Source of the DNA: Rhodobacterales bacterium
GTDB taxonomy: Bacteria > Pseudomonadota > Alphaproteobacteria > Rhodobacterales > Rhodobacteraceae
Length of the DNA stretch: 64,000 bases
Reading direction: 5' to 3'
NCBI GenBank assembly: GCA_025362795.1
Contig: JANYFE010000030.1
Location: 1 to 64,000, forward strand
Each line of letters opens with the position of its first letter. Within the stretch, counting starts at the first letter, position 1. Below are positions 1 through 64,000 of the stretch, piece after piece. A program made the translations under genes and the position numbers. Under the pieces are notes generated by a model that was given only the letters and a program-made list of their open reading frames with translations, was not told the DNA's origin and searched no databases.

Positions 1-2
1 TC

Positions 3-101
3 AATAACCGCCGCCTGCTTGAGCCTATCGGAAACATACCACCGGCTGAGGCAGAGGAGGCCTTCTATGCAAACCTGAACACACTCGATATGGTCGCGTA
101 A
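3..101 (+). mobile_element. IS3-family transposase, C-terminal end (partial, cut by window edge)
   Basis: The reading frame is open from the first bases and ends in TAA at 99-101, giving 32 residues that begin NNRRLLEPIGNIPPAEAEE and end NTLDMVA. This is the typical last segment of the OrfB (DDE integrase) of IS3-family elements. The catalytic core lies outside the window. A terminal inverted repeat follows 12 bases later, so this is the right end of the element and not a stray fragment. The element sits directly against a truncated methyltransferase gene. Confidence 0.85.
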
Positions 102-113
102 CACGGACTAATT

Positions 114-140
114 GGTCTCCGGTGAAACCGGGGCGGTTCA
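114..140 (+). repeat. Right terminal inverted repeat of the IS3-family element
   Basis: Read on the minus strand, the element ends TGAACCGCCCCGGTTTCACC followed by GGAGACC, the usual form of IS3-family ends (5'-TGAACC...). It lies just after the transposase stop and just before sequence coding for a cyclopropane-fatty-acid-synthase-like protein, so base 140 is the likely junction. The left end and any target-site duplication are outside the window. Confidence 0.75.
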
Positions 141-598
141 ACATCGCGCATCCAACAACGCCCGATCGGAATTCGCCGTGGTTCGAGAAATACATCTTCC
201 CGGGTTCGTATTGCCCGACCTTGGCCGAAGTCGCGCCGCATGTGGGGCGGGCCGGGTTGGTCCTGGCCGATCTGGTGGCCTGGCGCGGGCAGTATGACCT
301 TACGCTGGCCGGGTGGCGGGCCAATTTCGAGGCGAATATAGCGGGTATCCAGGATTTGACCGACGCGCGGTTCATAAGGATGTGGCGGTATTATCTGGTG
401 GCGGCGGAGGTGACATTTGCCGAAGGGCTGCTCACGGTTCATCAATTGCAGCCGTGCAGACGGCAGGGTGTTGTCCCTGCCGCGCGGGATTATCTGTATC
501 CGTCAGGCGCCACGCGACAAGGCGGCGACACCGGTGCGGGCGATTTCGCGCAGGCCCAAGGGGCGCATGAGTTCCGCGAACGCGTCAATCTTCTCTGA
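141..598 (+). pseudogene. Cyclopropane-fatty-acyl-phospholipid-synthase-like methyltransferase, 3' remnant cut by the IS
   Basis: From the IS junction the frame reads NSPWFEKYIFPG, then CPTLAEVAP, DARFIRMWRYYLVAAEVTF and LTVHQLQ. These are C-terminal landmarks of the SAM-dependent cyclopropane fatty acid synthase family (phospholipid acyl-chain modification at the inner membrane). The N-terminal half with the SAM site is missing, replaced by IS sequence. An in-frame GTG lies inside the inverted repeat at 122, but a protein started there would lack the catalytic fold. The frame runs about 96 bases into the antisense of ilvN. The last 30 or so residues do not resemble the family, so the true end is probably near 500. 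Almost certainly non-functional unless the missing part lies beyond the IS. Confidence 0.75.
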
Positions 599-1063
599 GG
601 TTCCAGTCAGTTCGAACACAAAACTTTCCAGCGAAGAATCAACGACATTGGCACGGAAAATCTCGGCGAGGCTCAGCGCCTCGATCCGAGCCTCGCCACG
701 GCCTGCGACCTTGAACAGGGCCAGTTCGCGCTGGACCGAGGGGCCTTCGGCGGTCAGGTCATGCACCTCGTGGACCGGGACCATGCGTTCCAGTTGCGCC
801 TTGATCTGCGCGATGACTTGGGGCGTGCCACGGGTGACGACCGTGATGCGGCTGAGGTGGCCCAGATGGTCAACTTCAGCCACGGTCAGGCTCTCAATGT
901 TGTAGCCGCGACCTGAAAACAGGCCGATGACACGGGCAAGAACGCCGCTTTCGTTGGCGACGACCACGGCGAGGGTATGGCTTTCGATCACCTCGCCATT
1001 CGGATCGCGCAGGTCATATGCGGAATGGCTTGAGGAGCCTTTTTTGATGTTAAGGGCGTTCAT
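503..1063 (-). CDS. ilvN: Acetolactate synthase small (regulatory) subunit
   Basis: 186 residues. The N-terminal ACT domain (HTLAVVVANESGVLARVIGLF, about residues 30-100) is the valine-sensing part of acetohydroxyacid synthase. The C-terminal half (ELALFKVAG through MRPLGLREIARTG) is the usual small-subunit dimer domain. The protein activates and feedback-controls the catalytic subunit for isoleucine, leucine and valine synthesis. The open frame extends 11 codons further upstream, but the ATG at 1061-1063 has a GAGG ribosome site five bases away, so this start was chosen. It follows ilvB by about 70 bases on the same strand and is probably co-transcribed under the attenuator ahead of ilvB. 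Confidence 0.95.
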   Translation of the reverse strand: MNALNIKKGSSSHSAYDLRDPNGEVIESHTLAVVVANESGVLARVIGLFSGRGYNIESLTVAEVDHLGHLSRITVVTRGTPQVIAQIKAQLERMVPVHEVHDLTAEGPSVQRELALFKVAGRGEARIEALSLAEIFRANVVDSSLESFVFELTGTSEKIDAFAELMRPLGLREIARTGVAALSRGA

Positions 1064-1132
1064 GCTGGCCTCGTTTTCTGTCAATAAATGTCCCACGTCG
1101 GGTGCGAAGAGACGGGCCCCCGCTAAGCATTT

Positions 1133-2887
1133 TCACACCATCACCGCGCCCTTGGCTCCGATCACGCCCTGCGTATCTGCTTCGCCGAGCAGCATTTCGT
1201 TGTGCGGTTTGCCGGAGGGGATCATCGGGAAGCAGTTTTCGTGTTTTTCGACGCGGCAATCGAAGATCACCGGACCGTTGTAGGCGAGCATTTCGCGGAT
1301 ACCTTCGTCGAGATCGGCGGGGTCGTCGATGCGGATGCCTTTGCAGCCGAAGGCGTCGGCCAGTTTCACAAAATCGGGCAGGCTTTCGGACCAGCTGTGC
1401 GAATAACGCTCGCCGTGCAGCAGTTCCTGCCACTGGCGGACCATGCCCAAGCGTTCGTTGTTTAAGATGAACTGTTTCACCGGGGCGCGGAACTGCATGG
1501 CAGTCCCCATTTCCTGCATGTTCATCAGCCACGACGCCTCACCCGCGACGTTGATGACCAGTGCATCGGGGTGGGCGATCTGGACGCCTATAGACGCGGG
1601 CAGGCCGTAGCCCATTGTACCCAAACCACCAGAGGTCATCCAGCGGTGCGGTTCTTCAAAACCGAGAAACTGGGCGGCCCACATCTGATGCTGGCCAACC
1701 TCGGTGGTGATGTAGCGGTCGTGGCCAATGGTCAGCGCCTCGAGCCGTTGCAGGGCGTGCTGGGGCTTGATGGTTTTGGTGGAGTTCTTGAAGGTCAGGC
1801 ATCTGACGGACTGCCATCGCTGGATCTGGCTCCACCATTTCTGCAGGCCGTCGCGGTTGACCTTGGAGCCGCGTCTCTTCCACAGCGCCAGCACGTCTTC
1901 CAGAACCGAGGTCACGTCGCCGACGATGGGCACATCGACTCGGATGACCTTGTTGATCGAGGACGGGTCAATGTCGATATGGGCTTTGCGGCTATGCGGA
2001 CTGAAATCCTTGATGCGGCCAGTGATGCGGTCGTCAAAGCGTGCGCCGATGTTGATCATCAGATCACAGCCATGCATGGCAAGGTTGGCTTCATAGAGGC
2101 CGTGCATCCCCAGCATGCCAAGCCAGTTTTTGCCCGACGCGGGATAGCAGCCAAGACCCATCAGAGTGGAGGTGATCGGGAAATCGGTGGCGGCGACCAG
2201 TTCGCGCAGCAGGGTGCTGGCGACGCGGCCCGAGTTCACGACGCCGCCGCCAGTGTAGAACAGCGGACGTTCCGCGGTCTCCATCATCTCGACCAGACGC
2301 AGGATCTGATCGGGATCGGCTTTGGTGCGCGGCTGGTAGTGCGAGGGTTTCGTGGCTTGCAGCGGCGTATAGGTCGAGGTGGCGAATTGCACATCCTTGG
2401 GGATGTCGATCAGCACCGGGCCGGGGCGACCGTGGGTGGCGACATGGAACGCCGTGTGGATCGTCTCGGCCAGTTTGGCGGTGTCTTTGACCAGCCAATT
2501 CATCTTGGTACAGGGCCGGGTGATTCCGACGGTATCCGCCTCTTGAAAGCCATCCGTGCCGATCATGAAGGTCGGAACCTGGCCAGTCAGCACGATGATC
2601 GGGATAGAATCCATCAGCGCATCGGTCAGGCCGGTGACGGCATTGGTTGCACCGGGGCCGGATGTGACCAGAGCCACGCCGGGTTTGCCAGTGGAGCGGG
2701 CATAGCCTTCGGCCATGTGCACTGCACCCTGTTCGTGGCGGACAAGAATATGGCGGATGTCGTTTTGCTGAAAGATCTCGTCATAGATCGGCAGCACCGC
2801 ACCACCTGGATAGCCGAACACCACCTCGACCCCATGCTCTTTCAGGGCCTTGATCACCATCTGTGCGCCGGTCATCTGCATGTTCAT
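1133..2887 (-). CDS. ilvB: Acetolactate synthase large (catalytic) subunit
   Basis: 584 residues, a full-length ThDP-dependent enzyme that condenses pyruvate with pyruvate or 2-oxobutyrate, the first common step of branched-chain amino acid synthesis. Visible landmarks are the N-terminal FGYPGGAVLPIYD, the catalytic glutamate in VRHEQGAVHMAEGYAR, the FAD/central domain, and the C-terminal ThDP site with ILNNERLGMVRQWQ. The ThDP motif starts GEAS where the textbook motif has GD. The frame has an ATG at 2902, but the ATG at 2887 has a GAGG five bases upstream and is preferred. The short distance from the leader terminator (2909-2936) to this start is typical of attenuated ilv operons. Confidence 0.95.
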   Translation of the reverse strand: MNMQMTGAQMVIKALKEHGVEVVFGYPGGAVLPIYDEIFQQNDIRHILVRHEQGAVHMAEGYARSTGKPGVALVTSGPGATNAVTGLTDALMDSIPIIVLTGQVPTFMIGTDGFQEADTVGITRPCTKMNWLVKDTAKLAETIHTAFHVATHGRPGPVLIDIPKDVQFATSTYTPLQATKPSHYQPRTKADPDQILRLVEMMETAERPLFYTGGGVVNSGRVASTLLRELVAATDFPITSTLMGLGCYPASGKNWLGMLGMHGLYEANLAMHGCDLMINIGARFDDRITGRIKDFSPHSRKAHIDIDPSSINKVIRVDVPIVGDVTSVLEDVLALWKRRGSKVNRDGLQKWWSQIQRWQSVRCLTFKNSTKTIKPQHALQRLEALTIGHDRYITTEVGQHQMWAAQFLGFEEPHRWMTSGGLGTMGYGLPASIGVQIAHPDALVINVAGEASWLMNMQEMGTAMQFRAPVKQFILNNERLGMVRQWQELLHGERYSHSWSESLPDFVKLADAFGCKGIRIDDPADLDEGIREMLAYNGPVIFDCRVEKHENCFPMIPSGKPHNEMLLGEADTQGVIGAKGAVMV

Positions 2888-2908
2888 CTTCGCCTCATTC
2901 ATCTCAAC

Positions 2909-2936
2909 AAAAAGCCCCCGGAGTTTTCGCGGGGGC
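2909..2936 (-). terminator. Attenuator-type terminator in the ilvB leader
   Basis: On the minus strand the RNA forms GCCCCC, a loop of about 11 bases, GGGGGC and then UUUUU. This is a compact rho-independent terminator about 20 bases ahead of the ilvB start codon, where a normal operon would not have one. An 8-bp alternative pairing (GCGCATGG at 2970-2977 with CCATGCGC at 2935-2942, read on the minus strand) overlaps the 5' base of the terminator stem and is partly contained in the leader peptide coding region. Confidence 0.8.
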
Positions 2937-2961
2937 GCATGGCAACCAGACTGGTTTGCCG

Positions 2962-3009
2962 CTACCGGCCCATGCGCGTTATTCCTACATCGACAAGAAG
3001 AATTTCCAT
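2962..3009 (-). CDS. ilvB leader peptide (attenuator peptide), rich in Ile, Leu and Val codons
   Basis: A 15-codon reading frame, MEILLVDVGITRMGR then TAG, with GGAG six bases ahead of the ATG. Six of codons 3-10 are isoleucine, leucine or valine (ATT CTT CTT GTC, then GTA and ATA), the three end products of the operon. It ends 26 bases before the attenuator-type terminator. Such a position and codon content is the hallmark of ribosome-mediated attenuation in ilv operons. Stalling at these codons would leave GCGCATGG free to pair with CCATGCGC and disturb the base of the terminator; full translation would cover it and allow termination. The leader and hairpins are seen directly; the regulation is inferred. 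Confidence 0.8.
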   Translation of the reverse strand: MEILLVDVGITRMGR

Positions 3010-3364
3010 CGCCGTCTCCGAGCCATCGGGGCGGACACTAGGGTGGGTGTTTGGGGGCGTCAACCGCAAATCGACATGCAAAATGTCGTGTAGGTGATGT
3101 TTTTTAGTATTTTATTGCTATATTTTATATCTTGACGTAATTTTCAGTAAACAGTGGCATTTGGCAATGAACGCGCCTGTCGCGAGTCGGTGGTGAACTT
3201 TTGTTAAAGTGGCGTTGCTGTTAAGACTGCGGCAGAGCGTTGGCCAATGTCCGCTCAGATGTAAATATTGTTAACATAGGCACTTGAATGCGGAGCCAAC
3301 CGGGGACATCTTGGCTCATGTGAAAGATATTCACATTGCAACTGCAACAAGGGAGACAACGCCT
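3010..3364. promoter_or_regulatory. Divergent intergenic region between the ilv leader and the DUF2852 gene
   Basis: It contains a markedly AT-rich stretch at about 3098-3160, unlike the surrounding coding sequence, and a perfect 6-bp inverted repeat CGACAT-GCAAA-ATGTCG at 3072-3088. Promoters for both directions must lie here, for instance a TATAAAATATAG-like minus-strand -10. I cannot fix either one with confidence. No other gene is visible. Confidence 0.5.
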
Positions 3365-3892
3365 ATGTATACTGCCCGCAATGCCAATCCGGCGGTTCCT
3401 GCCCCGGGTGGCGTGATGTTTTGGGCGCGTGGAACCGAGCGCTGGCTGGATGATCGGGGCAAGAAAGCCTGGATTGCCGCCATGATCCTTGGATTCATCT
3501 TCGCCTGGCCGGTCGGCCTCGGACTTCTCGCCTATATGATCTGGAGTAAACGCATGTTCAGCCGTTCGTGTGGCAATCGCCACGAGCATTCTAACGGGCC
3601 CTGGGGTCACCACCGCGGTCATATGGCCGAGCATTTTGGCCAGATGGGTTTTGGCCGTGCCACGTTCCGCCCTTCGGGCAATGCGGCATTCGATGCCTAC
3701 AAGGCCGACACGATCCGCCGCCTGCAAGAAGAGCAGGAAGCGTTCGAAGCGTTCTTGCAGAGGCTGCGTGAAGCCAAGGACAAGTCGGAATTCGACAACT
3801 TCATGGATGATCGCGCCAAGACCAATGCTGCGGCCACGGATGCGCCAGCGACCCCTGATGCCGGTAGTGCGGCGCGGACCGGCGAATACTGA
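3365..3892 (+). CDS. DUF2852 domain protein, single-span membrane protein
   Basis: 175 residues. A charged N-terminus (FWARGTERWLDDRGKKAW) is followed by one membrane segment (IAAMILGFIFAWPVGLGLLAYMIW), a His/Gly-rich stretch, and a helix with coiled-coil character (DTIRRLQEEQEAFEAFLQRL) ending in an Ala/Thr-rich tail. This matches the DUF2852 family, common in Rhodobacterales and of unknown function. The frame is open from 3284, but the ATG at 3365 follows GGGAGA at a good distance and starts the family-like sequence. A rho-independent terminator follows directly. Confidence 0.8.
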   Translation: MYTARNANPAVPAPGGVMFWARGTERWLDDRGKKAWIAAMILGFIFAWPVGLGLLAYMIWSKRMFSRSCGNRHEHSNGPWGHHRGHMAEHFGQMGFGRATFRPSGNAAFDAYKADTIRRLQEEQEAFEAFLQRLREAKDKSEFDNFMDDRAKTNAAATDAPATPDAGSAARTGEY

Positions 3893-3903
3893 GAACCTCA
3901 AGG

Positions 3904-3927
3904 CGGCCCCCGAGATGGGGCCGTTTT
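3904..3927 (+). terminator. Rho-independent terminator after the DUF2852 gene
   Basis: CGGCCCC-CGAGAT-GGGGCCG followed by TTTT, beginning 12 bases after the stop codon at 3892. Confidence 0.85.
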
Positions 3928-3950
3928 CCTCCGTTTTGAAAGCCATTGCG

Positions 3951-4394
3951 ATGTATTCTTCGACCTTTCCTGATCCCGTGGTGCAAAGCCAATATTACAA
4001 TGGCGTTCCGGCCAAGCGCCTTTTGGCATGGGTGATCGACACCATCCTGATCGTCATTGTGGTCGGGCTGATTGTGCCGTTCACCGGGTTTCTGGCGTTG
4101 TTCTTTCTGGGCGGGTTGTATCTGCTGGTGAATTTTCTGTATCGCTGGATCGGGCTTGCGCGGCATTCGGCCACGCCGGGCATGCGGGTGATGGGCGTCG
4201 CATTTCGGGACGCGCAGGGTTATCCTCTGGATGCGCCGACCGCCTTTGCCCATGTGCTGGGCTATAGCTTGTCGGTGGCGTTTGTATTTCCACAGATACT
4301 CTCTGTGCTGCTGATGGGCTTCTCGCGGCGGGGTCAGGGCCTGTCGGACCAAGTGCTGGGCACGGTTTTGATCAATCAGGGGCAGATTTACTGA
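3951..4394 (+). CDS. RDD family membrane protein
   Basis: 147 residues. The sequence PAKRLLAWVIDTILIVIVVG carries the Arg-Asp pair that names the RDD family, followed by a second hydrophobic span (LALFFLGGLYLLVNFLY), the ATPGMRVMGV motif typical of the family, and a third span (HVLGYSLSVAFVFPQILSVLLM). RDD proteins are small inner-membrane proteins, some proposed as ion transporters; no substrate can be read from the sequence. The ATG at 3951 lies after the terminator of the preceding gene, and upstream in-frame ATGs fall inside that gene. It precedes bpt on the same strand. Confidence 0.85.
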   Translation: MYSSTFPDPVVQSQYYNGVPAKRLLAWVIDTILIVIVVGLIVPFTGFLALFFLGGLYLLVNFLYRWIGLARHSATPGMRVMGVAFRDAQGYPLDAPTAFAHVLGYSLSVAFVFPQILSVLLMGFSRRGQGLSDQVLGTVLINQGQIY

Positions 4395-4489
4395 GCTTTC
4401 GGGGTCGCTTGGCTCTTGGCGGATGGCATGGGTCTTGCTAACCTACTGGTCTTATCTGACGCACAGTGATCCCCCAAGCAAAGCCCGTA

Positions 4490-5326
4490 ATGCGCCATAC
4501 CCTGCCGATTGCGCCCCAGTTTTATGTGACGGCACCGCAGCCCTGTCCCTATCTGGACGGGCGGTTGGAGCGCAAGCTGTTCACAGCTTTGCAAGGTGAA
4601 CACGCGCAACGGTTGAACGACGCGTTATCCAAGCAAGGCTTTCGGCGCAGTCAAAACGTGCTGTACCGCCCGTCCTGCGCCGAATGTTCCGCTTGCCTGT
4701 CGGCCCGTATCCGGGTTGCCGATTTTGTACCAAACCGCACGCAGCGCAAGGTGATGAAAGCGGCGGCCCATCTACGGCGTAACGCCACCAGCCCCTGGGC
4801 GACCGAAGATCAGTTCGCGCTGTTTCGCCGCTATCTGGACGCACGACACGCTGATGGCGGCATGGCGGATATGGACGTGTTCGAATTTGCCGCGATGATA
4901 GAGGAGACGCCGGTCAAAAGCCGGGTGATCGAATACACCCGCCCCGCGATGCAGGGTGAAAGGGTGCGGCCCCTGGCGGCCGTCAGTCTGACCGATGTAT
5001 TCGACGATGGGTTGAGCATGGTCTACAGCTTTTACGACCCTGAACTGGCGGATCTTAGCCTGGGAACCTTTGCCATTCTGGACCATGTCGATATCGCCCG
5101 CGAGGCTGGGCTGCCCTATGTCTATCTGGGTTACTGGGTGCCCGGCAGTCGCAAAATGGGCTATAAGGCTGCGTTTTCGGCGGTCGAGATTTACAAGGGC
5201 GGCGGCTGGGCTCCGATTGGCGACCCGGCGGACCACAGGGCGGAATTGCATCCGTTGTCGGTCGATCCGATTGCCGAACAGGTAGCGCGCATATCCTTGC
5301 CCGAGGCGCGGGTCGCGCGGGAATGA
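4490..5326 (+). CDS. bpt: Aspartate/glutamate leucyltransferase (Bpt, arginyltransferase family)
   Basis: 278 residues. It transfers leucine from Leu-tRNA to N-terminal Asp or Glu, making proteins substrates of the ClpS/ClpAP N-end rule pathway. The N-terminal half has the cysteine cluster of the ATE family ([14 protein letters not shown], then [16 protein letters not shown]). The C-terminal GNAT-like half includes [20 protein letters not shown] and [20 protein letters not shown] start at 4466 is possible, but [14 protein letters not shown] at 4490 is the usual family N-terminus. The stop overlaps the next gene's start by four bases (ATGA), so the two are translationally coupled. Confidence 0.92.
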
Positions 5327-5709
5327 CATCGCGGATTGCGGCGGTGGCACTGGTGGTGCCAGATTATGACGCGGCCATCAGGTTTTTCTGCGATGTGATG
5401 CGGTTCCGGCTGATTGAGGACGTTGCACAGGGCCACAAACGTTGGGTTACGGTGGAGCCTGCGGGCGGTGGCGTGCGGTTGGTGTTGGCGCAAGCCGAGG
5501 GGGCAAGGCAAGGCGCGGCTGTGGGCGATCAGGCCGGTGGACGGGTCTGGCTGTTCTTGCAGACGGATGATTTCATGCGGGACCATGCCAGAATGGTTGA
5601 AGCGGGTGTGGTGTTCGAAGAAGCGCCACGGCACGAAGCCTATGGCATCGTCGCGGTGTGGCGTGATCCGTTCGGCAACCGTTGGGATTTGATCGAGCCG
5701 CGTCAGTGA
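5323..5709 (+). CDS. VOC (glyoxalase/bleomycin-resistance) superfamily protein
   Basis: 128 residues with the paired beta-alpha-beta-beta-beta pattern of the vicinal-oxygen-chelate fold. It opens [21 protein letters not shown] and closes [14 protein letters not shown], a typical C-terminal VOC signature. No specific substrate can be assigned. It starts inside the stop codon of bpt (ATGA overlap), so it is co-translated with it. Confidence 0.85.
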
Positions 5710-5838
5710 CGGGTGCGGGGTAAATAACCGATCAGCAAGCCACAGGGGCGTTCCTTGGGGGCGTGAAGAAAGCAATCTTCGGATTGGTGTCTCGGTTGGC
5801 GCGTTGACCCGGCTGCTGAGGCGCAGCATTGTGCTGCG

Positions 5839-8613
5839 ATGACGGGGACTTTCGCCACGCGCATGACGCGCCAACCGATCAGCTTTGATCCCGCTGCCGG
5901 GGCAGAGATTGCGCTGGATTTTGCGGGTCTTGGACCGGAACTTGCCGGGCTGTTGGCGGCCAGTGCCGCGTGCAGCCCTTACCTGAAAAGTCTGATGCTG
6001 CGCGAAGCGGCTTGGCTGCGGCCGGCGCTGATGGTGACACCAGAAGCCGCTGTAGCAGAAGTGCTGCAAGGACTGGACGAGCTGACAGTTGATGCGCTTG
6101 GGCCGGGGTTGCGCCAGGCGAAGCGGCGCATGGCTTTGCTGGTGGCCCTGGCGGATCTGGGCGGGGTTTGGGCGCTTGAGCAGGTGACGGGGGCGCTGAC
6201 GGCGCTGGCCGATCTGGCGGTGGATTTGTGTTTGCGCCGACTGGTGGCAGAGGAAATCCGTCGGGGCAAGTTGCCGGGTACGCGGGCGGAGGATGCCGAA
6301 ACCGCCGGTGGCATGTTTGCGCTGGCGATGGGCAAGATGGGAGCGGGGGAGCTGAACTATTCGTCAGACATCGACCTGATCTGTTTGTTTGACGAAACCC
6401 GCTACCCGGGGGTGGAGCAGGAGGCCCGCATGGCTTTCGTGCGTGTTACTCGCAAGATGGCGGCCTTGCTGAGCGACATTACCGATCAGGGGTATGTTTT
6501 TCGCACCGATCTGCGGTTGCGGCCTGATGCATCGGTCACACCGGTGTGTCTGTCTATGGCGGCGGCGGAAGCCTATTATGAAGCAGAGGGGCGGACTTGG
6601 GAACGGGCCGCTTACATCAAGGCACGGCCCTGTGGGGGCGATTTGCAGGCGGGGGTGCGGTTTTTGAAGACGCTGGTGCCGTTCATCTGGCGCAAGCATC
6701 TGGACTATGCGGCGATTCAGGATGCCCATGACATGCGGTTGCGCATCCGCGACCATCGCGGTCTGCATGGGCCGCTGGTTGTGGAGGGCCATGATCTGAA
6801 GCTGGGGCAGGGTGGCATCAGAGAGATCGAGTTCTTCACCCAGACCCGGCAATTGATCGCGGGCGGCCGCGATGCGGGGTTGCGGTGTCGAGGCACAGTC
6901 GACGGCCTGCGGGCGCTGGCCGCGAAGGACTGGTTGCCAGAGAACGTGGCAGAAGAGTTGGCCCTGCACTACCGGGCGCATCGCGAGTTGGAACATCGCC
7001 TGCAAATGGTGGGCGATGAGCAGACCCACAAGCTGCCGGTGACGTCCGATGCGGTGGCGCGGATCGCAGCGTTTTCGGGGATGGCGGAGGACGGGTTTCG
7101 CACAGCACTGTTAGCGCGGCTGGCCAGCGTCGAAGCTTTGACGGAAGGGTTCTTTGCACCGGCGCAGGTCGAGAAAGGCCCGGATCTGTCGGCACGTGCG
7201 GCCGGAATCGTTGACCGCTGGTGGCATTATCCGGCCTTGCGGTCCGAGAGGGCGCGGGCGATTTTCAAACGGCTACGGCCTGTGCTGCTGCAAAAGTTGG
7301 GTCGTGCTGCCAATCCGGACGAGGCGTTGGTGGCGCTTGACGGGTTTCTGGCGGGGTTGCCAGCGGGTGTGCAGATCTTTGCCTTGTTCGAGGCCAACCC
7401 GCCGCTGGTCGATCTGATCATTGATGCGACGGCAACTGCGCCCGCGCTTGCGCACTATCTGGCGCGGAATGCCGAGGTTCTGGATGCGGTGATCGGCGGC
7501 AGTTTCTTTGCGCCCTGGCCCGGGATGGCGGTGCTGCGCGATGCGTTCAGCCGGCGGATGGCGGAGGCGGGGGAATACGAAAAGGCGCTTGATGCGGTTC
7601 GGGGGCTGATGAAGGAATCGCATTTTCGGATTGGCGTGCATCAGTTGCGGGGTCTGGTCGACGGTTTTGAGGCGGGCAAGCAATATGCCGATCTGGCGGA
7701 GGCGGTGATCGCAGCGCTGTATCCGGTTGTGGTTGCGGACTTCGCCCGCAAACACGGGCCTCCGCCGGGGGGCGGTGCGGTTGTGGTGGGCATGGGTTCG
7801 CTGGGGGCGGGGCGGCTGAATGCCAAGTCAGACCTTGATCTGATCGTCATCTATTTCGCCGCTGGAGTTGAGGCGTCTTCGGGGGCCAGGCCTTTGGCGG
7901 CACGGGCCTACTATGCCCGGTTAACGCAGTCCCTGGTGACCGCGCTGACGGCACCGATGGCCGAGGGGCGGCTATACGAGGTGGATATGCGGTTGCGGCC
8001 ATCGGGACGACAGGGGCCGGTGGCAACATCACTCGAAAGTTTCATGGCCTATCAGCGCGATGAGGCCTGGACCTGGGAACATCTGGCGCTGACACGGGCG
8101 CGGGTACTTGCGGGAGCGGCCGTTCTGGCTGCGGAGGTAGAAACGTTTCGCCGTGGCCTGCTGGTCGCGACAGGTGGCAGGACGCAGGTGCGCGGCGATG
8201 TGATCGAAATGCGGGCCAAGCTGGCGGAGGTCAAACCGGGTGTTGGGGTCTGGGAGGCAAAACTTGGACCGGGCAAGCTGATGGATGTCGAATTGCTGGC
8301 GCAAATGCTGGCGCTGATCGCGGGAAGTCCTGTGCGTGGCGTGGAACGGCAACTTGCGGCGGGGGTAACGGCGGGCAAACTGTCGCAAACGGAGGAGACG
8401 ACACTTCGGGACGCCTACAAGCTGTGCTGGCAGTTGCAAGCCGGATCGCGGTTGCTGTCGGATCAGGTGCTGGACCCGCAGTTTTTGGGCGAAGGAGCGC
8501 GGGCGTTTCTGTTGCGCGAAACCGGCGAGACCACAGTTCTGGCATTGACAGAGCGGCTGATCAAGGTGGCAGAGGCAGCGGACCGGGTGATCTCGGCGCG
8601 GATGGTGGGGTAG
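5839..8613 (+). CDS. glnE: Glutamine synthetase adenylyltransferase / adenylyl-removing enzyme
   Basis: 924 residues, full length, with two nucleotidyltransferase domains. The N-terminal one carries GAGELNYSSDIDLICLFDE near residue 172 (adenylyl-removing). The C-terminal one carries GSLGAGRLNAKSDLDLIVIY near residue 652 (adenylyl-transferring). Each is followed by a helical bundle. GlnE adds or removes AMP on the conserved tyrosine of glutamine synthetase in response to the PII protein. Both partners are encoded in this window: glnA (37399-38811), which keeps the target tyrosine, and glnB (38910-39248). About 130 bases without a gene separate it from the VOC gene; a small ORF follows after three bases. 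Confidence 0.95.
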   Translation: MTGTFATRMTRQPISFDPAAGAEIALDFAGLGPELAGLLAASAACSPYLKSLMLREAAWLRPALMVTPEAAVAEVLQGLDELTVDALGPGLRQAKRRMALLVALADLGGVWALEQVTGALTALADLAVDLCLRRLVAEEIRRGKLPGTRAEDAETAGGMFALAMGKMGAGELNYSSDIDLICLFDETRYPGVEQEARMAFVRVTRKMAALLSDITDQGYVFRTDLRLRPDASVTPVCLSMAAAEAYYEAEGRTWERAAYIKARPCGGDLQAGVRFLKTLVPFIWRKHLDYAAIQDAHDMRLRIRDHRGLHGPLVVEGHDLKLGQGGIREIEFFTQTRQLIAGGRDAGLRCRGTVDGLRALAAKDWLPENVAEELALHYRAHRELEHRLQMVGDEQTHKLPVTSDAVARIAAFSGMAEDGFRTALLARLASVEALTEGFFAPAQVEKGPDLSARAAGIVDRWWHYPALRSERARAIFKRLRPVLLQKLGRAANPDEALVALDGFLAGLPAGVQIFALFEANPPLVDLIIDATATAPALAHYLARNAEVLDAVIGGSFFAPWPGMAVLRDAFSRRMAEAGEYEKALDAVRGLMKESHFRIGVHQLRGLVDGFEAGKQYADLAEAVIAALYPVVVADFARKHGPPPGGGAVVVGMGSLGAGRLNAKSDLDLIVIYFAAGVEASSGARPLAARAYYARLTQSLVTALTAPMAEGRLYEVDMRLRPSGRQGPVATSLESFMAYQRDEAWTWEHLALTRARVLAGAAVLAAEVETFRRGLLVATGGRTQVRGDVIEMRAKLAEVKPGVGVWEAKLGPGKLMDVELLAQMLALIAGSPVRGVERQLAAGVTAGKLSQTEETTLRDAYKLCWQLQAGSRLLSDQVLDPQFLGEGARAFLLRETGETTVLALTERLIKVAEAADRVISARMVG

Positions 8614-8616
8614 GCG

Positions 8617-8880
8617 ATGGATCTGAACGAAGCGGACCCCAAGGGGTTGGTGCGCGAAAGCTATCTGATCGAAGGGATCACTCTGGGTGAGTGCCGGTCG
8701 ATTTTTCTGGACTGGGCTTTGAGCCTACCCGTAGGGGCGGATGTTCGGCCAGCGCTGACGTTTTTGATTGCGAACTATTGTGCTGACAACCCCGGTCACC
8801 CGATGAATGGAGTGCTGGCTTTGGGTCTGGCGCCACCCGAAGCCCCGCGGCGCCGTGGTGGTCGGATAGGGCGGGTCTAG
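8617..8880 (+). CDS. Small conserved-type hypothetical protein downstream of glnE
   Basis: 87 residues, starting three bases after the glnE stop and so probably co-expressed. It has an acidic N-terminus (MDLNEADPKGLVRESYLIEGI), a helical middle and a basic Arg/Gly-rich C-terminus. I do not recognise a named domain. The tight spacing and coherent sequence suggest a real gene. Its stop codon overlaps that of the convergent VOC gene within one CTAG tetramer (8877-8880). Confidence 0.7.
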   Translation: MDLNEADPKGLVRESYLIEGITLGECRSIFLDWALSLPVGADVRPALTFLIANYCADNPGHPMNGVLALGLAPPEAPRRRGGRIGRV

Positions 8881-9335
8881 GCCTGCGCGGCGGCTTCCAG
8901 CGCTGCAATATCGAGTTTGACCATGCCCATCATCGCCCGCATGACCTTGCCGGACGTGTCTTGTTTCAACAGACGTGGCAGGGTGCGCGGGATGATTTGC
9001 CAGCTTAGGCCGAACCTGTCGACCAGCCAGCCGCAACGGCTCTCGCTGCCGCCTTGCAGCAGGGTGGTCCAAAGGTGGTCGACCTCGGCCTGGGTATCGA
9101 CCAGCACCGAGATCGACGCCGCGGGGCTGAGTTTGTAGTGCGGCCCGCCGTTCATGGCGGTGTAGCACTGGCCCATCAGGCTGAATTCGACAAGAAAGGC
9201 CCCGCCGTTGGGGTCGCCGACCACTGGCATCCGCGTGGTGATGCGCCCATCTGGGAACAAGCTGCAGTAAAGGGTTGCGGCCTGTTCAGCACCGGATTCG
9301 AACCATAGGCAAGTAGAAACAGAGGGTGCAGTCAT
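8877..9335 (-). CDS. PhnB-type VOC family protein
   Basis: 152 residues. STCLWFESGAEQAATLYCSLFPDGRI, FLVEFSLMGQCYTAMNGGPHYKLSPAAS and DRFGLSWQIIPRTL are characteristic of the PhnB-like / 3-demethylubiquinone-methyltransferase-named branch of the VOC superfamily, which includes many small proteins of unknown substrate. It ends convergently with the ORF after glnE, sharing four bases. The start is the ATG at 9335, preceded by a purine-rich AGGGAG. Confidence 0.85.
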   Translation of the reverse strand: MTAPSVSTCLWFESGAEQAATLYCSLFPDGRITTRMPVVGDPNGGAFLVEFSLMGQCYTAMNGGPHYKLSPAASISVLVDTQAEVDHLWTTLLQGGSESRCGWLVDRFGLSWQIIPRTLPRLLKQDTSGKVMRAMMGMVKLDIAALEAAAQA

Positions 9336-9392
9336 CGCGAGACTCCCTTGGCTTTCGGCGAAAGGTCGCTGATTTATGGATGACTGTCCAGC

Positions 9393-10031
9393 CTATCGCA
9401 AGGCGGCGGCCTCTGCGGCCAGAGCGGTGATGGCAGCCCAGTCACCGCGCATCATTGCGTCTTTGGGGGCCACCCAGGAACCGCCGACGCAAAGGATATT
9501 GGCGAGGCCCAAGTAGTCGCGGGCATTCTTCAAGCTGACGCCACCGGTCGGGCAAAACTTGACCTGGGGGATCGGCGCGCCGATGGATTTCAGGAAAGCC
9601 GCGCCGCCGGATTGTTCGGCAGGGAAGAATTTCTGGATGGTATATCCTTTTTCCAGCAGCACCATGATCTCGGTCGCAGTGGCGGCACCGGGCAACAGGG
9701 GCAAATCATATTCGGCACAGGCGTCGAGGATACGGTCCGTGGCACCCGGAGCGACACCGAAAGTCGCACCGGCAGCCTTGGCGGCTTTCACATCGGCGGG
9801 TGTCATCAGAGTACCGGCCCCGACGCGGCCGCCCGGCACCTCTGCCATCATGCGGATCGCGTCAAGCGCCACCGGCGTGCGCAGCGTGACCTCCAGCGCG
9901 GGCAGGCCGCCTGCGACCAGAGCCTCGGCCAGTTTTCTGGCATGGTGCAGGTCGTCGATCACCAGAACCGGCACAACCGGGGCGAGGCGGCAGATTTCGG
10001 CGGCAAGGCGAGATTGTTCGGCGGGGGTCAT
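9393..10031 (-). CDS. eda: 2-dehydro-3-deoxy-6-phosphogluconate / 4-hydroxy-2-oxoglutarate aldolase
   Basis: 212 residues, class I aldolase of the Entner-Doudoroff pathway that splits KDPG to pyruvate and glyceraldehyde 3-phosphate. Landmarks are LEVTLRTPVAL with the catalytic glutamate, VGAGTLMTPADV, the phosphate-binding GVAPGATD, and the Schiff-base lysine in VKFCPTGGVS. It lies downstream of edd in the same direction with a 261-base gap, so both may answer to the LacI-type palindrome ahead of edd, although the gap could hold a separate promoter. Confidence 0.95.
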   Translation of the reverse strand: MTPAEQSRLAAEICRLAPVVPVLVIDDLHHARKLAEALVAGGLPALEVTLRTPVALDAIRMMAEVPGGRVGAGTLMTPADVKAAKAAGATFGVAPGATDRILDACAEYDLPLLPGAATATEIMVLLEKGYTIQKFFPAEQSGGAAFLKSIGAPIPQVKFCPTGGVSLKNARDYLGLANILCVGGSWVAPKDAMMRGDWAAITALAAEAAALR

Positions 10032-10292
10032 CGGCGGGCTCCTGTTCCCCAGGTGGGGATTGCGGTGAGGCAGCAGCTTAGGGCGGGGAGATTTTAACCG
10101 GAATGCAAGGGGTTTTCGTTCGGGACGCCGCCACCTATGGCCGTTTGCACGGGGAGGCAGCGAGCCAATCGCTCTGCACGGTCATCGGCGTCCCCGCCTG
10201 TGCCGTATTCAGAGCATTTTACGAAAACGCTTTCAATCTGGTTAAGATATCCTCGCCGAAGGCTAAAAGATCTGTCGTATTCTTTACACCAT
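10032..10292. other. Unassigned edd-eda intergenic region
   Basis: 261 bases separate edd and eda. The minus-strand frame through it (running on from inside edd in another frame) has no family resemblance that I recognise. No hairpin followed by a T-run was found, and no decisive promoter. Confidence 0.4.
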
Positions 10293-12095
10293 TCAGTAAA
10301 GGCTGCTGGCCCCGATTGTCGAGGCCCCGACGTTGCGGCGGAAATTTTCGAAGAGTTCCCGCCCGGTGCCCCAGCTGTTGTGCGACAGATCGGCAATTGC
10401 AAGCGGTCGGGTTTCGAACTCGGTCGCGGAGGTCGAGATGGTGCCTGCCACGGCATCCAGCCGGACGATGTCACCATCCCGCAGCCGTGCGAGCGGGCCA
10501 CCGGCGGCCGCTTCAGGTGACACATGGATTGCGGCGGGCACTTTGCCAGAGGCACCTGACATGCGGCCATCGGTGACAAGGGCGACCTTCAAACCGCGGT
10601 CTTGCAGGACCGAAAGGGTGGGGGTCAATGAATGCAGTTCTGGCATGCCATTGGCTTGCGGCCCCTGGAAGCGGACGACGACCACGGTGTCAGTGGTGAA
10701 TTCGCCTGCTTTGAAGGCAGCTTTCACGGCGTGCTGGTCATGGAAGATGCGGCAGGGCGCTTCGACGATGTGGCGTTCCGGTGCAACAGCCGAAACTTTG
10801 ATCACGCCGCGACCTAGGTTACCAGTCAGCTGGCGCAGGCCGCCGGTGGTAGCGAAAGGATCAGCGGCAGAGCGCAGGATCTTGTCATTGAGCGAGGTGA
10901 CTGGGCCAGGTTCCCAAGCCAGACGACCGTCGCGCAGTTTCGGTTCGGTACGATAGAGCCTGAGGCCGTCACCCAGGATGGTCTTGGCATCGGCATGCAG
11001 CAGGCCTGCATCTGTCAGTTGGCCCATCATGTAGCCGATGCCGCCTGCGGCGTGGAAATGGTTCACGTCTGCCAGTCCGTTGGGATAGACTTTGGCCATC
11101 AGCGGAACAGCGTGCGAGATATCTTCAAAGTCTTGCAGATCAAGCAGGATGCCCGAGGCGCGGGCCATTGCGGGTAGGTGCAGCACAAGATTGGTCGATC
11201 CTCCTGTCGCCATGAGCCCGACCAGGCCGTTGACATAAGCACGTTCATCGAGAACCTCGCCAGCGGGGCGATAGTCATTGCCGAGCGCGGTGATCGCCGT
11301 GGCGCGTTCGACGGCGGCGACGGTCAGGGCTTCGCGGAGTGGGGTGTTCGGATTGACGAAAGAGGAGCCGGGCAGGTGCAGGCCCATGAACTCCATCAGC
11401 ATCTGGTTGGTGTTGGCGGTGCCATAGAAAGTGCAGGTGCCGATGCCATGATAGCTGGCCATTTCGGCCGCCATCAGGTCTTCGCGGCTGGCGGTGCCAT
11501 TGGCAAAGGCATTGCGGACCCGGGACTTTTCGTCATTGGGCAAGCCAGAAGTCATTGGACCTGCCGGTACGAAAACCGCAGGGACGTGACCGAAGGTCGC
11601 GGCGGCGATGATCAGGCCCGGCACGATCTTGTCGCAGACGCCGAGGTAGAGCGCAGCGTCGAAAACGTTGTGGCTGAGGGCGACGCCAGCGGCGAGGGCG
11701 ATCACGTCGCGGGAAAAAAGGGACAGTTCCATACCGTCCTGACCTTGTGTCACCCCATCGCACATTGCTGGGACACCTCCAGCAACTTGCGCCGTGGCCC
11801 CCATCCGACGCGCCGTCGTGCGGATCAGTTCCGGGTAATGTTCGTAAGGCTGATGGGCCGAAAGCATGTCATTGTAGGCGGTGACGACGCCGATGTTTGG
11901 CTGGCGTGCGGCAGCCAGCGCGGGCTTGTCATCCGTCATCGCGGCATAGGCATGCGCCTGATTGCCGCAAGAGATGTGAGCACGGGCGGGACCGGATTTG
12001 GCGGCCCGAGCCATGCGGTCCAGATAAGTCGCGCGTGTTGCGGCCGAGCGTTCACGAATACGGTCGGTGACGCGGGCGATGACGGGGTGAAGCAT
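10293..12095 (-). CDS. edd: Phosphogluconate dehydratase
   Basis: 600 residues, a [4Fe-4S] enzyme of the IlvD/Edd family that makes KDPG from 6-phosphogluconate. Seen in the sequence: [19 protein letters not shown], the cluster cysteine segments [20 protein letters not shown] and [17 protein letters not shown], and the C-terminal [24 protein letters not shown] stands seven bases ahead of the ATG. With eda it forms the lower Entner-Doudoroff branch. An 18-bp perfect palindrome of LacI-family type lies 40 bases upstream of the start, so sugar-responsive repression is likely. Confidence 0.95.
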
Positions 12096-12134
12096 GATGG
12101 CTCCTTCGATCAGGTTCGGCGCATTTTATCAGAT

Positions 12135-12152
12135 ATTGTTAGCGCTAACAAT
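12135..12152. promoter_or_regulatory. LacI-family-type operator palindrome upstream of edd
   Basis: ATTGTTAGCGCTAACAAT, a perfect 18-bp palindrome with the central CG typical of LacI/GalR-family operators (core TGTTAGCGCTAACA). It lies 40 bases upstream of the edd start in an otherwise AT-richer gap. No LacI-type regulator is encoded in this window. Confidence 0.8.
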
Positions 12153-12374
12153 CGGCAATCACGGGGTTGCGTTGGCGAGCTTTGGTGATGCACTGGAAAC
12201 ATTTAGCAGAAAAACACCGCCCAGTTTTTGAAAAAGGCCAGTATTTGTCTGCGGTTTGTTGCCGTTTTCGCGCCAATGACCGCGTAAATGCACAGAATTT
12301 TACTCATTTTGGCCACATTCCGCAGGCATCGTGGGTCAAAGGTCAAATGGCGTAAAGCCCCAGAGGATGCCAAA

Positions 12375-13094
12375 ATGTTCAAAATCAAATCTCTTGCCGT
12401 TATCTCGGTGTCGGTCGCACTGGCCGCCTGTTCGACGGGCTACCCTAGTCGCAACCTGACCGATGATGGTGTGTCGGTCGCCGTGCCCCGCCTGGTCGTA
12501 GAGGGCGGGATGGTGCTGGAGCCGGTACAGTATGACGTGAAGCGGATCAACGTGAACGTCCCGCGCGATCTGCGCGTGTCGGAAGCGAATGTGTTCTTTC
12601 CGATCGCCGATATTGTTTGGCACGGGGATCAGCTTGGCGACCGCTATGCACAAGTCGCCACCATTTTGCAGGAAGGGATGGCTGCGGGGACTGCGGCCAT
12701 GAAAACCGGCACGGCAGTTGTGGTCGATGTGCAGTTGATCCGGTTCCACGCGCTGACACCGAAGACGCGCTACACTGTGGGCGGGGTGCATGACACCGAG
12801 TTTCTGCTGACGGTGCGGGACGCAACCACGGGCGCGGTTCTGGACGGACCGCGCAAGGTTCTGGCGGCAGTTCATGCTGCAGGCGGACAGCGCGCCCTGG
12901 AAGAGGAAGCCGCGGGCATCACTCAGAAAACCGTGATTGAGGACCGGATCGCGGTAGTGATTGCGCAGGAACTGTCGCACCGCCTGGTGCCCGCGACCAC
13001 GGTTGCACCGCCGATGGTGGTAAGCCGCAACGCGTTTGCGCCTGCCGATTTGCCGCTGGTCGACTGGAACGGCACGTTAAAGCCTGCGCACTGA
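12375..13094 (+). CDS. Putative outer-membrane lipoprotein (DUF6778-like)
   Basis: 239 residues. The N-terminus MFKIKSLAVISVSVALAAC is a lipoprotein signal with lipobox LAAC followed by Ser, which does not carry the Asp+2 inner-membrane retention signal. The body is soluble, with KRINVNVPRDLRVSEANVFFP and a closing DWNGTLKPAH, resembling the DUF6778 family of alphaproteobacterial lipoproteins; this family call is from memory. The frame is open from 12288, but only the ATG at 12375 gives the signal peptide. It is transcribed divergently from edd and followed by rlmI. Confidence 0.75.
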   Translation: MFKIKSLAVISVSVALAACSTGYPSRNLTDDGVSVAVPRLVVEGGMVLEPVQYDVKRINVNVPRDLRVSEANVFFPIADIVWHGDQLGDRYAQVATILQEGMAAGTAAMKTGTAVVVDVQLIRFHALTPKTRYTVGGVHDTEFLLTVRDATTGAVLDGPRKVLAAVHAAGGQRALEEEAAGITQKTVIEDRIAVVIAQELSHRLVPATTVAPPMVVSRNAFAPADLPLVDWNGTLKPAH

Positions 13095-13136
13095 GGTAGC
13101 ACTTTTCATAGACGTGAGAACGCAGTAAGGGGGGGC

Positions 13137-14381
13137 ATGACCCTCCCTTCACCCCATTCCGAACCCGAAGTACAGCCCACGGCCCAACGTTATGGCAACC
13201 CGGTCGTGCGTTTGAAACCAAAAGTCGAAGCGAAGATGATCCGCCACGGCTTTCCTTGGGTTTATGCCGACGAACTGGTCACGGATCGCCGCACGCAAAA
13301 CCTGCTACCCGGGGCTATTGCGGTGCTGGAAGACGGTGAACGGCGCGCTTTGGGGCTGGTCACGGTCAATCTGAAATCCAAAATAGTTTGCCGGATGCTG
13401 GACCGCGATCCGGCGGCGGTGATCGACGAAGCGTGGTTTGTCGGACGGCTGTCTGTGGCGCTGGCGCTGCGCGAGCGGCTGTTTTCGGGGACCAGTTACC
13501 GGCTGGTGCATGCCGAGGCGGATGGGTTGCCGGGGGTGGTGATCGACCGCTTTGGCGATGTGGCTGTGGTTCAGCCGAACGCGGCCTGGGCCGAGGTGCA
13601 TATCGCGGCGCTGGTGGCGGCTTTGGTGCGGGTGACAGGGGTGTCGGTGGTTGTGAAAAACGGCACGGGGCGGTCGCGTGGGCTGGAGGGGCTGGCCGAA
13701 GAAACTGTTGTTCTGCAAGGGGTTGTGAATGCTCCGGTGGCGGTGCAGATGAACGGTGCCACTTATCTTGCCGATGTGCTGGGCGGGCAAAAGACCGGGT
13801 TGTTCTATGATCAGCGACCCAACCACGCCTTTGCCGCGGGCTTGGCAAAAGGGGCGCGGGTGTTGGATATGTTCGCACATGTCGGCGGTTTTGGGCTGGC
13901 GGCATTGGCCGGCGGAGCGGTTTCCGCGCTGGCTGTCGATGCATCGGCGCAGGCCTTGGCATTGGCGGATCAAGGGGCGCAAGCGTCTGGCTTTGGCGAC
14001 AGGTTTGCGACGCGGCAGGGTGATGCCTTTGAAATCCTTGAAGGTTTGGCAGTAGAGGGCGCGCAATTCGATCTGGTGATTTGCGACCCGCCGGCCTTTG
14101 CGCCGGCCAAGTCCGCACTGGAAGCCGGGCTTCGGGCATATGAACGACTGGCGCGACTGGCGGCGCCGTTGGTGGCGCCGGGGGGCTATCTGGTCTTGTG
14201 CTCATGCAGCCATGCCGTTGATTTACAAGCGTTTCGGGCGGCTTGTGGACGGGGCATTGGTCGGGGCGGGCGGCAATCGCAGTTGCTGCACACCGGGTTT
14301 GCCGGGGCTGATCATCCAATGCTGCCGCAGCTGGCGGAGAGCGGCTATCTTAAGGCGTTGTTTTACCGCCTTAATTCCTGA
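13137..14381 (+). CDS. rlmI: RlmI-type 23S rRNA cytosine-C5 methyltransferase
   Basis: 414 residues. An N-terminal PUA-like RNA-binding domain (VRLKPKVEAKMIRHGFPWVYADEL) precedes an EEHEE-like middle and a Rossmann methyltransferase domain with VLDMFAHVGGFGLAALAGGA (SAM loop) and FDLVICDPPAFAPAK (catalytic motif IV). This is the RlmI/RlmK class of SAM-dependent rRNA m5C methyltransferases; the exact target base is inferred from the family only. Its stop overlaps the start of the PIN gene by one base (TGATG), so the two are translationally coupled. Confidence 0.85.
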   Translation: MTLPSPHSEPEVQPTAQRYGNPVVRLKPKVEAKMIRHGFPWVYADELVTDRRTQNLLPGAIAVLEDGERRALGLVTVNLKSKIVCRMLDRDPAAVIDEAWFVGRLSVALALRERLFSGTSYRLVHAEADGLPGVVIDRFGDVAVVQPNAAWAEVHIAALVAALVRVTGVSVVVKNGTGRSRGLEGLAEETVVLQGVVNAPVAVQMNGATYLADVLGGQKTGLFYDQRPNHAFAAGLAKGARVLDMFAHVGGFGLAALAGGAVSALAVDASAQALALADQGAQASGFGDRFATRQGDAFEILEGLAVEGAQFDLVICDPPAFAPAKSALEAGLRAYERLARLAAPLVAPGGYLVLCSCSHAVDLQAFRAACGRGIGRGGRQSQLLHTGFAGADHPMLPQLAESGYLKALFYRLNS

Positions 14382-14923
14382 TGAGGGCGGTGCTGGATGC
14401 CTGCGTGATTTTCCCGACAGTGTTACGGGAAATTCTGGTGGGGGTCGCGGCAAAAGGGCTATATGAGCCGTTGTGGTCGGCGCGGATTTTGCAGGAATGG
14501 GTGTTGGCGACGCGCAAGCTGGGGCCCGTGGCGCAGATGCAGGCAGAGGCCGAAGCTATTGTTCTAAAAATGAAATTCCAGAAGTCCATGTTGCGGGATC
14601 AGCCGGATATCGAGCGGCGGTTGTTGTTGCCGGATGCGGATGACCGGCATGTGCTGGCGGTGGCGATTGCGGGGTCTGCGGACTGCATCGTGACGTTCAA
14701 CGCCAAGGATTTTCCGCGTCATCTGCTGGCCGAAGAGGGTATCGCGCGGCGTGACCCGGACAGTTTGTTGTGGGAATTGTGGTCCGGGCACCCAGATGTG
14801 GTGGCCCAAGTCGTCGCAGATGTCCACGCGACGGCGGAGCGGCTTTCGGGCGAGGCGCTGCCCCTGAAGGCGCTGATGAAGCGGGCACAGCTGCCAAAAC
14901 TGGGCAAGGCTTTGACGGCGTAG
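14381..14923 (+). CDS. Solitary PIN-domain protein (RSP_2648-like)
   Basis: 180 residues. MRAVLDACVIFP gives the first PIN acidic residue, and DADDRHVLAVAIAGSADCIVTFNAKDFP the second acidic cluster, as in metal-dependent PIN ribonucleases. A C-terminal helical extension (about residues 125-180) is present. No antitoxin-like small gene lies on either side; instead the gene overlaps rlmI by one base. It resembles the Rhodobacter 'RSP_2648 family' rather than a VapC toxin (my recollection of the family name). An RNA-processing role coupled to rRNA modification is only a guess from context. Confidence 0.8.
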   Translation: MRAVLDACVIFPTVLREILVGVAAKGLYEPLWSARILQEWVLATRKLGPVAQMQAEAEAIVLKMKFQKSMLRDQPDIERRLLLPDADDRHVLAVAIAGSADCIVTFNAKDFPRHLLAEEGIARRDPDSLLWELWSGHPDVVAQVVADVHATAERLSGEALPLKALMKRAQLPKLGKALTA

Positions 14924-14972
14924 CCGTCGCCTGCGTGGATATCTGGCTTGGGCAATCGGGCGGAATGTGATT

Positions 14973-15021
14973 TGTCTTGAACCCGTCTTCTTCGCGTCTT
15001 CTTTGCGTGAAGACACGCGGC
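14973..15021. repeat. Phased 11-bp repeat motif, copy A
   Basis: Units starting TCTT recur every 11 bases (TCTTGAACCCG, TCTTCTTCGCG, TCTTCTTTGCG), followed by a small inverted repeat GCGTG-AAGA-CACGC. The first 17 bases (TGTCTTGAACCCGTCTT) are identical to copy B at 30541. It lies in the convergent gap between the PIN gene and dedA. Confidence 0.6.
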
Positions 15022-15056
15022 GCTGTTTTGAGTGAACGGCTCGCGCCATGCGCCGG

Positions 15057-15656
15057 TCAGTTTGAAGGCACCTGACGCCGGGACATCACCAGCCAATAGC
15101 CGAAACCCAGCATGGCGGCGGCCCCGGCGAGAATGCCCAGGGCGGAGCCTGCCATCTCGCTTGCCGCCTCGATGTTGCCGGCAAAGCTGTAGCCGAGCAG
15201 GACATAGAGGCTGACCCACACCGCCTCGCCGGCGATCGCCCAAAACGTGAAACGCAGGTAGTGGAACTTGGTCGCGCCAGCCGCGAAATTTGCCCAAGGG
15301 CCGACCGGGGCGAACAGCCAGCGGGTGAAGAAGATGCCCAAGGCACCACGCGAGTTCATCAGGTTTACGGCGCGGGTGATCAGCTTGCCACGCGTCGGGT
15401 GGATGGCAAGGCGTGCCAGAAAACCGTGGCCACCCAGAAGACCGATGCGGTAGCCGATCTGGTCACCCAGGATTGCGCCGGACAGGGCCGCCATGATGAC
15501 TTGCCACAGCACAAGATCTTCGGATGCGACAAAGCCACCGGCGGTCAGCATCAGAATGGAGCATGGCACCGGCAGGGCGAGACAGGCCAGAAAGGTGACG
15601 GAGGCCAGCAGCCAGAGGCCATAGGTGGGGACGAGCGCAAGCAGCCACTCGGTCAT
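15057..15656 (-). CDS. DedA family membrane protein
   Basis: 199 residues with about four to five hydrophobic segments. It carries the DedA/SNARE-associated domain landmarks: VPCSILMLTAGGFVA near the N-terminus, GDQIGYRIGLLGG, and the GIFFTRWLFAPVGPWANFAAGA segment with the conserved Arg and Pro. DedA proteins are inner-membrane transporters or lipid scramblases linked to membrane homeostasis. Its start overlaps the stop of the upstream hypothetical gene (ATGA), making a small operon with that gene and the VWA gene. Confidence 0.85.
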   Translation of the reverse strand: MTEWLLALVPTYGLWLLASVTFLACLALPVPCSILMLTAGGFVASEDLVLWQVIMAALSGAILGDQIGYRIGLLGGHGFLARLAIHPTRGKLITRAVNLMNSRGALGIFFTRWLFAPVGPWANFAAGATKFHYLRFTFWAIAGEAVWVSLYVLLGYSFAGNIEAASEMAGSALGILAGAAAMLGFGYWLVMSRRQVPSN

Positions 15657-15994
15657 GGCTGGACCTTTTGGCTTTCGAGGGTGGCGATGGTGTCATTGAC
15701 CTGTTTGATGATCGCCGAGACCTCGACGCCCCGAGCTTTTGCGATCTGGGACAGAGTCCAGGGGCCGTGATCCTTCGGGCTGGGCAGACCGGTCAACAAG
15801 TCGATCCGGGCCGGGTCGAGATGCCAGGAATTCGCGATATAGCCCACGGTCATCCAAGGCTTTACCGATTCGTCATGATGGCCGGCCCAGTAGACCGCCG
15901 AGATGCAGATGCGGACCAGAAAAAACAAGGTGACGCTGGCCGCCACCAGAAAGCCGCTGAATGCCAGGGGGTGAGATTTCCACAAGTCTTTCAT
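15653..15994 (-). CDS. Hypothetical single-span membrane protein in the VWA-dedA operon
   Basis: 113 residues. After MKDLWKSHPLAFS there is one membrane span (FLVAASVTLFFLVRICISAVYWA), then a soluble domain with YIANSWHLDPARIDLLTGLP and a C-terminal helix (LSQIAKARGVEVSAIIKQVNDTIATL). I do not recognise a named family. The frame is open further upstream through the VWA gene's end, but the ATG at 15994 with AGGGA ahead is the sensible start. It overlaps the VWA gene and dedA by four bases each (ATGA). Confidence 0.7.
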   Translation of the reverse strand: MKDLWKSHPLAFSGFLVAASVTLFFLVRICISAVYWAGHHDESVKPWMTVGYIANSWHLDPARIDLLTGLPSPKDHGPWTLSQIAKARGVEVSAIIKQVNDTIATLESQKVQP

Positions 15995-17172
15995 CGAATG
16001 TCCCTGATGCCCCGGTTCAGGCCTTCTAACGTCATCGGCACCATCTTTCCGTCGAAAATATCGCGGATCAGCCGGGTGGAGTGGCTGGGGCCCCAATGCG
16101 GTTCGGCAACCGGGTTGATCCATAGGTGGCGCGGCCATTGGGCACAAGCGCGGGTCAGCCAGGTCTGACCCGTTTCGGCGTTCCAATGTTCATTGGCGCC
16201 GCCGGGTTGCAAGATCTCGTAGGGGCTCATCGCGGCGTCTCCGACGAAGATGGCTTTGTAGTCGGAGCCATAGGTGCGCAGGACGTCCATTGTCGGGGTC
16301 TGGTCGGTCCATCGGCGCTGATTGTCACGCCAGAGGCCTTCATACAGGCAGTTGTGGAAATAGAACGGCACAAGGTGTTTGAATTCGGCACGGGCGGCGG
16401 AGAAAAGTTCCGCCATGACTTGCACATAGGGGTCCATCGAGCCGCCGACGTCGAGGAACAGCAGGATTTTAACGGCGTTGCGGCGTTCGGGGCGGGTTTG
16501 CACATCGAGCCAGCCATGTTCGGCGGTGGCGCGGATGGTGCCGTCAAGATCCAGTTCTTCGGCCGCACCCTCCCGCGCCCATTTGCGCAAGCGGCGCAGC
16601 GCCAGTTTGATGTTGCGGGTGCCCAGATCTTGCCGGTCATCGAGGTTGCGGAATTCGCGTTTGTCCCAAACCTTGACGGCGCGTTGCTGGCGGCTTTGAT
16701 CCTGACCGATACGGATGCCTTCGGGGTTGTAGCCATAGGCACCGAAGGGGCTGGTGCCGGCGGTGCCGATCCATTTGGTGCCACCCTGATGGCGGCCCTG
16801 CTGTTCGGCGAGGCGCTGGCGCAGGGTTTCCATCAGGGTGTCGAACCCGCCCAAAGCTGCGATTGCAGCGCGTTCTTCGGCGGTCAGGTGGTTTTCTGCC
16901 AGCTTTGCCAACCAGTCGGCGGGCAGATCCAAAGCGTTCAGCACGTCGTCTGTCTTGAAGGATTCGAGGCCCGTGAAGGATTCTGCAAACGCGCGGTCGA
17001 AACGGTCGAGATGCCGTTCGTCCTTGACCATCGTGGTGCGGGCAAGGTGGTAAAAGCCGGTGGTGTCATAGGTGACAAGGCCCGCGGCCATGCCTTGCAG
17101 AAAGCTGAGGTATTCGCGCAAGGAGACTGGCACGCCGGACTTCCGCAAGGTCTGGAAGAACGGCAGGAACAT
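15991..17172 (-). CDS. VWA domain (CoxE-like) protein
   Basis: 393 residues, starting MFLPFFQTLRKSGVPVSLRE, the usual opening of the DUF58/CoxE-like VWA family that works with MoxR AAA+ ATPases as metal-insertion or complex-assembly chaperones. The C-terminal VWA domain has LLFLDVGGSMDPYVQVM. This MIDAS motif reads DVGGS instead of the common DxSxS. A matching MoxR ATPase is encoded 2 kb away on the same strand (19206-20045). The frame extends to 17211, but the ATG at 17172 matches the family start and follows the small ORF stop by four bases. Confidence 0.85.
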   Translation of the reverse strand: MFLPFFQTLRKSGVPVSLREYLSFLQGMAAGLVTYDTTGFYHLARTTMVKDERHLDRFDRAFAESFTGLESFKTDDVLNALDLPADWLAKLAENHLTAEERAAIAALGGFDTLMETLRQRLAEQQGRHQGGTKWIGTAGTSPFGAYGYNPEGIRIGQDQSRQQRAVKVWDKREFRNLDDRQDLGTRNIKLALRRLRKWAREGAAEELDLDGTIRATAEHGWLDVQTRPERRNAVKILLFLDVGGSMDPYVQVMAELFSAARAEFKHLVPFYFHNCLYEGLWRDNQRRWTDQTPTMDVLRTYGSDYKAIFVGDAAMSPYEILQPGGANEHWNAETGQTWLTRACAQWPRHLWINPVAEPHWGPSHSTRLIRDIFDGKMVPMTLEGLNRGIRDIR

Positions 17173-17176
17173 GGGG

Positions 17177-17341
17177 TCAGGCCATGCGGTCCAGGAATAC
17201 CCCGATGGCAAGGCCGATCAGGCCGAAGGCGATGGCATAGGCCGCGCCATATTGCAGCATATCAAGCCTTTTGCCGCCGCGTTTTTTGGCCGAGTATGCG
17301 CCGAACGCCGCCCCGATCACGATTGCCGCTGTCCAGATCAT
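17177..17341 (-). CDS. Small two-span membrane protein (54 aa)
   Basis: A frame of 54 codons below the usual ORF length cut. It starts MIWTAAIVIGAAFGAYSAKK, a first membrane span followed by a basic loop (KKRGGKRLDMLQ), and has a second span (AAYAIAFGLIGLAIGVFL) ending DRMA. AGGGG stands about eight bases before the ATG, and the stop is only four bases from the VWA start, so coupled translation is likely. Function unknown; it may anchor or accompany the VWA/MoxR complex. Confidence 0.7.
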   Translation of the reverse strand: MIWTAAIVIGAAFGAYSAKKRGGKRLDMLQYGAAYAIAFGLIGLAIGVFLDRMA

Positions 17342-17380
17342 CCGCACGCCCCTTTGCCTTGGCCGGGGTGTCTGCCCCGA

Positions 17381-18757
17381 TCAGCCGCCCTGACCGTGGG
17401 TGGCCAAAGCTGCGATTTCCGAAGCCCGCAGGCGGACTTCCTGTTCCGAACCGAAGCCATACCGCGCGGCAGGCAGGGAGTCGAGGCGCAGGGCGGCGGC
17501 CTCTGTGGCGTGACCGAGGATCAACAGGCCTTCGGATTTGATCATGAGCAGGGTGGCCAGCAGGGCCGCGTTCTGACCGGACCGGGCCAGGGGCAGGGCC
17601 TGATCCGCCAGTTGGATCGCCTGATCTGCGTGGCCGGTGGCCAGGGCGATGGCGGCCAGCTGCATCAGGGCATGCGACAGGTGGACACCGTCATCGGGCA
17701 GGCTGGCATAGATACGGGCGGCGTTGGAATAGGCTTTCTGCGCGGCGACCGGGTCATGCGGCGCCTCGAGCCGACCGAGGGCGAACCAGGCAAAGCCGGC
17801 GCGATTGTCCTGCCAGCCCTGTGCCTGGGCGATGGCCAGCATGCGTTTGGCGGCGGGCAGGCGGGCGGCCTGGGCAGAGTTCGGGCTGAGCGCGGCGCCG
17901 ACCGCGTCAATCCAGGCCCGCGGTGTATCGGCAGCGGACCAACCGCCAGGATACTGACCCTTTGGGTTCAGGCGGGCGACAAGGCCGGGCAGGCGCGCCG
18001 CAACATCCGATGCGGACATGCCCGAGGCCAGTTCCGGCGCATAATGCATCTTCAGCATCAGCATGTCGAATTCGGTTAGAACCGACTGAAAATTGTCGTC
18101 GTTGAACACGCTGTCGGGCAGGCGATACAGGTCATTGAGCGGCCCCATGGCCTGCGCGGTTTCTTCGTGCAGGCAGTCACGCACCTCTTGCGGGCTGGTG
18201 TCTGAGGGAATGAAGATTGCGGCTCGGTCCCGGCGGGTCAAAAGCTGCCAGTCGAGCGGCGCAGAACCGCGGCGGCCACGGTATTCGGCCATCGACGACA
18301 CATTGGGCACCACGAAACAGGCGGCAGTTGGTTCCAGGTGGCGCAGCGTGTCTTTGGGCAGGAATTCTATGGTGATCGTGGCGGGGCTGCCCGGCGCGGC
18401 AAACCGGATGTCGATCGCCGCCTCGCTGCGCAGGCGGGACACCAGTTTGGCAAGATCGTCCGGGGCCGAGGCTGGTACATGACCAGTCATAGTGACGCTG
18501 ATCGGGCCTTCAAACCGGGTCAGAACCGGCAGGGCCAGACCGCTTTCCATGTGAAACTCCAGGTCGATGAAGTCTTGCGATATCTGCTGATTGGGCCGCA
18601 GCGACGGAATGCCGGGCTTGGCGGGGAATGTCAGCATCGGACCGGCAAAGGAAGAAATTCCGTCCAGACTTGTGCTGCCCTTGGTCACGCTGAGCGGGGC
18701 GGTTCCGGTGCAGGCGGTGAGGAGCAGAAGACCGATGAGAGGGGCGAGGCGCATCAC
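17381..18757 (-). CDS. DUF2927 domain lipoprotein with TPR-like C-terminus
   Basis: 458 residues. The N-terminus MMRLAPLIGLLLLTAC is a lipoprotein signal. The middle, with CFVVPNVSSMAEYRGRRG, DCLHEETAQAMGPLNDLY and DSVFNDDNFQSVLTEFDMLM, matches DUF2927, a family seen next to other cell-envelope genes in Rhodobacterales. The last 200 residues are alanine-rich helices in pairs (AWFALGRLEAPHDPVAAQKA and later repeats), consistent with TPR-like repeats. It lies between the MoxR gene and the VWA group on the same strand. Function unknown. The first or second Met could be the start. Confidence 0.8.
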   Translation of the reverse strand: MMRLAPLIGLLLLTACTGTAPLSVTKGSTSLDGISSFAGPMLTFPAKPGIPSLRPNQQISQDFIDLEFHMESGLALPVLTRFEGPISVTMTGHVPASAPDDLAKLVSRLRSEAAIDIRFAAPGSPATITIEFLPKDTLRHLEPTAACFVVPNVSSMAEYRGRRGSAPLDWQLLTRRDRAAIFIPSDTSPQEVRDCLHEETAQAMGPLNDLYRLPDSVFNDDNFQSVLTEFDMLMLKMHYAPELASGMSASDVAARLPGLVARLNPKGQYPGGWSAADTPRAWIDAVGAALSPNSAQAARLPAAKRMLAIAQAQGWQDNRAGFAWFALGRLEAPHDPVAAQKAYSNAARIYASLPDDGVHLSHALMQLAAIALATGHADQAIQLADQALPLARSGQNAALLATLLMIKSEGLLILGHATEAAALRLDSLPAARYGFGSEQEVRLRASEIAALATHGQGG

Positions 18758-19205
18758 GCGGCAACTTTCTACGGTCTGGCCGCCGGGATTTCTGCCGGCG
18801 GAATTGCACTTGGTCTAAAACTTGATCCGACTTTGTCTGCCAAAGCCTGTCTGCAGCCAAAAGGCAACCCGCCGCCAATTCGCGCCAACACCCCTGCGAG
18901 CAGTCAGGGGCCGACGCGAGCCGTGTGCCGCAAACCGGCGGCAGGTCACTGTCTTTAGCAAACAGGCCACGAGTGTCCCAATCGGGGCGGATATGTGTCA
19001 ATGATTTGGATTCTGTCATTCTGGCAATTATCTACCCGTGGCGGACGCATCTATGGCAGACGCCAGATTTGCGTTCCATCAATCACGATGCATTTCGGTA
19101 TATTTCAATCTTGGCGATATGCGTGATTGGTTTGTGAGGAGGTTCGGCCAAGCCGCTGCAATTGCAGCCGATTCGGTCGCTGTGGTCTTCTGCGGTCGTG
19201 ACTGG
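18758..19205. other. 448-bp region without a recognisable gene
   Basis: It lies between the DUF2927 gene and the MoxR gene. All frames through it are extensions of frames that shadow neighbouring genes. A TTGACA on the minus strand at about 18999-19004 could be a -35 box for the DUF2927 gene, but no matching -10 at 16-18 bases is convincing. No transposon ends, repeats or clear terminator were found. Confidence 0.4.
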
Positions 19206-20045
19206 CTAGCGCTGGCCGCGCGACAAGAAGGCGAGGCGTTCGAAAAGCTGCACGTCCTGTTCGTTCTTGAGCAGTGCGCCGTGGAGTTTGGGCAGGTTGG
19301 TTCTGGCGTCGCGGCGCAGGTCTTCGGGGGTAAGATCTTCGGCCAAGAGCAGTTTCAGCCAATCCAGCACTTCGGAGGTGGAGGGCTTTTTCCTGAGCCC
19401 CGGCGTATCGCGCAGTTCAAAGAATTGGGTCAGTGCCGTGGTCAGCAAGGCAGGCTTGATGGCAGGGAAATGCACGCGGACGATGGCCGCCAGTGTTTCA
19501 GCATCGGGGAATCGGATAAAATGAAAAAAACAGCGGCGAAGGAATGCGTCGGGCAGCTCTTTTTCATTGTTCGAGGTGATGATCACGACGGGGCGGTGAC
19601 GGGCGCGGATCGTTTCACCCGTCTCATAAACGTGGAATTCCATCCGGTCGAGTTCTTGCAAAAGGTCGTTCGGAAATTCGATATCCGCCTTGTCGATCTC
19701 GTCAATCAACAGGACAACCCGGGTATCGGCACTGAAAGCCTGCCAGAGTTTGCCGCGCCGGATATAATTGGCCACGTCATGGACCCGGGGATCACCCAAC
19801 TGGCTGTCACGCAAGCGGCCGACGGCGTCGTAGTCATAAATGCCCTGCTGCGCCTTTGTCGTCGACTTTACATGCCATTCCAGCAACGGCAGCTTGAGCG
19901 CGGCGGCGACCTGTCGCGCCAGTTCCGTCTTGCCGGTGCCGGGTTCGCCCTTGACTAGCAGCGGACGTTCTAGCGCGACGGCGGCATTGACCGCAACGCG
20001 CAGTTCATCTGTCGCGACATAGGTCGCAGTCGTGGTAAATTGCAT
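19206..20045 (-). CDS. MoxR-family AAA+ ATPase
   Basis: 279 residues. Walker A GEPGTGKTELA, Walker B VVLLIDEIDKAD, sensor-1 VVIITSNNEKELPDAFLRRC and a C-terminal lid with TSEVLDWLKLLL. MoxR ATPases act with VWA-domain partners in folding or metal loading of enzyme complexes; the VWA partner here is most likely the 15991-17172 protein. The ATG at 20045 (MQFTTTATYVATDELR) is the normal family start. The longer frame overlaps the dksA promoter region and was not used. It is divergent from dksA. Confidence 0.9.
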   Translation of the reverse strand: MQFTTTATYVATDELRVAVNAAVALERPLLVKGEPGTGKTELARQVAAALKLPLLEWHVKSTTKAQQGIYDYDAVGRLRDSQLGDPRVHDVANYIRRGKLWQAFSADTRVVLLIDEIDKADIEFPNDLLQELDRMEFHVYETGETIRARHRPVVIITSNNEKELPDAFLRRCFFHFIRFPDAETLAAIVRVHFPAIKPALLTTALTQFFELRDTPGLRKKPSTSEVLDWLKLLLAEDLTPEDLRRDARTNLPKLHGALLKNEQDVQLFERLAFLSRGQR

Positions 20046-20214
20046 TGCAAACTCAAGGGGCTGGGTTGCGGGGTTCGGGAACCCTAGACTTCGCGCGATT
20101 TTGTCGCAACCGCTAGTGACAATGGTTTGGCTTTGGGCTAATTCACCGCCCATCAGGAGCGTTTTCGACAGAGGCCCACCTGTCGGCGTCCCCGGGAATT
20201 TGGAGAGTGCTGTG

Positions 20215-20637
20215 ATGAAGGCCGAGATTTTCCTGCCAGATGATTATCGACCCGCCGAAGGCGAGCCGTTCATGAACGAAAAGCAGCTTGAGTATTTCCG
20301 GCGCAAGCTGATCATCTGGAAGCAGGAACTGTTGACCCAAAGCGCCGAGACGATCGACAATTTGCAGGACTCGGGGCGGAACGTGCCGGACATCGCGGAT
20401 CGCGCCTCGGAAGAAACCGACCGGGCGTTGGAACTGCGCACCCGTGACCGGCAACGCAAACTGGTCAGCAAGATCGACGCGGCCCTGCGGCGGATCGAAA
20501 ACAGCGAATTCGGCTATTGCGAGATGACCGGCGAGCCGATCAGCCTGAAGCGGTTGGACGCACGGCCGATTGCCACGATGACGCTGGAGGCGCAAGAAAA
20601 GCACGAGCGGCGCGAAAAGGTTCACCGCGACGAATGA
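20215..20637 (+). CDS. dksA: DksA-type RNA-polymerase-binding transcription factor with a degenerate zinc finger
   Basis: 140 residues. A long coiled coil ends in the tip motif DIADRASEETD (the Asp-x-x-Asp-x-Ala required for action with ppGpp). It is followed by the globular part GYCEMTGEPISLKRLDARPI. Classical DksA has four zinc cysteines. Only the first is kept here; the others are Thr, Leu and Gln (CEMTG, then TMTLEAQ), so it should fold without zinc, as described for some alphaproteobacterial DksA proteins. The ATG at 20215 was chosen for its fit with the family N-terminus (MKAEIFLPDDYRP); GGAG lies nine bases upstream. Confidence 0.9.
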   Translation: MKAEIFLPDDYRPAEGEPFMNEKQLEYFRRKLIIWKQELLTQSAETIDNLQDSGRNVPDIADRASEETDRALELRTRDRQRKLVSKIDAALRRIENSEFGYCEMTGEPISLKRLDARPIATMTLEAQEKHERREKVHRDE

Positions 20638-20664
20638 TTGCAGGCTGTGCTTTTGCCGGGCCTT

Positions 20665-20740
20665 CCGGGGACTTCGCGTCTCTCAAAGCCCCGGCGGAGT
20701 ATTTTGGGCAATGTGATGCGAAATTTTAGCTAAGCTGTCG
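20665..20740 (+). repeat. Interspersed intergenic element, diverged copy 1 (behind dksA)
   Basis: An inverted repeat CCGGGG...CCCCGG (20665-20694) is followed by GGAGTATTTTGGGCAA and GATGCGAAATTTTAGCTAAG. The order and wording match the copies at 52934 and 60492 (hairpin, GGGATATTT, GATGAA, GCGAAATTTTA). It lies 28 bases after the dksA stop. Confidence 0.6.
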
Positions 20741-20753
20741 TCGATTTACGGTT

Positions 20754-20779
20754 TGCCGGGCTTTGGGTCCGGCATTTTT
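20754..20779 (+). terminator. Rho-independent terminator between dksA and the monooxygenase gene
   Basis: TGCCGG, a nine-base loop, CCGGCA, then TTTTT; it ends 17 bases before the next start codon. Confidence 0.75.
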
Positions 20780-20796
20780 GTTTGGAGATGTGACGC

Positions 20797-21978
20797 ATGA
20801 GCTTGATCGGGCAGCGCGTGACAGTGGTGGGCGCAGGCATCGCGGGGCTCGCGGTGGCGCGGGCTTTGGCGTTGCGCGGGGCGGTGGTGACGGTGTTCGA
20901 GCAGGCCGATGCGATCCGCGAGGTGGGCGCGGGGATTCAGGTTTCGCCCAATGGCGCCAGTGTCCTGAAGGCGTTGGGCCTGGGGGCGGCGCTGGATGCG
21001 GCGTCGATGCGGGCGGTGGCGGTGGAGTTGTGTGACGGGCTGACGGGCCGCGCTGTCTCACGGCTGGAGGTTGGCAGACTGCGGCCCGGCCTGGGCTATC
21101 ATTTCTTGCACCGCGCTGATCTGATTGGGATTTTACAGGCTGGCGCGGTGGAGGTCGGGGTTGACTTGCAGGTGTTGAGCCGGGTTCATTCGGTTGAATT
21201 GGCGGCGCGGCCCGTGGTGGTGCTGGAGGATGGCGCGCGCCATGCGGCGGAATTGCTGATCGGGGCGGATGGGCTGCACTCGCGGGTCCGTGGGGCGCTG
21301 AACGGGCAGGTGGCGCCGGTGTTTACCGGGCAGGTGGCCTGGCGGGCCGTGATTCCGGGCGATGGTGGCGCTGCGGTGGCAGAGGTTCACATGGGGCCGG
21401 GGCGGCATTTGGTCAGCTATCCGCTGCGCGGCGGGGCCATGCGCAATATCGTTGCGGTCGAGGAGCGGCGGGCCTGGGCCGAGGAAAGCTGGACGCTGCG
21501 CGATGATCCGATGGTGTTGCGGCAGGCGTTCGCCGGGTTTTCGCCGCGGGTTCGGGGCTGGCTGGAACAGGTGCAGGATGTCTGGCTGTGGGGTCTGTTC
21601 CGCCATCCGGTGGCAGGGGTCTGGCACAAAGAGATGGCGGAGGGGGCGGTCGCGATACTGGGCGATGCGGCGCATCCGACGCTGCCCTTTCTGGCGCAGG
21701 GGGCGTCGATGGCGCTGGAGGATGCCTGGGTCCTGGCCGACTGTCTGGCGGCCTATGCGGACCGGTCGGGTCTGGCCGCGTATCAACTGGCGCGGGCAGG
21801 CCGTTGCGCACGGATCGTCGACGCGGCATCCCGCAATGCGCGGGCCTATCATCTGTCGGGCGCGGCGCGGGTGGTGGCGCATGCCGGGTTGCGGGTGGGG
21901 GGCTGGCTGGCCCCGGAACTCGCGCTGCGGCGGTTTGACTGGTTGTACGGATTTGACGTCACGACGGGGCATGGCTGA
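20797..21978 (+). CDS. FAD-dependent aromatic-hydroxylase-like monooxygenase
   Basis: 393 residues. The N-terminal Rossmann motif VTVVGAGIAGLAVARALALR binds the FAD ADP moiety. ELLIGADGLHSRVRG is the DG motif, and VAILGDAAHPTLPFLAQGAS the second FAD motif of group A flavin monooxygenases (salicylate hydroxylase / UbiH-like). The enzyme would use NAD(P)H and oxygen to hydroxylate an aromatic or related substrate, which cannot be named from the sequence. It stands alone between dksA and a convergent small gene. Confidence 0.85.
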   Translation: MSLIGQRVTVVGAGIAGLAVARALALRGAVVTVFEQADAIREVGAGIQVSPNGASVLKALGLGAALDAASMRAVAVELCDGLTGRAVSRLEVGRLRPGLGYHFLHRADLIGILQAGAVEVGVDLQVLSRVHSVELAARPVVVLEDGARHAAELLIGADGLHSRVRGALNGQVAPVFTGQVAWRAVIPGDGGAAVAEVHMGPGRHLVSYPLRGGAMRNIVAVEERRAWAEESWTLRDDPMVLRQAFAGFSPRVRGWLEQVQDVWLWGLFRHPVAGVWHKEMAEGAVAILGDAAHPTLPFLAQGASMALEDAWVLADCLAAYADRSGLAAYQLARAGRCARIVDAASRNARAYHLSGAARVVAHAGLRVGGWLAPELALRRFDWLYGFDVTTGHG

Positions 21979-22116
21979 CGTCGATTTTCAAGGTCTTGTC
22001 GCGGGGGAGCCCATGATCTGTGTCTTGGGCGATCCGTTGTGCGTGGTGTCGAGACACATCGCAAAATTCCACTCTTCGTTTCCAATTGGCGACAGCGGGA
22101 TTTTGGTTGCGTCGCC

Positions 22117-22257
22117 TTAGGCCTGATGCAGCAGAATCAGCAGCACGAGGCTGACCGTGAGTTCGAACCACGGCAGGTTCGGGAGCGGCAAGGCGATGGT
22201 TTTGACGCGCACTGCGGCCTTGGGTTGGGCGGCGATCGGCGGGAAGCGGTTGGACAT
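22117..22257 (-). CDS. Small single-span membrane protein (46 aa)
   Basis: A 46-codon frame starting MSNRFPPIAAQPKAAVRVKT with a C-terminal hydrophobic helix (FELTVSLVLLILLHQ). GAGG stands seven bases ahead of the ATG. The basic, proline-containing N-terminus followed by one span predicts a bitopic inner-membrane protein. It is downstream of acnA on the same strand, after two hairpins. I do not recognise a family; it is too short for ordinary gene callers. Confidence 0.6.
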   Translation of the reverse strand: MSNRFPPIAAQPKAAVRVKTIALPLPNLPWFELTVSLVLLILLHQA

Positions 22258-22310
22258 CTTGCACCTCTGATGGGGTGCGTTCAATGTGGCGTTCAGAACT
22301 TAACAAGAAC

Positions 22311-22359
22311 ATAAGGCCCGGGGGTGCCGGGCCTTATGTGACGGAAACAATTTGTTTCC
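22311..22359 (-). terminator. Double hairpin downstream of acnA
   Basis: Two inverted repeats directly follow the acnA stop. GGAAACAA-T-TTGTTTCC occupies 22343-22359. A stronger GC stem, ATAAGGCCCGG-GGGTG-CCGGGCCTTAT, occupies 22311-22337. The T-run on the minus strand is interrupted, so termination efficiency is uncertain. Confidence 0.65.
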
Positions 22360-22363
22360 AGTT

Positions 22364-25048
<2,685 letters not shown>

Positions 25049-25298
25049 GGATGCCTCCTGAGGGTGTCTGGAACGGTTTTGCCGCAAGTGCGAAGGGCGG
25101 GCAAGGAATCATTTGCGCAAAGTTACGGGTTGTATGCGAATGTATACCGTATTTTCGATAACGTCGATCCTAGCGTGGCAGGGATGTTTTGCCACGAGAT
25201 CGTGAAACATTGATGGGGTCAGGCTCGCAAAACCTTGATTGGCAGCAACTGGTTCAAGTGGTTAGGACTGTGGGGGTGATCAGGGGATTGGACACGAT

Positions 25299-26003
25299 AT
25301 GCAAAAGCAGATCATCACGGGCATTGTCGGGTTTTGGCTGATGGCTGGCGGACAGGCGATGGCGCAGGGGATGCCGGGGACGGTCGTCGAACTTTACACC
25401 TCGCAGGGTTGCTCGTCTTGCCCGCCCGCTGATGAATACCTGCGCGAATTGGCCGGGGAACCCGGGGTGATCGCGCTGGCGCTGCATGTCGATTATTGGG
25501 ACTATATTGGCTGGGCGGATTCGTTTGCCGACCCGAAATTCACCAATCGCCAAAAGGCCTATGCCCATGCGGCGAGCAGCAACACGATCTACACGCCGCA
25601 GATGATTGTGGCGGGGGTCGAGCGCGTCGAGGGCACCAACCCCGAAATGGTCGAGACGGCGCTGCGGCAGCACCTGTCTTCGCCGCGTAACGTGGCATTG
25701 CAACTGGTCCGCAAGGGCGGGTCCGTGGTTGTGACTGCCCACGCCAATCCGCCGCTGACCGAGGTGCTGTTTGTGCAACTGGTGCGGTATCTCCCGAATG
25801 CGACCGTCAAGATTGAACACGGCGAGAATGCCGGGCGGGTGATCGAATATGCCAACACCGTCACGTCCTGGACCCGGGTTGGTGAATGGTCCGGCGCCGA
25901 CGATTTGCAGATGGCGCTGCCTGTTGCGGGCAATGATCCGGTGGTGGTGATCCTGCAGGCCGAGGGCCCGGGACGGATCTATGCGGCATCGGTGCTGAAG
26001 TAG
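25299..26003 (+). CDS. DUF1223 protein, exported thioredoxin-like
   Basis: 234 residues. A Sec signal peptide (MQKQIITGIVGFWLMAGGQAMAQ) is followed by VVELYTSQGCSSCPPADEYL, a thioredoxin-like opening with a Cys-x-x-Cys, and HVDYWDYIGWADSFADPKF, typical of the DUF1223 family. This suggests a periplasmic protein with a redox-type fold; no substrate is known. The 210-base gap to acnA presumably carries both promoters. Confidence 0.85.
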   Translation: MQKQIITGIVGFWLMAGGQAMAQGMPGTVVELYTSQGCSSCPPADEYLRELAGEPGVIALALHVDYWDYIGWADSFADPKFTNRQKAYAHAASSNTIYTPQMIVAGVERVEGTNPEMVETALRQHLSSPRNVALQLVRKGGSVVVTAHANPPLTEVLFVQLVRYLPNATVKIEHGENAGRVIEYANTVTSWTRVGEWSGADDLQMALPVAGNDPVVVILQAEGPGRIYAASVLK

Positions 26004-26082
26004 CGGTTTGCACCCCGGCTGATGTGCCGAGCGGGCGGGGTTTCCGTTGGACCGCTTTGGCATCGGCAATGCCGGCCAGATG

Positions 26083-26958
26083 TCACTTCCAGCGGCGATG
26101 AACCCAGAACCATTGTTCGGGATGGGCCCGGACCTGTGCGGACAGGCTGTCGTTGAGCGCCTGGGTCATCTGGGTTGCATCGGTGTGGGGGATGGCGGGT
26201 TCGATCAGCAATTCAAAATGCAACCCGTCGGGCTGACGGATCCCGTACACCGGGATCAGCAGGCAATCGTATTTCAGCGCAAGTTCGGCTGCTGACAACG
26301 CGGTCAGGGCGCGGTGCCCCAGGAAAGTCAGCGCGGCGCCGTGGTGCATGTGCTGATCGATGAGCATGCCCAGCACGCCGCCCCGTTTCAGATGCGTGAC
26401 AAGGTCGGCCAGTCCACGACGCCCGCGCGGGAACAAGGGCGCAGAAATCGCGATGATGGTGGCGGCAAAGTGGCGGTCGAAAAACGGGTTGCGCTGTGGT
26501 TTATAAAGGGCGGCGACGGCCATGCCTTTGCCGGCCAGCACCGCGCGGGCGATGTCATGGTTGCCGAAATGGCCGGATACCAGAATGACGCCGCGTCCTT
26601 GGCGCTGCGCCTCGAGGATCGGTTCTATGCCGGTGCCAAGAAGCGGAGAATCGGCGACGACAGCCTTGAATTCATGAGGAGAATAGAGCTCTGCCAAAGT
26701 GCGGCCGACATTGTCACAGACCGCCCGCGTCAGGGCCGGAACGCGGTTTGCCGGCAGGTCGGGCCAGATCAGCGCAAGATTTTCCCGCACCCGGGCATCA
26801 TAACCGGCAATCGGCGCGAGCACGCGGCGCATGAACCAGCCGCCAAAAGCGATCCGTTTGGGGTAGGGCAGCAACCGCATTGTGCCAATGAGCCCGCTGA
26901 GCGCCAGATTTTGCACCCAGGCGATTGGTTTGAACAGCGGAGAGCTTGTCTTTGGCAA
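26083..26958 (-). CDS. LpxL/HtrB-family lipid A acyltransferase-like protein
   Basis: 291 residues. SGHFGNHDIARAVL holds the His-x4-Asp catalytic motif of the lysophospholipid/lipid A acyltransferases, and ERFMFGLLID-like positions are filled by GVLGMLIDQHMHHGAALTFLG. The C-terminal HPEQWFWVHRRWK is the family end. It would transfer a secondary acyl chain to lipid A at the inner membrane. It lies eight bases downstream of a DMT transporter gene in the same direction, so the two probably form an operon. Confidence 0.85.
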   Translation of the reverse strand: MPKTSSPLFKPIAWVQNLALSGLIGTMRLLPYPKRIAFGGWFMRRVLAPIAGYDARVRENLALIWPDLPANRVPALTRAVCDNVGRTLAELYSPHEFKAVVADSPLLGTGIEPILEAQRQGRGVILVSGHFGNHDIARAVLAGKGMAVAALYKPQRNPFFDRHFAATIIAISAPLFPRGRRGLADLVTHLKRGGVLGMLIDQHMHHGAALTFLGHRALTALSAAELALKYDCLLIPVYGIRQPDGLHFELLIEPAIPHTDATQMTQALNDSLSAQVRAHPEQWFWVHRRWK

Positions 26959-26966
26959 AGGCGCGT

Positions 26967-27854
26967 TCAGACTGCGGGGCTTGGCGCGGTCTTTTCCTGA
27001 CGCCAGACATAAAGACCTGCCGCCGCAATCACAAGCGCACCGAACATCGTGTAACGGTCGGGAAACTCTGCAAAGACCATGATGGACCAGAGACTGGCAA
27101 AGACGATGTCAAGATAGCCGAACGGGGCCAGGACCGCCGCTTCGGTCAGCGAATAGGCGCGGATGATGAACAACTGCGCGATTGCCCCAAGCGCGCCCAG
27201 CAGCGCAAAGGCGGGCAGGTCGATGGCGGCGATGGGCACCCAGTAGAACGGCACCACCAGCGAACACAGGATGCTGCCAAAAAATGCGGCATAGATCATT
27301 GCGGCCCACGGGCTTTCGCGCGAGCCGACAAGCCGGGTCAGCAGCATGTTGCCGGCATAACAGATGGCACAAGCGAGGGGCAGCAGGGCGGCGGGGCTGA
27401 ACACGCCCATGCCGGGCCGGATCACGATCAGGGCACCGGTCAGGGCGCCGCAAACACCGATCAGGCGTTGGGGGGTCAGTTGCTCGCGCAAGAACAGCGC
27501 GGCACCCAGGGTGATCAGGATCGGGCTTATGTCGGCCAGAGCGGTTGCTTCTGCCAGGCCGATGAAGTTGAGGCTGGCGAAGAAAAACGCGGTTGCGCCA
27601 AGCTGGGTCAGGGACCGCGCAAGATGCCACCACGGCAGACGGGTCTTGAGGGCCGGTGCAATGCGGCGGCCAAGATACAGCAGCACAAGGGCAAGATGAC
27701 CGACAAAACGCGCCCAGATGACCTCGACCGTGGGGTAATGGGCGATGAGACCCTTGGCGACCGCATCCATCGCGGTAAAGGCAAAGACGGCGAGGGCCAT
27801 GAACACGATGCCGTTGCGGGTGGTGTGAAGCGTGACGGCGGCAGGGTGGGACAA
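26967..27854 (-). CDS. DMT/EamA-family transporter
   Basis: 295 residues in two EamA repeats of about five membrane spans each (GIVFMALAVFAFTAMDAVAK at the start, LCSLVVPFYWVPIAAIDLPA in the middle, MFGALVIAAAGLYVWRQE at the end). The family exports amino acids, metabolites or cofactors; the substrate is unknown here. It is followed closely by the lipid A acyltransferase-like gene on the same strand. Confidence 0.85.
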   Translation of the reverse strand: MSHPAAVTLHTTRNGIVFMALAVFAFTAMDAVAKGLIAHYPTVEVIWARFVGHLALVLLYLGRRIAPALKTRLPWWHLARSLTQLGATAFFFASLNFIGLAEATALADISPILITLGAALFLREQLTPQRLIGVCGALTGALIVIRPGMGVFSPAALLPLACAICYAGNMLLTRLVGSRESPWAAMIYAAFFGSILCSLVVPFYWVPIAAIDLPAFALLGALGAIAQLFIIRAYSLTEAAVLAPFGYLDIVFASLWSIMVFAEFPDRYTMFGALVIAAAGLYVWRQEKTAPSPAV

Positions 27855-27974
27855 GGTCGCCTCGGGGTCAATTTCGCGGCGACGCTAGTGCGGGCGGGAC
27901 GGGGCCACAAGGTCAATCGGGCGGTTGCAAGCGGCTGGTGCGGCTCAGCTGTATTGCGGAAGTGCCGGGTCCGG

Positions 27975-29039
27975 TCAGTCATCTGGCGAGATCAAGACCA
28001 GTTCACCGGCGCCTTCCAGTTGGCGGATTGCGGTGATGAGGGCCGACATCGCCTCTTCGGCATCCTTGTCCTTGATCTTGCCGCGTTGTGTCATTTCCTC
28101 GCGCAGGCCCTGCGCCATGCGTTGGGACAGATTGGTGAGAATGTGCTCGACCGAGACGGCACGGGCGGGGTTTTCCTGTGCTGCGGCGAGCGCTGTCACG
28201 AGGGCGCGCTGATCCACAATGCGGACCAGTTTGGACACATCACGGCCCAAAAGCCGGGCGGCGATATGTTCAAAGGTGAAGATGTTGCGCCGCACGATAT
28301 CTGCAAAGTCAGAATCAGTTTCTTGTAAGCTTTTCAATACATTATCGCGGGTGTTTGATGCGGTGACATTGAGAATTGCGCCGATCCTTTCGCCCGGTGC
28401 TATGTCGAACGCCTTGATCGGCTGGGCGTCAAGCTGGGTCGCAAGCGCCAGACCGATGCGGCGCACCGTGTCGGGATCGACATCGCTGGTTTGCGACACC
28501 GCATAAGCCACGGCACGCGCCTTGTCGCCCGGCAGTTTGCTGAGAAGTTCGGCGGCTTTGGCGACCGGCAGTTTGGACAGAACGACGGCAGCGACCTCTA
28601 TGCTTTCATCGGCCAGGGCGGGGATCAGGATATCAACCGGCAGCAGGTTCAGCCGTTCCCATGGGTCAATCGACGCTGCGCTGCCGGTCATCCGGCGCAG
28701 ACGGGTGGCTGCCCCGGCGGACATATGGCCATCCATGATCGAAAGTGCCCCGGCCAACCCACCGGGAAACGACAGGCCAACCTGTTCGAATTCCTGCAAA
28801 AACTCATCAACGACTGCCTTGAGGGTGGCGCGATCGACGCGGCGCATCTGACCCATCTGTTCGGCAAGGGCGGTCTGGATGTCATCAGGCAGGCCGGAGA
28901 TTTTCAGCGGCGCGCCTTCGGCCAGCAAGAGCCGCACAATGATCGCGGCCTTTTCGCGCGGGCTGGTCAGGCGGGCGGGATGGGGCAAAGCCGGGTGGTG
29001 TCCGGGACTGCGGGCCAAAACGGCGGGGGAAAGGGCCAT
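27975..29039 (-). CDS. fliG: FliG-like flagellar motor switch protein, isolated from other flagellar genes
   Basis: 354 residues. The N-terminal part (SPREKAAIIVRLLLAEGAPL) and the middle ARM-like helices lead to the C-terminal motor domain. In that domain, DIVRRNIFTFEHIAARLLGRD, VRIVDQRALVTALAAA and LTNLSQRMAQGLREEMTQRG correspond to the FliG MFVFED, torque-helix and conserved RM-E segments. FliG couples MotAB stator movement to rotor rotation and switching. The sequence is divergent from textbook FliG and no other flagellar gene is in the window, so a second flagellar locus must exist or this is a leftover. Confidence 0.8.
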   Translation of the reverse strand: MALSPAVLARSPGHHPALPHPARLTSPREKAAIIVRLLLAEGAPLKISGLPDDIQTALAEQMGQMRRVDRATLKAVVDEFLQEFEQVGLSFPGGLAGALSIMDGHMSAGAATRLRRMTGSAASIDPWERLNLLPVDILIPALADESIEVAAVVLSKLPVAKAAELLSKLPGDKARAVAYAVSQTSDVDPDTVRRIGLALATQLDAQPIKAFDIAPGERIGAILNVTASNTRDNVLKSLQETDSDFADIVRRNIFTFEHIAARLLGRDVSKLVRIVDQRALVTALAAAQENPARAVSVEHILTNLSQRMAQGLREEMTQRGKIKDKDAEEAMSALITAIRQLEGAGELVLISPDD

Positions 29040-29102
29040 GACGCCTCCGATTCTTCTGAACTGGTGGCAGGGTCGCAGGCCGCGGTTAAGGGGGGGTGAA
29101 GA

Positions 29103-30404
29103 TCAGCCGAAGACCCGCCGGAAGATCGTGTCGACATGCTTGGTGTGATAGCCAAGGTCGAACTTTTCCTCGATGTCAGCGGGGCTTAGAGCTGCGGTTA
29201 CATCGGGGTCGGCCAGAAGTTCTGTCTTGAAATCGGCCCCCTGTTCCCAAACCTTCATCGCGTTGCGCTGGACCAGTCTATAGGCGTCCTCGCGGTTCAC
29301 GCCGGCCTGGGTCAGGGCGAGCAGAACCCGCTGGCTCATCACGAGGCCACGGAATTTGTTCATGTTTGCCAGCATGTTGGCCGGGTAGATTACCAGTTTC
29401 TCGACAACGCCGGCCAATCTGTGCAAGGCAAAGTCGAGGGTGATCGTGGTGTCAGGGCCGATGGCGCGTTCCACGCTGGAATGCGAGATATCGCGTTCGT
29501 GCCACAGGGTGACGTTTTCCAGCGCGGGCATCACCGACATGCGGACGAGGCGGGCGAGGCCGGTCAGGTTTTCGGTCAGGACCGGGTTGCGTTTGTGCGG
29601 CATGGCGCTGCTGCCTTTTTGGCCGGGCGCAAAAAACTCTTCGGCTTCAAGGACTTCGGTGCGCTGCATGTGGCGGATTTCGGTGGCGACGTTTTCGATG
29701 GACGAGGCTATGACGCCCAGAGTGGCGAAGTACATGGCATGGCGGTCGCGCGGAATGACCTGCGTGGAGATGGTTTCAGGGGTCAGGCCGAGGGCGGCGC
29801 AGACGTGTTCCTCGACCGCGGGGTCGATGTTGGCGAAGGTGCCAACCGCGCCGGATATGGCGCCGGTGGCAATCTCTGCGCGGGCGTTCAAGAGGCGGGC
29901 GCGGTTGCGCGCCATCTCTGCATAAAAGCGGGCGAAGGTCAGGCCCATCGTGGTCGGTTCGGCATGGATGCCGTGACTGCGGCCGATCCGCACGCTGTCC
30001 TTGTGTTCGAACGCACGGGATTTAAGGGCTGCAAGAACGCGGTCCAACCCTTTGATAAGAAGATTGGAAGCGCGAACAAGCTGGACATTGAACGTGGTGT
30101 CCAGAACATCGGAAGACGTCATGCCCTGATGCACAAAGCGGGCGGCGTCGGGACCGATGATTTCGGCCAGATGGGTCAGAAAGGCGATGACGTCGTGCTT
30201 GGTCACGGCCTCGATCTCGTCGATGCGGGCGACGTCGAATTCGGTTTCGCGGGCTTTCCAGACCGCCTCGGCATTGGCTTTGGGGATGACGCCGAGGCTG
30301 GCAAGGGCGTCGCAGGCATGGGCCTCGATTTCGAACCAGATCTTGAACTTGGTCTCGGGCGACCAGACGGCAACCATGTCGGGGCGGGAATAACGCGGGA
30401 TCAT
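29103..30404 (-). CDS. purB: Adenylosuccinate lyase
   Basis: 433 residues of the fumarase/aspartase superfamily. The signature GSSAMPHKRNP with the catalytic serine loop is present, as are SHGIHAEPTTMGL and TSSDVLDTTFNVQLV. It acts twice in purine synthesis, splitting SAICAR and adenylosuccinate to release fumarate. Its upstream region also carries copy B of a phased 11-bp repeat. Confidence 0.97.
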   Translation of the reverse strand: MIPRYSRPDMVAVWSPETKFKIWFEIEAHACDALASLGVIPKANAEAVWKARETEFDVARIDEIEAVTKHDVIAFLTHLAEIIGPDAARFVHQGMTSSDVLDTTFNVQLVRASNLLIKGLDRVLAALKSRAFEHKDSVRIGRSHGIHAEPTTMGLTFARFYAEMARNRARLLNARAEIATGAISGAVGTFANIDPAVEEHVCAALGLTPETISTQVIPRDRHAMYFATLGVIASSIENVATEIRHMQRTEVLEAEEFFAPGQKGSSAMPHKRNPVLTENLTGLARLVRMSVMPALENVTLWHERDISHSSVERAIGPDTTITLDFALHRLAGVVEKLVIYPANMLANMNKFRGLVMSQRVLLALTQAGVNREDAYRLVQRNAMKVWEQGADFKTELLADPDVTAALSPADIEEKFDLGYHTKHVDTIFRRVFG

Positions 30405-30540
30405 CGGAGGGCCTTTCGCCGGGGCAGGTTCCCTTTAGTGCGGCGGGTGCGCGGGTGCAAGGTGGGGTTTGGGGTGCGGCGCACGGGGTGAATTGGGGGG
30501 CGAATCATGGTTAATGGACGGGAATTGCAGGGAATTTGTC

Positions 30541-30590
30541 TGTCTTGAACCCGTCTTGATCGCATCTTGCTTGCGTCTATACGCAGCGGC
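30541..30590. repeat. Phased 11-bp repeat motif, copy B
   Basis: TCTTGAACCCG, TCTTGATCGCA, TCTTGCTTGCG and TCTATACGCAG stand in register at 11-base steps, with the small inverted repeat TGCGT-CTAT-ACGCA at the end. The first 17 bases equal copy A (14973). It lies in the divergent region between purB and a small exported-protein gene, 137 bases from the purB start. Confidence 0.6.
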
Positions 30591-30689
30591 GGAGGGTCGC
30601 GGGTTAACCGGGCGGGCGGATGGGTCAGACTTATGGTGGTTTCCTTAAGGTCTCGCCGGATTTACACTGGCGACAAAGTGGAGGGATGA

Positions 30690-31025
30690 ATGATGCAGAA
30701 ATGGGTTTTGGCGCTGGCTTTGGTGGCGGGGCCGGTCTGGGCGCAGGATGCCAAGCTGGACGGCGCGGCGATCACCACGGCGCTGAGCGGCAAGACGATC
30801 CGCTATGACGATGGCACGCAGCAGGTTTTCAAGGCCGGCGGCCAGACCATCTTTGACAACGGGCGGCAAAGTCTGGGGCAATGGACGGTGCGCGGCGACC
30901 AGTATTGTTCGGTCTGGCCGCCGTCGGATGTCTGGGCCTGTTACGATGTGACGGCGGGATCCGGTGGGGCGGTGAGTTTTGTCGCGGCTGATGGCAGCAC
31001 CAGCCCCGGCCACATCACACCCTAG
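30690..31025 (+). CDS. Small exported hypothetical protein
   Basis: 111 residues. The signal peptide MMQKWVLALALVAGPVWAQD is followed by a domain with ITTALSGKTIRYDDGTQQVF, GQWTVRGDQYCSVWPPSD and a conserved-looking YCS...WACYDV cysteine pair. It resembles short periplasmic proteins of Rhodobacterales, but I cannot name a family. GGAGG lies just upstream. Its TAG stop overlaps the stop of the convergent lipoprotein gene within a CTAG. Confidence 0.7.
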   Translation: MMQKWVLALALVAGPVWAQDAKLDGAAITTALSGKTIRYDDGTQQVFKAGGQTIFDNGRQSLGQWTVRGDQYCSVWPPSDVWACYDVTAGSGGAVSFVAADGSTSPGHITP

Positions 31026-31243
31026 GGATTGGTCTGGGTGTAGAATTCCTGCGCGGTGATGGTGCGACCGACCAGTTCACAGTAGACTTTCTGGCCGCCC
31101 TCGACCGGGCGCACGATCAGTTTGCCGCCATGATCGACGCAATTCTGGCCGGCGGGCGTCGCCATGGCGGTCTGGGCGCGGTCGCTGGCGGTGGGGCCGC
31201 AGGCGGCAAGGGCGAGGCAGAGGATCAGGGTGGCGCGGAGCAT
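31022..31243 (-). CDS. Small putative lipoprotein, DUF333-like
   Basis: 73 residues. MLRATLILCLALAACG is a lipoprotein signal. The mature part has NCVDHGGKLIVRPVEGGQKV followed by YCEL, resembling the short DUF333 domain (Cys...GG...C). The frame is open upstream for 21 codons but lacks a signal peptide that way, so the ATG at 31243 is used. It shares CTAG with the convergent stop at 31025. Confidence 0.7.
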   Translation of the reverse strand: MLRATLILCLALAACGPTASDRAQTAMATPAGQNCVDHGGKLIVRPVEGGQKVYCELVGRTITAQEFYTQTNP

Positions 31244-31363
31244 GGCGGGCTTTCGGTTGGGGTGACGTGGAAAGCGTGCCAGACGGCTGTGGCGTAATTT
31301 GGGCATGAGGCCGCAACGGCGGATCAGGGCCGGTTGCGCGGCGGAGGTGTGGCGGTTGGCCCC

Positions 31364-32707
31364 CTATGTGTGCCCCATCAGGGCGGCGTCGAACGGGTAC
31401 TGCGTCAGGTTTTCGCAGCCGTCCTCGGTGATCAGCACCTGATCCTCGATCTTGATCGAGAAATCGCCGCCCTCGGGCGACACCAGCGCCTCGACGCACA
31501 GGGTCATGCCGGGTTCCAGCGTGTGGTTGAAGCTGCCTTCGACCCAGGCGTCGGGATAGGGCACATAGGGCCATTCGTCGCACAGGCCGACGCCGTGCAT
31601 CTTGCAGGAATATTTCTGTTTCCAGTACTGCGGGGCAAGCTGGTGGCCGTGCTGGACCAGATCGCGGATGGCGACGCCGGGTTTCAGGCGGGCCATATGG
31701 TCGTTGATATGGTCGCGGGCGTGGTGCATGGCGGCGATCATGTCGGGGCGGGGTTTGCGGTCGCCGATCCACCAGCTGCGCGAGATGTCGATGCAGATGC
31801 CGTAGCAACCGATGAGGTCAGTGTCGAAGGCGACGATTTCATTGTTCTGCACAATGCGGGGGCCGCATTCCATGAACCACGGGTTGGTGCGGGGGCCGGA
31901 GGCAAGGAGCCGCGTCTCGATCCACTCGCCACCGCGCCGGATGTTGCCGGCGTGAAGTTCGGCCCAGATCGCGTCTTCGCTGATGTTGCCCTGCGGCACG
32001 TTGGTGCGGGTGTACGCCTCCATTTCGGCAATCGCGGATTCGCAGGCGTGGTGGGCGCAGCGCATGGCGGCGATGTCTTCGGGGCCTTTGATGGCACGGG
32101 TGCGTTCGGTGACTTCCTCGCCCTCCATCACCTCGAACCCGGCGCGTTCCAGCGCGCGCAGGCCGTGGATCATGATCTTGTCGACGGCGAGGCGTTTGTT
32201 GGTGCCGGCATGGGCGCGCATGACTTCGGTGACTTGATTTGCAAAGGTGCGGGCGTCGTTGGCGGAAGTGTCGCCGGTGACGGAGTAGAAGAAGCTGGCG
32301 CCAGTGCGCAGTTCGGCGACAAGGGGGTTGAAGGTGACAAGGAAGGGGGAGTTTTTGTATTCCCACATCACCATATGCCCGTCGGCGCAGAGAAGGCAGG
32401 CGCGGAACGGGTTGTGGCTGTTCCACAATTGCATGTTGGTGGTGTCGGTGGCGTAGCGGATGTTGAGCGGGTCGAACATCAGAAGGCCGCCGTAATCGCG
32501 GGCGACGAGCGCCTGGGTCAGCCGGTGGTGGCGAAAGGTGCGCATGGCGGTGAGGTTGGGCAGGGTAAGGCCCGCCGCCTGCCATTCGCGGAAGGCCAGC
32601 TGGGTCGGGCCGATTTCGACCCGGTCATTGTTGTTCGGGGTGCCGTCCCCGAGGGTCGCGCCACGGCTGGGGTCGATCTTGCGGGTGGCGGCGTAGGGTT
32701 CGGACAT
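31364..32707 (-). CDS. dddP: Dimethylsulfoniopropionate (DMSP) lyase DddP
   Basis: 447 residues, the usual length. DddP is an M24-peptidase-fold metalloenzyme that cleaves DMSP to dimethyl sulfide and acrylate. The opening TRKIDPSRGATLGD and the whole length resemble the marine Roseobacter enzymes. The metal ligands described for Ruegeria lacuscaerulensis DddP fall at identical positions here: Asp295, Asp297, Asp307, His371, Glu406 and Glu421. Catalytic Asp377 (GLCDEWP) and Tyr366 also match. The frame is open to 33124, but the ATG at 32707 with AGGAGA ahead is the family start. The neighbours are a decayed RibD-type gene and a DUF3445 gene, divergent from dddP. Confidence 0.93.
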   Translation of the reverse strand: MSEPYAATRKIDPSRGATLGDGTPNNNDRVEIGPTQLAFREWQAAGLTLPNLTAMRTFRHHRLTQALVARDYGGLLMFDPLNIRYATDTTNMQLWNSHNPFRACLLCADGHMVMWEYKNSPFLVTFNPLVAELRTGASFFYSVTGDTSANDARTFANQVTEVMRAHAGTNKRLAVDKIMIHGLRALERAGFEVMEGEEVTERTRAIKGPEDIAAMRCAHHACESAIAEMEAYTRTNVPQGNISEDAIWAELHAGNIRRGGEWIETRLLASGPRTNPWFMECGPRIVQNNEIVAFDTDLIGCYGICIDISRSWWIGDRKPRPDMIAAMHHARDHINDHMARLKPGVAIRDLVQHGHQLAPQYWKQKYSCKMHGVGLCDEWPYVPYPDAWVEGSFNHTLEPGMTLCVEALVSPEGGDFSIKIEDQVLITEDGCENLTQYPFDAALMGHT

Positions 32708-32842
32708 GGGACTCTCCTCTTGGCGCCAGAATGGGAGCGGAGGCGGCGGCGGCTTTGCTGGCGGCGACGGGATGTGTCGGAAATGGCTGGAGGCGGTGCG
32801 CTGCGGCGGATACGGTCTGGTGCACAGGGCAGGGGTTGGGGG

Positions 32843-33170
32843 ATGGCGAAGCTGATCTGTTCGATGCTGATGTCGCTGGCTGGCCGTGGCGGTGCGGTCC
32901 CATATCAACGAACCGGGGTCGGCGTTGGCACCGACTTGTTGGGGCGGCAGATCAAGGCAACTGCGGTTCGCGACATCACGGGGGGGGGCGGCGCGGCGCG
33001 GGTCTGGCGGGCGGGGTTGGTGGATGAGGTGCAGATGGTCGTCCTTTCGGGTTATGCTGAGCGGCGGCAGGTGGATTTTTGCAGAGGGCGTGCAGGTGGA
33101 GCTGACGCTGGTCGCGGCACGCAAGTTTGGCAGCAGTGTCGTGGTGCAGCGTCATGCGGTTGGGCGGTGA
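32843..33170 (+). pseudogene. Decayed RibD/dihydrofolate-reductase-family gene
   Basis: The start MAKLICSMLMSLAG matches the opening of RibD C-terminal-type dihydrofolate-reductase-like proteins. The end, in a different frame, is AEGVQVELTLVAARKFGSSV followed by VVQRHAVGR and a stop. Between them RAGLVDEVQMVVL is in the first frame and VMLSGGRWIF in the second. The protein would be about half normal length, so a large internal part has been lost and at least one frame broken. A run of G at about 32985 is a probable slippage point. It ends eight bases before the DUF3445 start. Confidence 0.7.
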
Positions 33171-33177
33171 GGGCGGC

Positions 33178-33957
33178 ATGGCGGTGATCTTGCAGGCGCG
33201 ATTGCCTTTCCTGCCCTGGCTGGACCCGCGCACTGCGCGGTTGCCGGGGGTTTTGCCGCTGGAGGGCGAGGACTGGTTGCAGAGGGATGATGCCTATGCC
33301 GGGCAGATGGCAGTGCGCGACCGATTGATTGCCGGGATGCCGGAGGTGGTTGTGGCGGTGCGGCCCGAGGGGCGGGCGGCGGCGGAGGAATTGTATGATC
33401 TGGTGCTGGCGCGTCTGACGGCGGTGGATGGCTACCGGGTTGGTGTTGGTTCGGTCATGCGGCCGGACGGGGTTGCGGTGACGCTGGACCGCGCCAATCC
33501 GCTGGCGACATTGGGGCGGCTGGTGCAGGAGGATCTGTGCCTGCTGGAGCGGCAGGGCGACGAACATGTGCTGACAGGGGCGGTGCTGTGCTTTCCGTCA
33601 AGCTGGTCACTGGCCGAAAAGCTGGGGCGGCCGCTGGGCAGCATTCATCGCACGGTCAAGACCTATGATCCTGAACTGGCGCGGCGGGTGCAGCGGATGT
33701 TTGATGTGATCCGCGTCGGGCAACCGTTGTGGCGGATGAATGCGCTGATCTATGCCGACCCGGACCTGCACCAGCCGGGATACGAGGCCGCGCCGCGCAC
33801 CGAGCGCCGCACGGGCCGGTTTGTGCGGTCGGAGCGGCAGTGTTTCGTGCGGCTGCCCACGACCGGCGCGGTGCTGTTTGCGATCCACACCTATGTGGTG
33901 GCGCTGGAAAGTCTGAACGCGGCAGAGCGGGCCGCGCTGGAGACGGCGCGGCTGTAG
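33178..33957 (+). CDS. DUF3445 heme-dependent oxidative N-demethylase-like protein
   Basis: 259 residues. RLPFLPWLDPRTARLPGVLPL at the start and LCFPSSWSLAEKLGRPLGSIH with RVNW-like WRMNALIYADPD are typical of DUF3445, the family of heme-dependent oxidative N-demethylase (HODM) alpha-like proteins. It may act on a methylated amine, but the substrate is not known. The ATG at 33178 has GAGGG ahead. It is divergent from dddP, with the pseudogene between; a shared role with DMSP metabolism is only suggested by position. Confidence 0.8.
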   Translation: MAVILQARLPFLPWLDPRTARLPGVLPLEGEDWLQRDDAYAGQMAVRDRLIAGMPEVVVAVRPEGRAAAEELYDLVLARLTAVDGYRVGVGSVMRPDGVAVTLDRANPLATLGRLVQEDLCLLERQGDEHVLTGAVLCFPSSWSLAEKLGRPLGSIHRTVKTYDPELARRVQRMFDVIRVGQPLWRMNALIYADPDLHQPGYEAAPRTERRTGRFVRSERQCFVRLPTTGAVLFAIHTYVVALESLNAAERAALETARL

Positions 33958-33973
33958 CGCGGTTGCGGACGGG

Positions 33974-35026
33974 TCAGACCACGCCCGCCATCGCGGCGAC
34001 GGTTTGGCCGAAGGGCGTATGGGCCAGCGCGAACAGGGTGCCCGCGACGGCCATCGTCCGGGATGACAGGCGCATGTCTTCGCCTTTCAACAGCGAATAG
34101 GTCATCACGGCGGCCCCGAGCGGCGACCAGACCAGAATCAGCGTCGCGTTCAGGCAATGGGCGGCCAGGCGCATTTGCGTGGAGTATTGCGGCGAGGCAT
34201 CGGGCTGGGTCGCGGCTTGTGCCGGGGCAGGCGGATACAGCGCAAGGCGCAGCCGTGCCAGTTCCGCATCGCGCGGCAACGGCAGGTCGGGCTGGTCATT
34301 GGCGGCGACGGGTTGCGGCTTTGCCTGCTGCGTGTCCGGGATTGTAGCCGGCGTTGGCTGGGGGGGGGGCGGCGTGGCGTTGTGCTGTTTGGTATTGCGC
34401 AGTTTGAGGGTCAACGGGTGGCCGTTCTGGGGGGAGGCGGCCACAGATTTTTCGCCGTCGGTTTGGACAGGAACGGGTGCGACGGTTGCGGGTGTGGCGA
34501 CCGGGTGGGGGTGGAACACCTCTGGCGGGCGGTTCGATTGCCGGGCCTTGCTCCGGTCGGTTTTCAGGACCGCTTCAACGATGCTTTCGACCGGCGGCAA
34601 GACTGAGCTGAGATCTGGCAGCGTGTCAATCAGGTCGTCGACCAGTTCTGCGTCGATCATGCCTTCGACCTGACGCCAGATCACGGCCAGCGGCACGAAC
34701 CGGTTCTGGATGCGTTCGACCAGCCGGCTGCACAGGATGTCATGTTCGCTGTCCAGCGTGCGCAGGGCGGACTGCGGTCCCGGCCCGACCGACACGGTCA
34801 GACAGCCATCAAGTTGCGGCGCGGCAAGATCGCTCCACCCCAGAAGGATGCGGGTTTCGGGCATGTCGAAATACACCAGATCATCGCAATCCCAGGTGAT
34901 CTGGACAGCTTCACCGCGCAAACGGGACAAAACGGTTTCCAGTTCTGCCACAATACGCGCGAAATCCAACTGCCGCTCGTTCGGAAAGAGCAACTGGGCA
35001 ATCGTCGTAAGATCAAGGGTCATCAT
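33974..35026 (-). CDS. Proline-rich hypothetical protein with C-terminal membrane segments
   Basis: 350 residues. There is an N-terminal soluble domain (about 1-140, with FARIVAELETVLSRLRGEAV and DLVYFDMPETRILLGW), then a low-complexity Pro/Ala/Gln linker (about 170-270, including TPPPPQPTPATIP). Finally a hydrophobic C-terminus may hold two membrane segments (LNATLILVWSPLGAAVMTYS and MAVAGTLFALAHTPFG). I do not recognise a family. The frame is open to 35146, but the ATG at 35026 with AGGAGA ahead is the better start. It is followed upstream by a similarly built gene (35209-35967). Confidence 0.7.
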   Translation of the reverse strand: MMTLDLTTIAQLLFPNERQLDFARIVAELETVLSRLRGEAVQITWDCDDLVYFDMPETRILLGWSDLAAPQLDGCLTVSVGPGPQSALRTLDSEHDILCSRLVERIQNRFVPLAVIWRQVEGMIDAELVDDLIDTLPDLSSVLPPVESIVEAVLKTDRSKARQSNRPPEVFHPHPVATPATVAPVPVQTDGEKSVAASPQNGHPLTLKLRNTKQHNATPPPPQPTPATIPDTQQAKPQPVAANDQPDLPLPRDAELARLRLALYPPAPAQAATQPDASPQYSTQMRLAAHCLNATLILVWSPLGAAVMTYSLLKGEDMRLSSRTMAVAGTLFALAHTPFGQTVAAMAGVV

Positions 35027-35208
35027 CGCGGTTCTCCTGCTCGGGTTACGCAACAATGCCTCTAGATTGTGGGCGGAAATGGAAACAACTGCGGTTTTTA
35101 CAAGAAATTTACCATGGTCCTTGCTGCGTTTCCGCCACAAAGACAAAGGCTGTCACAGGCGTTATTGTTTCGCATGGCAGGGTTGGCGGGCTGCGATTGG
35201 CGGTGCGC

Positions 35209-35967
35209 TCAGGTCCAGTCGCGCAGATCACCACCGTCAAAGTGGAAAAATGCGGCTTTGACACAGCCATAGGGCAGGCACAGCCCGGTCAGCCCGAGCG
35301 CCAGAACGGCGACCGCAGTGCGCCAGATCTGGCCGGCGATTGCGCGGCGCAGGCGTTGCAGCGGTCCGGGGGACGGGGGCTGCAATGCAGGCGCATCGGC
35401 GCTGCGGCGATCCGGGCGGGCGGTGCCAGCGGTTTCGGTGATCAAAGCGCGAATGCTGCGCAGGGTGGGTTCGTCGCCGGGTGCCGCAAGTTTATCCGAC
35501 CTGTCGGCCAGTCGCGGGCGCGGCAAGCGGACCGGGGCGACGCCGGGCGGCACAAGACTTTGGGCGAAGTCCGGGCGGATCAGATTGGGGTAAGCGATCG
35601 GGTCGTCGGGGAGGGGGCTGGGCAGCACCTTTTCGCGTGCGTCGGACAGCAACCGCGATGCGGCGGCAAGGCCGTTGCCCACCGACTGGTGAGAGGGCAC
35701 CAGCGCTGCGCCGCGGCCCATCCAACCCAGATCGGGGCGGCGTTCGCCAGCCAGCACCGACTGGCCATAGCGCAGGGTCGAGGCCGCGCCGTCGTCCAGC
35801 ATAGGTGCCAGATTGCGGCGGGTGATGGTCAGGCTGACCCTGGCCCAGGCGCGCAGGTCAAACCGTGGCTGCTGGCGCCCCTCGACCCAGATTTTCGGGC
35901 GCGGTTCGGGGGTAGAGCCGGACAGGCCGGGCGGGCGCGGTTTTGGACCACGGTGGAGAATGGGCAT
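35209..35967 (-). CDS. Hypothetical protein, Pro/Arg-rich with a C-terminal membrane anchor
   Basis: 252 residues. An N-terminal basic, proline-rich region (HRGPKPRPPGLSGSTPEPRP), a central RAWARVSLTITRRNLAPMLD domain, and a C-terminal hydrophobic helix (IWRTAVAVLALGLTGLCLPYG) suggest a tail-anchored or bitopic protein. No family is recognised. GGAG lies nine bases before the ATG. It and the next gene (33974-35026) share direction, proline richness and C-terminal membrane segments, so they may work together. Confidence 0.6.
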   Translation of the reverse strand: MPILHRGPKPRPPGLSGSTPEPRPKIWVEGRQQPRFDLRAWARVSLTITRRNLAPMLDDGAASTLRYGQSVLAGERRPDLGWMGRGAALVPSHQSVGNGLAAASRLLSDAREKVLPSPLPDDPIAYPNLIRPDFAQSLVPPGVAPVRLPRPRLADRSDKLAAPGDEPTLRSIRALITETAGTARPDRRSADAPALQPPSPGPLQRLRRAIAGQIWRTAVAVLALGLTGLCLPYGCVKAAFFHFDGGDLRDWT

Positions 35968-36120
35968 GAATTTGCTCCGCTGGAATGTGGCCAGTATAGT
36001 CGGAAACGTGGCGGGGGCGCGGCCGAAGCGTGGCGGCCGCAGGGCGAGAAGTGTGGAAACCGGGGCGTTGACAGCGTCGCGGGCAGCGGCCTAGCTGCGG
36101 TTCAGGCAACGGGAGGCGCG

Positions 36121-36867
36121 ATGGGCCGGACTGGACAAAGATGCGCGGCGCTGATGCTGCTGGCGCTGGCCTGGCCCCTGGCCGCGGGAAGCGAGGGCGT
36201 GGTGATCGGCGCCGAGGCGGCGGCGCGTTGGCGGGCGGTCGGATCCTTGACGGTCGCAGGGCACCGGGTCTGTTCGGCCGCGCTGATTTCGGACCACGAG
36301 GCGATCACGGCGGCGCATTGCGTGGTCAACCGGCAAACCGGCTTGCGCACCCCGGCGGCGGCGCTGCACCTGGTTCTGGGGCAAACGGCGGCAGGTCAGG
36401 CTGCGGTGCGCGGGGTTGTGGCCAGTGCCGTCTTGCCCGATTATCTGGCCAGCCGGGCGGAGGGCGGACTTGGTAATCTGGTCTATGATACGGCGCTACT
36501 GGTTCTGGATGCGCCGGTCAGCGCCGGCGAGGCCATGCCGCTTGAGGTGGTCGACTGGCCAAAACCGGTCGGCGACTTTGTCGATATCCTGGGCTATGAG
36601 AAGGCCGGGCCGGATGCCGTCACCCTGCGCGAGGGCTGCACCGCGCTGGACAGTCTGGACGGGGTCACGACGGTCAATTGCGCCGTTGTTGCGGGATTGT
36701 CGGGTGCGCCGGTGCTGCTGAACGCCTATCCGGACGCGCCGCCGATCCTGGTTGCCACCGTGTCGTCGCGCAGCATGGGGGCGGCAACATCGCTGACCTT
36801 TGTGGTGACGGTTGCGCCGCGACTGGCGGCGTTGCGGGCACTGATCCTGAACGAAACCCCGCAATAG
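36121..36867 (+). CDS. Exported trypsin-like serine protease
   Basis: 248 residues. A signal peptide (MGRTGQRCAALMLLALAWPL) is followed by a chymotrypsin-fold domain. The catalytic triad is seen as TAAHC (His), NLVYDTALLVLD (Asp) and VAGLSGAPVLL (Ser). The serine motif GLSGAP differs slightly from the common GDSGGP. Two cysteine pairs are plausible (CSAALIS with TAAHC; CTALD with NCAV). It is a periplasmic or secreted endopeptidase of unknown target. A decayed RTX-like reading frame follows. Confidence 0.82.
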   Translation: MGRTGQRCAALMLLALAWPLAAGSEGVVIGAEAAARWRAVGSLTVAGHRVCSAALISDHEAITAAHCVVNRQTGLRTPAAALHLVLGQTAAGQAAVRGVVASAVLPDYLASRAEGGLGNLVYDTALLVLDAPVSAGEAMPLEVVDWPKPVGDFVDILGYEKAGPDAVTLREGCTALDSLDGVTTVNCAVVAGLSGAPVLLNAYPDAPPILVATVSSRSMGAATSLTFVVTVAPRLAALRALILNETPQ

Positions 36868-36875
36868 CCGGTTCG

Positions 36876-37337
36876 GTGACTGTCACGCGCACGGGTGTGG
36901 TGTGTGGGCATTCCTGCGGTGTTTTGTGCAGCGGCATCGGGCTTGCCATTTTGCGGAATGACGGGCGGATGACCTGTGCGGCCGATGCGATTGAGAGTTT
37001 TGCCAACACTGCGATGGTTCTGACGAACACCGGGCACGTCACCAGTGGGTTTAGGGATGGTGTGCATGCCAACGTCATAGAGCGTGTCCAGATTGCCAAT
37101 TCGGGCAGGATGGATGGGTTCGAATTTGCCATCAACACGCTGGGGACAGGTGCGTGCGATGTCGCCGAAAAGCTGGATCTGACCGCGTTTGGCTATGCCA
37201 GTCTGGCGGTGTTGGCGGCGGATGCGACCAACAGCGGTCTGGGGCTGGTCTTTGATTTTTCGCACGGCGGCGGCGGAAGTTTGACGGATGCGGGCCTGAC
37301 ACTCGCCATGCTGTCGGCGGTGGATGTAACGCTGTAG
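36876..37337 (+). pseudogene. Tail remnant of an RTX/adhesin-type repeat protein
   Basis: The frame reads NDGRMTCAADAIESFANTAM, NTGHVTSGFRDGVHANV and NSGRMDGFEFAIN, a recurring N-x-G-x-I/M...DG(I/V) pattern seen in long exported repeat proteins. It ends CDVAEKLDLTAFGYASL and AGLTLAMLSAVDVTL, the closing segment of RTX-like calcium-binding proteins. There is no proper start (at best a GTG at 36876) and no N-terminal part. I therefore read it as the 3' remnant of a much larger gene, lost by deletion next to the protease gene. Confidence 0.65.
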
Positions 37338-37347
37338 GGCAAGGACA

Positions 37348-37373
37348 AGGGGCGCAACCCTGCGGTTGCGCCC
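37348..37373 (-). terminator. Strong hairpin between the RTX remnant and glnA
   Basis: GGGGCGCAACC-CTGC-GGTTGCGCCCC, an 11-bp perfect stem 26 bases past the glnA stop. It lies between two convergent genes and could serve both; the T-runs on both sides are weak. Confidence 0.75.
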
Positions 37374-37398
37374 CTGTCTTTGGAACCATCCGGCCTGA

Positions 37399-38811
37399 TC
37401 AGCAGGAATAGTACATCTGATACTCGATCGGGTGCGGGGTGTGTTCGAAGGCGTAAACCTCTTCCCACTTCAGCGCCATGTAGCTTTCCAGCATGTCGCG
37501 GGTGAAGACATCGCCCGAACACAGGAAGTCCATGTCCTTTTCCAGTTCCTGCAACGCTTCGCGCAGGGAACCGCACACGGTCGGGATCGCGGCCAGTTCT
37601 TCGGGCGGCAGATCGTACAGATCCTTGTCCGAGGCCGGGCCGGGGTCGATCTTGTTCTTGATGCCGTCAAGACCGGCCATCATCAGCGCCGCAAACGCCA
37701 GATAGGGGTTGGCTGCCGGATCGGGGAAGCGGGCCTCGACCCGTTTGGCTTTCGGCGATTCGGTCCACGGAATACGGACGCAGCCCGACCGGTTGCGGGC
37801 GGAATAGGCGCGCAGAACCGGGGCTTCGAAGCCGGGGATCAGGCGTTTGTAGCTGTTGGTCGCCGGGTTGGTGATCGCGTTCAACGCCTTGGCATGCAGC
37901 AGGATGCCGCCGATGAACCACAGCGCTTCCTGGCTGAGATCGGCGTATTTGTCGCCTGCGAAGATCGGCTTGCCGCCCTTCCAGATCGACATGTTGACAT
38001 GCATGCCTGAACCGTTGTCGCCCTTGATCGGTTTGGGCATGAAGGTCACGGTCTTGCCATAGGCGGCCGCGACGTTGTGGATCACATACTTGTACTTCTG
38101 CATGTTGTCGGCTTGCTCGACGAGGCCACCGAAAACCATGCCGAGTTCGTGCTGCGCCGTCGCCACTTCGTGGTGGTGCTTGTCGACCTTGATGCCCATC
38201 CGCTTCATCGTCGACAGCATTTCGCCGCGCAGATCATGCGCCGAGTCCATCGGGTTGACCGGGAAATAGCCGCCCTTGTAGCCGGGGCGGTGCCCGAGGT
38301 TGCCGCCTTCAAACGTGGTGTCGGTGTTCCAGGCGGCGTCTTCGGCGTCGATCTGGTAGGACACTTTGTTCGGGCTGATCTGATAGCGCACGTCGTCGAA
38401 GATGAAGAATTCAGCTTCGGGCCCGAAATAGGCCGCGTCGCCGATGCCGGAAGATTTGAGATAGGCCTCGGCTTTCAGCGCGATCTGGCGCGGACACCGG
38501 TCATAGGCTTCGTTGGTGTCGGGTTCGACCACGTTGCAATGCACGCACAGGGTTTTCTCGGCGTAGAACGGGTCCATGTAGACTGACGCGGCGTCGGGCA
38601 TGAGTTTCATGTCGGACTGGTCAATCGACTTCCAGCCCTGGATCGACGAGCCGTCGAACATGAAGCCTTCTTCGAAGAAATCTTCATCGACCAGATCGGC
38701 AATCAGCGTGACGTGCTGAAGTTTGCCTTTGGGGTCGGTAAAGCGGATGTCGACATATTCGACCTCCTCGTCCTTGATCAGTTTCAGAGCATCGCTGACT
38801 GCGCTCATCAT
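37399..38811 (-). CDS. glnA: Glutamine synthetase, type I
   Basis: 470 residues. It makes glutamine from glutamate, ammonia and ATP. Landmarks are [19 protein letters not shown], the ATP-binding [20 protein letters not shown], and the glutamate-binding [10 protein letters not shown]. The regulatory tyrosine lies in [10 protein letters not shown] near residue 398, the site adenylylated by GlnE (encoded at 5839-8613). It follows glnB on the same strand with a 98-base gap that holds a REP-like hairpin. The Met at 38811 or the next one at 38808 could be the start. Confidence 0.97.
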
Positions 38812-38876
38812 GCTGCCTTTCGATTTGGGTTTAGGTTGCGTAGCGTGGGGTCAATCTTTGGTGGTCGCGCTTCTTG

Positions 38877-38903
38877 TCCGAAAACCGGTTCCCACTTTTC
38901 GGG
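38877..38903. repeat. Palindromic hairpin in the glnB-glnA gap
   Basis: TCCGAAAA, then CCGGTTCCCAC, then TTTTCGGGA form a 7-bp stem (CCGAAAA/TTTTCGG). The wording resembles a palindromic repeat common between genes in many Alphaproteobacteria. It is the only copy in this window. It could stabilise or terminate part of the glnBA transcript. Confidence 0.55.
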
Positions 38904-38909
38904 AAGCGC

Positions 38910-39290
<381 letters not shown>

Positions 39291-39419
39291 TCACTTAGAC
39301 GGCGGAGGGACAATCGGCTAGGGTCAGGATGCGGTGCTGCGGGGCGGGATTCTGCAGGTGCTGCGTGGTTTTTGTGCGATGCGCCTAAATGTTGGGCTGT
39401 TTGCAAAAGTGGAGCGAAA

Positions 39420-41069
39420 ATGACCGAATTGCTGACCGCCGCACAGATGCGCGCCATCGAGGCCGCCGCGATTGCCAGCGGCGAAGTGACCGGGCTGGCG
39501 TTGATGGAGCGGGCCGGACGGGGCGTGGTCGAGGCGGTGTTCGAGGAATGGCCGGAGCTGCGGGCCGGGTCGTTCCGGGCGGTGGTGCTGTGCGGCCCGG
39601 GGAACAATGGCGGCGACGGGTTCGTGGTGGCAAGGGTGCTGCGCGAGTGGGGGTGGGAGGTGGAGGTGTTCCTGTATGGGGACGCTGACCGGCTGCCGCC
39701 GGATGCGCGGGTGAATTATGAGCGTTGGATGGGGATGGGGGAGGTGGGGACCATCGGTCAATCCGACGAGGCCACGCCATTCACCACGTTTCCTATTGGA
39801 AAACCACATGATGTGGTGGTTGATGCCCTGTTCGGCATCGGCCTGTCACGGCCATTGAGTTTTCATGAAGGGCTAGGTCGCCTGCTTCCGGCATGGGACC
39901 TGCGGCTCGATCAGGACTGCCCGAAGGTCGTGGCGATTGACGTCCCCTCTGGTCTGGATGCTGACAGCGCCCATGATGATGAAAAGTCAGATGGCCTTTG
40001 GGCACACCTGACCGTAACTTTTCATCGCAAGAAGATTTGTCATGTCCTGCGGCAAGGGGCGTTTCTTTGCGGAAAATTGGTCGTGAAGGACATCGGGCTG
40101 GAGGCGAGAAAGAGCGACATCGTTCAACAAATGCACAGATTTCACCAGGATCGGATTTCGATCTGTCATGAAGTCGTGATGCCGGGTCATTTGGGTAAAT
40201 CGGATCCTTTCGGCAGGGACAGCCACAAATTCACTCACGGCCACGCCCTCATCCTGTCCGGTGGTCCCGGTCATGGGGGTGCTGCGCGGATGGCGGCGCG
40301 GGGGGCGCTCAGGGTCGGGGCGGGGCTGGTGACGCTGGGCTGCGCGGCGGAGGCTATTCCTGAAAATGCGGCGCGGCTGGATGCGGTGATGTTGCGCGTG
40401 GTGGAGGGGGGCGAGGCGCTGCGGGAGGTTCTGACGGATGCGCGGATGAATGCTGTGTGCATCGGGCCGGGACTGGGGTTGGATTTGCGGGCGGCGGAAT
40501 TGGTGCGGGTGGCGTTGGGATGGCGGGGTGAACCCCGCCCTACGGTAGGGCGGGGTTCACCCCGCCGACCCACTGTGCTGGATGCGGATGCCCTGACACT
40601 GATCTCGCGCGATCCCGCGTTGTTTGCGCTGTTGCATGAGGGCTGTGTTTTGACGCCGCATGGTGGCGAGTTTGCGCGGCTGTTCCCGGATATCGCGGCG
40701 AAGCTGGAGGCCGTGGCGGTTTCCGGTCCGGCCTATTCCAAGGTCGATGCGACGCGGCAGGCGGCGGCGCGGGCGGGGTGTGTGGTGTTGTACAAGGGGG
40801 CGGATACTGTGATCGCCAGCCCTGACGGTACCTGTGCCATCAATTCCGCCACCTATGACCGCGCGGCACCCTGGCTGGCCACCGCGGGATCGGGGGATGT
40901 GCTGGCGGGGTTCATCACCGGGCTTTTGGCGCGGGGATTTGCCCCGATGCAGGCGGCGGAGACGGCGGCCTGGCTGCATGTCGAATGCGCCCGCAGCTTT
41001 GGGCCAGGGTTGATTGCGGAAGATTTGGTCGAGGCATTGCCAAAGGTGTTTCGGGCGATTGGCGTGTAG
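39420..41069 (+). CDS. nnr: Bifunctional NAD(P)HX epimerase / ADP-dependent NAD(P)HX dehydratase
   Basis: 549 residues, somewhat long for the family. The N-terminal YjeF epimerase domain has VVLCGPGNNGGDGFVVARVL. The C-terminal ribokinase-like dehydratase domain has GPGLGLD, VLDADAL and WLATAGSGDVLAGFITGLLA. Together they repair hydrated NADH/NADPH. Two oddities are seen. About 15 residues (GEPRPTVGRGSPRRP, 40522-40570) are coded by a perfect 45-bp palindrome inserted in frame before VLDADAL. A central stretch (about 39755-40275) has clearly lower GC and different codon choice than both ends. Both suggest later insertion and recombination in a still open gene. Confidence 0.9.
   Translation: MTELLTAAQMRAIEAAAIASGEVTGLALMERAGRGVVEAVFEEWPELRAGSFRAVVLCGPGNNGGDGFVVARVLREWGWEVEVFLYGDADRLPPDARVNYERWMGMGEVGTIGQSDEATPFTTFPIGKPHDVVVDALFGIGLSRPLSFHEGLGRLLPAWDLRLDQDCPKVVAIDVPSGLDADSAHDDEKSDGLWAHLTVTFHRKKICHVLRQGAFLCGKLVVKDIGLEARKSDIVQQMHRFHQDRISICHEVVMPGHLGKSDPFGRDSHKFTHGHALILSGGPGHGGAARMAARGALRVGAGLVTLGCAAEAIPENAARLDAVMLRVVEGGEALREVLTDARMNAVCIGPGLGLDLRAAELVRVALGWRGEPRPTVGRGSPRRPTVLDADALTLISRDPALFALLHEGCVLTPHGGEFARLFPDIAAKLEAVAVSGPAYSKVDATRQAAARAGCVVLYKGADTVIASPDGTCAINSATYDRAAPWLATAGSGDVLAGFITGLLARGFAPMQAAETAAWLHVECARSFGPGLIAEDLVEALPKVFRAIGV
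40524..40568. repeat. REP-type palindrome inserted inside nnr
   Basis: Two inverted 22-base arms around a single central base form a perfect 45-bp palindrome. The left arm begins GGCGGGGTGAACCCCGCCCT. The same arm sequence recurs as an inverted pair just after the gene (41068-41123). Its length keeps the nnr frame open. Confidence 0.85.
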
Positions 41070-41123
41070 GGCGGGGTTCACGCCGCCACATATGCCAAAT
41101 GGCGGGGTGAACCCCGCCCTACG
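41068..41123. repeat. REP-type inverted pair behind nnr
   Basis: An inverted pair of the same 22-base arm as in nnr, here separated by about 13 bases (ACATATGCCAAAT). The left arm has one mismatch (TTCACGCCGCC). It overlaps the last bases of the nnr stop codon. Confidence 0.85.
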
Positions 41124-41182
41124 GCCAAACCTTAACGCCCGGTTAAAATCGCTGAGTCTAACCCATTGATATTGTTTACTGT

Positions 41183-41207
41183 GAAAAACGGTCCTGATCT
41201 GGACCGT
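41183..41207 (-). terminator. Rho-independent terminator of the Hint-domain gene
   Basis: On the minus strand: ACGGTCC-AGATCA-GGACCGT followed by TTTTT, directly at the stop codon. Confidence 0.85.
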
Positions 41208-41680
41208 CAGACCTGAACGGTCAGCGCCGCGCAGGCAAGTTCGAGGCCGCCGGCGTAGATCACCGCATCCTCGTCGAAGGACAGCGTGAACAGGCGGGCT
41301 TCGACCAAGGTTTCAGCCCGGATGTATTCGCCATCTGCAAGCCGGGCGGCGGGGATCAGTGCGGTGGCAGTGCCGAACATTGCCTTGGCGCGCCAGTCGC
41401 GGATCAGGATGTGTTGCGCTGCGGAAACCGTGATGTCTTCCGCCGGGCGGTCGACGCCCAGCGTGGCATGGCCGATCTGGATGACACGGGCGTTTTGCAC
41501 GACGCTGACTTCGACCTGGCGCAGGCTGCGGGCACCGGCGCGGGTCAGGATGCGGTCACCGGGTTGCAGGAATTCGACGGGCAACTCACCCTCCAGCGTC
41601 AGAACCGGGGTTCCGGCCAGCACCGCTTGCAAGGGCAGGTCAGACGAACGCGCGTCGTGATGAAGTACCGGCTGGGTCAT
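41207..41680 (-). CDS. Hint-domain protein
   Basis: 157 residues. AGTPVLTLEGELPVEFLQPG followed by DRILTRAGARSLRQVEVSVV is the opening of a Hedgehog/intein (Hint) domain, and AEDITVSAAQHILIRDW its conserved histidine segment. In self-processing Hint domains the domain begins with Cys or Ser. Here the equivalent position is in AVLAGT with no cysteine, so self-splicing is not expected. Such stand-alone Hint proteins are frequent in Rhodobacterales, often beside RTX-type proteins; their role is unknown. The ATG at 41680 (MTQPVLHHDARSS) was preferred to an upstream frame extension. Confidence 0.8.
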   Translation of the reverse strand: MTQPVLHHDARSSDLPLQAVLAGTPVLTLEGELPVEFLQPGDRILTRAGARSLRQVEVSVVQNARVIQIGHATLGVDRPAEDITVSAAQHILIRDWRAKAMFGTATALIPAARLADGEYIRAETLVEARLFTLSFDEDAVIYAGGLELACAALTVQV

Positions 41681-41899
41681 GATCGCGCTCTCACGTGGTT
41701 GCCTGCTGTCTTTTCTAGCGAAGAATGTGGCAAGATTGGGTTGGACGGTAGCCTTTTTGGCGACATCGCCCCGGATCGGCGTCCTGCCGCCGCACATGCT
41801 TTTCCTGTGGCTTCCCCGACGGGCCTTTGTTAGAAGGGCGCGGATTTGCGGGACTTGGTCAGCCTGCCTTCGGGCGGGATGGGTGGGTTTTGTTCATAT

Positions 41900-41984
41900 G
41901 CGGGTGTGGCGAAATTGGCAGACGCACCAGATTTAGGTTCTGGCGCCGCGAGGCGTGGGGGTTCAAGTCCCTCCACCCGCACCA
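41900..41984 (+). tRNA. tRNA-Leu (anticodon TAG)
   Basis: 85 bases with acceptor stem GCGGGTG/CACCCGC, a D-arm, an anticodon stem CCAGA/TCTGG around loop TTTAGGT (anticodon TAG), a long variable arm (GCGCCGCGAGGCGT) as in leucine tRNAs, T-arm GGGGTTCAAGTCCCTC and an encoded CCA end. It reads CUA and related leucine codons. It is directly upstream of tig. Confidence 0.95.
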
Positions 41985-42008
41985 GATTGGGATGAGAAGG
42001 ACGACAAA

Positions 42009-43343
42009 ATGCAGGTCACGGAAACCCTGAAAGACGGCTTGAAGCGCGGCTATACCATCACGGTGACCGCGGCAGAGCTGGAGGCCAAAGTTCAGGAAAA
42101 ACTGCTCGAGGCGCAGCCCGAGGTCGAGATCAAGGGCTTTCGCAAGGGCAAAGTCCCGATGGCGATCCTGCGCAAGCAGTTTGGCCAGCGCCTGATGGGC
42201 GATGCGATGCAGGACGCGATCGACGGCGCGATGAAGTCGCATTTCGAGACGACCGGCGACCGGCCGGCCTTGCAGCCCGATGTCAAGATGGACGGCGGCG
42301 ACACCTGGAAAGAGGGTCAGGACGTTGTCGTCAAGATGACCTATGAAGCCTTGCCGCCGATCCCGGAATTCGACGCCAGCGCGATCAAGCTGGACCGTCT
42401 GGCGGTCAAGTCGGATGACGCCTCGGTTGACGAAGCGCTGAAGAACCTTGCCGCGTCTTCGCAAACCTTCGAGGACAAGAAGAAGGGTGCCAAGGCCAAG
42501 GACGGCGATCAGGTTGTGATTGACTTCAAGGGGTCGGTCGATGGCGTGGCGTTTGATGGTGGCGCCGGCGAGGACTATCCGCTGGTTCTGGGGTCCAACA
42601 GCTTTATCCCCGGGTTCGAGGCACAGCTGATCGGCACTGCGGCGGGGGATGAGTTGACGGTCAACGTCACCTTCCCGGAGGCTTATGGTGCGGCCAATCT
42701 GGCGGGCAAGGCGGCGGTGTTCGCGTGCACGGTCAAATCGGTGAAAAAGCCGGTGCCTGCGGTGATTGACGACGAATTGGCCAAGAAGTTCGGCGCCGAG
42801 GATCTGGCGGGGCTGAAGGGTCAGATCGCGACCCGGCTGGAAGATGAATACAAGGGCGCGGCGCGGGCCGTTTTGAAACGGTCGCTGCTGGACCAGCTGG
42901 ATGCGCAGGTCAAGTTCGACCTGCCGGCCTCGCTGGTCGATGCGGAAGCCGGGCAGATTGCCCACCAGCTGTGGCACGAGGACAATCCGCAGGATCAGGG
43001 CCACAACCATGCGGCCATCGAGACGACGGACGAGCATCGCAAGCTGGCGGAGCGCCGGGTGCGGCTGGGGCTGGTTCTGGCCGAGGTCGGTCGCAAGGCC
43101 GAAGTTTCGGTCAGCGATGCCGAGATGACGCAGGCAGTTCTGGCGGCGGCACGGCAGTATCCGGGGCAGGAGCGCCAGTATTTCGAGTTCGTGCAGAAGA
43201 ACCAGCAGGTTCAGCAGCAGCTGCGCGCCCCGATTTTCGAGGACAAGGTGGTCGACCACATCGTCGCCGCGGCCAAGGTGACGGACAAAGAGGTCAGCAA
43301 GGACGAGTTGCAGAAGTTCGTCGAAGCGCTGGACGAGATGTGA
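42009..43343 (+). CDS. tig: Trigger factor
   Basis: 444 residues, the ribosome-bound chaperone and peptidyl-prolyl isomerase. The ribosome-binding signature [20 protein letters not shown] is in the N-terminal domain. The FKBP-like domain ([20 protein letters not shown]) follows, and a long helical C-terminal domain makes the substrate cradle. The frame begins within the tRNA, but the ATG at 42009 has AAGGA ahead and gives the normal N-terminus. It lies 25 bases after tRNA-Leu. Confidence 0.97.
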
Positions 43344-43365
43344 TCTGAGGAGCATGGACTTAACG

Positions 43366-43391
43366 GGGCCGTCCTGCGGGGCGGCCCTTTT
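43366..43391 (+). terminator. Rho-independent terminator of tig
   Basis: GGGCCGTCC-TGC-GGGGCGGCCC followed by TTTTC, 22 bases past the stop. Confidence 0.85.
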
Positions 43392-43400
43392 CATTTGGCG

Positions 43401-44159
43401 ATGGGGACTGACATGCCGGATTTTTTGCCTGATCTGCCGGTGGACGGCATTCTGGACTGTTTCAAGCGGTCGCCGGGAAATGAGATCAAGGCGGGCAAGT
43501 TCGACAGCCCGGATTCATCGGCTGCGCTGGTGGCGAATGCGTTTGGCTGGTTTCTGAACCGGGCCGCCGATTTGCCGCCCCTGCCGGGCGTGCCGGGCGG
43601 GCAGGCTTTGTCGGTGACGCTGGAGGCCGAAATGCGGTTTCCGTGGAAAGACGGGCGGCACCCGTGGCTGGATGTGGGCATCGAGACGGAGACCACGCTG
43701 ATCGGGGTGGAAAGCAAACGGTACGAGCCGTTCCGACCGTCGAAGCGCAGCGACTTTTCGGATGTTTATGACAGCCCGATCTGGGGCAGCAAGATGCCAA
43801 AGTATCAGCGTCTGAGCCATGGGTTGATCGACGGGAGCCGGAGTTTCGAGGCGCTGGATGCGGTGGCATTGATCAAGCAGGCTTACGGGTTGTGCACGCG
43901 GGCGGAAAAGCGGGCGACCGGGGCGGTGCTGGTCTATCTGTATGCCGAGCCCAAGACCTGGGCGTCGGGCAAGGCGGTGGACCCGGCGCGGGTCGAAGTG
44001 CACCGGCGCGAGGTGGCGGCGTTTGGCAAGATGGTGGCGGGTGACGCGGTGGTGTTCGCGCCGCTGCGCTGGGCGGATCTGCTGGACCAGTGGGCGATGT
44101 TCGTGAAACTGCGCCCGCATGTGAAGGCATTGCGCGAGCGGTTCGGGGTGTTGGGCTAG
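43401..44159 (+). CDS. Hypothetical protein with PD-(D/E)XK-nuclease-like motif
   Basis: 252 residues. WLDVGIETETTLIGVESKRYE contains an Asp followed, after two strands' length, by Glu-x-Lys, the layout of PD-(D/E)XK nuclease cores. The rest (YDSPIWGSKMPKYQRLSHGL and GAVLVYLYAEPKTW) is compatible with this fold but not diagnostic. No methyltransferase or restriction partner is nearby. The start is uncertain between the ATGs at 43401 and 43413; the latter has GGGGA ahead. Confidence 0.6.
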   Translation: MGTDMPDFLPDLPVDGILDCFKRSPGNEIKAGKFDSPDSSAALVANAFGWFLNRAADLPPLPGVPGGQALSVTLEAEMRFPWKDGRHPWLDVGIETETTLIGVESKRYEPFRPSKRSDFSDVYDSPIWGSKMPKYQRLSHGLIDGSRSFEALDAVALIKQAYGLCTRAEKRATGAVLVYLYAEPKTWASGKAVDPARVEVHRREVAAFGKMVAGDAVVFAPLRWADLLDQWAMFVKLRPHVKALRERFGVLG

Positions 44160-44278
44160 GCGTAAGACATCGGCGCGTCCTTGCCTGGCGGTCATTCCTC
44201 GCCGATGGGAGCGAAGACTGACCGGAAGGGAAGGATGAGCGTTTGGGTGGACGGGATCGGCTTCAGCCGCTTTTACCG

Positions 44279-45229
44279 CTAACCCGAATGCCCCGGCAAT
44301 TCGCGTGCCTCGGCCGCCCTTTGGCGTTCCTGCCACAGCACGAAGATGCCCGCGCCCGCGATGATGCAGATGCCGATCCAGCCCTGAGCGTCCGGCCAGT
44401 CGCGCCAGAAGGTCCAGCCCCACAGCACGCTCCACGCAAGGCCGGTGTATTCGAAGGGGGCGACGGTGGAGGCCGCGGCCATGCGGTAGGCCTGGGTCAG
44501 AAGCCACAGGCCGATGGCGGCGACGACGCCGCAGGTCATCATCAGGCCAAAATCGGTGGGATTGGGCGTGATCCAGCCGCGGGTCAGAAAGCCGAGGCTG
44601 GGGTCGGATTCATTGGCGTAAGCGCCGGTGTGCAAAACGGCGGCCATGAGAAGGGCGCAGGCAAGAAACACCGTGTTGCCCCAGAACGCTAGCGCCGAGG
44701 CGCTGTGCACGGTGCCCATGCGGCGAGCGGTGATCATGGCCACGGCATAGGTCAGGCCGGACAGGATCGGCAGCAGCGAGGTCCAGCTGAAGAGCGCGGT
44801 GCCGGGGTGCAGCATGACGACGACGCCGCCGAAGCCGAGGATAACGGCAAGCCAGGCGGGGAGGCCGACTTTTTCGCCCAGAACGCCGACCGACAAAAGG
44901 GTGATGAACAGGGGCGCAGAGTAGTAGAGGGCGACTGTCGTGGGCAACGGCAGGCCCGCCAACGCGATGTAGAAGGTGAAGTAGGCGAGGAACATGACGC
45001 AGCCGCGCAGGATCATCTGGCGGGTGCCGGAGTTGAACAGGCTGGCCCGGCCACCTTCGATCCAGACGAACAGCAAGAGGATCGGGGTGGAGGTTAGGCC
45101 GCGGATCGTCATCGCCTCATACAGCGGGTAGGCGCCGGAGATCAGTTTCAGAATGAGGTCTTGCACGGAAAAGACCGAGACGCCGCCGATGAGGCAGGCG
45201 ATGCCGAGGGAGGTGGAGTTGCGTTTCAT
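44279..45229 (-). CDS. DMT/EamA-family transporter
   Basis: 316 residues with about ten membrane spans in two EamA repeats (GIACLIGGVSVFSVQDLILK; AVILGFGGVVVMLHPGTALF; GWIGICIIAGAGIFVLWQER). It is of the RhaT/SAM-transporter-like drug/metabolite type; the substrate cannot be told. It stands between the tig-linked hypothetical gene and an RTX gene, with 120- to 250-base gaps free of recognisable genes on either side. Confidence 0.85.
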   Translation of the reverse strand: MKRNSTSLGIACLIGGVSVFSVQDLILKLISGAYPLYEAMTIRGLTSTPILLLFVWIEGGRASLFNSGTRQMILRGCVMFLAYFTFYIALAGLPLPTTVALYYSAPLFITLLSVGVLGEKVGLPAWLAVILGFGGVVVMLHPGTALFSWTSLLPILSGLTYAVAMITARRMGTVHSASALAFWGNTVFLACALLMAAVLHTGAYANESDPSLGFLTRGWITPNPTDFGLMMTCGVVAAIGLWLLTQAYRMAAASTVAPFEYTGLAWSVLWGWTFWRDWPDAQGWIGICIIAGAGIFVLWQERQRAAEARELPGHSG

Positions 45230-45482
45230 GGTGGTAGGTTAGGGGGTGGCGGACGGGCACGCTGGCCGGGAAGCGACCCGGTGAGGTCGGGGATGAGAGG
45301 GCGCCCAGATCTGGACGGAAACGCAGGTTGAATGAAATCAACGGGTTGGAGGGTGTCGCTTTAACAATGTCGAAAGGTTTGGCGATAACGCAGGCTTGAG
45401 CACGTTTGGCGTCATGTGAGATGGGCGGTCAAGATGGCTGGTGCAGATCGGGCTGAAGCGCCGCGACCTGGTCGCGCCCCGG

Positions 45483-47089
45483 TCAGAAAATCCAGACGTC
45501 GGAGGCTTGCAGGTTGATCTGACCGTTGAGGCTGACCAAAAGCACGGCGGCTGCGCTGCCGGTGCCATCGTCGTCGAAGAAAAGCCGGGTCAGATTGGTC
45601 GCGGCGTCATAATGCGCAACATATTGGGCCGAAGCAGCGGTCGCCACATCCCAAGCCAGATCGCCTGCACCAAGCACCGTCAGCGTGGCGACCCGGCTGT
45701 CAGCAAGTTGCAGCATGTCGGTGCCCGAGACGAAATCGGTGATCCGGTGATCCAACCCGGTGGTTGGCCCGATCACGAATGTGTCCGCACCCGCGCCGCC
45801 GGTAGCAAAGCAGGTGTTCCAGTCCATCTCGATCCGGTCCAGACCGTCGCCGCCGTTCATCGAGGTGTTGCCGGCGCGGGTATACAGATGATCATCGCCC
45901 GCCCCACCCATCAGGACAGTGCCGGCCCCATAGGCGAAAAGTTCATCATTGCCGTTTCCGCCATCGGCAAGGGTGGCGCCGACGATCGTGTCATTGCCGT
46001 CAAAGCCCATGACAGTGGACTGCCCGATCGAGGCAAAGAAGTTATCGGCGCCCTTTCCGAAATTGATTTGGCATTTGAAGGCGACATTGAAATCGGCATT
46101 CACGCTGACGCTTTCAAACCCTTTCAAGGTCGAGCCCAGGTTGTCCGTGACGATGCCGGTGATCTGATTGACCGTGAGGGTATAATTATCGGTCCGAACC
46201 GAAACACCAACCGTGTCGAACCCGCTGCCACCATCTGCGAAAACCGATTTGTCGATCCTTAGGCCAACGCTGTCGTCGCCTGCGCCGCTGCGGATCGCAC
46301 CTCCACCGCCGAAGTCGACGATGGAATCATTCCCCGCACCAAGCTTGACCCAATCGCGGGCGGTCGACAGGATAATGTCGAACACCTCGAAATTCTGAAA
46401 GCTGACCGCCTGTATCGGTGTAACCGCTTCCAAGGCCGTGCTGATGCCAGCGGCGTCGATGTGGGCCGCGCCGGCGATCCGGATCTGCAGAAAGTCGGAC
46501 CCCGTGCCACCATCCAGCGTGACATGGTAGCGGGTGGCATCTACGCTTCGAATTGTATCATTGCCATCGCCACCGTCGATCAAAATATCGCCCGAGCTGT
46601 GGCCCGCGATGCCAAAGGAGTCATTGCTTGCGCCGCCGTACAGTCCGACATTTCCCACAGTGCCGGCCAGCGAACTGTCCGTGATATAGTCATCACCGTC
46701 ACCGCCATAAAGCATGTCGTTGCCGCCACCGCCGTTGACCGTGTCAGACCCATCGCCGCCAAAAAGCGTGTCGCTCCCCCTGGCGCCGTAAAGTTCATCA
46801 TTGCCGATCCCGCCAAAAGGCTGCTGTTGCCGATATCGACGATCAGCACATCGTTGCCTTCATCGCCATAAAGCGTGTTTTCGCCGGTGCCGCCGAACAG
46901 ATGATCGTCGTCAAGACCGCCGCCGAGCAGGTCGTTGCCCAGTCCGCCATAAATTGCATCGCCGCCAACGCCACCATAGAGCGTGTCATTGCCGCCAAGG
47001 CAGTAGATCACATCCTGTACGGCTGTACCGGAAAAGAAGTTGTCCAAATCATCAAGATAGGTATGGTCTTCGCCACAGCACACCCCCAA
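45483..47089 (-). pseudogene. RTX-type calcium-binding repeat protein, frameshifted
   Basis: The 5' part (from 47089, TTG or the GTG at 47083) reads LGGNDTLYGGVGGDAIYGGL and then GNDLLGG, GENTLYGDEGND, classical GGxGxDxLx nonapeptide repeats that bind calcium as a beta-roll. Near 46820 the frame breaks: adding one T to a TTTT run restores LFGGIGNDELYGARGSDTLF and joins it to the second frame. That frame runs to 45483 and ends RITDFVSGTDMLQLADSRVA, the usual RTX tail. Together about 535 residues. Such proteins are exported by type I secretion. Either a true inactivation, a phase switch at the T-run, or a sequencing error. Confidence 0.8.
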
Positions 47090-47163
47090 ACCGCCTGAAA
47101 ACCAACAACCCTAAGGCGGGTGTTCAAAAACACAACCCATAAAATGGTCAACGATGGGCCATG

Positions 47164-47198
47164 AAAAAACCGCGCGAAAGTTGCCCCTCGCGCGGTTT
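47164..47198 (-). terminator. Rho-independent terminator of the rpsF-rpsR-rplI operon
   Basis: AAACCGCGCGA...TCGCGCGGTTT, an 11-bp perfect stem followed on the minus strand by TTTTTT, 16 bases beyond the rplI stop. Confidence 0.9.
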
Positions 47199-47213
47199 GG
47201 TCCGGGTTAACCC

Positions 47214-47798
47214 TTAGCGCGCGTCGCGCGGGTCGAAGTCGTTGGCGGCACCGATGTCGTCGAACAGTTCGGCGATTTCGAATTCCGCAGCGGCTTCTGC
47301 TTCGGCGGCGAGTTCCTGGATCGACTTGCCGGCAGCCTGCAGTTCGGCTTCCTGGGTCGAGCGTGCCACGTTCAGCGTCACCTTGGCGGTGACTTCGGGG
47401 TGCAGCACGACCGAGACGGTGTGCAGGCCCAGTTCCTTGATCGGACGGTCCAGAACGACCTGACCCCGGTTCACGGTGAAGCCGGCCTCGGTGGCAGCCT
47501 CTGCCGCGTCACGGGTGGTAACGGAGCCATAGAGCGCACCAGCGTCGGAAGCGGAGCGGATCACGACGAAAATCTGACCGTCGAGTTTCGCGCCGACAAC
47601 TTCGGCTTCTTTCTTGGTGTCGAGGTTATGCGCCTCGAGCTGGGTTTTCTTGGCTTCGAACGACTTGATGTTGTTTTCGTTCGCGCGAAGCGCCTTGCCT
47701 TGCGGCAACAGGTAGTTGCGGGCGTAGCCGTCCTTGACGGAAACCACTTCGCCCATCTGGCCCAGTTTGGCCACGCGTTGCAGGAGGATGATTTGCAT
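47214..47798 (-). CDS. rplI: 50S ribosomal protein L9
   Basis: 194 residues. The N-terminal domain [20 protein letters not shown] with [16 protein letters not shown] is the L9 signature, and a long connecting helix leads to the C-terminal domain ([16 protein letters not shown]). The tail of about 45 residues is rich in Glu/Ala and longer than in E. coli. L9 binds 23S rRNA at the base of the L1 stalk. It is the last gene of the rpsF-rpsR-rplI operon. Confidence 0.96.
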
Positions 47799-47808
47799 GA
47801 CTATCTCC

Positions 47809-48036
47809 TCACTTCACGGCATAGGGCAGAAGGGCGAGAAAGCGGGCGCGCTTGATGGCGGCTGCCAGTTCGCGCTGCTTTTTGGCCGAGACGGCGGTGA
47901 TGCGCGACGGCACGATCTTGCCACGTTCGGAAATGTAGCGTTGCAGCAGGCGCGTGTCTTTGTAGTCGATGGCCGGAGCATTGTCGCCCGAGAAGGGGCA
48001 AACCTTGCGGCGGCGGAAAAACGGTTTGTTCGCCAT
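47809..48036 (-). CDS. rpsR: 30S ribosomal protein S18
   Basis: 75 residues. [40 protein letters not shown] and [18 protein letters not shown] are the S18 signature. It forms a heterodimer with S6 on the 30S platform. It lies between rpsF and rplI with short gaps. Confidence 0.97.
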
Positions 48037-48054
48037 GTTATTGTCCTTTCCCGA

Positions 48055-48564
48055 TCAACGACGGTTGCCGCCGCCGAAGCCACCCGAAGGGGCCCCGCGG
48101 TCACCACCAAAGCCACCACCACCGGAACGTTCCGGGCGGTCGCCACCAAAGCTGCGCTCGGGACGGTCGCCAAAGCTGCGCTCGCGACGTTCGCCGCCGC
48201 CAAACCCATTGCCGCCATCACGGTCGCCGCGTTCGCGGTCGTCACGCTTTTGCATCTGGGCCGAGGGGCCTTCGACATGGGCATCGACCTTGATGGTCAG
48301 AATGCGCATCACGTCATCATGCAGGCGCATCAGCCGTTCCATTTCCTGTACGGCGGCCGAGGGCGCATCCGATTTCAGAAAGGCGTAGTGGCCCTTGCGG
48401 TTCTTGTTGATCTTGTAGGCCATCGTCTTGACGCCCCAGTATTCGTGTTCAACGATCTTGCCGCCGTTGTCCGCGATGACTGCCGAGAAGTGTTCGATGA
48501 GGCTTTCGGCCTGCGCGGAGGACAAGTCCTGACGCGAAATGAAAACATGCTCGTAAAGCGGCAT
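48055..48564 (-). CDS. rpsF: 30S ribosomal protein S6 with a Gly/Arg-rich tail
   Basis: 169 residues. The first 115 or so are an ordinary S6 (MPLYEHVFISRQDLSSAQAE and WGVKTMAYKINKNRKGHYAF). The last 45 to 50 residues form a low-complexity tail with repeated FGGG, RPERSFGG and GGDRG units. This resembles RGG-type RNA-binding tails more than the short acidic tail usual for S6. The ATG at 48564 matches the family start. The frame is open upstream, but that part has no S6 similarity. Confidence 0.93.
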   Translation of the reverse strand: MPLYEHVFISRQDLSSAQAESLIEHFSAVIADNGGKIVEHEYWGVKTMAYKINKNRKGHYAFLKSDAPSAAVQEMERLMRLHDDVMRILTIKVDAHVEGPSAQMQKRDDRERGDRDGGNGFGGGERRERSFGDRPERSFGGDRPERSGGGGFGGDRGAPSGGFGGGNRR

Positions 48565-48597
48565 GCGGTCTCCGATCATTATCAGGCGCATTTCATA

Positions 48598-48626
48598 GGA
48601 CGGGCTATTCTTTCCGCGGCCCGTCC
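48598..48626 (-). promoter_or_regulatory. Hairpin in the rpsF leader
   Basis: A perfect 8-bp stem, GGACGGGC...GCCCGTCC, with a 13-base loop (CGCGGAAAGAATA in the RNA) lies 34 bases before the rpsF start. rpsF leaders of many bacteria bind the S6:S18 complex for autoregulation; this could be the local form, but the known consensus was not matched base for base. Confidence 0.45.
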
Positions 48627-48670
48627 ACGAGAGGCTGCGCCATTGCGTGGAATTGCGGAAAGATGCGCGG

Positions 48671-48698
48671 CTTATAGCGGGATTGGGCGGGGATGCAA
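48671..48698 (-). promoter_or_regulatory. Probable promoter of the rpsF operon
   Basis: On the minus strand: TTGCAT, 16 bases, TATAAG, about 105 bases before the rpsF start. It matches sigma-70-type boxes well for a ribosomal-protein operon. Confidence 0.6.
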
Positions 48699-48763
48699 GG
48701 GCGGTGCCCGGAACCATATATCTGGAGTTTCACTGCCCGAGAGGTCAGGGGGAGTGTACGACT

Positions 48764-49183
48764 TTAGCGGGCAGAGGGGGGCAGGCCAAATATCGCGTCG
48801 AAGGCCCAGGTGAAAAGGTAGGTGTAGGCGATGAACATGGCGATCAGGCCCGCTTCGAGGGTGACGGCGTGGAGCAGGCTGATGTCCAGCCACCAGGAAA
48901 GGACGGGAACCAGCAAGAGGGTTAGGCCGCCTTCAAACAGCATGGCATGCAGGGCGCGGCGTGACAGCGGGCGGCCCTTGACGGTCTGGCGAGCCTCCCA
49001 GCGTTCAAAGATTGCATTGTAGATCAGGCTCCACCCCATCGCGACTGCGGCAGAGATGGCGGACAGCAGGAAACTCTGGCCGGGAGAGGCGTCGGACATC
49101 AGAAGCAGTCCGGACCCGGCGACGAGGATGCCGAGGGTTTCGAAGCTGACGGCATAGGTGATCTTGCGGATGAGGGGCGTCAT
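48764..49183 (-). CDS. PACE-family efflux transporter
   Basis: 139 residues with four membrane spans in two repeats of the bacterial transmembrane pair (BTP) domain: KITYAVSFETLGILVAGSGL with WSLIYNAIFERWEARQ, then ALHAMLFEGGLTLLLVPVLS with YTYLFTWAFDAIFG. This is the proteobacterial antimicrobial compound efflux (PACE) family, whose known members export chlorhexidine, acriflavine or short polyamines. The long upstream open frame is an antisense shadow of fabD, so the ATG at 49183 (MTPLIRK) or 49192 is the start. Confidence 0.85.
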   Translation of the reverse strand: MTPLIRKITYAVSFETLGILVAGSGLLLMSDASPGQSFLLSAISAAVAMGWSLIYNAIFERWEARQTVKGRPLSRRALHAMLFEGGLTLLLVPVLSWWLDISLLHAVTLEAGLIAMFIAYTYLFTWAFDAIFGLPPSAR

Positions 49184-49284
49184 GGGATGCATCAAGGCGA
49201 TTGCGACGACGGGGTCAAGAGCGGTGCTGGCGTTGTGCGATGGGGTGGGGCAGGGTATTCGAAAGAAAACCTGAGGGGGACCAG

Positions 49285-50214
49285 ATGAGCCGCGCATTCG
49301 TATTTCCGGGACAAGGGGCGCAGACAATCGGCATGGGGCGGGCCTTGGCTGCGGCCTATCCGGCGGCGCAGGCCGTCTTTGACGAGGTCGATGACGCCTT
49401 GGGGGAAAAGCTGTCGCATCTGATTTGGGAGGGGACGATCGAGGCGCTGACGCTGACGCAGAATGCGCAACCGGCGCTGATGGCGACCTCGATGGCGGCG
49501 CTGGCGGCGTTGGACGCCGAGGGCTTCGGCATGTCGGACGTCGCCTTTGTGGCGGGGCACAGTTTGGGCGAATATTCGGCGCTGTGCGCGGCGGGATCGC
49601 TGGGTCTGGCGGATACCGCACGACTGTTGCGCATTCGGGGCCGCGCGATGCAGGAGGCGGTGCCAGTGGGTGTGGGGGCGATGGCGGCGCTGCTGGGGCT
49701 GGATTTTGCGGCGGCTGCGGAGGTGGCGGCAGAGGCGGCGCAGGGCGAGGTCTGTCAGGCGGCGAATGACAACGATCCGATGCAGGTGGTGGTGTCAGGC
49801 CATCGCGGCGCGGTGGAGCGGGCGCTGGAGATTGCCAAGGCCAAGGGGGCCAAGCGGGCGTTGCTGTTGCCGGTGTCGGCACCGTTCCATTGCGCCCTGA
49901 TGCAGCCCGCGGCGGCGGTGATGGCGGAAGCGCTGGCCGCGGTGGATATTCTGGCGCCATCGGTGCCGGTCGTCGTGAATGTCCGCGCCGAGGCGGTGAC
50001 CGAGCCCGACCGGATCCGGGCGCTGCTGGTGGCGCAAGTGACGGGGTCGGTGCGCTGGCGGGAATCGGTGCTGTGGCTGGAAAGCGCGGGGGTTGCCGAG
50101 TTTTGGGAGATCGGGGCGGGCAAGGCCTTGTCGGGCATGATCAAACGGACCGCGAAAGAAGCCGTGACCCGGGCAGTGGGAACGCCGGAAGATGTGGTGG
50201 CGGCGCGCGGCTGA
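49285..50214 (+). CDS. fabD: Malonyl-CoA:ACP transacylase
   Basis: 309 residues. MSRAFVFPGQGAQTIGMG opens the family, AGHSLGEYSALCA holds the catalytic serine, and SAPFHCALM the catalytic histidine. It loads malonate onto ACP (acpP, 52625). GAGGGGGA lies four bases ahead of the ATG at 49285. It heads the fatty-acid cluster with fabG, acpP and fabF, from which it is separated by two extra genes. Confidence 0.95.
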   Translation: MSRAFVFPGQGAQTIGMGRALAAAYPAAQAVFDEVDDALGEKLSHLIWEGTIEALTLTQNAQPALMATSMAALAALDAEGFGMSDVAFVAGHSLGEYSALCAAGSLGLADTARLLRIRGRAMQEAVPVGVGAMAALLGLDFAAAAEVAAEAAQGEVCQAANDNDPMQVVVSGHRGAVERALEIAKAKGAKRALLLPVSAPFHCALMQPAAAVMAEALAAVDILAPSVPVVVNVRAEAVTEPDRIRALLVAQVTGSVRWRESVLWLESAGVAEFWEIGAGKALSGMIKRTAKEAVTRAVGTPEDVVAARG

Positions 50215-50271
50215 CGATTTTTCTGCGAAAAATCGGGGTGGGAACCGGGGCGATTTTTCTGCGAAAAATCG
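50215..50271. repeat. Two tandem identical hairpins after fabD
   Basis: The 21-base unit CGATTTTTC-TGC-GAAAAATCG occurs twice, at 50215-50235 and 50251-50271. Each is a perfect 9-bp stem, and the copies are 36 bases apart. They fill the gap between the fabD stop and the lysE start. Confidence 0.8.
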
Positions 50272-50295
50272 GGTGAGGATTGGGGGGGGGCGGAT

Positions 50296-50907
50296 ATGAA
50301 CATCGACAGTTATCTGGCGTTTGCGGCAGCCTCGGTTGCTTTGGCGGCGGTGCCGGGGCCGACTGTGACGGTGATCATTGCCAACGCCTTGCGCTATGGC
50401 ACCCGCGCCGGGGTGATGAATGTCCTGGGCACCCAGGCCGGGGTGGTGCTGTGGCTGGGCGTTGCGGTGCTGGGGCTGAACGCGATGATTGGGGTCATGG
50501 GCGTCTGGTTTGACGTGCTGCGCTATGCGGGCGCCGCCTATCTGATCTGGCTGGGGATCAAACTGTTCCGCTCGAACGGCGATCTGGCGGTGGCGGTGGA
50601 CCGGGCGCGGCCGCGCGGATCGTTTTTCCTGCAAGGCTTTGTGGTGATCCTGTCCAACCCCAAGATGCTGGTGCTGTTTGGCGCGCTGATCCCGCCGTTT
50701 CTGACCCGAGGGGGCGACACCGGGCGGGAAACGCTGTTGCTGGGACTGACATTCGCGGTGATCGCCTGCGCCAGTGACACAGGTTATGCGCTGGCGGCGG
50801 GGCGGGCTGGCAGCTGGTTGTCGCGGTCGCGCATTCGGGCGATCGAGATTGTCAGCGGCTGTTTTCTGACGTCGGGCGGGGCGTGGATGGCGTTGAAGGG
50901 GCGATAG
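50296..50907 (+). CDS. LysE/RhtB-family amino-acid exporter
   Basis: 203 residues, six predicted membrane spans. VPGPTVTVIIANALRYGTRA and GAAYLIWLGIKLFR are typical LysE-superfamily segments, and FVVILSNPKMLVLFGALIP the central one. It exports an amino acid or derivative; the substrate is not predictable. It sits between fabD and the convergent DUF2726 gene, breaking the usual fabD-fabG arrangement. Confidence 0.88.
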   Translation: MNIDSYLAFAAASVALAAVPGPTVTVIIANALRYGTRAGVMNVLGTQAGVVLWLGVAVLGLNAMIGVMGVWFDVLRYAGAAYLIWLGIKLFRSNGDLAVAVDRARPRGSFFLQGFVVILSNPKMLVLFGALIPPFLTRGGDTGRETLLLGLTFAVIACASDTGYALAAGRAGSWLSRSRIRAIEIVSGCFLTSGGAWMALKGR

Positions 50908-51592
50908 GCTGGGAATCAGGCCGTTGAGGGACAAGGATGGCGTTGGTTTTGCGGGTGACGTCGTCGCGTTGAAAGCCTGGAAGCGCTTCAATCACCGGGA
51001 CCACGGCCTTGCGGAGGGCTTCGCGCTTGGTGGCATCGCGCATGAAGCTGGTGTTTTGGGGGTGACCGCTGCCCTGGTATTCGATGGCGGCAGTCAAATG
51101 GCCAAAGCGGTTGACCACGGCGAAGTCGAGGCGCCTGGAGTTGATGGGCGCATAGCCTGCCTTGCGCGCCTCGGGTGAGCCTTTGCCCTCGCGCACCCGT
51201 ATGACTTCACCGAGGCTGACTTGCGCCGTGACACGGTGGCCGTCGCCATGGTTTCTGACGATGTATTCCAGCACTGGCAGCAAGCGGGCTTCTTCGCGGT
51301 CAAGACGCGGCAGTTTCAAACTCGACAACCGAGATAGCCAGCATTTGATCGCGTGGATCGCTGTGTTGGGCGCGGGTGGGTCGGGTCTGATGCCTGACCG
51401 CTGTTGCGCCTTGTTCTTGTAATATGTGGCGTTGGGCCTGAAAACATACGGTTTCCGCCTGGTTCGGCTTTTTCGCAGTATCAGAGCGACGGCGAAAACC
51501 ACCAATAGAAAAGCCAGCCCCCCGAGGGCGCCGTCGGGATTGGGCGATATTTGTGCGGCGTAGGGAGAGGTTGCCTCCCGTGCGGCGAACAA
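50852..51592 (-). CDS. DUF2726 protein with an N-terminal membrane segment
   Basis: 246 residues. One membrane span near the N-terminus (LGGLAFLLVVFAVALILRKS) is followed by a DUF2726 domain: INSRRLDFAVVNRFGHLTAA followed by IEYQGSGH, and KREALRKAVVPVIEALPG. DUF2726 resembles a nuclease-type fold; a DNA-related role is only possible. The first codon is a TTG at 51592, since no upstream in-frame ATG exists after the stop. Its 3' end overlaps the 3' end of lysE by 56 bases, an unusually long convergent overlap that suggests recent joining. Confidence 0.75.
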   Translation of the reverse strand: MFAAREATSPYAAQISPNPDGALGGLAFLLVVFAVALILRKSRTRRKPYVFRPNATYYKNKAQQRSGIRPDPPAPNTAIHAIKCWLSRLSSLKLPRLDREEARLLPVLEYIVRNHGDGHRVTAQVSLGEVIRVREGKGSPEARKAGYAPINSRRLDFAVVNRFGHLTAAIEYQGSGHPQNTSFMRDATKREALRKAVVPVIEALPGFQRDDVTRKTNAILVPQRPDSQPIAPSTPSTPRPTSENSR

Positions 51593-51725
51593 TATCGGTG
51601 CGAAATTCAGTCTTCAGAGGCCACTATGGACATGCAGATTGGCGACTTCGCAATGCGATTTGGTCCAAAGGGTGGCGCGATGGGGGATTGGTTGCTATTG
51701 ACGGATAGCTAATATGGGGATGGGA

Positions 51726-52463
51726 ATGTTCGATCTGACGGGAAAATCGGCGCTGGTCACCGGCGCTTCGGGGGGGATCGGCGGCGAGATTGCGCGCGTG
51801 CTGCATGCTGCGGGGGCATCGGTGGCGCTGTCGGGGACGCGGGTGGAGCCGCTGGAGGCGCTGGCGGCCGAACTGGGGGCGCGGGCCTTCGTAGTGCCGT
51901 GCAATCTGGGCGATGCGGCCTCGGTCGAGGCATTGCCCAAGGCGGCGATCGCGGCGATGGGGGCGGTGGATATTCTGGTCAACAATGCCGGGATCACCCG
52001 CGACAATCTGTTCATGCGGATGTCGGATGAGGAATGGTCAAGCGTCATCGACGTCAACCTGACCTCGACGTTCCGGCTATGCCGGGGGGTGTTGCGCGGC
52101 ATGATGAAGGCGCGGTGGGGACGGATTGTGAATATTTCGTCGGTGGTCGGGGCGACCGGCAATCCGGGGCAGGGCAATTATGCGGCCAGCAAGGCCGGTA
52201 TGGTCGGCATGTCGAAAAGTCTTGCCGCAGAGGTGGCCAGCCGCAATATTACGGTGAACTGCGTGGCACCGGGGTTCATTGCGACCGCGATGACGGGCAA
52301 GCTGTCAGAGGACCAGACGGCGCGGATTTTGACAGCGGTGCCGGCCGGGCGGATGGGCACGCCGGCGGAAATTGCGGCGGCGGTTCTGTATCTGGCCAGC
52401 CCGGAAGCGGGCTATGTCACCGGGGCGACCTTGCATGTGAACGGCGGCATGTCGATGATCTGA
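51726..52463 (+). CDS. fabG: 3-oxoacyl-ACP reductase
   Basis: 245 residues, short-chain dehydrogenase. The NADPH site is LVTGASGGIGGEIARVL, the catalytic residues are in VNISSVVGATGNPGQGNYAA (Ser, Tyr) and the following SKAG (Lys), and the C-terminus ends YVTGATLHVNGGMSMI. It reduces beta-ketoacyl-ACP. The ATG at 51726 follows GGGGA; two upstream in-frame ATGs at 51714 and 51720 are alternatives. acpP follows in the same direction. Confidence 0.95.
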   Translation: MFDLTGKSALVTGASGGIGGEIARVLHAAGASVALSGTRVEPLEALAAELGARAFVVPCNLGDAASVEALPKAAIAAMGAVDILVNNAGITRDNLFMRMSDEEWSSVIDVNLTSTFRLCRGVLRGMMKARWGRIVNISSVVGATGNPGQGNYAASKAGMVGMSKSLAAEVASRNITVNCVAPGFIATAMTGKLSEDQTARILTAVPAGRMGTPAEIAAAVLYLASPEAGYVTGATLHVNGGMSMI

Positions 52464-52482
52464 CATGCGGCTTGGAAAGGGT

Positions 52483-52511
52483 TTGCCTTGTGGCAGCGCC
52501 CTTGCTATAGG
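52483..52511 (+). promoter_or_regulatory. Probable acpP promoter
   Basis: TTGCCT, 17 bases, TATAGG, ending 113 bases before the acpP start. The long GC-rich leader that follows is typical of a separate strong promoter for acpP. Confidence 0.6.
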
Positions 52512-52624
52512 CCCGCAGGAATACGCCGGGGCCGTTGTGCCGGTGGCCCGATCCGTCGGGGACGAGCGCCCTGACAGGGGCAGGAACGAACCGCGGGCAA
52601 GCCCGCTACGATAAAGGAAGTAAC

Positions 52625-52858
52625 ATGAGCGACATCGCTGATCGTGTGAAGAAGATCGTCGTCGAGCATCTGGGCGTCGAGGGTGACAAAGTGACCGAGA
52701 ACGCCTCGTTCATCGACGATCTTGGGGCAGACAGCCTTGACACCGTCGAACTGGTCATGGCGTTCGAGGAAGAATTCGGGATCGAGATTCCGGATGACGC
52801 CGCCGAGACGATCCAGACCTTCGGCGACGCGGTGAAGTTCATCACTTCGGCGTCCTGA
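52625..52858 (+). CDS. acpP: Acyl carrier protein
   Basis: 77 residues, acidic, with the phosphopantetheine-bearing serine in [20 protein letters not shown]. It carries acyl chains during fatty-acid synthesis. GGAAG stands just before the ATG at 52625. In many Rhodobacterales acpP is followed directly by fabF; here 7.8 kb of other genes intervene. Confidence 0.96.
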
Positions 52859-52882
52859 CTTCATCGACCTTTGGTCGGACGA

Positions 52883-52906
52883 GGGCATCCTTTGGGGTGC
52901 CCTTTT
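52883..52906 (+). terminator. Rho-independent terminator of acpP
   Basis: GGGCATCC-TTT-GGGGTGCCC followed by TTTT, 25 bases after the acpP stop. Confidence 0.8.
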
Positions 52907-52933
52907 GTTTTGCGGTGGTGATCGTGGCAGGCA

Positions 52934-53017
52934 CTGGAGGGTTTCACACCCTCCAGACCTCCTGTGGGATATTTCGGAACAGATGAATGGGGTGGGGCGA
53001 AATTTTAAGCAAAGTGT
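52934..53017 (+). repeat. Interspersed element, copy 2 (left border of the efflux/ureohydrolase block)
   Basis: A hairpin CTGGAGGG-TTTCACA-CCCTCCAG is followed by ACCTCCTGTGGGATATTT, GGAACAGATGAA and GCGAAATTTTAA. Over the first 54 bases it differs from the copy at 60492 at one position only. Both copies have the same orientation. Confidence 0.85.
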
Positions 53018-53100
53018 CGGGAAGGGAGCCGGGCGCAGCTTTGGCTTGAGTGCGGCACCGTCTCGGGTGAAGCTGTGGCCGGGGTGGCGCGGGGGTGGTC

Positions 53101-54042
53101 ATGGCGAGTTTGGCGGCGATGTATGGTGCGGGGGCGGGGGCGCAGAGTTTTCTGGGGCTGCCGTTGTGCCGGGATCTGGCGCGGCTGGAGGCGGATATTG
53201 CGCTGATTGGGGCGGCGGGGTGCACGCCTTATGCGTCGGTCGGGTTCTATTGTGCGGGCGGGCCGGCGGCGGTGCGCGAGGCGGGGGCGGCTTATGGCGC
53301 GGCCCTGGGGCATATGAATTTCGACCTCGGCGGACCGGTGTTGCCGGAGGGCGTCACGGCGGTGGATGCCGGGGATCTGCCGCAGGACGCGGGCGATGCG
53401 GCGGGCAACCGGGCGCGGATTTTTGGCGCGGTCAGCCAGATTTTGGACAAGGACGCGGTGCCGGTGCTGATTGGCGGCGACGATTCCGTGCCGATCCCGA
53501 TGCTGGAGGCGTTTGGGGCGCGGGGGCGGTTCGTGGTGTTGCAGATCGACGCGCATATCGATTGGCGCGACGCGGTGGACGGCGAGACGCTGGGGTTATC
53601 CTCGACCATGCGGCGGGCGTCGGAGATGGCGCATATCGGACAGATCATTCAGGTTGGTCAGCGCGGCATCGGGTCGGCGCGCGGGCAGGACGTGGCGGAT
53701 GCGCTGGCCTGGGGTGTGGAGTTTGTCGCGGCGGGCGAGGTGGCGCGGGCGGGGGTGTGGCGGGCGGTGGATTTGATCCCGGCGGGGGCGGCGGTGATCA
53801 TCTGTCTGGATCTTGATGCGTTTGATCCGGGCATCATGCCGGCGGTGATCGGGCGGACGGCGGGGGGGCTGGGCTATTGGCAGGTGCTGGAGCTGATCGG
53901 GGCGGTGGCGGAAAAGGCGCGGATTGCCGGGTTTGGCATGGCGGAGCTGATGCCGTCGCGCGATATAGACGGGCAGGGGGCGCTGCTGGCGGCGCAGATG
54001 CTGGCGGCGGTTGTGGGCGTGATTGCAAGGCAAAGGGTGTAG
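53101..54042 (+). CDS. Ureohydrolase (agmatinase/arginase family) with an altered metal motif
   Basis: 313 residues. The family motifs are GGDDSVPIP (normally GGDHS), QIDAHIDWRD and CLDLDAFDP, which bind the two manganese ions. The first histidine ligand is replaced by Asp (GGDDS), which should change metal binding or substrate choice. Such proteins hydrolyse guanidino compounds (agmatine, guanidinobutyrate and relatives) to urea and an amine. It is followed after three bases by a second family member with the normal motif. The ATG at 53101 or a GTG at 53095 may be the start. Confidence 0.8.
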   Translation: MASLAAMYGAGAGAQSFLGLPLCRDLARLEADIALIGAAGCTPYASVGFYCAGGPAAVREAGAAYGAALGHMNFDLGGPVLPEGVTAVDAGDLPQDAGDAAGNRARIFGAVSQILDKDAVPVLIGGDDSVPIPMLEAFGARGRFVVLQIDAHIDWRDAVDGETLGLSSTMRRASEMAHIGQIIQVGQRGIGSARGQDVADALAWGVEFVAAGEVARAGVWRAVDLIPAGAAVIICLDLDAFDPGIMPAVIGRTAGGLGYWQVLELIGAVAEKARIAGFGMAELMPSRDIDGQGALLAAQMLAAVVGVIARQRV

Positions 54043-54045
54043 GGC

Positions 54046-54996
54046 ATGAGCAAGTTTAATCAACCACTGGGCGGCAATGACATGCCGCGGTTTGGCGGGC
54101 CGGCGACGATGATGCGGCTGCCGACGCAGGTGGGGGCCAAGGGGCTGGACGCGGCGTTCATCGGCATTCCGATGGATATTGGCACGTCGAACCGGCCGGG
54201 AACAAGGTTGGGGCCACGGCAGATCCGGGACGAGAGCCGGATGCTGCGGCCCTACAACATGGCGACGGGTGCGGCCCCGTTCGAGCATTTGCAGGTGGCC
54301 GATATTGGCGATGTGCCGATCAACACCTTTGATCTGAAGAAATCCATCGGCATCATCGAGGCGTTCTATGATGGCGTGCTGGCCGATGGGGCGGTGCCGC
54401 TGACGCTGGGCGGGGATCACACGCTGACCTGGCCGATCTTGCGGGCAATCCGCAAAAAGCACGGGCCGGTGGCGTTGATCCATGTCGATGCCCATGCCGA
54501 TATCAACGACACGATGTTCGGCGAGAAGGTGGCGCATGGTTGTCCCTTCCGGCGGGCCTGGGAGGATGGCTGTCTGTTGAACGACCGGGTGTTTCAGATT
54601 GGCTTGCGCGGGACCGGCTATGGGCCGGATGATTTCGACTGGGGCCGCGAAAAGGGCTGGACCGTGGTGCAGGCGGAGGCGTGCTGGCATCAGAGTCTGA
54701 AGCCGCTGATGGAGCAGGTTCGGGCGAAGATTGGCGATGCGCCGGTGTACCTCAGCTATGATATCGACAGTCTGGACCCCGCGTTCGCGCCGGGGACGGG
54801 GACGGTGGAGCCCGGCGGGCTGACCATCTGGCAGGGGCTGGAGATTGTGCGGGGCTGTGCGGGGTTGAATCTGGTTGGCGGTGATCTGGTCGAGGTGTCG
54901 CCGCCTTACGACCCAAGCGGCAACACGGCGCTGATCGGGGCCAATCTGCTGTATGAAATGCTGTGCGTCATGCCGGGGGTGCCGCAGCGGACATAG
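54046..54996 (+). CDS. speB: Agmatinase / guanidinobutyrase-like ureohydrolase
   Basis: 316 residues. FIGIPMDIGTSNRPGTRLGP and ESRMLRPYN resemble agmatinases and guanidinobutyrases. The manganese motifs are complete: GGDHTLTWP, HVDAHADIND and SYDIDSLDPAFAPGTGTVEP. It hydrolyses agmatine or 4-guanidinobutyrate to urea and putrescine or GABA. It starts three bases after the first ureohydrolase, so the two are one operon, perhaps forming a mixed complex. Confidence 0.88.
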   Translation: MSKFNQPLGGNDMPRFGGPATMMRLPTQVGAKGLDAAFIGIPMDIGTSNRPGTRLGPRQIRDESRMLRPYNMATGAAPFEHLQVADIGDVPINTFDLKKSIGIIEAFYDGVLADGAVPLTLGGDHTLTWPILRAIRKKHGPVALIHVDAHADINDTMFGEKVAHGCPFRRAWEDGCLLNDRVFQIGLRGTGYGPDDFDWGREKGWTVVQAEACWHQSLKPLMEQVRAKIGDAPVYLSYDIDSLDPAFAPGTGTVEPGGLTIWQGLEIVRGCAGLNLVGGDLVEVSPPYDPSGNTALIGANLLYEMLCVMPGVPQRT

Positions 54997-55020
54997 GCCC
55001 CTAGGGGCGGTAACGAAAGA

Positions 55021-55051
55021 CGCCAACCCGAACCGGGGGTTGGCGTTTTTT
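55021..55051 (+). terminator. Rho-independent terminator of the ureohydrolase pair
   Basis: CGCCAACCC, a loop, GGGTTGGCG, then TTTTTT; a strong 9-bp stem 24 bases beyond the speB stop. Confidence 0.9.
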
Positions 55052-55150
55052 CGGGGGCCGATTTCTGCGTCATGCGGTCCGCGCATCACGCCCTGCCGGG
55101 CGGTCTTTGCTGTGAGAAGCGGGCAGCGCCCGCGCAGACGCGACGCGCAG

Positions 55151-58100
55151 CTATTCGGCGGCCATGCCCTGTTGAGGCCGGTGGTCCTGGTCTTGCGCCT
55201 CTTGCACCTGGGTCAGATCGGTCATCCGGGCGCGCAGATCTTGCTGATCGGCGGCCAGAAGCGCGATGCGTTCGGCGAGGATTGCGGCTTCGGGGCTTTC
55301 AGGTTCTGCCTCTTTCTCGCCGAAGACATGACCGAAGATCTTGCCCAAGAGCCAGGACAGGTCGTCCATGATCAGATAGAACGACGGCACGACCACCAGG
55401 CTGAGTACGGTGGACACGATAATGCCGCCGATCACGGCGGTTGCCATCGGGGCCCGGAACGCGCCGCCTTCGCCGACGCCAAGCGCCGAGGGCAGCATGC
55501 CGGCCGACATCGCGATCGAGGTCATCACGATGGGACGCGCCCGTTTGTGGCCCGCCTCGATCACCGCCTCGAGGCGGGACATGCCGCGCACCCGCATTTC
55601 GATGGCGAAGTCGATCAACAGGATGGCGTTCTTGGACACGATGCCCATCAGCATGAGGATACCGATCAGCACCGGCATGGACAGAGCCGAGCCGGTGATG
55701 ATCAGCGCCGCCGCCACGCCGCCGATGGCCAAGGGCAGCGAGAACAGGATCGTGAAGGGCTGGATCGCCGAGCGGAACAGGAGGATCAGCACCGAGAGCA
55801 TCATCATCAGACCCAGAAGCATGGATTTGACGAAGCTGGCAAAGAGTTCAGTCTGGATTTCGGCGTCGCCGGATTCTTCAAGATGGGCGGTGCCGGGCAG
55901 TTTGATCGACGCGGCAATCTCTTTGAACCGGGCGCTGGCAGTGCCGAGGGCAACGCCGACCGGCAAGTTGGCCCCGATGATCGCCAGCCGTTCGCGGTTC
56001 AGGCGTTTGACCGATGACGGGCCTTCGCCCAGCGAGACATCCGCCACGGCCGACAATGGCACGGTAGCCCCGGTTGACGTGGTCAGTTTGAGTGTCGCGA
56101 TCCGGTTGATGTCGTCGCGGGTCGCATCGTTCAGTCGGACCCGGATCGGGATCAGGCGGCTGTCGAGTGACACTTTGGCGAGCGAAGCATCGTAATCACC
56201 GATGGTGGCGACGCGGACCACAGAGGCGATCTGGGCGGTGGTGATGCCCAGACGGGCCGCCTCACCGGGGCGCGGGGTGATTTGCAGTTCGGGTCGGGGC
56301 AGGGCGCCTTCGACCGTCACATCCGCCAGCGTCGGTTCGCCGCGCAATCCGTCCAGCAGAAGTTTGACGGCACCGTCCAGATCGGCCTCGTTGGCCGCCA
56401 GCACCGAGAAGCTGATTTCGCGCGAGCCACGGTCGTCCAGTTTCAGCGCCCGGATGTCGGGAATGGTGGCAAGGCGTTTGAACACCTCTGCCTCGATCTC
56501 GTTCTGAGCGACCGGGCGGCCCTGGTTCTTGACCTCTGGCACCATCCAGCCGATCAGCGGAATGGTGCGCCCGACCTGCGACATTTTCAGGAGAAGGCCG
56601 TGGTCGAGTTTGTCGAGGATCACGGTGACGGTGGCACGGCGCACGTCAAGATCGCCGGTCGGCGCGGCACCGCCCAGGATCACGATGTTGTCGATATAGG
56701 GAATGTCCCGGATCTTGTCGTAGATCGCACGGGTGGCGCGGTCGGTGTCGTCCAGCGTCGAGCCGGGCGGCAGTTCGACCGAAACGGTGATGCGGCTGGC
56801 ATCGTCCGGCGGGATGAACGACCCGGGGACGCCCATCAGGGCGATGACCGAGAACACCACGGCCGCCACAGCCGCGACCAGCGTGACGTAATAGCGGCCA
56901 AAGCGGAACCAGCCGAATCTCCAGGTGCCGGTGGTGGCACCGACGAACCACAGATAGCTGCGGATGATCCAGCCGTCCTGATGCTGATGTTCGTTGCCGG
57001 CATCGGAGGAGCGCATGAAATAGGCGGCCATCATCGGCGTGATCAGGCGGGCGACCAGCAGCGAGAACATCACGGCGACGGCGACGGTGATGCCGAACTG
57101 CCGGAAATACTGCCCCGGAATGCCCGGCATGAAGCTGACCGGCACAAAAACCGCGATGATCGTGCCCGAGGTTGCGATGACGGCGAGGCCGATCTCGTCG
57201 GCGGCGTCAATGGCGGCGCGGAACGGCGATTTGCCCATGCGGATGTGTCGGGCGATATTCTCTATCTCCACAATCGCGTCGTCCACCAGAATCCCGGTGG
57301 CAAGGGTCAGCGACAAAAAGCTGATCAGGTTCAGCGAAAAGCCCAGAAGGTCCATGACCCAGAAGGTCGGGATGGCCGACAAGGGCAGGGCGACGGCGGC
57401 GATCAGGGTGGCGCGCCAGTTGCGAAGGAACAGGAACACCACGATCACGGCCAGCAGCGCACCTTCAAGCAGGGTGTCGATGGCGGCCTGATAATTGCCG
57501 ACGGTGAAGAACACGGTTTCGTCGATCAGTTTGATCGCAACTTCGGGATGGGCGGCGCGGATCGCATCGATCTGGGTGTTAACGGTCTTGGCGACCGAGA
57601 CTTCGGACGAGCCTTTCGAGCGGAACACGCCGAAGGTCACGACCTGCTGGGTGCCAAGGCGGGAAAAGCTGCGCAATTCGGTGAACGTGTCATTGATGGT
57701 GCCAAGGTCGGACAGCACGACATGGCGACCGGACGGCAGCGAGATCGTGGTCGCGGACAGTTTGGCCACGGTGGCGGCATCGCCCATCGTGCGGATCGCC
57801 TGTTCGCTGCCGCCAAAGTCGGCACGGCCCCCGCCCAGATTGGTGTTGGTCAGCCGCAGTTGCTGCGACACCGCTTGGGCGGTGATGCCAAAGCTGTCGA
57901 GTTTCACGGGATCAAGTTCGATGCGAACCTCGCGGTCCGCACCGCCATAGCGGTCAACCCGGCCAATGCCGGGGCGGCCTTGCAGCCCGCGCTTGACCAC
58001 GTCATCGACAAACCACGACATTTCTTCAAAGGTCATCGACGGCGCGGTCACGGCGAAGGTCATGATCGCCTGGCCTTCGACATCGACCCGGGTGACATTC

Positions 58101-58477
58101 GGCGCATCGACATCAGCGGGCAAGTCGCCCTTGATGCGGTCGATGGCGTCCTTGGTGTCCTGCACGGCCTTTTCGGTCGCGACCTCCATGCGGTATTCGA
58201 CAATGGTGGTCGAATTGCCGTCCAGCACTGACGAGGTCACGTTCTTGACGCCGTTGATGCCGGCCACCGCATCTTCGATGACCTTGGTGACCTGGGTTTC
58301 CATTTCGGCAGGTGCCGCGCCGGGCTGGCTTACGGAGACGGCAACGATGGGCACGTCGATGTTGGGGAACCGGGTGATCGGCATAGCGTTGAAGGCCTGC
58401 CAGCCCAGCACCAGCAAGATGACAAAGGCCAGCAGCGGTGCGACCGGATTGCGGATGGACCATGCGGAGAAGTTCAT
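55151..58477 (-). CDS. RND efflux pump inner-membrane permease (AcrB/HAE1 type)
   Basis: 1108 residues with twelve predicted membrane spans and two large periplasmic loops. MNFSAWSIRNPVAPLLAFVI at the start, FPNIDVPIVAVSVSQPGAAP, the TM4 acidic segment GILVDDAIVEIENIARHIRM and a matching TM10 region (LMLMGIVSKNAILLIDFAIE) are typical. It pumps drugs or lipophilic toxins out using proton motive force, with the adaptor encoded 11 bases upstream. No outer-membrane TolC gene is nearby. The TetR gene upstream probably represses the pair. Confidence 0.93.
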   Translation of the reverse strand: MNFSAWSIRNPVAPLLAFVILLVLGWQAFNAMPITRFPNIDVPIVAVSVSQPGAAPAEMETQVTKVIEDAVAGINGVKNVTSSVLDGNSTTIVEYRMEVATEKAVQDTKDAIDRIKGDLPADVDAPNVTRVDVEGQAIMTFAVTAPSMTFEEMSWFVDDVVKRGLQGRPGIGRVDRYGGADREVRIELDPVKLDSFGITAQAVSQQLRLTNTNLGGGRADFGGSEQAIRTMGDAATVAKLSATTISLPSGRHVVLSDLGTINDTFTELRSFSRLGTQQVVTFGVFRSKGSSEVSVAKTVNTQIDAIRAAHPEVAIKLIDETVFFTVGNYQAAIDTLLEGALLAVIVVFLFLRNWRATLIAAVALPLSAIPTFWVMDLLGFSLNLISFLSLTLATGILVDDAIVEIENIARHIRMGKSPFRAAIDAADEIGLAVIATSGTIIAVFVPVSFMPGIPGQYFRQFGITVAVAVMFSLLVARLITPMMAAYFMRSSDAGNEHQHQDGWIIRSYLWFVGATTGTWRFGWFRFGRYYVTLVAAVAAVVFSVIALMGVPGSFIPPDDASRITVSVELPPGSTLDDTDRATRAIYDKIRDIPYIDNIVILGGAAPTGDLDVRRATVTVILDKLDHGLLLKMSQVGRTIPLIGWMVPEVKNQGRPVAQNEIEAEVFKRLATIPDIRALKLDDRGSREISFSVLAANEADLDGAVKLLLDGLRGEPTLADVTVEGALPRPELQITPRPGEAARLGITTAQIASVVRVATIGDYDASLAKVSLDSRLIPIRVRLNDATRDDINRIATLKLTTSTGATVPLSAVADVSLGEGPSSVKRLNRERLAIIGANLPVGVALGTASARFKEIAASIKLPGTAHLEESGDAEIQTELFASFVKSMLLGLMMMLSVLILLFRSAIQPFTILFSLPLAIGGVAAALIITGSALSMPVLIGILMLMGIVSKNAILLIDFAIEMRVRGMSRLEAVIEAGHKRARPIVMTSIAMSAGMLPSALGVGEGGAFRAPMATAVIGGIIVSTVLSLVVVPSFYLIMDDLSWLLGKIFGHVFGEKEAEPESPEAAILAERIALLAADQQDLRARMTDLTQVQEAQDQDHRPQQGMAAE

Positions 58478-58488
58478 CTGTGCCTCGT

Positions 58489-59691
58489 TCAGTTTATCGC
58501 GGCCGGGGCCGGAACTGGGTTGATCTTGTCGCCGTTGCTGACAAATGCGCCAGCCTTGGCCACGATGGTTGCGCCGTCGGTCAGGCCGGACAGCACTTCT
58601 ACCCAGCGGCCATCGCGGATACCGGTGGTGATGATGACGCGGGACACGGTGGCGTCTTTGACCACCATCACAGTGGTTTCACCGTTTTCGGACCCGACCG
58701 CCGTGACTGGCACCGCAAGGGTGTCGCGTTCCGTGACCAGAATGTCAGCCTCGGCAAACATGCCGGAGCGGACGGTCGCGCTGGCGTCGATCCAGATCCG
58801 GGCACGGCCCAGACGTGAGGTGGTGTCGATGGTCGGTTCGACAAGACGGATATGGCCGGTGAGTTTTTCGGGCGATGCGGCCAGTTGCAGGGTCGCGGTC
58901 TGACCAGAGGACAGGCGGGCCAAATCAGCCTCGGCCACATCGGCGCGCAGTTCAAGGGCGCCGTCGCGGGTGATGGTGAACATCGGGCCACCCGAGGCCG
59001 AGGCGATTGCGCCAAGTTGGGCATTGCGGGCCACGACGACGCCCGCCACCGGTGCCACGACATTGGTGCGCGACAATTGCAGATCGAGTGTGTCGATCTG
59101 GGCCATCACCAGCGTTTCCTGCGCCTTGGCGGATGCAAGCGATCCCTGCGCCACGGTCACCCGGGCGGTAGCCGAGGTCAGGGCGGCCTGGGTCTGGTCA
59201 TTGGCGGCGTTGGTCGCGGAGCCTTGTTTCATCAGCGCGGCGGTGCGGGTTGCCACCCGTTGCGCCTCTGCCGCCGCGGACTGGGCGTCAAGCAGTTGCG
59301 CCTCTGCCTGCGCGATGCCGGCCTTGACCGAGGCGACATTGGCCATCAGCTGGCTTTTCTGCAAGGTCAGCGTGGCAGTGGAAAGCGTAGCCAGCACCTG
59401 ACCCGCCGTGACGGTATCCCCGACATCGGCATTCAGCGCCTCGATCGGCTGACCCTCGATCAGGGGTTGCACGATGACCTGTTCGACCGGGCCGATCAGA
59501 CCGGAGGCCAGCACGTGATCCTGCAAATGGCGTTTGGCGACTGCGGTGACGGTGATGGCGGGCAGATCGGAGGCGGCGGCAGCGGCGGGTGTGGCCGCGG
59601 CATCGGGGGCCGCAGGTGCCGCGGCGGTCTCGGCCCAGAGCGGTGCGGCTAGGGCTGCGATGAGGGCGGCGGAGGACAGGAGCAGGCGCAT
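58489..59691 (-). CDS. RND efflux periplasmic adaptor (membrane fusion protein)
   Basis: 400 residues. A signal peptide (MRLLLSSAALIAALAAPLWA), an Ala/Pro-rich linker, then lipoyl-type halves around an alpha hairpin (QVIVQPLIEGQPIEALNADV and later NVVAPVAGVVVARNAQLGAI) mark an HlyD/AcrA-like adaptor. It links the permease to an outer-membrane channel. It lies between tetR and the permease gene in one operon. Confidence 0.9.
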   Translation of the reverse strand: MRLLLSSAALIAALAAPLWAETAAAPAAPDAAATPAAAAASDLPAITVTAVAKRHLQDHVLASGLIGPVEQVIVQPLIEGQPIEALNADVGDTVTAGQVLATLSTATLTLQKSQLMANVASVKAGIAQAEAQLLDAQSAAAEAQRVATRTAALMKQGSATNAANDQTQAALTSATARVTVAQGSLASAKAQETLVMAQIDTLDLQLSRTNVVAPVAGVVVARNAQLGAIASASGGPMFTITRDGALELRADVAEADLARLSSGQTATLQLAASPEKLTGHIRLVEPTIDTTSRLGRARIWIDASATVRSGMFAEADILVTERDTLAVPVTAVGSENGETTVMVVKDATVSRVIITTGIRDGRWVEVLSGLTDGATIVAKAGAFVSNGDKINPVPAPAAIN

Positions 59692-59695
59692 GGGT

Positions 59696-60322
59696 TCAGG
59701 CTTTCCGGGCGGAGGTGGTGACGTCGTCCAGCGTCTGGTGAATGGTACGGACTATCATGGTCTTCAATTCCTTCTGGTCCAGTCCCTGGGCGCAATTCAG
59801 GCAGGCTGCCGACTTGAACAGGACCATGATGAAAGCGGCAGAGGCGGAAAACCGCGCGGCCGCCTCTTTTTGCGACAAACCGGTTTCTGCGGAAAACACG
59901 TCGATAAAACAGCCGGTGATCACGGATTCCATTTGCTGCGCCGCGGCACCAAGTTCGGGCGAGCGGCGGGCGGCGGCCTGAATTTCGGACCACAATTCGC
60001 CGTCCTTGTGGTGGCTGTCTTCGAAAATCCGCAGCGCGACCATTTGGCGCAAGGTTTGCATCGGGGTCGGCGAACTGATGATCAAGGCGAAGTCGTGCTG
60101 GATTTCGGCAAGGTCCAGCGTGATCATGCCCGAGATAATCGCGGCTTTTGACGGGAAGTACCGGTAGAAATTGCCGACGCTCATGCCGGCCGCGCGGGCC
60201 AGATCCTGCATCGACGCCCCGTCAAAGCCTTTTTCAACAAAGGCCTGACGCACCGAAGCCAGAATCTCGGCGCTGCGCTGATCCGCATGTGGCTGTGCGG
60301 CGGGGGAGAGGGCAAGTTGCAT
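59696..60322 (-). CDS. TetR/AcrR-family repressor
   Basis: 208 residues. The N-terminal helix-turn-helix SAEILASVRQAFVEKGFDGA and the following SMQDLARAAGMSVGNFYRYF is the TetR DNA-binding domain; the C-terminal part is a ligand-binding helical domain. A perfect 16-bp palindrome sits 22 bases upstream, so it likely represses itself and the RND genes and responds to an exported toxin. The frame is open 13 codons further to an ATG inside that palindrome, so the ATG at 60322 is preferred. Confidence 0.88.
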   Translation of the reverse strand: MQLALSPAAQPHADQRSAEILASVRQAFVEKGFDGASMQDLARAAGMSVGNFYRYFPSKAAIISGMITLDLAEIQHDFALIISSPTPMQTLRQMVALRIFEDSHHKDGELWSEIQAAARRSPELGAAAQQMESVITGCFIDVFSAETGLSQKEAAARFSASAAFIMVLFKSAACLNCAQGLDQKELKTMIVRTIHQTLDDVTTSARKA

Positions 60323-60343
60323 CGGGAGCCTTGGCAAAACTGC

Positions 60344-60359
60344 GAATGAACGTTCATTC
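60344..60359. promoter_or_regulatory. TetR-type operator
   Basis: GAATGAACGTTCATTC, a perfect 16-bp palindrome 22 bases ahead of the tetR start. A second half-site, TTCATTCG, follows at about 60398. Spacing and form fit autoregulation of the tetR-adaptor-permease operon. Confidence 0.75.
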
Positions 60360-60491
60360 ACGACATAGAAGAAACTGTCGCGGGGTCAAGCCCTATATTC
60401 ATTCGTATATGTTTATCAGATTTACATCCCAATGGGAAGTGGCCGAAATGCCGCAGCGCAGCGGGGCAGAGGCGGGATGTCGGGCGGGCCG

Positions 60492-60571
60492 CTGGAGGGT
60501 TTCACACCCTCCAGACCTCCTGTGGGATATTTGGGAACAGATGAACGGGCGCGAAATTTTAGATAAATTGT
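60492..60571 (+). repeat. Interspersed element, copy 3 (right border of the efflux/ureohydrolase block)
   Basis: The same hairpin CTGGAGGG-TTTCACA-CCCTCCAG, GGGATATTT, GGAACAGATGAA and GCGAAATTTTAGATAAATTG as the copy at 52934, in the same orientation. It lies 89 bases before fabF. Confidence 0.85.
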
Positions 60572-60659
60572 GCGGGGTGCCGGGTGGCAAGGGTGGTCGA
60601 GTTGCACGGGGTTTGCGGGGCGTGTATCACCCATTGGACAATAGGGGCGGAGGCGGATC

Positions 60660-61919
60660 ATGCGGCGGGTGGTGGTGACGGGTTTGGGGATGGTGACACC
60701 GCTGGCTTGCGGCGTCGATGCGACATGGGAGCGGCTGTTGGCCGGACAATCGGGGGCCGGGACGATCACGCGGTTTGATCCGGCCGGTGTGATCACGCAA
60801 TATGCCTGCGAGATTCCGCGGGGCGATGGGTCGGACGGCACATTCAACCCAGATGACTGGATGGAGCCGAAGGACCAACGTAAGGTCGATGACTTTATCA
60901 TCTACGGCATGACGGCGGCGGTGCAGGCGGTGGCGGATTCGGGCTGGGCGCCGGCCAATGAAGAAGAACGTTGCCGGACCGGGGTGATGATCGGGTCGGG
61001 GATTGGCGGCTTGCAGTCGATTGCCGAGACGGCGGTGCTGATCAAGGAGCGGGGCAGCAAGCGGGTGTCGCCGTTCTTTATTCCGGGGTCGTTGATCAAT
61101 CTGATCTCGGGGCAGGTCTCGATCCGGTTCGGCTTCAAGGGGCCGAACCATGCGGTGGTGACGGCCTGTTCGACCGGGGCCCATGCGATTGGCGATGCTG
61201 CGCGGATGATCGCGTTCGACGATGCCGATGTGATGGTGGCGGGCGGCGCCGAAAGCCCGATTTGCGAGATTGGCATTGCCGGGTTCAACGCCTGCAAGGC
61301 GCTGTCCACCAAGCGGGCGGATGACCCGACCAAAGCCAGCCGCCCCTATGATGCGGACCGCGACGGCTTTGTGATGGGCGAAGGCGCGGGTGTGGTGGTG
61401 CTGGAGGAATACGAGCACGCCAAGGCGCGCGGTGCGAAGATATATGCCGAAGTGCTGGGCTATGGGCTGTCGGGCGATGCTTACCACATCACCGCGCCGT
61501 CCGAGTCGGGCGAGGGCGGTTACCGGTCGATGCAGATGGCGTTGAAGCGGGCGGGGCTGCGGCCGGATCAGGTCGATTACATCAACGCGCATGGCACCTC
61601 GACCATGGCCGACACGATTGAGCTGGGCGCGGTCGAGCGGCTGCTGGGCGATGCGGCGGCAGGCGCGGTGATGTCGTCTACCAAGTCGAGCATCGGCCAT
61701 CTGCTGGGGGCTGCAGGTGCGGTGGAGGCGATCTTCTGTGTGCTGGCCCTGCGCGATCAGGTGTGCCCGCCGACGATCAACCTGGACAGTCCTGCGGTGA
61801 TGCCGAAGCTGGATCTGGCGGCGAACAAGGCTGTCAAGCGGCGGGTGGATGTGGCGCTGTCGAATTCGTTCGGCTTTGGCGGCACCAATGCCAGTCTGGT
61901 GCTGGGGCGGGTCGGATGA
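60660..61919 (+). CDS. fabF: 3-oxoacyl-ACP synthase II
   Basis: 419 residues, beta-ketoacyl-ACP synthase. MRRVVVTGLGMVTPLACGVD opens it, VVTACSTGAHAIGDA carries the nucleophile cysteine, and YINAHGTSTMADTIEL with STKSSIGHLLGAAGAVEA the two active-site histidines. It elongates acyl-ACP chains. GGAGG stands eight bases before the ATG. Its stop overlaps the mltG start (ATGA), so the two are coupled. Confidence 0.97.
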   Translation: MRRVVVTGLGMVTPLACGVDATWERLLAGQSGAGTITRFDPAGVITQYACEIPRGDGSDGTFNPDDWMEPKDQRKVDDFIIYGMTAAVQAVADSGWAPANEEERCRTGVMIGSGIGGLQSIAETAVLIKERGSKRVSPFFIPGSLINLISGQVSIRFGFKGPNHAVVTACSTGAHAIGDAARMIAFDDADVMVAGGAESPICEIGIAGFNACKALSTKRADDPTKASRPYDADRDGFVMGEGAGVVVLEEYEHAKARGAKIYAEVLGYGLSGDAYHITAPSESGEGGYRSMQMALKRAGLRPDQVDYINAHGTSTMADTIELGAVERLLGDAAAGAVMSSTKSSIGHLLGAAGAVEAIFCVLALRDQVCPPTINLDSPAVMPKLDLAANKAVKRRVDVALSNSFGFGGTNASLVLGRVG

Positions 61920-63100
61920 TCTGGCGCAACGTCGCCTCGAACGCGCTGACGCTGTTCATTGTTCTGCTGGTGATCGGGTCGGGCCTGTTGACCTGGGCGC
62001 GGCAGATTTATGTCGGGCCGGGACCGCTGAACCAGGCGGTGTGTTTCCGGGTGGAGCGGGGCGCCACGATTTCGGCGGTCAGTCAGGTCTTATTGCAGCA
62101 AGGGGCGGTGGCTGATGCGCAGATATTCCGGATGGGTGCGGAATATTCCGGGCAGCGCGACAAGCTGAAATTCGGCAGCTATCTCATTCTGCCGCAAGCC
62201 TCGATGGCGGGGATTGTGGATGTTCTGACCAGCGGCGGGCAATCGACCTGCGGGCAGGATGTCAACTTCCGGATCGGGGTTGCCGTGGCCGAGGTGGTGC
62301 TGCGCAAGCTGGACCCGGCGACCAACAAATATGTCGAGGTGGTGAAGTTTGATCCGGCGGCGGGGGCCGCGCCGGCGGAATATGTCACGGCGAGCGCGGA
62401 GCCCGATCTGCGCTGGCGGGTGACTTTGGCGGAAGGCGTGACCAGCTGGCAGGTGGTCGAGGCGTTGAAGGCAGCGGATTTCCTGACGGGCGAGGTCAAG
62501 GCGGTGCCGTTGGAGGGCACGCTGGCACCGGGATCCTACGAGGTCGACAAGGGCAGCGACCGCAACGCCATGCTGGCCGCGATGACGAAGTTGCAGGCTG
62601 GGACACTGGCCGAGTTGTGGGCGACGCGGGCGGAGGGTTTGCCCTACAAGACACCCGAGGACGCGTTGATCATGGCGTCGATCGTCGAGAAGGAGACCGG
62701 GGTGGCAGAAGAGCGGCCTCAGGTGGCCTCGGTCTTTCTGAACCGGCTGGCGCAGGGCATGAAGTTGCAGACCGATCCGACGGTGATTTATGGCGTGACC
62801 AAGGGCAAGGGACTGCTGGGCCGGGGATTGCGGCAAAGCGAACTGCGGCGCGAGACACCGTGGAATACGTATGTGATTGATGGCCTGCCCGCGACGCCGA
62901 TCGCCAATCCCGGGCGGGCGGCGATTGCGGCGGCATTGAACCCGGCCAGCACGAAATATCTGTTCTTTGTGGCGGATGGATCGGGTGGTCATGCGTTTGC
63001 CGAGACGCTGGAGCAGCACAACATCAACGTAGCCAAATGGCGGGCGATCGAAGCGGCGCAAGGGGTGACGGATAGCAGCGGGACGGGAGGCGGGAACTGA
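61916..63100 (+). CDS. mltG: Endolytic transglycosylase MltG
   Basis: 394 residues. An N-terminal membrane anchor (SNALTLFIVLLVIGSGLLTW) is followed by a LysM-like domain and the YceG catalytic domain. The catalytic glutamate is in LIMASIVEKETGVAEERPQV. MltG cuts nascent peptidoglycan glycan strands and so sets their length. The start at 61916 overlaps the fabF stop by four bases. After it come the regulatory sites of the gene transfer agent cluster. Confidence 0.95.
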   Translation: MIWRNVASNALTLFIVLLVIGSGLLTWARQIYVGPGPLNQAVCFRVERGATISAVSQVLLQQGAVADAQIFRMGAEYSGQRDKLKFGSYLILPQASMAGIVDVLTSGGQSTCGQDVNFRIGVAVAEVVLRKLDPATNKYVEVVKFDPAAGAAPAEYVTASAEPDLRWRVTLAEGVTSWQVVEALKAADFLTGEVKAVPLEGTLAPGSYEVDKGSDRNAMLAAMTKLQAGTLAELWATRAEGLPYKTPEDALIMASIVEKETGVAEERPQVASVFLNRLAQGMKLQTDPTVIYGVTKGKGLLGRGLRQSELRRETPWNTYVIDGLPATPIANPGRAAIAAALNPASTKYLFFVADGSGGHAFAETLEQHNINVAKWRAIEAAQGVTDSSGTGGGN

Positions 63101-63115
63101 GGCGCAGGTGCGCGG

Positions 63116-63131
63116 TTAACAAACGGTTAAC
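63116..63131 (+). promoter_or_regulatory. CtrA-type binding site upstream of the gene transfer agent genes
   Basis: TTAACAAACGGTTAAC fits the alphaproteobacterial CtrA consensus TTAA-N7-TTAAC exactly. Its centre is about 84 bases before the predicted transcription start. RcGTA-type clusters are known to depend on CtrA in Rhodobacter, so the position is meaningful. Confidence 0.7.
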
Positions 63132-63171
63132 GATGCGCACAGCAAGCCTATGATCCTGCTGGATTTTATGG

Positions 63172-63200
63172 TTGACTTTGCGTCCGGTCCGCAGTAGATA
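63172..63200 (+). promoter_or_regulatory. Probable promoter of the gene transfer agent cluster
   Basis: TTGACT, 17 bases, TAGATA. The predicted start of transcription is at about 63207, which coincides with the first ATG of a 24-codon frame. Confidence 0.55.
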
Positions 63201-63206
63201 TTGTGC

Positions 63207-63281
63207 ATGATGGAAGAGGTGGGCAAGCGGCGCGGGGGCAACCCCGGGGCCGCTTTTTCATTGCGCAGGGATCGGACGTGA
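63207..63281 (+). CDS. Possible 24-codon leader peptide ahead of the gene transfer agent genes
   Basis: An ATG-ATG start at the predicted transcription start, then EEVGKRRGGNPGAAFSLRRD and RT, with TGA at 63279-63281. It spans the leader terminator completely, so translation would keep that hairpin open. It would be leaderless if the promoter call is right. The reading is speculative: no family is known and the frame is short. Confidence 0.3.
   Translation: MMEEVGKRRGGNPGAAFSLRRDRT
63227..63258 (+). terminator. Terminator-like hairpin in the gene transfer agent leader
   Basis: GCGGCGCGGGGGCAACCCC then GGGGCCGC and TTTTT: a long GC stem with a T-run. It lies between the promoter and g1, so it would block the cluster unless bypassed. 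Confidence 0.7.
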
Positions 63282-63300
63282 GAGGGCAGGTTGGGCAGGC

Positions 63301-63624
63301 ATGACGATCAAATTCTCTGCCGGGGAGCAAGCGCCGGCTGACGTGCTGGCGACCACGGAAAGCGCCTTGCAAGACGCTACGGAACGGTTGTCCCGGCTGA
63401 TCGACAGGATCAGGGCCGGGCACTTTCAGGATGCAAAACTGGCCCCCGAGACAGTCAAGGAACTGAACCGGGCGCTGCAAGTGGTGATTATAGGGAAACG
63501 CGATGCTGAACTCCTCCGCAAGCATGTTACCGGGACTGTCGGAGCCCGCGCGCTCGACTTTCACGCCGCGCGGGATGAGATCGGGCGCAGGCTGGCTCGC
63601 CTCCGCGACGCAGAGCCAGGTTGA
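63301..63624 (+). CDS. Gene transfer agent protein g1 (small-terminase-like)
   Basis: 107 residues, mostly helical and charged (TTESALQDATERLSRLIDRI; TVKELNRALQVVIIGKRDAE). In Rhodobacter-type gene transfer agents the first gene is a short protein acting as small terminase, followed by the large terminase; this order is seen here. No catalytic residues are expected. It overlaps the terminase frame by 122 bases, as is usual for such compact phage-derived clusters. Confidence 0.75.
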   Translation: MTIKFSAGEQAPADVLATTESALQDATERLSRLIDRIRAGHFQDAKLAPETVKELNRALQVVIIGKRDAELLRKHVTGTVGARALDFHAARDEIGRRLARLRDAEPG

Positions 63625-64000
63625 CGAATTTCTGGCGGGGCTGAGCGAGAACGCCCTGCTGGCGTTGCCGTGGATGTTCGAATTCTGGGCCCTGCCGCAT
63701 CAGTTGCCGCCCGATGGGGCGTGGAAAACCTGGGTGATCATGGGGGGGCGCGGCGCGGGGAAAACCCGGGCCGGGGCGGAATGGGTCAGATCGGAGGTCG
63801 AGGGCGCGGGGCCGGGCGATCCGGGCACGGCGCGGCGGGTCGCTTTGGTGGGCGAGACGGTCGATCAGGTCCGCGACGTGATGATTTTCGGCGAGAGCGG
63901 GATACTGGCCTGTTCGCCGCCCGACCGGATGCCGGAGTGGCAGGCGGGGCGCAAACAACTGGTCTGGCCCAACGGTGCGGTGGCGCAGGTGTTTTCGGCG
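63503..64000 (+). CDS. Gene transfer agent large terminase, N-terminal part (cut by window end)
   Basis: The frame is open from the ATG at 63503 (AGGGA ahead) to the window end, 166 residues. ALLALPWMFEFWALPHQLPP followed by GGRGAGKTRAGAEWVR holds Walker A, the packaging ATPase motif. It resembles gene g2 of the Rhodobacter capsulatus gene transfer agent, which packages host DNA into phage-like particles. The nuclease half lies outside the window. A second ATG at 63524 is possible. Confidence 0.88.
   Translation, partial: MLNSSASMLPGLSEPARSTFTPRGMRSGAGWLASATQSQVDEFLAGLSENALLALPWMFEFWALPHQLPPDGAWKTWVIMGGRGAGKTRAGAEWVRSEVEGAGPGDPGTARRVALVGETVDQVRDVMIFGESGILACSPPDRMPEWQAGRKQLVWPNGAVAQVFSA

Follow-up and report, generated by a model that had tools for sequence, protein, structure and literature searches.

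A conserved leader with a terminator-like hairpin precedes the gene transfer agent cluster of Rhodobacteraceae and may act as a GafA-dependent transcription gate

Introduction

Anti-terminators that are loaded at the promoter include the lambda-type Q proteins, which act at late promoters, and AlpA of Pseudomonas aeruginosa. Both have been compared with GafZ, an anti-terminator of the Caulobacter crescentus gene transfer agent (GTA) that reportedly has no sequence or structural similarity to either of them (Tran & Le 2024, PMC11150451). The Caulobacter GTA promoter is activated by GafY together with IHF, while GafZ needs an element located between the -35 and -10 hexamers and bypasses a terminator found after the first gene (PMC11150451). 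This terminator, terGTA, consists of three 150-bp repeats after gtaT. Anti-termination reportedly also controls BaGTA of Bartonella (Korotaev 2025, as cited in PMC13236601), which belongs to an independent GTA lineage.

GafA, the master activator of the best-studied GTA, corresponds to GafY and GafZ in fused form, and the authors of the Caulobacter study suggested, as an explicit question, that GafA of Rhodobacter capsulatus may have an anti-termination activity so far unrecognised (PMC11150451). Binding to a 50-bp probe that lies 76-125 bp upstream of g1, the first gene of the R. capsulatus GTA (RcGTA) cluster, has been shown for GafA as well as for its isolated C-terminal domain (PMC6363796, PMC9638019), and the start site of this cluster has been placed from published RNA-seq. 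In 2014, Mercer and Lang found that expression was lost when the promoter (-129 to -100) was deleted, and they called a hairpin further downstream a 'putative RNA stem-loop' without describing it as a terminator (PMC3999984). Here, we describe the corresponding leader in another member of the Rhodobacterales and its distribution across the Rhodobacteraceae.

The leader between mltG and g1

The window, a 64,000-nt stretch of a Rhodobacterales bacterium contig (JANYFE010000030.1), ends within a GTA cluster. Upstream of the cluster and on the same strand is the coding frame of mltG (61910-63100), identified as an endolytic transglycosylase gene by matches to Pfam YceG and NCBIfam MltG. The first cluster gene, g1 (63301-63624, + strand), does not itself match any Pfam or NCBIfam model and was recognised as the 107-aa small terminase by its position 5' of the large terminase and by its size, which is like that of R. 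capsulatus g1 (324 bases; PMC6854486). The large terminase gene g2 (63503-64000, + strand; Pfam Terminase_6N) runs on to contig position 64915.

Five features follow one another in the approximately 200 bases that separate mltG from g1: a CtrA-type box, an IHF-like site, a promoter, a start-site motif and a stem followed by a U-tract. The CtrA-type box, TTAACAAACGGTTAAC (63116-63131), lies 56 nt 5' of the -35 hexamer. The IHF-like position, CAAGCCTATGATC (63143-63155, - strand), is weak in the window, with two mismatches to YAAN4TTGATW. The promoter is made up of TTGACT (63172-63177, + strand) and TAGATA (63195-63200, + strand) with 17-nt spacing, and the spacer contains TGCG-N7-CGCA (63179-63193), which includes the conserved CGNNCGGTC. 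From the promoter spacing, transcription is predicted to start at approximately 63206-63208, at or adjoining an initial transcribed element, CATGATGGAAGAGGTGGGC (63206-63224, + strand; family consensus CAWGCTRGAAGAARTGGGC). The terminator-like hairpin AAGCGGC...GCCGCTT with its U-tract, TTTTT, occupies 63225-63258 on the + strand (stem 63225-63255, approximately -24 kcal/mol; U-tract 63254-63258).

Taken alone, the window sequence is not much proof of the hairpin, which could be due to chance, because a generic scanner called neither the promoter nor the terminator in the window and the leader fold is unexceptional for DNA this GC-rich (z -1.5). Within the GTA cluster, these generic scans for promoters and terminators gave no notable result either. 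It is the comparison with relatives that decides.

Conservation across the Rhodobacteraceae

A search of 246 family genomes, almost every one from a different genus, located the GTA large terminase in 222, and the upstream DNA of 140 loci was compared. The same leader was found at 127 of the 140 loci. Its consensus runs from TTGAC through a spacer containing CGNNCGGTC to a TATA-like -10, and then from CAWGCTRGAAGAARTGGGC, which lies at the predicted start, to the hairpin and a T-run. Among 108 aligned leaders, each position of TTGAC is at least 96% conserved, the strongest spacer positions are 82-96% conserved and the position of the -10 hexamer is conserved. From the start-site motif to the T-run, the median distance is 49 nt (interquartile range 48-50). 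The promoter reported ahead of g1 in a preliminary description of this DNA is thus present and strongly conserved in the family, and the leader as a whole is much more conserved than could be known from a single sequence. T is nearly excluded at -7, the last position of the -10 hexamer (6/108 aligned leaders), and the -35 is near consensus, a combination that suggests an activator-dependent promoter.

When a covariance model of the leader was used to search the family, 173 of 242 genomes, nearly all representing one genus each, were matched, and the leader was nearly always present as a single copy. Among 387 genomes of the class outside the family, only weak matches with E values above 1e-4 were returned, and we read these as generic hairpins. 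Likewise, the pattern TTGACN{28,30}CAWGCTRGRAGA occurred 35 times in 100 genomes and the reversed pattern did not occur in them. A stricter pattern matched at least 118 stretches in a public genome collection, and approximately 75 of the 80 matches listed bear Rhodobacteraceae or Rhodobacterales names, including R. capsulatus, whose record was the only one of those listed that was inspected. The leader also provides a DNA signature for finding GTA clusters in genomes.

Five of the matches listed come from records that do not bear a Rhodobacteraceae name (L266, L240, L220, L254 and L262). These comprise a Hyphomicrobiales MAG, a Coriobacteriaceae MAG, Pseudomonas TH31 and two other bacteria, and could reflect chance, misbinning or transfer. 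In four family genomes (G102, G113, G142 and G188) the leader is present and no terminase match was found; contig breaks and diverged or decayed clusters are possible readings.

The hairpin as a putative intrinsic terminator

The preliminary description placed a GC-rich hairpin with TTTTT between the start site and g1, and the comparison bears this out as a terminator-like feature. A stem with a T-run was found in 119 of the 127 leaders, and a stricter terminator score was reached by 73 of the 127 and by only 2 of 1260 dinucleotide shuffles. The 8-nt stem arms occur in 71 different sequences, while the U-tract is kept directly 3' of the stem. In 70 sequences, the stem as named by hand has 72 cells in which both sides have changed, compared with 32.5 after shuffling, and a covariation score of 0.299, compared with at most 0.18 for slid partners; kinship inflates such counts, yet the slid controls retain the kinship and still favour the named stem. 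RNAalifold returned no structure from the MAFFT alignment because the stem arms slip in register. No Rfam match at the gathering score was found in this stretch of the window or in ten relatives. The segment 5' of the hairpin and the hairpin itself are conserved as one unit. Pairing of CAUGC with a later GCAUG was considered and rejected, as leaders with CAAGC retain GCATG.

The hairpin might simply have been the terminator of the upstream gene. Indeed, 96 of the 127 leaders have an upstream mltG in the same orientation, at a median distance of 71 nt, and few leaders have another terminator between mltG and the promoter. However, a separate strong terminator is present there in 10 leaders, and the leader terminator was kept in all 10. 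Of the 31 leaders for which the comparison found no upstream mltG, 29 keep it as well. A role solely as the upstream gene's terminator is therefore disfavoured. R. capsulatus (L257) has both the separate mltG terminator and the leader hairpin.

The 24-codon frame

A frame of 24 codons (63207-63281, + strand) begins with an ATG at 63207, at the predicted transcription start, spans the hairpin and ends with a TGA at 63279-63281. According to the preliminary description, it would, if translated, hold the hairpin open and couple GTA output to the state of translation. While the frame is there in the window, neither its start codon nor the frame itself is conserved, and we reject this mechanism on start codon, frame length and codon pattern. 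Of 117 leaders, 66 begin the frame with ATG, 41 with AAG, 5 with AGG, 2 with ACG and 3 with other triplets, so that ATG is replaced in 51. The frame also often stops early, with 22 of the 66 ATG frames failing to extend past the T-run. Furthermore, frames that begin with AAG are equally open (32/41 past the T-run), and the variation by codon position is similar with and without ATG. The frame is an incidental by-product of a conserved nucleotide element.

A leaderless frame translated across the hairpin as the basis of an attenuator is hardly credible on this evidence, even with an ATG at the predicted start in the window. An attenuator or riboswitch made of RNA alone, with an alternative anti-terminator fold, fares only marginally better and we consider it very improbable. 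The conserved segment of approximately 19 nt directly 5' of the hairpin would suit it, but by eye this segment has no partner able to open the hairpin, and neither an alternative fold from RNAalifold nor an Rfam match was obtained.

The link to GafA

The genome that includes the window encodes a fused GafA (L002), found as a 399-aa open frame on contig C53 that matches DUF6456, the GafA C-domain, with an E value of 8.3e-61. The same C-domain model also matches in Caulobacter. Members of the GafA C-domain family were found in 224 of 242 genomes, and the leader was present in only two of the 18 genomes that lack one, both of which are fragmented assemblies. Across 112 genomes, the leader score and the GafA C-domain score have a rank correlation of 0.70, or 0.64 as a partial correlation allowing for the terminase score, with shared ancestry and lineage divergence as a possible confounder.

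In R. capsulatus (L257), the promoter, the motif, the hairpin with its U-tract and g1 follow one another in the same order as in the window. The 50-bp probe bound by GafA corresponds to L257 7101-7052 (g1 starts at L257 6976), which takes in the spacer element along with the -10 and the start-site motif. Based on its placement, which is like that of the Caulobacter GafZ element, and on binding of this stretch by the GafA C-domain in R. capsulatus (PMC9638019), the CGNNCGGTC spacer element is a candidate binding element for that domain. The initial transcribed element is a candidate sigma pause or anti-terminator loading element; for the pause, this draws on no more than two matching positions, A2 and T6 of a -10 element, which CAWGCT near +1 retains.

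A GafA-dependent gate and its alternatives

We lean towards reading the leader as a promoter that depends on GafA and has a transcription gate built into it. The gate would work by anti-termination of the Q or GafZ type and not as a translation-coupled attenuator. RNA polymerase would start at approximately 63206-63208, adjoining the CAWGCTRGAAGAARTGGGC element, and GafA, whose C-domain is homologous to the anti-terminator GafZ, would bind the block of -35, -10 and start site, as its binding in R. capsulatus indicates. By analogy with GafZ, GafA would then be transferred to polymerase, probably during a promoter-proximal pause at CAWGCT. Some 45-50 nt after the start, ahead of g1, polymerase would reach the intrinsic terminator. 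Polymerase modified by GafA would pass it and transcribe the whole cluster, while unmodified polymerase, whether from the GTA promoter or from mltG upstream, would stop, as the conserved intrinsic-terminator signature suggests. The sequences themselves show the elements, how well these are conserved, covariation in the stem, a constant spacing, the one-copy pattern and the co-variation with GafA, and published work in R. capsulatus shows the need for the promoter and the binding of GafA to this block; the pause, termination at the hairpin and its prevention by GafA are steps that we infer. More broadly, the evidence leaves us evenly divided on whether GafA is a processive anti-terminator across the Rhodobacteraceae, such that GTA production needs both initiation driven by GafA and elongation by GafA-loaded polymerase through the conserved leader terminator.

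The anatomy of the leader fits a variant of GafZ- or Q-type anti-termination in which the terminator has shifted into the leader. Like the Caulobacter GTA, it combines a homologous activator, a GTA promoter, an element between -35 and -10, an upstream IHF-like site, a putative terminator to bypass and a single genomic target. In place of the terGTA repeats there is a short intrinsic hairpin approximately 49 nt after the start and before the first gene, and that the known terminator of Caulobacter sits after the first gene counts against a gate in the leader. Bypass has been published for GafZ (PMC11150451), whereas for GafA of the Rhodobacteraceae it would follow by analogy. As at the promoters served by lambda Q and AlpA, there is a loading element in the promoter, a terminator soon after it and one long operon, with the loading and pause elements candidates here and the terminator putative.

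A deletion made in R. capsulatus also counts against a gate. In strain SB1003, removal of -73 to -46, which takes out the hairpin and the T-run, left mean g2-lacZ expression very similar to wild type (PMC3999984). These data are population means from two replicate assays of a plasmid construct in stationary wild-type cells. Under those conditions, the hairpin does not limit the output of the producing subpopulation, which speaks against an attenuator that throttles expression. The result fits complete bypass by GafA if the promoter is otherwise silent, and an insulator or no role at all would look the same. The gate can tolerate it only if nearly all polymerases that start there in producing cells are modified by GafA and the promoter is otherwise silent, and it is because of this neutral deletion that we do no more than lean towards the gate.

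The unchanged expression would equally suit an insulating terminator that blocks transcription from the upstream housekeeping operon of mltG, along with background transcription, from entering a lethal cluster, with GafA a conventional activator that drives initiation strongly enough to overcome a leaky terminator. The frequent presence of mltG upstream, with few other terminators between, also points this way. However, an insulator would be expected 5' of the promoter, and the hairpin instead keeps a constant distance of 49 nt beyond the start motif, where every GTA transcript must cross it, and it persists both alongside a separate mltG terminator and where no mltG was found. We therefore consider insulation unlikely, though worth keeping in view. 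An RNA element of some other, non-terminating sort is improbable; its hairpin might lend stability to the 5' end, serve as a binding site for a protein or give rise to a short functional RNA. Such an element would be consistent with the conservation of the 5' segment and hairpin as a unit, with the lack of an Rfam family match and, again, with the neutral deletion, but a U-tract retained directly after the stem by 119 of 127 leaders, combined with stem sequences as varied as the 71 arms, is the signature of an intrinsic terminator.

For the preliminary description, which took a terminator between promoter and g1 to imply control by premature termination, the terminator-like hairpin stands as a conserved sequence feature and the coupling to translation falls away. 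Its remark that no attenuator had been described in GTA clusters needs qualifying, given anti-termination in the Caulobacter GTA (PMC11150451) and the R. capsulatus stem-loop, whose deletion was without effect (PMC3999984). That stem-loop has been known since 2014 (PMC3999984); what had apparently gone unrecognised is the conserved family-wide leader. The leader supplies the question about GafA with a target, in the form of a defined, single-copy and conserved terminator-like hairpin behind a promoter bound by GafA, present in R. capsulatus as well. A gate, if true, would account for the silence of a lethal cluster in most cells despite its housekeeping neighbour, and would link the control of GTAs with that of phage late genes.

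Upstream sites and a second hairpin

The preliminary description also drew attention to the CtrA-type box, TTAA-N7-TTAAC, and this is not a chance match. Shuffling gives an expectation of 0.01 per window. With up to one mismatch allowed, 50 of 126 leaders carry the box at the offset seen here, compared with 0-5 in other windows, and 35 of 126 carry an IHF-like site at its own offset, compared with 0-8 in other windows. The R. capsulatus leader differs from that in the window: it lacks a CtrA-type box at this position and has the separate mltG terminator, and CtrA did not bind the R. capsulatus GTA promoter in vitro (PMC6363796). The box fixed 56 nt before the -35 suggests that CtrA may control the GTA directly in some members of the family.

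Just 3' of the terminator, L104, L119, L022 and others, including R. capsulatus (L257 7014-6992, - strand), carry a second conserved hairpin, CTCGTGC...GCATGAGAGG. This hairpin is absent from the window, and its strict motif was found in 53 of the 127 leaders. The 3' arm carries GAGAGG, usually 10-16 nt before the g1 start codon, and the second hairpin may hide the ribosome site.
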